From a virus, in the IMG/VR virus record IMGVR_UViG_3300043543_000666, positions 1 to 24,451 of that record: a stretch of 24,451 nt of DNA; one strand, written 5' to 3'. The notes under the pieces are model-generated. The model saw only the letters and a list, made by a program, of their open reading frames with translations. It did no database searches and was not told the DNA's origin. The position numbers and the translations under genes are program-made. This document shows, in pieces, positions 1-24,451 of this stretch; the first letter of the stretch is position 1; every line of letters starts with the position of its first letter.

Positions 1-878
1 TGTTGTGCTTCAATCGCTTTAACTTTCTCGGCAAGCACTGCCACAAGTGCGGTAAGGTCTTCGGTTGTTTGTGCCTGCTCCGCTACGGCAGGTCGTATCT
101 CTGCGATAATGCCGTCTTTTGTTACGATAATCGTGCCATCTGAAAGCTGATGTTCGCCATCAGGAACAGGTTCTCCCGTGTTCGTGAAGATAACAGCGTC
201 TCCCACTTGCGGAACTTCCGCCTCTGTTACGACGGTAATCAAACTGCCGTCAGCGAGTTGTAAGTCTAATGCAGTACTTTTGAAGAACTTTTTAAGTCCC
301 AAAGCACGCATAGCTTTCGCTAATGATATTTTCTTCATATTGTTATTGTTTAGGTTAAATGCTTGATAAGATTTTACAATTTTTGTTGCAAAGCCTATTT
401 CGTATAGGTATTGTGCTGATAAGGTTGTTTGTTTTTTCATCATTTCAGCCCACTGCTTTTTACCGATACGCCCCTTGCATCGTTCATAATACAGGTCAAT
501 CATTTCTTGTTGCTTCTGTATTAAATCTTCGTTGTAGCTTGCAATGTCCTCGGCAGTGCCAAACGCTCCGCCACTTGGAAAATGCACAAGAAACGTAATG
601 CCTTCGTGTACAATCCGTTCTTTTCCCATTAGGAATATTTCGGTTGCAATAGAGCTACATTCGCCAAACGCTTCGGTTGTAATAGGTACGTTCAGGCTAT
701 TAAGGTACGCTCTAATTGCCCGTCCTTCTACAACACCGCCACCAGGGGAGTTGATTTGTACGTGAATGCTTGTAGGTTTCTCGTTTCCGAGTTGAGCAAT
801 AATATCAGCGACGGTTACACCAGGGTTGCTTGCGTCCCCGTAATCAATATGCCCAAATATTTTAATTTTTTTCTCCAT
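1..878 (-). CDS. ClpP-like head maturation protease fused to scaffold-like C-terminus (N-terminal part)
   Basis: Head protease that would mature the capsid. The ORF starts at 878 and runs off the window at 1; joined to 24315-24195 it gives 332 residues. Residues 1-170 are ClpP-like: NSPGGG at 43-48, a GECSS turn at 72-76 with Ser76 aligned to the nucleophile, and VHFP with His99 as the probable catalytic His. The expected acidic third residue near 148-150 is not obvious (KKQT). After an NNNN linker at 177-180 the frame continues without a stop into a second region with DGS/DGE/DGT strand motifs, typical of protease-scaffold fusions in phages. The next gene is the major capsid protein, as in HK97-type head modules. 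The fold call is firm; the scaffold role is inferred from position and composition. Confidence 0.85.
   Translation of the reverse strand, partial: MEKKIKIFGHIDYGDASNPGVTVADIIAQLGNEKPTSIHVQINSPGGGVVEGRAIRAYLNSLNVPITTEAFGECSSIATEIFLMGKERIVHEGITFLVHFPSGGAFGTAEDIASYNEDLIQKQQEMIDLYYERCKGRIGKKQWAEMMKKQTTLSAQYLYEIGFATKIVKSYQAFNLNNNNMKKISLAKAMRALGLKKFFKSTALDLQLADGSLITVVTEAEVPQVGDAVIFTNTGEPVPDGEHQLSDGTIIVTKDGIIAEIRPAVAEQAQTTEDLTALVAVLAEKVKAIEAQ
336..360 (-). promoter_or_regulatory. Candidate internal translation start for a separate scaffold protein
   Basis: Inside the protease/scaffold ORF, Met181 (ATG at 338-336) is preceded by an A-rich leader reading AACCTAAACAATAACAAT. It resembles the leader of the stand-alone gene at 14091 (AACTAAACC...ATCACAATG). 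Initiation here would yield a 152-residue protein with only the scaffold half, as lambda Nu3 arises inside gene C. The sequence shows the in-frame ATG and leader; its use is inferred. Confidence 0.4.
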
Positions 879-937
879 AGCGTTGCAACAATACGAAAGA
901 AAATAATATTTTTATAGTTGTGTAACCACTTTCTTTT

Positions 938-1096
938 ATGACTAATAATAATAAAAGAAAACGTATCAACATCAGCGTGTCCGAGTACGAATGGAAACGG
1001 ATACAACAAGAAAGTGCGAAGTTGCAAGTTACGCCAACAACCTATGCAAAATTGTGCGTATCGGAAGCAATCAGAAAGAAGCACGGTTTTCAATAA
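938..1096 (+). CDS. Small ribbon-helix-helix DNA-binding protein, antisense within the late gene train
   Basis: 52 residues, starting MTNNNKRKRINISVSEYEW. The layout is a classic RHH (CopG/Arc-like) fold: a basic N-terminus, beta strand KRINISVS (about 8-15), helix A EYEWKRIQQESAKL, a short turn QVTP, and helix B TTYAKLCVSEAIRKKH. RHH proteins dimerise and insert the paired strands into the major groove, usually as repressors or antitoxins; MobC-type mobilisation accessory proteins are also similar. It is the only plus-strand gene in the late region, lies in the gap between tape measure and protease, and overlaps the tape measure 3' end by 26 bp (1071-1096). No partner toxin is seen next to it. 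A TATAGTTG element at 913-920 resembles a Bacteroidota -7 box, without a matching -33. Confidence 0.65.
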   Translation: MTNNNKRKRINISVSEYEWKRIQQESAKLQVTPTTYAKLCVSEAIRKKHGFQ

Positions 1097-3878
1097 CTTG
1101 CAATCGGTTTGCTGTCGTTACAATTTCCCGTACATCTACGACAGGTCTTATTTGGGTAATTGCCTCTACAAGCCTTGCGATATTGTCAGTAGGGTCGGCA
1201 ATCGGATTGATGCCCACTCCGCCACCTGTTGCAAATCCTCTTAGCCTGCCTTGTTCCAAAATAGAGATGAGCGGTCTGTATTTTTGGTTTTCCACTTGCC
1301 ATTTAGGAACGACATATTCGCCACGATGAACAATGCCCGCAATCTCGTATTTCTCTCCGTCGCCTGTATAACCGCCTTCTGCAAAAGTTGCCTTTTTTAT
1401 TTCTGCAACAATCTTCGCACCTCTTGCAATCGCTGATGTAATTGCAATAATCTTGCTTACTTGCGTAGGGTCTGCATTGATGGCAGGGTTGGCACTGATT
1501 AGTGAGAGTTCTCTTTGCAGGTTTATAGCAACTTCTGCAAGTGCCGCCGCTTTTTGTAACACAAACAACGCCCTTTGGCTTTCTTCGCTTTGTTCGGCAA
1601 AGGAAAAAACCGCCTCGCCAAGCTCTGCGTAAAGCGATACTACCGTCCTGTTTATTTCTGCTTGCTTGTTAATCCGTTCTACCTCACGCTGATAGCTTTC
1701 TTGATTGATAGCATTTACTTTCTCTTCAAACTCAATTTTTGCTTGCAGGTACAATTCGTCAAACTCTTTTTGCGTAATCAACCTGTCTGCAAGTTGTGTC
1801 CGTAATTGTTCAAGTTTTAGGCTGTTTTCGGTCTTAGCAAGTTCAAGTTGGCTTGCTACGTCTTGCTCGCCTAATTGCCTTTTGAGTGCAATTTGATTTT
1901 GTAAAGCAAGAATTGATTCTTTTAGTGCCTGCTCGTTTTCTTGCCTGCGAAATTCTTTTAGTTTCTTAGCAAGATTGAGTTCAGTTTCAAGCACTTTGCC
2001 CGTATTGTCGGCAATTAAAACTTGTTCTTTTGCGAGGCTTTCTTGCAATATCCGATTTCTTTCTGCTTCTACAAACTTGCGTATGTCTATTCCTTGTATT
2101 CCTTGTTTTCGCAATTCTTCGGCTTCTCGGTTTAATTGTGCGAGTTTCTGTTCGGTTTCAAGTTTGTTGAGTTGCCTTTGCTTTTCCAAAACTTTTTGGT
2201 CAAGTTCTATCTGTTTGGCTGATGCTTCTGTTAAGATTTTCAGTTCTTCTTTACTGCCCTCTTTCACCTTTGCAAGTCTTTGCTCGGTTGCTTTTTGGTT
2301 TGCGTCTGCCTGTGCCTGTGCAATAATAAGTTCGGTTTCTACAAGTGCTTTCTTTGTTTGTTCAGAAAGTTTCACCCGCTCTTCTGCGATTTCTCTGTAC
2401 TTTTCTGCATTCTCCTTTATCTTTTCGGCTAAGTTTTTGTTAAACTCGTTTTCAAGTTGCAAGATTTCTGCCTGAGCATTCTTTTCTATGATTGCCCGTT
2501 TCACTTCGTCCTCTATGCCTTGTTTTTGCAATTCAGCATTCTCACGGATAAGTTTCTGTTTCGCTCTTAACTCCTCCAAACTACCTGCTTGTATTTTGCC
2601 CTGTGCGATAGCGAGATTTAGCTCGGCTTGCGAGAGTGCGAGCAAATCCGATTTTTGTTCTCTGAGTAGTTCATTTGTCTTTTTTATCAGTTCCTCACGT
2701 GCTTTCTCTTTTTGGGCAATCAATTCTTGCACTTTTGCATTTTGTTCGGCAAGTTCCTTTTGTTTCTCAAACCTTTCGTTTGTGTTACCCATAGTTTTGA
2801 GTTGCTCGGCAAGAATATTTGCCTTTTCGGTTTCAAGTTCTATTTGCTTGTCCGTTTTTTGTGCCTCTAATTCAAACTGCTTTTGGCTTGCCTCTAATCT
2901 TTCTTTGATTGACTTGTTTGTATCCTCTACGATATTTTTTTGCTTTTGTGCCTCTAATTCAAGCCGTTTTGTTATATCCGATTGCAGTTCTAACTTGTCG
3001 TTTATATCCTGCAACCTGCCGTCTAATTGACTTGCATTCGCCTCGGCACCTGTAAGAAACGAAACAAGCCCGCTCAAAGCATCTGCTCCGAAAGTAATGA
3101 GTTTGGCAAAGCCCTCTATAATCGGTTCAAGCACAATAAAAACCGCATCTAAGGCTTGCCCCAAAGCACTAAAAGCCTGCGATAACGCACCTGTAACGGA
3201 TTTAGATTTGGAAAAAAGAGAAACAATAGCCCCAACCGTAATAAGCAATATCCCAAGTGGTGAGGCAATAATCGCTTTGCCCAAATCTAAAAGCCCTTTG
3301 AGTACGCCCTTAATTCCTACTTGACTAAGCTGTCCAAGCCCTTGTTGTACCTCTCCCACTGAAACACCAAATATCTTTGTTTGAGCAATGGCATCTTTGA
3401 ACGATTGTGCATAGTTCCCTACATTCGTTTGTCCTGCCGAAACGTTTTGGTCAAAGGCAATGATTGCATCTTTGAGTTTTTTAACTTCTTCGGCTTGCTT
3501 TTTGTACTCTTCGGTGAGTTCTATTGTGCCATCGGCATTGATACGAAAAGCATTTTCAAGTTGATTAAGTGCCTTCTTTGCCTGTGCATATTGCAAGGTC
3601 AATGATTCATAGCTGTTTTTGTTCGCTTCTTGCACTTTCGTAGCAAGCTCTATTTGTTTTTGTGCCTCTTTTTGTGCCTGCGAAACTTTTTTGATTTCGC
3701 TTTGCGTTTGTATGAGCTTTTTTGCATATTCTTGCTCGGATAATTCGCCACGCTTGTTGGCATCTTCTATTTCCTTTTTCTGCCTTTTCAGTTTTTCAAG
3801 TTCTACCTGATAGTCAATGATAGCCTTCTCGGCTTGCTTGACATCTACGTCAATTTTAAACAATACGATTTCTTCCAT
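1071..3878 (-). CDS. Tail tape measure protein
   Basis: 935 residues. It sets tail length and is ejected ahead of the DNA. The N-terminal 140 residues are heptad-rich coiled coil. A hydrophobic segment lies at about 203-222 (AIIASPLGILLITVGAIVSL), with a second hydrophobic stretch at about 240-275. Residues about 290-760 are a very long Glu/Lys/Gln-rich coiled coil. Near the C-terminus are FAEGGYTGDG and GIVHRGEYVVPKWQVE, hallmarks of phage tape measure C-termini. At about 0.15 nm per residue it predicts a tail near 140 nm. It starts 7 bp after the stop of the 654-residue tail gene. Its last 26 bp overlap the antisense RHH gene. Confidence 0.93.
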   Translation of the reverse strand: MEEIVLFKIDVDVKQAEKAIIDYQVELEKLKRQKKEIEDANKRGELSEQEYAKKLIQTQSEIKKVSQAQKEAQKQIELATKVQEANKNSYESLTLQYAQAKKALNQLENAFRINADGTIELTEEYKKQAEEVKKLKDAIIAFDQNVSAGQTNVGNYAQSFKDAIAQTKIFGVSVGEVQQGLGQLSQVGIKGVLKGLLDLGKAIIASPLGILLITVGAIVSLFSKSKSVTGALSQAFSALGQALDAVFIVLEPIIEGFAKLITFGADALSGLVSFLTGAEANASQLDGRLQDINDKLELQSDITKRLELEAQKQKNIVEDTNKSIKERLEASQKQFELEAQKTDKQIELETEKANILAEQLKTMGNTNERFEKQKELAEQNAKVQELIAQKEKAREELIKKTNELLREQKSDLLALSQAELNLAIAQGKIQAGSLEELRAKQKLIRENAELQKQGIEDEVKRAIIEKNAQAEILQLENEFNKNLAEKIKENAEKYREIAEERVKLSEQTKKALVETELIIAQAQADANQKATEQRLAKVKEGSKEELKILTEASAKQIELDQKVLEKQRQLNKLETEQKLAQLNREAEELRKQGIQGIDIRKFVEAERNRILQESLAKEQVLIADNTGKVLETELNLAKKLKEFRRQENEQALKESILALQNQIALKRQLGEQDVASQLELAKTENSLKLEQLRTQLADRLITQKEFDELYLQAKIEFEEKVNAINQESYQREVERINKQAEINRTVVSLYAELGEAVFSFAEQSEESQRALFVLQKAAALAEVAINLQRELSLISANPAINADPTQVSKIIAITSAIARGAKIVAEIKKATFAEGGYTGDGEKYEIAGIVHRGEYVVPKWQVENQKYRPLISILEQGRLRGFATGGGVGINPIADPTDNIARLVEAITQIRPVVDVREIVTTANRLQVIENRASF

Positions 3879-3885
3879 AACGCTG

Positions 3886-5850
3886 TTAGGTTTCGTCTAT
3901 CAATAACAATTCAATCTTACACGGCTTGTTACTGCCACTCCAAGCCCGAACCGCAGTAAGCAAAAATTTTCGGTTGATGTTACCGCCAACAAATATTGTG
4001 CTTAACCGCAAGTTTAGCAAGTCCGTAATACTAAGATATGCACTAAGCACCACTTTTCGGTATTTTTCGTACAGCTTTTGCGAATACGAAAAGTTTGGCT
4101 CAAATTGCGAAAGGCTATCAATGCCTACAAGTCTGCGTGAGTTGGCAGGTAGCGTATAAGAGTTGAATGTACTTATGATATTGCCCGCAAAACTGCCTTC
4201 TATAATTCTTGTAGGGTCGTTCTGATTTGGCTCTCTAACCACCGTCCCCCCGCCTATATCAAGATTTGCAAATAGCAACTCCCCGCCTTTGCGTTTCGGA
4301 TTGCAAAGAAACGGAGTGAAAATATTGTCGTTTTCGCTTGATGTTAGTTTTGGGTGTGCAACAGGCGTACTTGACGGAAATTCGTAATATTTTGTTGATA
4401 AGCATAAGCCCATCACCGTAGGACTTAGTCCTACATACTCATTTTCGGCTCTGTTTGCTTGAATGGATATGTTTTTTTCTTGCGTTGCTAAGGCGTTGTT
4501 AGTCTCAAAATAAATCGCTCCGTCCTTCGTGTTCTTAAATTGTATGTTCGTCTTCTTAGCAAGTTGCATCATAAACTCTTGCGTAATTTCGCTTCTGAAA
4601 TCAATCTTATCCGTCCAATCTTTTGCAGGTTCGTTTAAAACCGAATTGATAGTTCTAATCGTAATGCTTTCATCAAACAAGTCAGTATCAAAAATGCACC
4701 CCGAAAGGAACAAAACATTTTTTACAAACTCCCTTTGCGAAACGGCAGGCAAGTTCTTTGCAAAGTTGTACTGAAATACGCCTTCAAGTGGAAAAAACAA
4801 AGGCGTAACTTCAAGGCTTATTTCGGATAGGGTGCAAGGATTGGACGATGTATTGCTTACCATAACAAAAACATTCCCCAAAATATTTGTTCCACCGCAA
4901 AAAGGGATTTGAAAATCGGCTTTGTTTAAGTTCGGTCCCAAAAGAATAACTGTGTGCAAAGCTGTTGCTGTTGGAATGGGGTTGGTATTATTGGTACTAA
5001 CTATGATTGTTACGAAAAACACACCGTTTTGTCGTTGTGCTTTCAACCGCAATCTATAAGGCACTTTTGTAAGTGGCTCAAATCTGTTTGACTTGAAATA
5101 CGCAGGATTGCCCGTAATTGTGTCAAAAGTAACAATGGTTTGTGTATTTGCAGGCACCGTCAGTGGCGTTGTTCTTAGTAAGCTCCCCGTATAATTTACC
5201 TGAGCATAGTTTTCAAATTCTTCTTCAAAATCAAACTTTTCTGATGAAGATGGCACGTAGGTTTCTTGCGTCCAATCCATCTCTGTTGGATAGCCCCCCG
5301 TAATGCTGTAACCCGCTTCTGCAAATATCTTTTCAAACAAAGCACGCACTTTCCAAGAGTAGAGCAAGTTGTACCAAATCCTTGTAGCGTATTCCTGTGT
5401 TTTAAATACCGCATTGATATAGTCAAGGCTTGTGTCCGTGAGGTTCATATTGCTGTACTGATACGTTACCTGCCCCAAATTTAAGTCTTGCAGTGTTTTG
5501 TCGGCAATGGCATCGGCAAGTTGGGATTTGCCAAGCAAGATGTTGCAGTCGTATTTTTGTTGTGTAGTACGTGAAACAAGCAAAGAACTTCCCCCCACAA
5601 TTTGCACGCCTTCAATCCGAACAACACAAGGCACGGAGTAGTTTGCAGGTGCAGAGACGACGCTTACTACGTTCATATTGCTAAGCAATCGGTTGTTTTT
5701 GGAAGTGGCAGGAACAGAAATCGTATAGCTACGAGTATATCCCGCACTTTCAGGACTTTCTGCGTTGAATAGTACGAAGTCAAGCACGATATCTGCGTCG
5801 CCCAAATCAAGTTCTTCGTTGTCAATCAATATTTCTATGTTTGATTTCAT
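3886..5850 (-). CDS. Large tail-tip/baseplate candidate
   Basis: 654 residues, with no signal peptide or membrane segment. The N-terminus (IEILIDNEELDLGDADIVLD, then SYTISVPATSKNNRLL) resembles the opening of tail-tip proteins next to tape measures in Bacteroidota siphophages. A central motif, DWTDKIDFRSEIT followed by FMMQLAKKTNIQFKN, lies at roughly 415-445. Position immediately upstream of the tape measure, size and beta-rich composition fit a distal tail or hub protein. It could carry receptor-binding function, but no lectin or glycosidase motif is visible. Assignment to the tail is fairly sure; the exact role is inferred. Confidence 0.55.
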   Translation of the reverse strand: MKSNIEILIDNEELDLGDADIVLDFVLFNAESPESAGYTRSYTISVPATSKNNRLLSNMNVVSVVSAPANYSVPCVVRIEGVQIVGGSSLLVSRTTQQKYDCNILLGKSQLADAIADKTLQDLNLGQVTYQYSNMNLTDTSLDYINAVFKTQEYATRIWYNLLYSWKVRALFEKIFAEAGYSITGGYPTEMDWTQETYVPSSSEKFDFEEEFENYAQVNYTGSLLRTTPLTVPANTQTIVTFDTITGNPAYFKSNRFEPLTKVPYRLRLKAQRQNGVFFVTIIVSTNNTNPIPTATALHTVILLGPNLNKADFQIPFCGGTNILGNVFVMVSNTSSNPCTLSEISLEVTPLFFPLEGVFQYNFAKNLPAVSQREFVKNVLFLSGCIFDTDLFDESITIRTINSVLNEPAKDWTDKIDFRSEITQEFMMQLAKKTNIQFKNTKDGAIYFETNNALATQEKNISIQANRAENEYVGLSPTVMGLCLSTKYYEFPSSTPVAHPKLTSSENDNIFTPFLCNPKRKGGELLFANLDIGGGTVVREPNQNDPTRIIEGSFAGNIISTFNSYTLPANSRRLVGIDSLSQFEPNFSYSQKLYEKYRKVVLSAYLSITDLLNLRLSTIFVGGNINRKFLLTAVRAWSGSNKPCKIELLLIDET

Positions 5851-5852
5851 TG

Positions 5853-6635
5853 CTAAGTGTTCTGTTCAGATATGGTCAGTTCAAAACTTACATCATACGT
5901 TCCTTTTCGGTTTTCTGAAATCAGTACCGTGTTTGGCTTGATTTTCACAGGCACAAACGGATACGATTTAAGTGGTCTGTACCGATACATTCGGTTGTCT
6001 CTGTCAAACCAATATATTTCTCTTGCAGTGAATAGCGAAGCAATGCCCGCAATGTTCTTGTCGTTGATGTTTTCGTTGCAGGCTACTTTGCACAAAAACG
6101 CTGACGGTGCTTCTATAACTTTCGGATTGCGTGCAAGATAACTATACGCCTCTTTCTGTTCGTTATTTTGCGAAAATTCAATTACTCCCTCAAAACAGAA
6201 AAAATCCCACCCGCCAAGATTGTTCAGCCACTTGAGCGGCACACAATTAGGACTTGCACAAGCAAGATTGACACGCTTGATAGCTACCACCACTGTGGCA
6301 GAAGGCGTACTTGCCTCAATGGATACGGTGATGTATCGTGTGCCTGTCGGTGCGTAACTGCCCAAAGGCGTGAATGGTGATGCAGGAATTTTCATTATGC
6401 CTGTTTCTAATGCGAAAAAGTTTTTGGAAAACTCGGATATAAACACTCCGTTTGCGTTGTAAGCCTTGTAACTTACGTACAACTGATACGGCAGGGTATT
6501 AGGAAACAACTCGCCCAAAAGACAAATGTTTAGCTCCGATGGGTACGGACTAAACGCCCACGCTTCCTCAAAGTAGGTCATAAATTGCTTTTGAGTAGGA
6601 CTGGGTGGGTCAGGTGGCAGAAAATACCTTGACAT
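5853..6635 (-). CDS. Tail protein of unknown role (WLNNLGGWD motif)
   Basis: 260 residues. A distinctive motif at 134-150 (PLKWLNNLGGWDFFCFEG) follows two Cys at 126 and 131. Similar 'WlN.lGG.d' segments occur in tail-associated proteins of Bacteroidota phages. The rest alternates hydrophobic and polar residues as in beta-sandwich domains, with a C-terminal section ending in a strand-like DVSFELTIS. It lies between two other tail candidates with gaps of 2 and 4 bp, so it is probably co-translated with them. A structural tail-tip or adaptor role is inferred from position; I do not recognise a named family. Confidence 0.5.
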   Translation of the reverse strand: MSRYFLPPDPPSPTQKQFMTYFEEAWAFSPYPSELNICLLGELFPNTLPYQLYVSYKAYNANGVFISEFSKNFFALETGIMKIPASPFTPLGSYAPTGTRYITVSIEASTPSATVVVAIKRVNLACASPNCVPLKWLNNLGGWDFFCFEGVIEFSQNNEQKEAYSYLARNPKVIEAPSAFLCKVACNENINDKNIAGIASLFTAREIYWFDRDNRMYRYRPLKSYPFVPVKIKPNTVLISENRKGTYDVSFELTISEQNT

Positions 6636-6639
6636 AATG

Positions 6640-7116
6640 CTATACGATTGTTTCTTCCTTTGCTTCGTGGCTTATTTCTACAACACGGACACTGCCTCGC
6701 CGTATAAATAAAAACGAATAAATATTGACTTTTCCCGCTACGAATGGAATAGAAGAAAAGCCTTTTATTACTTGGTTAAGGTTCGTATAAGTGAATGTTG
6801 GTACTGTTGCACCTGTGTAATACAATCTTACTACGGTACCGTGTTTGCCGTTTAGCCCGTCAATGTCAATTTCAGAATTGTTAGTTACGTGGATAGCTTC
6901 TTGTTGGAATTTGACGATTGTCGCAGGCAAGCCTTGTTTATACAAAACGTAAGTATCTGCTCTACTCCAAAACGAAGCGAGCAGGTCGGCAAAAAACTGC
7001 CTTACGATAGAGCCTCTTGTTTTCGTAAGACTTGAACCGCCATTATCCCGCCAAGTCGTATCGGCTTGGGCAATCAGGTCAGGTGTGGGTTTCGGTGTTC
7101 CGCTTGGTAGTGGCAT
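6640..7116 (-). CDS. Hypothetical tail-region protein, 158 aa
   Basis: Not recognised. The N-terminus is proline-rich (MPLPSGTPKPTPDL), followed by a helical part with TWRDNGGSSLTKTRGSIVRQFFADLLASF (about 21-50) and a beta-rich C-terminal half (HVTNNSEIDIDGL, GTVVRLYYTGA, YSFLFIRRGSVRVVEIS). The helix-then-strand layout resembles the head of a short tail-fibre or attachment subunit, but no repeat or trimerisation motif is visible. It sits 17 bp after the 187-residue gene and 4 bp before the 260-residue tail gene, so a tail role is likely from context only. Confidence 0.5.
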   Translation of the reverse strand: MPLPSGTPKPTPDLIAQADTTWRDNGGSSLTKTRGSIVRQFFADLLASFWSRADTYVLYKQGLPATIVKFQQEAIHVTNNSEIDIDGLNGKHGTVVRLYYTGATVPTFTYTNLNQVIKGFSSIPFVAGKVNIYSFLFIRRGSVRVVEISHEAKEETIV

Positions 7117-7133
7117 AGTCGTATCGGTTTAGG

Positions 7134-7697
7134 TTAATTAAAATCCGTTTCGTCAAAATCTGTTTCGTCAAAATCAACGCCAAAAATAATAGGAATATCG
7201 ATGTCGTCAGGAAATATTGTATAGTCAAAAAAATCGGATTGATAGTTTCTAATCAAATCAGGAGCATAAACGTAGTAGATGTTGTAGCTTTCAAGCCCTG
7301 CATCAACGGCAAAGAAGTGTTGTTTGTCGCCTGCTATTTCTAAGTAGTATTTGGAAAAGTTGTAACTTGTATCAAAATAAGAAATAGGATAAAACGGACT
7401 TAGATAAAGCGCTTGTGCGTAAGGTGGTGCAACAGCAGAATATCGGTCTTTCATTTTTGGATATATTGACCGCAATACTCTTGATATTTCAAAAGTGGCT
7501 ATGTGGTTTCCTCCTGCATCAACAAAAAAACTACTTTTAAGCACGCAAAAAAGGTTATCGTTTTGGTCGTATATTACAAGCGTTGCTGTTTTGTCCGTAT
7601 CGCTTGGTAGCTTTTGAGCTATTGCAGTAATTGGATTGACAAGTGATAGTCCCGTCGGTGCAATCAGTTTAGGTTTGACTGAAAATTGTATAGCCAT
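7134..7697 (-). CDS. Tail-region structural protein with acidic repeat C-terminus, 187 aa
   Basis: Beta-rich protein with no recognised domain; it starts MAIQFSVKPKLIAPTGLSLV. The middle section (ATLVIYDQNDNLFCVLKSSF, HIATFEISRVLRSIYP) looks like a small beta-sandwich of the kind in Bacteroidota tail proteins. The C-terminus is a short acidic tandem, DFDETDFDETDFN, encoded by a 15-bp DNA repeat at about 7140-7175. The start overlaps the preceding neck gene by 29 bp. It probably belongs to the tail-tip group with its downstream neighbours. Confidence 0.5.
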   Translation of the reverse strand: MAIQFSVKPKLIAPTGLSLVNPITAIAQKLPSDTDKTATLVIYDQNDNLFCVLKSSFFVDAGGNHIATFEISRVLRSIYPKMKDRYSAVAPPYAQALYLSPFYPISYFDTSYNFSKYYLEIAGDKQHFFAVDAGLESYNIYYVYAPDLIRNYQSDFFDYTIFPDDIDIPIIFGVDFDETDFDETDFN

Positions 7698-8085
7698 AGA
7701 TTAGTTCTTTTTTTATTTCTTCCTCAAAACCCGCAAACGCTTTTTGCAACAAATCGCCTTGTGTGTATTTGTTTGGTACTTGTATGCCCTGTTCGTGAAT
7801 GCGTTTGGTAATCGGATAAGCATACTTTTCAGGTATGCCCCTGTCCTTGCACCATTGTTTTATTTTCGCAAGGACCTGCCCGTCGCCTTTTTTGGTCGTT
7901 GGCTTACGCCCCCGAACAAGTGTCATAATGCTCGCCTTGGCACGTACCTCTAAACCCGTTTCGGTAAGTACGTAGCGAACACTATCAGCCGTTTCGCCTG
8001 ATACTACTTTGTCCTGTGCTTTTAGTTCGTTGCGAACACGCTCAACAGCACGAGTACCCAAACGATTAAGAATATCAGCAAACAT
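7669..8085 (-). CDS. Neck/tail-completion protein (HK97 gp10-like candidate)
   Basis: 138 residues. The N-terminal helix MFADILNRLGTRAVERVRNE is followed by a strand pair (SVRYVLTETGLEVRAKA), then RGRKPTTKKGDG, LAKIKQWCKDRGI, an AYPITKRIHEQGI stretch and a C-terminal helix. The combination of a Gly-Arg-Lys-Pro turn, 'I..W...kGi' and 'it.rIhe.Gi' is typical of small head-tail connector or tail-completion proteins in Bacteroidota phages. It lies among neck and tail genes and overlaps both neighbours, which suggests translational coupling. The role is inferred from family resemblance and order. Confidence 0.55.
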   Translation of the reverse strand: MFADILNRLGTRAVERVRNELKAQDKVVSGETADSVRYVLTETGLEVRAKASIMTLVRGRKPTTKKGDGQVLAKIKQWCKDRGIPEKYAYPITKRIHEQGIQVPNKYTQGDLLQKAFAGFEEEIKKELIYGYTIFSQT

Positions 8086-8189
8086 AGCACTCTAACAATT
8101 ACAATCCTTCTGAACTCGGCAATAGCCATTGCTTTTCTATTTCTAATAGCAAACATAATAATCCTAAACGTATCAGCCCAAAACTTCAT
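8022..8189 (-). CDS. Possible small membrane protein coupled to the neck genes, 55 aa
   Basis: Starts MKFWADTFRIIMFAIRNRKA. The ATG at 8189-8187 overlaps the TGA of the upstream gene as ATGA, the coupling used throughout this operon. It fills an otherwise empty 100-bp gap. The C-terminal 25 residues are very hydrophobic (VLCLLIFLIVWVLVLLSVFA), predicting one membrane helix, but that part overlaps the next gene out of frame (8022-8085), where hydrophobicity could be a by-product of the other frame. Real gene or leftover is undecided; the ATGA overlap is the main support. Confidence 0.4.
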   Translation of the reverse strand: MKFWADTFRIIMFAIRNRKAMAIAEFRRIVIVRVLCLLIFLIVWVLVLLSVFATN

Positions 8190-8665
8190 AGCGAAAAATT
8201 TAGTGGCAAAGGACAAATCTCGTCATATTGTTTGTTCAGTTTCACCTGCAACTCAACACGCACTCCGTCAGCGTTAGCGTCGTATGCGTTTTTGATGTAG
8301 CTCCCCGAAACGCTTGCAATGCTACGAAACACGAGCCTGCCTTCATTGTCTCGCAAGTGTTTTATCTGAAACAACAAGTTTCGTTTTTTCGTTTCGCAAT
8401 ACGATTGTGCTAAGAACCGCTCTTCGGTATCAAGGTCTGCAAGTTTAGATTTTTGCAGTATGTCTATACTTAGTGTGTAAGTGGTATCAGACACGCCAAA
8501 CGGATTAACCTGCGTTTGAAACCGAACAGGATACGCAATAAGTACAGGAAAATCTGTATGGTCCGCAAGTAGGTTCGCCTCCGCTTGCTTTGCGAAGATA
8601 AGCGAAAGGTTTAGGCTTGTTGATAAATGTTCAAGTGTGCCTTTTATGATTTCTACGCTGTTCAT
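8186..8665 (-). CDS. Tail terminator/minor tail candidate, 159 aa
   Basis: No named domain recognised. An N-terminal helix (VEIIKGTLEHLSTSLNLSLIF) precedes DFPVLIAYPV, then a strand-rich core (TYTLSIDILQKS), a long helix (ERFLAQSYCETKKRNLLFQIKHL) and C-terminal strands (GVRVELQVKLN). This alpha-beta arrangement and the position between terminase and tail genes fit the tail-terminator or neck group of Bacteroidota phages. It overlaps the upstream gene by 35 bp and is coupled by ATGA to the 55-codon ORF. Function is inferred from order. Confidence 0.45.
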   Translation of the reverse strand: MNSVEIIKGTLEHLSTSLNLSLIFAKQAEANLLADHTDFPVLIAYPVRFQTQVNPFGVSDTTYTLSIDILQKSKLADLDTEERFLAQSYCETKKRNLLFQIKHLRDNEGRLVFRSIASVSGSYIKNAYDANADGVRVELQVKLNKQYDEICPLPLNFSL

Positions 8666-9317
8666 ATTCTAATTCTTTTTGGAGTTTGTGTTGGTAGTAA
8701 TTTTTTTCGTTAACGTATTTAATTTCTACGACAATATCAATCATTTTTTTTTGTAACACTTCTTTTTTTTTCAGAAAGTCCCCGCCTGCAAGCATATCAA
8801 CAATAACATAGTAGCCCCAACGTTTATTAAGTTCGTCTAAACGAGCTGTTTTTTGAGCCTGCGTAAGTGGCACTCGGTATTTTTCGTAATGCTCGGCAAG
8901 TTCTTTTTCGGTTCGTTCTACTGCACCACGCAATTTCTGTACAAGACTTAATCTTTGCACAATCGGTTCTTGTGCTACTCGGCTTTTCGCCTGAGCAAGT
9001 TCTTTCTCGGTGTAAGCGGTGTTTCGCAAATCATACGTAGCAAGCACTTCCACAGGTGTTTCGCTGAGTAGAATTGATATGTACGTGTCAAAGCTAAGTT
9101 CGTAAGCGTCTATATCTTCTGTTTCGTAAGCAGGTATGTCTTCGTCAAGAAAGCTAAGTGCCTGTTTAACGAGGTCTAAGTGTTTTGCCAAAATCTGTTC
9201 AGGAATAGCGAGATACTGCAAGAACGCAATCGTCCCTTGCACAAGTGTTTCGTAATCAGCCCAAACTATATCAGCCCAACACGTAGGCAATCGGTATCGC
9301 TCGGCAATAGTAATCAT
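8631..9317 (-). CDS. Hypothetical late protein; possible tail assembly chaperone, 228 aa
   Basis: The ATG at 9317 overlaps the large-terminase stop (ATGA). The N-terminus ITIAERYRLPTCWADIVWAD resembles the 'lP.sW.ei.l..y' opening of tail-assembly-chaperone-like proteins in Bacteroidota phages. The remainder is mostly helical and charged, with a coiled-coil-like C-terminal half (AVERTEKELAEHYEKYR, LQKKMIDIVVEIKYV) ending in a very basic tail RRNHKRHT. A chaperone would normally sit just before the tape measure, which is about 5 kb away here, so the call is tentative. Confidence 0.4.
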   Translation of the reverse strand: MITIAERYRLPTCWADIVWADYETLVQGTIAFLQYLAIPEQILAKHLDLVKQALSFLDEDIPAYETEDIDAYELSFDTYISILLSETPVEVLATYDLRNTAYTEKELAQAKSRVAQEPIVQRLSLVQKLRGAVERTEKELAEHYEKYRVPLTQAQKTARLDELNKRWGYYVIVDMLAGGDFLKKKEVLQKKMIDIVVEIKYVNEKNYYQHKLQKELEYEQRRNHKRHT

Positions 9318-10492
9318 ATCGGCATTTTGATTTTTGTCTGTATGGTTTTGCCTCTTGCAATAGGTGTCGTAGCAGAATGTATGGCGTATCGCATCGCATC
9401 TATGGCATGGTCATTGAGTTTAACCACTTCGTCAAGTATCCTGCCATCAACGTCCTGTTTGTATTTGTACGTTTTAAGTTCTGCAATCAAGTTCCTGCTA
9501 TCCGAAGTAATCCATAACGGCTTGTCTTTGACAGCAATAATTCCCGCCTTTGTGTCTTTGCATGCCTTCTCTGCCCGAAAGCCTGCCCGTCTAAGTTCTT
9601 GTATCCTATCAGGCTCGGCACTATCGCAATAAAGTATCGTCCCCGCAGGAATAGCAAGTTTTTTCAGTTCGGCAATCAAGTCCGTATTTGTTAGCCCCCT
9701 GCTGTACAACTTCTCGCTAACAATGTTTGCCTCGCTATTTAGCCTGACGGCTACAACTGCGGTAGGCGAGTTGTAACCGAAGTCAATCCCATACACAAGC
9801 TCCCCGCTTCGGTTCATCTCGGTAGGCTCTACGATTTGGTAGTTTGGAAACACAAACGCCACGCTTGCACCACGCTCTCCTAAACCAAATACACGCCAAG
9901 CAATAGGGTCGGTATGTTGCATAAGCTCTATCTCCCGCACCACGCTCACAGGCAGGAACGGATTGTCCCTATAAGTCAAAATGTGGAACGCACAATCCGT
10001 ACGGCTCAAAACATGTTCGTATATCCAATGATGATACTCGCTTGGGTTGTAATCTAATATAACAAGTTCGTTTGTGCGTAAGACGAGTTGTTGATATTTT
10101 TTGTAGTTTAATTCTATTGCCTCGTTTAGAAAAAGAATATCCCGTTTTCTGCCCTGTACTTTCTGTTCGTTATCGCAACTGAAAAACTCAAAAAGTGTTT
10201 TCCCGAGTTGGTAAGTCCGTTCCGTTTTGTTGTGCTTGCCTTCACGATACAGCCCTAAGACTTGAAGTATTTCAAAAAAATCCCGCTCCGCAGAAGCTCG
10301 CAACGCAGGCAACGTAGCTCGCACAATAGAAACCACTTTCGGTTTTTTCGTAACAAGTGCCTGCAAAACAAGCCACAAAAGAATATTGTAGGTTTTGGAA
10401 GCTCGTGTCCCTCCCTGAAACGCTACTATTCTTTTGCCTTGCTCGACCGCATCATTCAGAAGGCAATACACTTTTGTCGTTTTGATTTCCAT
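9314..10492 (-). CDS. terL: Terminase large subunit (packaging ATPase/nuclease)
   Basis: 392 residues. It powers DNA packaging and cuts concatemers. The ATPase domain has Walker A QGGTRASKT at 26-34, Walker B DILFLNEA at 118-125 with catalytic Glu124, and LDYNPS at 146-151 in the coupling-motif position. The RNase H-like nuclease domain has YGIDFGYNSPTAVV with Asp237, YCDSAEPDRI with Asp290, and NDHAIDAMRYA with Asp361/Asp365. It matches the T4/SPP1-like terminase fold, and its length is normal for compact members. It overlaps terS by 41 bp. The portal does not follow it, which is unusual. Confidence 0.95.
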   Translation of the reverse strand: MEIKTTKVYCLLNDAVEQGKRIVAFQGGTRASKTYNILLWLVLQALVTKKPKVVSIVRATLPALRASAERDFFEILQVLGLYREGKHNKTERTYQLGKTLFEFFSCDNEQKVQGRKRDILFLNEAIELNYKKYQQLVLRTNELVILDYNPSEYHHWIYEHVLSRTDCAFHILTYRDNPFLPVSVVREIELMQHTDPIAWRVFGLGERGASVAFVFPNYQIVEPTEMNRSGELVYGIDFGYNSPTAVVAVRLNSEANIVSEKLYSRGLTNTDLIAELKKLAIPAGTILYCDSAEPDRIQELRRAGFRAEKACKDTKAGIIAVKDKPLWITSDSRNLIAELKTYKYKQDVDGRILDEVVKLNDHAIDAMRYAIHSATTPIARGKTIQTKIKMPI

Positions 10493-10838
10493 CTACATAC
10501 ACTATTTGCACTTTGATTTCGCCTATGTTGATAGTCTCGGATACGTCCCTATCAGCATAGCCCCTATCCTTCGCTTGCGTTTTGAGATAAAAAATAATCG
10601 CTGTTATATCCTTTTCTTGTATGCACTCAAACAACTTGCCCTCAACAAAGTCTTTTGCAATTTCTTTTATGTCTTGCACGGCTTTTCTGTATTCTTCGTC
10701 AGAGTGTAGCCATTCGTAGTGAGTAGGTCTTGTTATACCCGCTATTTTGACAGCTTCGGAAACTATCCCGTAAGTGCTACGCAATGCTTCAAGCATACGT
10801 TTTTTGTCCCTACTTTGCCTTTCTTTAACTAATCCCAT
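10452..10838 (-). CDS. terS: Terminase small subunit
   Basis: 128 residues. It recognises phage DNA for packaging. The N-terminal helix-turn-helix spans about 18-55 (ALRSTYGIVSEAVKIAGI, then TRPTHYEWLHSDEEYRKAV), matching the phBC6A51-type small terminases common in Bacteroidota and Firmicutes phages. AIIFYLKTQAKDRGYADR at about 79-96 is the usual conserved segment after the helical oligomerisation core. It is the first gene of the leftward late train; its start is 146 bp from the divergent early start at 10985. No confident minus-strand promoter was found in that gap. Confidence 0.85.
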   Translation of the reverse strand: MGLVKERQSRDKKRMLEALRSTYGIVSEAVKIAGITRPTHYEWLHSDEEYRKAVQDIKEIAKDFVEGKLFECIQEKDITAIIFYLKTQAKDRGYADRDVSETINIGEIKVQIVYVDGNQNDKSVLPSE

Positions 10839-10930
10839 AATAATTTGATAAAAATCTATACAATAAACAAAAAAAAAATTTTTATGTGTAAAATTTGTAA
10901 GAAAAAAAATTACAAAATCTTACAAAATAG

Positions 10931-10961
10931 TTTAATAATACAAAATTATTTTGTAAATTTG
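10931..10961 (+). promoter_or_regulatory. Early promoter P1 (Bacteroidota type)
   Basis: -7 element TAAATTTG at 10954-10961 matches the Bacteroidota consensus TAnnTTTG exactly. A -33-like TTTA at 10931-10934 (consensus TTTG) lies 19 bp upstream. The ATG of the first early gene is 23 bp downstream. It drives the rightward operon 10985-13034. The 10839-10984 gap between divergent gene trains is otherwise an AT-rich stretch with several TTACAAA/TTTGTAA half-sites (10893-10900, 10910-10917, 10920-10927). Confidence 0.65.
10939..10955. promoter_or_regulatory. Operator-like palindrome overlapping P1
   Basis: Perfect inverted repeat TACAAAA-TTA-TTTTGTA. Its right end overlaps the TA of the P1 -7 box. 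The same palindrome in the same register overlaps P2 near 13720-13742. An imperfect dyad of related half-sites occupies 10888-10923. The geometry would let a bound dimer block RNA polymerase; the ligand is unknown. Confidence 0.55.
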
Positions 10962-10984
10962 AGCAAAACTAAACTTCTAAACTT

Positions 10985-11233
10985 ATGGACGCAACAACAA
11001 AACGCAGGAAAGCCACTCCCGAAGAGAAAGAATCGTATTTGGAACGAATAAAAAAGTTAAGAACTGCAATAGGCAATTACAAAAGAAAAAAAAGTGGAAA
11101 TTTTCTCAAACAAGTGGAAATTCATCTCGGACGTGAGCTGACTAAGAAGGAACGGCAAGATTGCTACAACGTAATAAACGGACATTCTTGCAACTACGAA
11201 CTCCTTGCACTACTTGAAAAAACATTTTTATGA
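10985..11233 (+). CDS. Small basic protein, candidate early regulator, 82 aa
   Basis: First gene of early operon 1. The N-terminal half is very basic (MDATTKRRKATPEEKES, NYKRKKSGNF). The C-terminal part, LGRELTKKERQDCYNVINGH then NYELLALLEKTF, resembles the helix-turn-helix tail of small Bacteroidota phage regulators, in which an 'I.G...n..il..L' segment closes the domain. A DNA-binding or autoregulatory role fits its place directly after operator-promoter P1, but no HTH is certain. Its stop overlaps the next start as ATGA. Confidence 0.5.
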   Translation: MDATTKRRKATPEEKESYLERIKKLRTAIGNYKRKKSGNFLKQVEIHLGRELTKKERQDCYNVINGHSCNYELLALLEKTFL

Positions 11234-11619
11234 GTAAGCACCAAAAAGTTGCTTTCTACGAGTTTGTAGAACGCCTGACACGGAGCAGTATGTACGAACT
11301 CGTACAGCGTAAGGAATTGCTTTTGCGTGAAGCGGAACAGATAGACCTACTCTCGCTCCCCGAACAAGATGCAGATGAATTGTACGAAGAGATACGAAAC
11401 CTTCGCAGTGAAGTAAATATCCTGCGTGGATACATCGGACTTGTTGAGCAACTTGCTACTGCGTACTTAGAGGCTTTGGACGAAGCACAAACCTTTGACC
11501 TTGTCAAACACACCGAACTTGAAGTAGCCTATGCGGAGTGGAGCAAATTAGAAAGAGCCGTACAAACATACAGAAAATTAAAAGCCATTGAAGAACAATT
11601 AAAAACTTATGAGCATTGA
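11230..11619 (+). CDS. Coiled-coil early protein of unknown function, 129 aa
   Basis: Almost wholly helical and Glu/Leu-rich (YELVQRKELLLREAEQIDLL, ELYEEIRNLRSEVNILRGYI, KLERAVQTYRKLKAIEEQLK), so probably a coiled-coil oligomer. No catalytic motif is visible. It lies between the candidate regulator (ATGA overlap) and the helicase, so a replication-accessory role such as a helicase loader is possible but unsupported. Its last 9 codons fall in a 28-bp tandem duplication that also carries the helicase start. Confidence 0.55.
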   Translation: MSKHQKVAFYEFVERLTRSSMYELVQRKELLLREAEQIDLLSLPEQDADELYEEIRNLRSEVNILRGYIGLVEQLATAYLEALDEAQTFDLVKHTELEVAYAEWSKLERAVQTYRKLKAIEEQLKTYEH

Positions 11620-11649
11620 AAAACAATTAAAAACTTATGAGCATTGAAA
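11594..11649 (+). repeat. Perfect 28-bp tandem duplication across a gene junction
   Basis: Unit 1 is 11594-11621 and unit 2 is 11622-11649, identical over 28 bp. Each holds the end of the 129-residue gene (...QLKTYEH stop) and the helicase start (MSIEK). Copy 1 keeps the stop in use; copy 2 keeps the start in use. The ATG in copy 1 (11609) reads only 12 codons, MSIEKQLKTYEH, to a stop. Confidence 0.95.
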
Positions 11650-13034
11650 AACTACTCAAACGAGTTCGTACCGATAAATCCGAGCAGGCAGAAAAGGAAC
11701 AAGCAGGCTTAGAACGCAGTAAAAGAGAACAGAAAATAGAGCAGATACGCAAACAACTCTCCGATTATATTCGTGTCGGTACCGTATATTTCAAGCGTGT
11801 AATGCGAACCGATAGGTTTGGATTGAAATATGAAACCTTAGAACGTTGGAGAATAGAAACTTTGCAGGAAGATTTCAAACAAGCCATACACGAACTTAAT
11901 GTTTCTTTGCCTCGCAGGCAGGCAAGATACAGCGTTTCGGACTTCATAAACAAGTACGAAACTTTTTGCAACGTGCCTGACAACACGAATTATAGCCGTG
12001 TAATAGACAACTGCTACAACCTGTACAGTCCGATAATACACGAAACCGCCTGTTGGCAATCCCCCGAAGACACAAAACATATTGAGCAGTTTCTTGTGCA
12101 TATTTTTGGCGAGCAGATAGACGTAGCCCTTGACTACTTGACAATACTACTATTGTATCCAAAACAGATACTACCGATATTATGCCTTGTGTCGCAGGAG
12201 AACAATACAGGCAAAACAACGTTCTTGAACTTTCTGAAGGCAATATTTCAGAACAATGCAGTAGTGCTTAATTCTGACGATTTTCAGGACAGCTTCAATT
12301 CGCACTATGCAAGCAAGTTACTCGTAATGATTGATGAGAACTTCATAGAGGTTGAGAAAAGAAAAGAAAAGGAACGTATTAAACAACTCGGCACGGCTTC
12401 TAAGATTATGTTGCATATGAAAGGAATTGACCGAAAGGAAATAGACTACTACGGCAAGCTAATAATGACTTCAAATTACGAAGAAAACTTCATCAGAATA
12501 GACGCCGAGGACATACGTTTTTGGGTTGTCAAAGTTTCTGCCATGCCACAGCGAGACCCTGATATACTTAGCAAGATGATTGCGGAAATTCCTGCATTCT
12601 TAGACTTTTTGCGTAACAAGCGAGCAATTAAGTATCCCAAAACCGAGAGGCATTGGTTTAGCAACGACCTGCTTGATACGCAGGCAAGAAAAAGAGTGAT
12701 AGAAAGTACCAAACCTATGCACGAAGAGATACTTGACAGCTTTTTTCAGGATTATTTTGACCAAACGGAACTGCAAGAAACTACTATGAGCGTACAAGAC
12801 ATTCTGAACGAAAATCAGCGATACAGCCATATAAAGTATTTGAACCACAAAAACGTAAAGGAATATCTACAACGAAACAAATACGAATACACAAGAAACG
12901 TAGTGCGATACACTTACATAAGCATAGCAAGTGGGACGCAAACAAGTGTATCCAAAGTAGGCAGAGTGTATCGGATTAGGAAACGAGACGAGCAAGACCC
13001 CTACATCAAACAAGACGAACCATTACCTTTCTGA
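11637..13034 (+). CDS. SF3-type replicative helicase (D5/DUF5906-like)
   Basis: 465 residues. Predicted hexameric helicase for phage replication. Walker A ENNTGKTT at 188-195, Walker B LLVMIDEN at 228-235, and the SF3 motif C region KLIMTSNYE at 274-282 with its sensor Asn, followed by RFWVVKV at 294-300. The helical segment before Walker A (LDYLTILLLYPKQILPIL) is typical of primase-helicase C-terminal domains. The 140-residue N-terminus shows no primase catalytic motif. The C-terminus (about 380-465) is basic and could be a winged-helix DNA-binding domain. It ends 34 bp before an intrinsic terminator and next to the likely origin region. Confidence 0.85.
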   Translation: MSIEKLLKRVRTDKSEQAEKEQAGLERSKREQKIEQIRKQLSDYIRVGTVYFKRVMRTDRFGLKYETLERWRIETLQEDFKQAIHELNVSLPRRQARYSVSDFINKYETFCNVPDNTNYSRVIDNCYNLYSPIIHETACWQSPEDTKHIEQFLVHIFGEQIDVALDYLTILLLYPKQILPILCLVSQENNTGKTTFLNFLKAIFQNNAVVLNSDDFQDSFNSHYASKLLVMIDENFIEVEKRKEKERIKQLGTASKIMLHMKGIDRKEIDYYGKLIMTSNYEENFIRIDAEDIRFWVVKVSAMPQRDPDILSKMIAEIPAFLDFLRNKRAIKYPKTERHWFSNDLLDTQARKRVIESTKPMHEEILDSFFQDYFDQTELQETTMSVQDILNENQRYSHIKYLNHKNVKEYLQRNKYEYTRNVVRYTYISIASGTQTSVSKVGRVYRIRKRDEQDPYIKQDEPLPF

Positions 13035-13068
13035 ACTGAACGAACCGTTCGGCGAAATCGGAACAATT

Positions 13069-13110
13069 AGAGTGGGCGTAACAAAGTGTTTGTTACAACC
13101 ACTCTTTTTT
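13069..13110 (+). terminator. Intrinsic terminator after the helicase operon
   Basis: AGAGTGG (13069-13075) pairs with CCACTCT (13099-13105), and GTAACAAA (13078-13085) with TTTGTTAC (13089-13096). The stem is 7+8 bp with a 2x2 internal loop and a 3-nt loop, followed by a run of six T at 13105-13110. Confidence 0.85.
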
Positions 13111-13174
13111 GAGTTTGTAAGTTATTGATTGTCAGCCTTGTAACAAATGTAGCAAAGTTACGAAAAAAAAATAC

Positions 13175-13246
13175 ATCTTTCTCCCCCGTATTTTTTCTCC
13201 CCGATTTTCTTTCTCCCCCCCATTTCCCTTTTTTTTATTTTTTTTT
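13175..13246 (+). other. Polypyrimidine tract with four C-runs (G-quadruplex potential on the minus strand)
   Basis: About 70 bp almost purely C/T on the plus strand, with repeated TTTCTCCCC-like blocks. C-runs lie at 13183-13187, 13199-13202, 13215-13221 and 13226-13228, so the minus strand has four G-runs of 3 to 7 with loops of 11, 12 and 4 nt. The composition is unlike anything else in the window. Confidence 0.6.
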
Positions 13247-13345
13247 GTAACATTGTAACAGTAAAGAATATAAATATAAGAAAATTAGCGACTTATGCAT
13301 CAAAAAACCACGTTACAAAATGGTAACAATGCTGTTACATTACAC

Positions 13346-13541
13346 AAAAAAACGGCATTCGTAACTGCCGTTTTTTGCATAAGTCAAAGAAAATCAGTGT
13401 TTTAAAATACGCTTGCTTTGCCTGAAAGAACAGCATTCGTAACTGCCGTTCTTTCGCATAAGTCAAAGAAAATCAATAATTTAGACTTTACAAAAAACGA
13501 AATTCGTAATCGCCGCTTTTTGTGTAAGTTAAAGAAAATCA
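13346..13541 (+). repeat. Three tandem-like hairpin repeats with a conserved 3' tail
   Basis: Each unit is a stem, an 8-nt loop (TTCGTAAC, TTCGTAAC, TTCGTAAT) and a tail. Tails are GCATAAGTCAAAGAAAATCA at 13377 and 13456, and GTGTAAGTTAAAGAAAATCA at 13522. Stems: unit 1 at 13347-13357/13366-13376 (11 perfect pairs); unit 2 at 13424-13435/13444-13455 (11 of 12); unit 3 at 13491-13502/13511-13522 (8 of 12). Periods are 78 and 67 bp. Stem sequences differ but pairing is kept at several positions. Confidence 0.85.
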
Positions 13542-13645
13542 ATGGTTTAGGAGACTTATCCTGCTCGCAAAATTTGCTTGCTATTACCAAACGTTGCAAA
13601 ATGGTATTTACGAACTTCTTTGTTTTTTTGTTCGGAAAGTTTATA

Positions 13646-13659
13646 GACCTAATTAGGTC
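13646..13659. promoter_or_regulatory. 14-bp perfect palindrome, possible protein-binding site
   Basis: GACCTAATTAGGTC is a perfect dyad in the non-coding region, 56 bp before promoter P2's -33 box. It is too short for a terminator and has no loop. It could be an operator or an origin-protein site. Confidence 0.35.
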
Positions 13660-13700
13660 AATATTGATTATCTATTGTTGCAAAAAAAAATCTAAAAAAA

Positions 13701-13742
13701 AATTACAAAAAAATTTTGTAATTACAAAAAAATTTTGTAATT
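13701..13742. promoter_or_regulatory. Double operator-like palindrome overlapping P2
   Basis: Two overlapping copies of the dyad AATTACAAAA-AAA-TTTTGTAATT (13701-13723 and 13720-13742), centres 19 bp apart, i.e. nearly two helical turns on the same DNA face. The downstream copy overlaps the -7 box exactly as at P1, and the upstream copy covers the -33 box. Confidence 0.6.
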
Positions 13743-13745
13743 TTG
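13715..13745 (+). promoter_or_regulatory. Early promoter P2 (Bacteroidota consensus)
   Basis: -33 TTTG at 13715-13718, a 19-bp spacer, and -7 TAATTTTG at 13738-13745: a full match to TTTG-N19-TAnnTTTG. The first ORF of operon 2 starts 51 bp downstream. Confidence 0.75.
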
Positions 13746-13796
13746 TATCAACAAGAAAACAAAAAAAAGTAAGTATCACCAAAAAACGCTAAAAAA

Positions 13797-14048
13797 ATGA
13801 AAAAGAAAGCAAAAAAAGATTATTGTATTTACGATTGTATTGTAAATACTAAGTTAAAAAAGGAAAAAGGCTTCAGAGTACTTTCTGTGAAGGCGTATTT
13901 AGAAGGCACAAATCCAAATGCCAACTCGCTTTGGGACGTAGAACGTGCTTGTGTTCCAAGCATTAGCAAGCAATTAGGAATAAGAGAATCGCAAATTGAA
14001 AAAACAGAGCTTATTCATTACTCCTTTTGGGGTTGGACTACTATGTAA
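13797..14048 (+). CDS. Hypothetical early protein, 83 aa
   Basis: First gene of early operon 2, directly under promoter P2. Basic N-terminus (MKKKAKKDYCIYDCIVNTKL), then FRVLSVKAYLEGTNPNANSL and QLGIRESQIEKTELIHYSFW. Two closely spaced Cys (10 and 14) are present, but no zinc-finger pair follows. No family recognised; the even, non-repetitive composition and good leader support a real gene. It precedes the recombination genes by 42 bp, so a replication or recombination accessory role is possible. Confidence 0.6.
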   Translation: MKKKAKKDYCIYDCIVNTKLKKEKGFRVLSVKAYLEGTNPNANSLWDVERACVPSISKQLGIRESQIEKTELIHYSFWGWTTM

Positions 14049-14090
14049 TTGCATTTACTTTTTTATTTTATCAACTAAACCTATATCACA

Positions 14091-14501
14091 ATGGAAAACA
14101 CAAATCAAGAAGTACTCGCTGTATCGGTAGAAACAGGCGAGACAAAAAAAACAGGGTTGTTAATCCCCGCAGACTTTGAGTGGGAGAAACTTGAAACGCT
14201 AAAAGCAACTCCCAATGTTGCTCCAAAGTACATTGAGTTCAATGTGCCAGGGCAAAAGATTAGAGGTTTCTATTTGGGAAATTCCAAAGTAGAGAAAAAA
14301 GAAAACGACGAAACGAAAGTAATACCTGTGATTCTTTTGGCAACAGCAGAAGGCGTGTTTATGAACGGTGGTGTATCTTTGGTAGATACGATGACAAAAT
14401 TTTGCCGTGTTGGTGAAGCCGTAGAAATAGAATTTATCGGCTTGAAAAAAGTCAGCAAAGGAAACCTAAAAGAGTATGCCGTTAGACCACTAGTGCTATG
14501 A
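14091..14501 (+). CDS. Candidate ssDNA-binding (OB-like) protein, 136 aa
   Basis: An unstructured N-terminus (about 1-45) is followed by a strand-rich core: PKYIEFNVPGQKIRGFYLG, TKVIPVILLATAEGVFMNG, FCRVGEAVEIEFIGLKKV and LKEYAVRPLVL. Five or more strands with a central helix-like segment (SLVDTMTKF) fit an OB fold. Its stop overlaps the start of a RecE-like exonuclease (ATGA); phage exonucleases are often paired with an ssDNA-binding or annealing protein. The leader AACTAAACC...CACAATG lacks a Shine-Dalgarno. The fold is inferred from pattern and context, not from a recognised signature. Confidence 0.5.
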   Translation: MENTNQEVLAVSVETGETKKTGLLIPADFEWEKLETLKATPNVAPKYIEFNVPGQKIRGFYLGNSKVEKKENDETKVIPVILLATAEGVFMNGGVSLVDTMTKFCRVGEAVEIEFIGLKKVSKGNLKEYAVRPLVL

Positions 14502-15214
14502 ACTTAGATGCTCTTAACCAAATGAAAGTTGCTTCGGAAACGATTTTTGTTTCCGAAGCAATACAAGAAGATGCACACAGCAATTATCGTGCCGAGCGAC
14601 GTGTATCTAACTCTATGCTTGATTACGTTGTGCCGTTAATTCAGGGACTTACTCCAAAAAAGAAATGTTCGCCTGCTTTTTCCTTTGGCACTCTGATACA
14701 TACTGCTTTATTAGAGCCGCATTTGTTCAGTTACGAAAAAGCAGGGAACGACGCAATGCAGATATATCGTTGCGTGCAAGCCTTTCACGATACACCTTTC
14801 TTCGCTGAGTTGCTTGAAACAAGCCTGCGAGAAGTTACGCATTATTGGGATTGGCGAGACGTTCCGTGCAAAGCACGAATCGATATGGTATCAGCTAAAT
14901 ATGGGCTTATTGCCGACATCAAAACGACGAGTACGACGAATAGCAAAGAACTTGCCGAACACGTCAGCAAGTATAACTACGACAGGCAAATGGCTTTCTA
15001 TTGCGATGCTATCGGTATAGATACTGCCTGTATCATTGCTATCAGCAAAAAGACTTGTGAGCCGTTCCTATACACACTGACAGCCGAGCAACTCGCCGAG
15101 GGACGGAAAAAATACGAGTCTGCTCTTAACCTTATTAAGAAAAACGATTTGCTTGAAAAATTATTAGATTTATGTATCGTTATGTACGAGGAGAGCTGTA
15201 CAAGTATAAAATAA
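14498..15214 (+). CDS. RecE/DUF3799-like PD-(D/E)XK exonuclease
   Basis: 238 residues. Predicted double-strand DNA exonuclease for phage recombination or concatemer processing. Family motifs: RRVSNSMLDYVV near 37-48, AFSFGTLIHTALLEP near 66-80 (the conserved His of RecB/RecE nucleases), the catalytic core CKARIDMVSAKYGLIADIKT near 127-147 with Asp133, Asp144 and Lys146, and YNYDRQMAFYCDAIG with the conserved Gln. ATGA overlap with the upstream OB-like gene suggests paired action. Its length matches stand-alone DUF3799 proteins. Confidence 0.85.
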   Translation: MNLDALNQMKVASETIFVSEAIQEDAHSNYRAERRVSNSMLDYVVPLIQGLTPKKKCSPAFSFGTLIHTALLEPHLFSYEKAGNDAMQIYRCVQAFHDTPFFAELLETSLREVTHYWDWRDVPCKARIDMVSAKYGLIADIKTTSTTNSKELAEHVSKYNYDRQMAFYCDAIGIDTACIIAISKKTCEPFLYTLTAEQLAEGRKKYESALNLIKKNDLLEKLLDLCIVMYEESCTSIK

Positions 15215-15229
15215 TTAAAAAACAACAAT

Positions 15230-15364
15230 ATGGAAAAAGATTTATTTGGAAACGAAATCATAAAAGACGTTTTATTAAGAGACAAATTTATAGAACCACC
15301 TTTCAGTGTATTAGATGCGAGAACTCCGAAGTGGCAAAGCAGAAGAAGATTTAACTTTACTTGA
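15230..15364 (+). pseudogene. Truncated N-terminus of a ParB/adenine-methylase-type phage protein, 44 codons
   Basis: Reads MEKDLFGNEIIKDVLLRDKF, then IEPPFSVLDARTPKWQSRRR, and stops at TGA 15362. The 'll.dkFi.PPFSVLD.r...Wq.RkR' block is the conserved opening of phage proteins that normally continue for hundreds of residues as ParB-like or DNA-methylase enzymes. Nothing downstream in any frame restores the rest, so this looks like a decayed or deleted gene whose start signal survives. A functional mini-protein is possible. An intact methyltransferase of another class lies at 17895-18671. Confidence 0.55.
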
Positions 15365-15509
15365 TTGGCGATTATCTATCAAACAAGATACTAACAATAT
15401 TGAAGTTGAAGATAGCGTCTTTAAAATTGGGCAAATTATGATTTGTAATTTGTCGGTAGATATTATTCAAGACAAAGATAAAATCTCAATTAGTGCAGTC
15501 GTTTCGTAG
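15315..15509 (+). CDS. Doubtful small ORF overlapping the truncated gene, 64 aa
   Basis: Starts inside the remnant in another frame (MRELRSGKAEEDLTLLDWRL) and continues past it. The unique part, SVFKIGQIMICNLSVDIIQD then KISISAVVS, has plausible strand-like coding composition and fills the 15365-15509 gap. Its start could instead be the internal Met near 15438. No family recognised. It may be the tail of whatever replaced the missing methylase sequence. Confidence 0.3.
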   Translation: MRELRSGKAEEDLTLLDWRLSIKQDTNNIEVEDSVFKIGQIMICNLSVDIIQDKDKISISAVVS

Positions 15510-15538
15510 CATTTTGGTACAAATTTACTATTCAAACA

Positions 15539-15826
15539 ATGGAACAGACAACAATTTTCTTATCCGTACAATTTGATGCTTGCGTGGAATCACACGAGCA
15601 GTATCCTTATTACGAATATTGCACCGAGTATGGAAAAGTGCTATACGAAGAAGAAGAAAAAGATATTACAGGTCTTGTAAAGCAATATCCTGATGTAGAG
15701 TTTGCAATTTGGGAAGAACTACAAAGGGAATATCCGAGAACAGGTAGAAACCTTCATACAGACTTTTGGTTAGATGTACCTGTTGCGTTTGTCAAAGCTA
15801 TCGAAGCAGACTATAAAGCACAGTAG
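15539..15826 (+). CDS. Hypothetical acidic protein, 95 aa
   Basis: Strongly acidic (EEEEKD at 36-41), aromatic-rich (HEQYPYYEYCTEYGKVLYEE) and soluble. The leader TTCAAACAATG resembles other starts in this phage. Small acidic early proteins of phages often inhibit host factors or mimic DNA, but nothing specific is visible. Its stop codon lies within the left arm of a strong RNA hairpin (15822-15858). Confidence 0.55.
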   Translation: MEQTTIFLSVQFDACVESHEQYPYYEYCTEYGKVLYEEEEKDITGLVKQYPDVEFAIWEELQREYPRTGRNLHTDFWLDVPVAFVKAIEADYKAQ

Positions 15827-15858
15827 CTTGGCTGTGGTTCTTCCATAGCCTTGCTACT
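15822..15858 (+). other. Strong symmetrical RNA hairpin at a gene end, without a T-run
   Basis: AGTAGC pairs with GCTACT (15822-15827/15853-15858), then a symmetrical TT/TT internal loop, then GGCTGTGG with CCATAGCC (8 pairs, one G-U), closing on loop TTCTT. It overlaps the TAG of the 95-residue gene. The sequence after it is AACAAAAAAG, so it is not an intrinsic terminator on either strand. Confidence 0.7.
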
Positions 15859-15919
15859 AACAAAAAAGTATTGCCGAAGGTAATTTTAAACAGACAAAAT
15901 TTAAAAAACTATTACTAAT

Positions 15920-16168
15920 ATGAAATTAGAAGCAGTTGCTATCAAGCGTTGCACGGAGATTTACGTGGCTTACGCTGAAAAATACGGCAAATTGCCTAAG
16001 ACGCTAAAAGAAAGTTTGAACGATTTTAGCGAGTTGTATGGCGAGGCTGTACAGAACCGCACCTCGTATGAGGTGGGTGTGTTTTTTGATATGTACCTAA
16101 CAGATTACTTGCCGTTTTCTAAAAGTAAAAGAAAAGGAAAAACAGAAACAGATAAACCTATAAATTAG
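15920..16168 (+). CDS. Hypothetical helical protein, 82 aa
   Basis: Starts MKLEAVAIKRCTEIYVAYAE. Mostly helical, with a basic, low-complexity C-terminus (SKSKRKGKTETDKP). No membrane segment or known motif. It lies 62 bp after the 15822 hairpin and 6 bp before the next ORF, so it is probably co-transcribed with both neighbours. No function can be assigned. Confidence 0.5.
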   Translation: MKLEAVAIKRCTEIYVAYAEKYGKLPKTLKESLNDFSELYGEAVQNRTSYEVGVFFDMYLTDYLPFSKSKRKGKTETDKPIN

Positions 16169-16174
16169 AATGAT

Positions 16175-16459
16175 ATGGAATACAGCAAAGAAATAAAGAA
16201 AAAAGCTATTAGTTTCGCTAATGCCGTTGCGACGGGCAACATTACTTTATCCCTGCAAGTAAAAGCAAAATATATGAGTAGAAACTCCGAAAATCACTTC
16301 ATACTTTTGAATTTTTTAGCCGATTTTCAGAAGGAAATAAACTTGTCTAAGAGATTTGAGAACTGGTTACGACAAAAAGGAATAGAACAAAATAATCTTT
16401 TTGGCGTGGAACAAACTAATCTTTTTGGCGATGAACAAAGAAACCGAGAAAAGATATGA
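16175..16459 (+). CDS. Small protein with two C-terminal QxxLF (clamp-binding-like) repeats, 94 aa
   Basis: Residues 1-68 are helical and basic (EYSKEIKKKAISFANAVATG ... RFENWLRQKG). The C-terminus holds a tandem of 8 residues: EQNNLFGV, EQTNLFGD, then EQ. Each unit contains QxxLF (Gln72-Leu75-Phe76 and Gln80-Leu83-Phe84), the pattern by which bacterial proteins bind the DNA polymerase sliding clamp. The underlying DNA repeat has a 24-bp period (16385, 16409, partial at 16433). The phage encodes no polymerase, so recruiting the host replisome would make sense. Binding is inferred. Its stop overlaps the next start as ATGA. Confidence 0.6.
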   Translation: MEYSKEIKKKAISFANAVATGNITLSLQVKAKYMSRNSENHFILLNFLADFQKEINLSKRFENWLRQKGIEQNNLFGVEQTNLFGDEQRNREKI

Positions 16460-16800
16460 AAGTAGAAAAGACAGAAAAAGCTATGATTTTAGTCTATTGC
16501 GTTGCTTTAAGTCAATTGCTGATTTATGCTATTGACAAAGCAGAAGAGAATAGATTGTTTCGCTACGATGTAAAACAAATAGCTAACAGGTTCAGAACCA
16601 TTTTAGAAAAAAAAATACACGAGCTATACGGTTTTCATACGGATAACAAAATAACGGAAGAAGCAGAATTAGAGTTTTACGATTTCGTAAATCTTTTAGA
16701 AATGGAGTTGCAACTAATTATGGAGATGAACAACGAAGAACGAAAAGAACTGATAACATTGTTAGATAAAGTGAAAAAACGTCTTGATTATGAAAAGTAA
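16456..16800 (+). CDS. Hypothetical helical protein, 114 aa
   Basis: Starts by ATGA overlap with the QxxLF gene, so the two are probably made together. Almost all helix (AMILVYCVALSQLLIYAIDK, IANRFRTILEKKIHELYGF, ELEFYDFVNLLEMELQLIME). The hydrophobic stretch at 10-27 is broken by polar residues and is more likely a buried helix than a membrane anchor. No motif recognised. Confidence 0.5.
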   Translation: MKVEKTEKAMILVYCVALSQLLIYAIDKAEENRLFRYDVKQIANRFRTILEKKIHELYGFHTDNKITEEAELEFYDFVNLLEMELQLIMEMNNEERKELITLLDKVKKRLDYEK

Positions 16801-16909
16801 ATTGTTTATGTTTTTGTTTTTGCTTTTATCTTTACAAACATTACAATCACAAAGAAAGAAAATAGTAGATGAAAACGGAGATACTTTGTTCCTATCCGCC
16901 AAGTGGTGA
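16790..16909 (+). CDS. Small predicted secreted peptide, 39 aa
   Basis: Reads MKSKLFMFLFLLLSLQTLQS, then QRKKIVDENGDTLFLSAKW. The first 20 residues are a clear signal peptide (KSK, a hydrophobic core, then LQS-Q). It starts 11 bp inside the end of the 114-residue gene and is the last ORF of the early train. A mature peptide of about 19 residues could act in the envelope, for instance in exclusion. There is no lipobox. Too short for family assignment. Confidence 0.45.
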   Translation: MKSKLFMFLFLLLSLQTLQSQRKKIVDENGDTLFLSAKW

Positions 16910-17136
16910 TATTTAGAAATGAAAAAGCAGAGAGTAATTTAAGGCATTTGCGACAAATCGTTTAACCTTTTTTTCGTTTGTTTGGGATACTGTTTATTCA
17001 AAGCAGTATCCTACGCTTGCCTATAACGACTCAGGCATTACCGAAGGTATCATTTGGAACGCAAGGTAACGCAACGGACACAAACACAAAGAAACTCGGC
17101 AAAACCGAGTTTTGTTACGAAGCAACTAAAAAAGCT
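16910..17136. other. Convergent intergenic region
   Basis: No gene seen. It separates the ends of the rightward early and leftward late trains. It contains an inverted repeat GGATACTG (16985-16992) / CAGTATCC (17004-17011) without a T-run, and a terminator hairpin at 17092-17113. No attachment site can be named and no integrase is present. Confidence 0.5.
17092..17113 (+). terminator. Hairpin terminator between convergent trains
   Basis: AAACTCGG (17092-17099) pairs with CCGAGTTT (17105-17112) around loop CAAAA. The plus strand continues TTTTG, a short T-run. The A-rich left flank may let it act weakly on leftward transcription too. Confidence 0.55.
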
Positions 17137-17877
17137 CTAAACGCCGAGAAGAGTATAGGTTATTCTTTTCTGATTATTTTCTTTTCTTGCTTGTCTTACT
17201 AATGCAGGAAATAGATATTGCCAATAGTTTGCAAGTGTTACCTGACAACCTTCGCTCATATTATGCACTCTATTGACAAAATCTATTCTTTTAGAATAAG
17301 TGTTTAGTACACTTTTTATATCGTATATAGCATTTATTTTTTTCCAACTATGTACATTAAAGCCATCATCTTGCGATACTACTGATACAGATGTATCTAT
17401 AATGTTATCGGTATTAGGGTCTCTATAAACAATGATAGGTTTATCTTGATAGAGAAAACCTAATCCGCCTGTCCAACTTGCCCAACCACTATTTGTGCCT
17501 TCTACGACAAGGTAATCTATTTGCTGATTTTCTTTGATAGTTCCAAAACCCCTTATTCCCCGTACCCACCTGTTCCAATACTTCATAATAGCAGGCTTCC
17601 CCGCTTTGGTAGATGCAGGAATAGCTACTAATGTATTGCTATAAGTAAGTACAAACCAATCATCGTACAAATCTGTAATCTTGTTTGAGGTACGTATGCC
17701 TATAAAATTAAAACTATCATTGTAAATCAGAGATTTTTTCTTAAACTCTGATTTTAGTTTGTTAATAGCTATTTCCATAGCCAAAAGCGTTTTTTTGCCT
17801 ATGATGCCATCAACAAGCAACGTCTCGGCTTCACCTGATAAAAAATAGTTTAAAAATATTTGTGTCTCTATATTCAT
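17137..17877 (-). CDS. Endolysin-like protein (PG-binding-like N-terminus, H...SxGCQ C-terminus)
   Basis: 246 residues; last gene of the late train. Residues about 9-36 (FLSGEAETLLVDGIIGKKTL) resemble a peptidoglycan-binding domain repeat. Then come FNFIGIRTSNKITDLYDDWF, a VAIPASTKAGKPA segment, LVVEGTNSGWASW, and C-terminal GFNVHSW with MSEGCQVTL. The 'iGIR...fdD......ip.sT.pG', 'fniH' and 'S.GCQ' series recurs in an endolysin-like family of Bacteroidota phages. The His plus SxGC pair recalls L,D-transpeptidase (YkuD) active sites. No signal peptide, so release would need the holin. The hydrolytic bond is unknown. Confidence 0.6.
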   Translation of the reverse strand: MNIETQIFLNYFLSGEAETLLVDGIIGKKTLLAMEIAINKLKSEFKKKSLIYNDSFNFIGIRTSNKITDLYDDWFVLTYSNTLVAIPASTKAGKPAIMKYWNRWVRGIRGFGTIKENQQIDYLVVEGTNSGWASWTGGLGFLYQDKPIIVYRDPNTDNIIDTSVSVVSQDDGFNVHSWKKINAIYDIKSVLNTYSKRIDFVNRVHNMSEGCQVTLANYWQYLFPALVRQARKENNQKRITYTLLGV

Positions 17878-17894
17878 TTCTTCTTAACTTTTTA

Positions 17895-18671
17895 TTATTC
17901 GCATAGAAATAAATTATTTGTAGGATAATTTGTAATCAATACTTCTGTATTTCTATTTTTGATACTTTGCCTTTCCAAAACGTTGTATAGATACAAATTT
18001 CTTTTCTTTGCTTCTTCTTCTATTATTTCTGAATGAAACTCACTTACCGCAAATAGACACTTGCTATCTATAAGCAGGTCTAATAAGTTCTGAAAATCTG
18101 ATAGTTTCCATTTCTTTTCTGTTCCATAAGGTTGCTTTGTATTGATATATGGTGGGTCTGCATAAATTAAGGTAGAGCTACGGTTTCTTTCGCCTTTAAA
18201 ACTTATCTTGCCTATTACATTTTGGTAATCCTCATTCATTATTCGTACATCTTTCAAGAAACGAAAACAAGCATCAATCCGCTCTTGCACATACCTTTTT
18301 CTTTCTGTTTTTCCAAAAACCAATGTTGAACCCTTACTATACAAAGAAAAGTTAGACAAAAACAAAAACCTTACTGCATTGAGTACATCGCTATTTTCCC
18401 TTTTACCATTATGCCATTCTTTAAACTGCGTTTCGCATATAGGAGTAAGCAAAAATGTTTCTAACAATTCGTCTTTGTTATCCACCACTTGCCGAAACAA
18501 ATTATAGACATCATTGTCTATATCGTTTACAACATTGTATTTGGATTTAGGTTTGTTAAAGAATAAACCACCCGCACCAAAAAACATATCTACAAATAAG
18601 GTATGTTTTGGAAAATACTTAATAATCTCTTTGGCTATTTTCTTCTTATTCCCTACTCTATCTAATATCAT
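17895..18671 (-). CDS. D12-class DNA N6-adenine methyltransferase (Dam-like), orphan
   Basis: 258 residues. It transfers methyl from SAM to adenine N6. Motif I region FVDMFFGAGGLFFNKPKS at about 26-43, a NDIDND turn, YADPPY (motif IV, DPPY) near 167-172, and a helical target-recognition region between them. This order is that of D12/Dam enzymes. No restriction endonuclease gene adjoins it, so it likely protects phage DNA or marks strands or packaging sites. Its ATG overlaps the upstream spanin-like stop (ATGA), which places it in the late train. Confidence 0.9.
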   Translation of the reverse strand: MILDRVGNKKKIAKEIIKYFPKHTLFVDMFFGAGGLFFNKPKSKYNVVNDIDNDVYNLFRQVVDNKDELLETFLLTPICETQFKEWHNGKRENSDVLNAVRFLFLSNFSLYSKGSTLVFGKTERKRYVQERIDACFRFLKDVRIMNEDYQNVIGKISFKGERNRSSTLIYADPPYINTKQPYGTEKKWKLSDFQNLLDLLIDSKCLFAVSEFHSEIIEEEAKKRNLYLYNVLERQSIKNRNTEVLITNYPTNNLFLCE

Positions 18672-19045
18672 AATAATACAGAAAGTACAACAATAATGAT
18701 TAGAAACCCTATTGATGCGTTTTTGCTTCTTACCTTCTTTCGGTATTTGTTATTTTTGTTTGCCATTGCGTTTATCTTTTCGTTTTTGGCTTCTATTACT
18801 CGCAGTAAGCTGTCTTTTTGCAGAAGTATTTTTGTGTTGTTGTTCAAAAGTGTTTTTATGGTTTCGGCACGCAGAGATAGTAAGCTGTCCTGCAATAGTA
18901 CCTTATTGTTCAGCAAGCTACCATAATACATAGCTTTTCGCAGGCTGTCTCTGCAAGTCTCGCAAGTATTAGTCTTTTGTGCGTTTGCCACCGAAAAACC
19001 TGATAGCACTATCCACACTACTACGATTAGCTTTAATTTTTTCAT
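18668..19045 (-). CDS. Spanin-like protein with signal peptide and C-terminal membrane segment, 125 aa
   Basis: Signal peptide MKKLKLIVVVWIVLSGFSVA with probable cleavage at ANA-Q. Then CETCRD, a helical Leu-rich region (LLNNKVLLQDSLLSLRAETI) and a basic stretch, and finally a hydrophobic C-terminus GFLIIIVVLSVLL. Its 5' end overlaps the preceding membrane-anchored coiled-coil gene by 77 bp out of frame, the arrangement of Rz/Rz1 spanin pairs. Unlike a usual outer-membrane spanin it has no lipobox Cys but a C-terminal membrane segment. A disruption role is inferred from position and overlap. Confidence 0.5.
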   Translation of the reverse strand: MKKLKLIVVVWIVLSGFSVANAQKTNTCETCRDSLRKAMYYGSLLNNKVLLQDSLLSLRAETIKTLLNNNTKILLQKDSLLRVIEAKNEKINAMANKNNKYRKKVRSKNASIGFLIIIVVLSVLL

Positions 19046-19271
19046 ACAGCAAACTATCTTTTATGGATAAAGACAGGATATATTCTTTTTCTTTGAGATA
19101 GATATTTTCTTCTAATAGCTTTTTGTTTTCAAGCAGTAGTTTCTCTATCGTGTGCTGTTTTAGTTTGTTTTCTTCGCTTAGTTTGTGAATAGCAATAGCA
19201 ATAGCTCCCACACAAACCAAGATAGCGAAAAGCCAAAACAGTAACAACTTATTATTAGGTTTTGTTTCCAT
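18969..19271 (-). CDS. Inner-membrane spanin-like (Rz-like) protein, 100 aa
   Basis: Start METKPNNKLLLFWLF at 19271 overlaps the holin's last codons by 17 bp; a longer ORF upstream (to 19358) lies within the holin and is not used. One N-terminal membrane helix at 9-28 (LLLFWLFAILVCVGAIAIAI) precedes a periplasmic coiled coil (LSEENKLKQHTIEKLLLENK then KLLEENIYLKEKE). That is the topology of i-spanins, which with an outer-membrane partner fuse the two membranes at lysis. The partner would be the overlapping next gene. Confidence 0.6.
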   Translation of the reverse strand: METKPNNKLLLFWLFAILVCVGAIAIAIHKLSEENKLKQHTIEKLLLENKKLLEENIYLKEKEYILSLSIKDSLLYEKIKANRSSVDSAIRFFGGKRTKD

Positions 19272-19500
19272 TCTGTTCTTGCGTTTCGTTTGTGTCTTTT
19301 GTGAGTTGAGCCAAGAATGTTCCAAAAAGCCCTGCAAATACGCCCATACGCAAGGCATCGTCCAACCAATCCCATTTTGGCAGTTGTTCGATTTGGCTTA
19401 GCCCCAAGCCCGATACAAAAGCCACTGCCAAAAGCACTTTTTGTACTTTTTGCCAAAACTTAGGCGTTTTGGCAAGTAGTCTATCCCATAGTTCCTTCAT
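19255..19500 (-). CDS. Holin-like protein, 81 aa
   Basis: Two hydrophobic segments, at about 20-37 (VQKVLLAVAFVSGLGLSQ) and 50-67 (LRMGVFAGLFGTFLAQLT), joined by a short loop with LPKWDW, and a polar C-terminus. The N-terminus is amphipathic (MKELWDRLLAKTPKFWQKVQ). Size and the 'lP.....l...G...g....qlTk' pattern match holins of Bacteroidota phages. It lies 3 bp after a small membrane protein and overlaps the spanin-like gene, as in lysis cassettes. Confidence 0.6.
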   Translation of the reverse strand: MKELWDRLLAKTPKFWQKVQKVLLAVAFVSGLGLSQIEQLPKWDWLDDALRMGVFAGLFGTFLAQLTKDTNETQEQNGNKT

Positions 19501-19503
19501 ACG

Positions 19504-19740
19504 TTAGCTCCTCCTATCTTGCTGTATTAGTTTGATTTGTAACTCGTGTATCATTTCCTTAATTTCTTGCAAGTCGCTCCTTACGGTCTTTTCTTGTTCT
19601 TCGGTTTTTTCTTCTAACTTTTGTACCCTTGCCTGCAACGTAGCTATATCCTTGCCTATCTTGACAATCTCAATTTTCATCAAGAAATAAGCAGAAACTA
19701 CTGCAATTACGTACTCTATTAGTATTTTCATCTCGTTCAT
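19504..19740 (-). CDS. Small membrane protein with coiled coil, lysis cassette, 78 aa
   Basis: An N-terminal membrane helix (ILIEYVIAVVSAYFLM, about 6-21) is followed by a long heptad helix (IATLQARVQKLEEKTEEQEK ... EIKEMIHELQIKLIQ). It starts 2 bp after the LamG-like gene and ends 3 bp before the holin. It might be a second holin, antiholin or lysis regulator; topology alone cannot decide. Confidence 0.45.
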   Translation of the reverse strand: MNEMKILIEYVIAVVSAYFLMKIEIVKIGKDIATLQARVQKLEEKTEEQEKTVRSDLQEIKEMIHELQIKLIQQDRRS

Positions 19741-19742
19741 AG

Positions 19743-20417
19743 CTACAAATTATGATATGCCACGTAATAATTATGTAAGTCTGTTTGCTCAGTTGCCGTA
19801 AGTACCCGATTAAAATAAATAATATCGTAAATTTCGGCTATTACATACCTATATGGCTGACCGATTGGGAATTCGCCTTGAGACCCAACGAGAAGGTAGG
19901 TGGAACTTGTTGCAGGTAAAACTCGTTCTCCATACACGGTGCAATTATTTTGCAATATGGTACTTGCAATGTTATTGATTTTGATATTTTGCAGTAAATC
20001 GGTTCGCAGATTACTTGTTCCTACCGAGCCGTATATTCCTATTTTTTGGCTATCCGTAAAGCAATACGTATCGTCTCCATTATTGGGATACGTCAGAGGT
20101 AATTGAATTGTTCCAAAACACGCCGCTACGGATTGAGCGTTTAAGTTGATAGAATTGTTCATAAGCAAGTTGGCATTGAAAATTACCTTGCCCGCAGGCA
20201 ATCTTTTTGGTTGTAAACTCGCTGTCGGTTGGTTTATGGTAATCCCGCTGATAGGGTCTGTATAGCTTTTTACCCAATCATTTCCCAATATATCAGTGCG
20301 AAGTACAAAAGCACTTGTATTTTTTGCATCAAACCGAAACAGCACGTCAGGAATGAGTGATAGCGGAAATGTTGCAATTTTTTGCGTAGTAATACTATTA
20401 CGAAACAAAGGTATCAT
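19743..20417 (-). CDS. LamG/concanavalin-like structural or receptor-binding candidate, 224 aa
   Basis: The N-terminal VLFRFDAKNTSAFVLRTD and GNDWVKSYTDPISG and the C-terminal AEIYDIIYFNRVLTATEQTD then YYVAYHNL are the ends of a LamG-like jelly roll ('aW.da....v..w.d.sG' and 'aEi..y.raLt..e...l..Yl'). Such domains bind sugars and occur in phage fibres and decoration proteins. The start overlaps the adaptor stop as ATGA. It lies between head-tail and lysis genes, where receptor-binding or decoration proteins often sit. Ligand and location on the virion are unknown. Confidence 0.55.
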   Translation of the reverse strand: MIPLFRNSITTQKIATFPLSLIPDVLFRFDAKNTSAFVLRTDILGNDWVKSYTDPISGITINQPTASLQPKRLPAGKVIFNANLLMNNSINLNAQSVAACFGTIQLPLTYPNNGDDTYCFTDSQKIGIYGSVGTSNLRTDLLQNIKINNIASTILQNNCTVYGERVLPATSSTYLLVGSQGEFPIGQPYRYVIAEIYDIIYFNRVLTATEQTDLHNYYVAYHNL

Positions 20418-21040
20418 ACTCTTTTAGGTTTTGCAATGGGGTACGCAATTCTTTTTGTTCTTGTGCAAGTATTAGTTCTGAAAAAATCTGCAAGTTTGCG
20501 TTCATAAAACTGACAATCTCGTTTGATAAGGTTCAGGTACGTAGCAAGGCTGTAATCTGAAACAAAATCGCTATTTTCCAAAACTTTCTCTACAATGCCA
20601 CTTGCCGTACTTTGCAGTTTTGAGGCTTGGCAGTAGCGAAGCCAAACTGCGTGGCAAAGATAGGCACGGATAATCTCAAAGGCATCGTAGTTGATGAAAT
20701 ACGTAAGCGTGTTGCCGACTGCAATTGTACCGATGTTATCTACTTGTATTTGCGTGGCGTTCAAGATTGTAAATTTGTGCCGTTTCTTTTCTTCTACGCA
20801 AAACAAATAATTTTCGTTATTTGAAAATACGCTTGTATCTGTAATATCTATAACATTGCCTGCAATAGCAAGCACTTTTTGTTCGGTTTTGTAAAAAATC
20901 ATAATTTCGTCATACTTCTTTTTTCCGAGAGCCGAAAACAGGTCAATCGCAGTAGCCGATTGTATGTAAGGTTCTATTTGCGTATCTCTTACGTGTTTGC
21001 TTAATTCAAAGTATGGCGAGAATTCTGTTTTTAGTATCAT
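20414..21040 (-). CDS. Head-tail adaptor candidate (DUF6712-like)
   Basis: 208 residues from MILKTEFSPYFELSKHV. I chose the ATG at 21040 because it overlaps the portal TGA as ATGA; an ATG four codons upstream is less likely. An N-terminal helix is followed by RDTQIEPYIQSATAIDLFSA and LGKKKYDEIMIFYK, the conserved opening of DUF6712-type proteins that follow portals in Bacteroidota phages. A long helix-rich half (EIIRAYLCHAVWLRYCQASK) and a basic C-terminus (KRIAYPIAKPKRV) follow. A connector role is supported by family resemblance and position. Confidence 0.6.
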   Translation of the reverse strand: MILKTEFSPYFELSKHVRDTQIEPYIQSATAIDLFSALGKKKYDEIMIFYKTEQKVLAIAGNVIDITDTSVFSNNENYLFCVEEKKRHKFTILNATQIQVDNIGTIAVGNTLTYFINYDAFEIIRAYLCHAVWLRYCQASKLQSTASGIVEKVLENSDFVSDYSLATYLNLIKRDCQFYERKLADFFRTNTCTRTKRIAYPIAKPKRV

Positions 21041-22107
21041 AGTGATGCCCAATTGTATGTGTCTATGCTTACTTTTTGCAATCCTAATATCTTATTCAGT
21101 CCTTGCAGTAGTAATTGTTGCATTTCTGTTACCACAAAGAACTGCACGTACCTGATGGCATCTTGCATTTCTTGACTTGTTCCGAGTTTGCCCGCAGTTG
21201 GTACGCCATACAACACTTGCGGCACCTGAAACGCCTTCATAATGTTATCGGCAACACTTCGCTCTGCATATTCGTAGAGTTTGTCAGGATTAGGTGCGTT
21301 GATAACGTCAAAATCTGCTTTGCTCTCTTTGTTAGGTGCATAGCGAAGCATAAACGTAGCTCCTTCTGAACCGCAAAAATCCTGAAAGTCCGAAATATCT
21401 TGCTGTATTTCTTCTTCGGTTGGGTTGCCCCCACTCTGATATATTGTAGCTACAATGCGAGCCGAAAAGCCGCTACGTATATCTCTGTATTTAGCCTGTT
21501 TGAGTTCTTTTTCTGCAAAAGCGTCTCTGAGAACGGAATAATATAGTGGCTTTGGGTACAGATATGCAGTCTTTGAAGGCGAAACATAGTCATAGTAAAT
21601 TGCTTTGTAGTTAAACAAACCTATCTGTTTTGCATTTTCTACGATTTGAGTGTAATCCGAAACCACGTCAATATTATCGTAGCCGTCTTGTATTTCTCCG
21701 TTGATATTAACGATACAAGCCTTTTTTGCTTTTAAGTCCTTGACACGAAAAAACTCCATAGGCACGACATCAATTTGCCTGCCTTCTATGTTGTGCGTAA
21801 CAAGCCAAGCGTATCCCCCCCACATTGCAAGTTGAAAACAGGTTTGCTGTATCAGGTTTCGCAAAGTATTGTTGTCTGATACTTGCTCCATATTTTCGCC
21901 TTGCAACCCTCGTCCCGCTATGAATTTGGCAAGTGTGTTAATACACGTAGCAAGCGTACTACTGCCGTCATACACTTCCATTATCTTTTTAGGCAGTTCG
22001 TCGCTATCGCTACCGTCGCCACTCCAAAAAGAATAAGGAATATAGTTTCGGTTGCCCGAAACCATACTCCTTTTTTTTCGGAAAAAGTCAATCACCCGAG
22101 TAATCAT
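21037..22107 (-). CDS. Portal protein
   Basis: 356 residues. Forms the dodecameric gate at one capsid vertex. Recognisable portal features: STLATCINTLAKFIAGRGLQ near 50-70, QTCFQLAMWGGYAWLVTHNI near 88-107, VVPMEFFRVKD, and the C-terminal stem/wing helix NIMKAFQVPQVLYGVPTAGK then GTSQEMQDAIRYVQFFVVTE near 290-335. It starts with an ATGA overlap after an 87-residue gene. It lies in the head module, downstream of the capsid gene, instead of next to the large terminase. Confidence 0.88.
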   Translation of the reverse strand: MITRVIDFFRKKRSMVSGNRNYIPYSFWSGDGSDSDELPKKIMEVYDGSSTLATCINTLAKFIAGRGLQGENMEQVSDNNTLRNLIQQTCFQLAMWGGYAWLVTHNIEGRQIDVVPMEFFRVKDLKAKKACIVNINGEIQDGYDNIDVVSDYTQIVENAKQIGLFNYKAIYYDYVSPSKTAYLYPKPLYYSVLRDAFAEKELKQAKYRDIRSGFSARIVATIYQSGGNPTEEEIQQDISDFQDFCGSEGATFMLRYAPNKESKADFDVINAPNPDKLYEYAERSVADNIMKAFQVPQVLYGVPTAGKLGTSQEMQDAIRYVQFFVVTEMQQLLLQGLNKILGLQKVSIDTYNWASL

Positions 22108-22367
22108 TGAACATCAAAGAGTTGTATGAGTTCAGGTCTTATCGCAAGTAGTTTTTCTGCGATTTCGTCTGTAATCGGAAACTGCGAATCAGGTTCGCTA
22201 CTATATACAACACTACCCCAAACAAGCAAACCTTTGAGCCTATACTTTTTGGGGGTTGGTTGTGCATCTTTCTCTTCTTGTTGGCTCTCTTGCTCAACAA
22301 CTTGTTCTTCTTTTGAGTTTTCTTGCTCCTGCAAGTCAAACTCTTCTGTTTTTTTACTCTTTGCCAT
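22104..22367 (-). CDS. Small acidic head/tail-module protein, 87 aa
   Basis: The N-terminal half is disordered and very Glu/Gln-rich (EEFDLQEQENSKEEQVVEQE). The C-terminal half is a compact domain (YRLKGLLVWGSVVYSSEPDS, ITDEIAEKLLAIRPELIQLF). Overlaps by 1 bp (TAATG) with the tail-tube candidate and by 4 bp with the portal. The C-terminus resembles small uncharacterised proteins beside Bacteroidota head genes. Function unknown. Confidence 0.55.
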   Translation of the reverse strand: MAKSKKTEEFDLQEQENSKEEQVVEQESQQEEKDAQPTPKKYRLKGLLVWGSVVYSSEPDSQFPITDEIAEKLLAIRPELIQLFDVQ

Positions 22368-22963
22368 TAAGGTGCAGTAGTTAATAGTCCTTCAAATAAT
22401 GCTTTCGTTGCGTTATAGTCATACACAAAGTTTGGTGCAGTACCTGTAAATATTCCGAGCCTTTTGCCGTATTCGCCTTCTTTGTTTGCAATCAGCGTAA
22501 TACGATGCCCGCCTGCTGTATCTGCATCACTTGTGTCCCCGCTGTTTGTTTGCACAAACAAGCCACCTGTAAGTCCAATGATATGGAACTCTCGGTTACT
22601 TTCATACGCCGCAACGAGATTAGCTTTGTTCAACAATTCCAAAGTAACCTCTACGGTGCCGTTATCGTCAAAGGCAATAAAATCTATTTCGGTTCGGTAC
22701 GTAATTCTGAACGCCCCACGTTCAGCAATTTTCCTAACCACAATAGAGTTATTAACCCCTTCAAACAAATAACCCTTTGTACCTGTTGCTCTTGCAACTG
22801 CTGTAACGTACTTGTACCCTGGTACGTTTAGTGGCATATTTGGGTGAAGTGTATAGCCGACAATATCTTCTTTGTTAAGAAGTATCAATCTATCATTGAC
22901 GCCACCAGGGAGAGGCGAACAATTCACCTCTATCCCGCTGTTAATTTTCCTAACGCAAGTCAT
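22367..22963 (-). CDS. Major tail tube protein candidate, 198 aa
   Basis: Beta-rich protein of tail-tube size. It starts MTCVRKINSGIEVNCSPLPG, then GGVNDRLILLNKEDIVGYTL, a pattern seen at the start of Bacteroidota phage tube proteins. EFHIIGLTGGLFVQTN and GHRITLIANKEGEYGKRLGI in the second half also fit. It lies directly after the capsid gene (1-bp gap) and before the portal, not beside the tape measure. A head-decoration protein is the alternative. Confidence 0.5.
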   Translation of the reverse strand: MTCVRKINSGIEVNCSPLPGGVNDRLILLNKEDIVGYTLHPNMPLNVPGYKYVTAVARATGTKGYLFEGVNNSIVVRKIAERGAFRITYRTEIDFIAFDDNGTVEVTLELLNKANLVAAYESNREFHIIGLTGGLFVQTNSGDTSDADTAGGHRITLIANKEGEYGKRLGIFTGTAPNFVYDYNATKALFEGLLTTAP

Positions 22964-22964
22964 A

Positions 22965-24191
22965 CTACAATGCAGGTTTAAGAATTGTGATTTCGTTTGA
23001 GAACACGTATTGCACTCCGAGTTTCATAGACATACGAACCCCGTAATTGTAGTCCATCGTTGTTTCTCCGAGCCACTTAATATCAAGTGTGTTAAAATCG
23101 TCCAACAAGTCGTACCCAACTCTTAGGTTGTCAGGTATCGCCGCCAAAATAACATTAGGCAACCAATGGTGCATACGTCTGATAGGAATGCCAAGATAGT
23201 CCGTTATTGTTTCTTGCAAGGTTTGCTCTTCTGCCTCTTGGAACGGAATAGTGATTTTTTGCACGCCTGATGATGTTTTAGGTGCGGTTGCATTACCTCC
23301 CGCCAACGCTTCTGCAATCAAGTAGTCGTCAAATATCTTGCCCGATACCAAAAACTGAACCTTATTGCTGTTTCTTACACACTCAGGAATAGCCGTAAGC
23401 ATACGTGCAAAGGTATCTTTGATGTTATTTACATTCACGCCGTTTAGCGTACCACCCGAAGTGTAAGGTGTAAAGCCTGTACTATTTACATCTACAACGG
23501 TAGTCGTAGCAGTTTTGGAAAGCACTCTGCCTGATAGCCCTCTGATTTGAGTTGTGCCATCCACGCTGTTAGAAAAGGTTACAATGTCGCCAATGTTGAT
23601 TAAGTTGTTAGCATTCGAAGCGTGTGTTACGGTTGTGGTTGTACCAAGCGTTAAGCCCGTAATGTTAAGTAACTGCGGTGCTGTTACGGTAATAACGTTA
23701 GCATCAGCAATCATTGCAGGAAGAAATCCGTCAAATGATGCTGTAAGAGCCGAGAATTCAGTTGCACCTGATTTGCCGAGCCACATTAGTTTGTTGATAG
23801 CCACACTTGCAAGCTCTCCGTATCGGTTTGCGATAGCCTCTTGCAGTTCGGTTGTGCCTATGTAGTCGTTGATTGAACCCAAAGGCAGTTCAGAGTTTTG
23901 CAGAACAAGTCTCAAATCTTCCATACACAGCTTGCGGTGCATCTCAAAAGGCACAACTTCTAAGACACGCCCACCTATGGTCGCTCCTGTGCTTGGGGGG
24001 TTGAAATCGCAACTTGCGTCTTGAAACGAAACAGGTGCATCAAGAGTACGAAGTGTTCGTCTGTATTTAACGCCTTCTTCGGCTCTTACAAGTCCCCGAA
24101 GCAAGCTGTTATTGCTACATACAAGTTGCTTGAAGTATTCGGCACTTACGGAGTGATTTTGCGGTTGGTTGTTGAAAATTACTTTTGCCAT
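22965..24191 (-). CDS. Major capsid protein (HK97 fold) with a beta-barrel insertion
   Basis: 408 residues. Forms the icosahedral shell. The C-terminal half has the HK97-type P/A-domain signatures of Bacteroidota capsid proteins: QFLVSGKIFDDYLIAEAL (279-296), DYLGIPIRRMHHWLPNVILA (331-350), DNLRVGYDLLDDFNTLDIKW (354-373) and a final GVQYVFSNEITIL. Residues about 168-252 look inserted: NIGDIVTFSNSVDG, a Gly/Thr-rich middle and STGFTPYTSGGTLNG, resembling a small FCCH/Ig-like barrel. It starts 3 bp after the protease/scaffold stop. Fold confidence is high; insertion identity is moderate. Confidence 0.88.
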   Translation of the reverse strand: MAKVIFNNQPQNHSVSAEYFKQLVCSNNSLLRGLVRAEEGVKYRRTLRTLDAPVSFQDASCDFNPPSTGATIGGRVLEVVPFEMHRKLCMEDLRLVLQNSELPLGSINDYIGTTELQEAIANRYGELASVAINKLMWLGKSGATEFSALTASFDGFLPAMIADANVITVTAPQLLNITGLTLGTTTTVTHASNANNLINIGDIVTFSNSVDGTTQIRGLSGRVLSKTATTTVVDVNSTGFTPYTSGGTLNGVNVNNIKDTFARMLTAIPECVRNSNKVQFLVSGKIFDDYLIAEALAGGNATAPKTSSGVQKITIPFQEAEEQTLQETITDYLGIPIRRMHHWLPNVILAAIPDNLRVGYDLLDDFNTLDIKWLGETTMDYNYGVRMSMKLGVQYVFSNEITILKPAL

Positions 24192-24194
24192 ACG

Positions 24195-24451
24195 CTACAA
24201 TATTTTTTTGATTTTTGGAACAAATTTCTTTTCGGTGCTTTGTGCTGTTTTTCTCACGTCTTTGGCAACAGAACTTTCACCAAAAGCGTTTTTCATCAGC
24301 ACCGCCCAATTTTCTTGTTGTGCTTCAAGTGCTTTAACTTTCTCGGCAAGCACTGCCACAAGTGCGGTAAGGTCTTCGGTTGTTTGTGCCTGCTCCGCTA
24401 CGGCAGGTCGTATCTCTGCGATAATGCCGTCTTTTGTTACGATAATCGTGC
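24195..24451 (-). CDS. Protease/scaffold fusion, C-terminal part (5' end lies across the circular join)
   Basis: This is the rest of the gene that begins at 878. The reading frame entering at 24451 is the same as the one leaving at position 1, and the 136-bp overlap makes the join unambiguous. It encodes the DGTIIV strand motif, a probable coiled coil (TTEDLTALVAVLAEKVKALE) and a basic tail ending KKIL, with TAG at 24197-24195. A coiled coil and basic C-terminus fit a scaffolding protein that contacts the capsid protein. The stop lies 3 bp before the capsid gene start at 24191. Confidence 0.8.
   Translation of the reverse strand, partial: TIIVTKDGIIAEIRPAVAEQAQTTEDLTALVAVLAEKVKALEAQQENWAVLMKNAFGESSVAKDVRKTAQSTEKKFVPKIKKIL
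24316..24451. repeat. Terminal 136-bp overlap with positions 1-136 (circular join)
   Basis: Bases 24316-24451 match 1-136 except at 24329-24330 (GT against TC at 14-15). Collapsing the overlap gives a 24,315-bp circle and a continuous protease/scaffold ORF of 999 bp. It is most simply an assembly overlap of a circular or circularly permuted genome. Confidence 0.9.

Follow-up and report, generated by a model that had tools for sequence, protein, structure and literature searches.

To our knowledge, few phage proteins target the bacterial sliding clamp. The DnaN-targeting proteins of staphylococcal phages, Twort gp168 and G1 gp240, shut off host replication (PMC3594737), and Twort gp168 reportedly sits in the clamp's DNA channel and prevents clamp loading (PMC11139829). 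The Caulobacter toxin SocB occupies the pocket of DnaN by means of a clamp-binding motif (PMC9690074). The beta-clamp-binding motif has the form Q-phi-x-[L/M]-[F/L] and is often located in disordered tails (PMC11139829). Position 2 is usually aliphatic, yet tolerant: Leu is the best residue here, and the Pol III epsilon motif QTSMAF, with Thr at this position, binds at about 210 µM (PMC11139829). Asn at position 3 is known from the Pol V motif QLNLF (PMC11139829). The residues that line the pocket have been described and include Val344 in subsite II, where position 2 binds (PMC11139829). The motif of E. coli DnaE, presented as the peptide IGQADMFGV, binds with a KD of 2.7 to at least 15 µM (PMC11139829).

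Here we describe a phage protein of 94 residues whose C-terminal tail carries two words resembling this motif. Like Twort gp168 and G1 gp240 it would be a phage protein aimed at the host sliding clamp, although in this case the target is predicted. It would differ from gp168, which is reported to use the DNA channel, and has no detectable homology to either staphylococcal protein; a tblastn search of 50,697 phage records returned no match at E ≤ 1. With SocB it shares a motif predicted to suit the DnaN pocket, but SocB is a component of a bacterial toxin–antitoxin system, and no relationship between the two proteins was found in family searches. The internal motif of DnaE resembles the phage tail in having Gln at position 1 (E. 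coli QADMFGV), Leu or Met followed by Phe at positions 4–5, Gly after the Phe and Val or Asp after the Gly, as well as in the polar residues at position 2 that are tolerated in Bacteroidota DnaE. In DnaE, however, the motif is present in a single copy within a loop of a large polymerase, whereas the phage has two copies, eight residues apart, in the C-terminal tail of a small protein, with Asn at position 3.

The phage genome, the 94-residue protein and its repeat

The window, the whole stretch of 24,451 bases that was analysed, carries a terminal direct repeat of 136 nt (1–136 and 24316–24451, 99% identical) and, given this repeat, most likely represents a whole circular phage genome. The gene for a Clp-type head protease crosses the join. 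The late genes—terminase, portal, Clp-type protease and tail genes—lie on the minus strand. The plus strand carries the early block (10985–16800), in which several small orphans accompany the genes for a helicase and an exonuclease VIII-like protein. The helicase (11637–13034, plus strand) is of the DUF5906/P4 primase C-terminal type (PF19263, 67.7 bits; phrog_1156; TIGR01613 weakly) and is the phage's own replication protein. The exonuclease VIII-like protein (14498–15214, plus strand) belongs to the DUF3799/PDDEXK type (phrog_412, E 2.4e-35; PF12684, 64 bits). No polymerase was recognised among the scanned ORFs, a set which did not take in all of the remaining large ORFs of the late structural operon. 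The product at 14091 had been put forward as a candidate SSB from the sequence alone; it matches nothing in Pfam or NCBIfam, its structure model is uninterpretable (pLDDT 33), and that assignment is not supported. From the similarity of the terminase and tail genes, the host probably lies within the Bacteroidota.

The gene for the 94-residue protein (16175–16459, plus strand) is found near the end of the early block, which it shares with genes for replication and recombination. Its coding status is well supported: the codon score is 0.32 in its own frame, compared to 0.09 and 0.12 for the remaining two forward frames, and at 16456 the sequence ATGA combines its stop with the start codon of the following gene. 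The latter is a small orphan ORF (16456–16800, plus strand), called from this overlap and its codon score, with no family. A single-sequence AlphaFold2 model of the 94-residue protein (mean pLDDT 62) has helices at residues 3–19, 22–32 and 39–67, so that the N-terminal part, residues 3–67, is predicted to be helical. The tail is modelled with low confidence, with pLDDT below 50 at residues 75–85, and is probably disordered. The last 31 residues read WLRQKGIEQNNLFGVEQTNLFGDEQRNREKI; about 10 of them follow the second motif, and the motifs are therefore not at the very C-terminal end. Placement in a tail or exposed loop is what is expected of a clamp motif, although this agreement is weak, coming as it does from a single-sequence model.

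Relatives of the protein were sought widely. None was found in viral contigs, in plasmid records or at loci with related terminases, nor in 393 Bacteroidales and 396 Flavobacteriales genomes. The best matches in these 789 genomes reached 24 bits, were embedded in large frames of unrelated sequence or ran through stop codons, and were rejected as being at chance level for this number of genomes. Searches of family, solved-structure and fold libraries returned nothing, and structure searches with the AlphaFold2 model returned nothing reliable. Searches that used the exonuclease and the helicase to look for this early block elsewhere also brought up no close relative. The closest phage, L002, has a terminase 90% identical to that of our phage; its sequence ends before the region of 16175–16459 and its early block is different, a comparison which shows that early modules are exchanged between phages. 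The early block of L002 (1–1150) includes, by eye, an ORF for a VRR-NUC-like nuclease.

The two motifs are encoded by a tandem duplication with a 24-bp unit in 2.3 copies (16385–16439, plus strand; Tandem Repeats Finder score 89). The full copies occupy 16385–16408 and 16409–16432 and are followed by a partial third, GAACAAA (7 bp, 16433–16439). Together they encode EQNNLFGV-EQTNLFGD. The first motif-like hexamer, QNNLFG (residues 72–77, in the context IEQNNLFGV), is encoded by 16388–16405 and the second, QTNLFG (residues 80–85, in the context VEQTNLFGD), by 16412–16429, both on the plus strand. The ORF reading, the repeat coordinates and the coding frame thus confirm the tandem QxxLF repeats noticed in the sequence-only reading, in which the repeat was also taken as a sign that the motif had been multiplied under selection. 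The second QxxLF copy derives from one duplication. The two 24-bp copies are identical at 21 of 24 bases, and the three differences are all non-synonymous, changing Asn to Thr at motif position 2 and Val to Asp after the Gly. All three miss the Gln, Leu and Phe codons, as would happen by chance with a probability of about (15/24)^3 = 0.24. With no synonymous difference and a chance of this size, the repeat holds no usable sign of selection; three differences are too few. Furthermore, other short tandem duplications occur at or near the 3′ ends of genes in the same phage (7140–7175 and 11586–11652), so that the duplication at 16385–16439 is, as such, not special; the claim of selection is not supported. 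The first of these, a 15-bp tandem repeat at 7140–7175, gives rise to the C-terminal tail DFDETDFDETDFN, which is also found in L002 and has therefore been maintained.

Rarity of the motif and its likeness to the DnaE loop

The bare pentamer QxxLF is weak evidence for clamp binding. Sequences shuffled from the composition of the 94-residue protein contain at least one QxxLF in 4.2% of cases and at least two in 0.05%. In the phage proteome (7,643 residues) 1.36 are expected; the observed number is four, of which the 94-residue protein supplies two, and some protein with two QxxLF appears in 5% of shuffled proteomes. Related phages and prophage regions (1,806 ORFs) show no enrichment, with 36 seen compared to 52 expected from shuffles. 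Since about 1.4 are expected by chance and the second copy arose by duplication, the bare QxxLF was set aside as evidence. A perfect consensus clamp word, QLDLF, was seen elsewhere at residue 154 of a phage TET/JBP-like dioxygenase (PF12851; L052 460–1254 and L054 877–1671), where it could be due to chance or be a true clamp contact of a DNA-modifying enzyme.

The extended form Q.NLFG is much rarer than the bare QxxLF. In the ORFs of related phages, which total 378,680 residues, Q.[SDN]LFG does not occur, against 0.6 expected. The tandem pattern Q..LFG-x2-Q..LFG has 15 matches in viral contigs, all in short ORFs resembling chance frames; it is absent from 395 genomes, and no other phage ORF shows it.

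For comparison with the host, DnaE was taken from 12 Bacteroidota-type genomes that were picked for carrying related terminases and stand in for the phage's host. In 11 of the 12 the loop aligned with E. coli QADMFGV (residue 920) reads xxSLFG, in the forms MHSLFG, QVSLFG, QQSLFG, VNSLFG, KVSLFG or MNSLFG (with the next residue, for example, QVSLFGD, QQSLFGG and VNSLFGG). The twelfth DnaE is divergent and shorter and reads PSLF. Gly follows the Phe in every one of the 11 loops, as it does in E. coli. Gln is often replaced in this loop among the sampled genomes (L122–L132, L173–L182). Of these genomes, 11 have a MutS with QLSFF, QMSFF, QLSFY or QLSMF, and QLxLxF-type motifs stand at the end of several DinB proteins.

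When a matrix built from the 11 DnaE loops is applied to the 7,604 hexamers of the window, QNNLFG ranks first and QTNLFG second, although the choice to include Gly as a column was made with the phage motif already known, which is a weakness of this ranking. Among 369,726 hexamers of related phages, one reaches the score of QNNLFG and 15 reach that of QTNLFG. With a five-column matrix to which the MutS and DinB motifs were added and from which Gly was dropped, the phage copies rank third and eighteenth in the window. The likeness is therefore specifically to the DnaE loop, including its Gly.

Both phage copies carry Gln at position 1 (Q72 and Q80) and LF at positions 4 and 5, as the canonical motif prescribes. 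At position 2 they have Asn and Thr, which depart from the strict aliphatic form. Judging by the Thr-bearing epsilon motif, with its affinity of about 210 µM, both residues would be unfavourable in E. coli. Among the sampled Bacteroidota, position 2 is polar (Asn, Gln or His) in seven of the 11 DnaE loops, and the DnaN residue aligned with E. coli Val344 is Asn, Ser or Thr in all 10 sampled DnaN proteins. The residues aligned with R152, H175, L177, P242, V247, M362 and P363 are invariant in the same 10; this pocket comparison is an alignment at 24–30% identity. A polar residue at position 2 is thus less of an objection than it would be in E. coli, and the pattern would fit a clamp that accepts such residues. 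A phylum-wide co-adaptation of the DnaE loop and the DnaN pocket in Bacteroidota is possible.

Possible roles of the tail and competing explanations

Clamp binding is a reasonable reading of this otherwise unrecognised protein, and it is tentatively proposed here, at close to even chances, that its tail binds the peptide pocket of the host DnaN. The 94-residue protein would then be small and helical, ending in a disordered tail that bears two DnaE-type beta-clamp-binding motifs, and this tail would dock in the protein-binding pocket of DnaN, where the internal loop of DNA polymerase III alpha also docks. The earlier reading of the locus as a clamp hijacker has gained from the match to the Bacteroidota DnaE loop and from the conserved DnaN pocket, while its bivalency, selection and SSB parts are not supported. 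A bivalent clamp-binding protein had been proposed as the link to the host replisome or as its inhibitor. Q72 and Q80, however, are eight residues apart, which is at most about 30 Å when fully stretched and too short, as the two pockets of the beta ring are much farther apart; a single tail is thus unable to occupy the two sites of a ring together. Each motif would probably be a weak site, in which case the duplication would mainly raise the local concentration of hooks without bridging the two pockets, and two weak adjacent sites may exert their effect through rebinding or through dimerisation of the protein.

The strongest rival, which is quite possible but falls somewhat below even, is chance: the tail would be a disordered extension with no relation to clamp motifs, a QxxLF-like word would have come up in it and been copied a single time through replication slippage, and the tail would not bind the clamp. 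About 1.4 such words are expected in the proteome, one event is multiplied by duplication, other short tandem duplications sit at gene ends of the same phage and related phages show no excess of QxxLF; position 2 is also not aliphatic, and the searches for relatives of the protein yielded none that could show conservation of the motif. Chance accounts less readily for the fit of QNNLFG to the DnaE loops, better than that of any other hexamer of the phage and of all but one of the 369,726 in related phages, and for the location of the hexamers in a probably disordered tail encoded within an early block with replication genes.

If clamp binding is accepted, the tail may tether phage DNA-metabolism proteins to the clamp-bound host replisome, or modulate it, rather than shut it off. 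A phage that encodes a helicase and an exonuclease, yet no recognised polymerase, would need the host Pol III, which makes this role more sensible than clamp blocking; a tether is more likely than an inhibitor. The fuller proposal, that a polymerase-less phage uses a small dedicated adaptor with a tandem DnaE-loop-mimic tail to hold its helicase and exonuclease machinery on the host sliding clamp, is doubtful. Small orphan early phage genes often encode takeover proteins, and the alternative that the tail competes with Pol III, MutS and DinB for the clamp pocket, slowing host replication or repair, draws on this and on the motif being that with which DnaE enters the same pocket. It has precedents in the targeting of DnaN by Twort gp168 and G1 gp240 (PMC3594737) and in the inhibition of E. 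coli growth by an overexpressed QLDLF-containing peptide (PMC11139829). Such an inhibitor is nevertheless improbable, since a blocked pocket would harm the replication of a phage with no recognised polymerase, the motif is expected to be weak and gp168 exerts its action in the DNA channel instead of the pocket (PMC11139829).

If the preferred reading of the tail as a ligand of the DnaN pocket is true, the phage protein would offer a simple example of mimicry of a short motif, here the DnaE loop, and a clue to the way in which small polymerase-less phages exploit the host replisome. In addition, the xxSLFG loops, the tolerant position 2 and the polar pocket residue provide a better matrix for finding clamp motifs in Bacteroidota than the E. 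coli consensus.

Other features of the early block

Between the exonuclease gene and the gene for the 94-residue protein lies a short ORF, MEKDLFGNEIIKDVLLRDKFIEPPFSVLDARTPKWQSRR (15230–15509), with a weak ParB-like nuclease match. One stretch of it is 56% identical in a Candidatus Azobacteroides contig (L021). The ORF breaks off early and overlaps an ORF in another frame; it is a truncated gene or a frameshift.

The helicase gene is followed by an AT-rich intergenic stretch of 760 bp (13035–13796), which is a candidate replication origin. It contains three degenerate direct repeats of about 58 bp, at 13347, 13426 and 13492, each of which begins near a hairpin-like core, AACGGCATTCGTAACTGCCGTT, and, at 13701–13738, perfect 19-bp tandem repeats.
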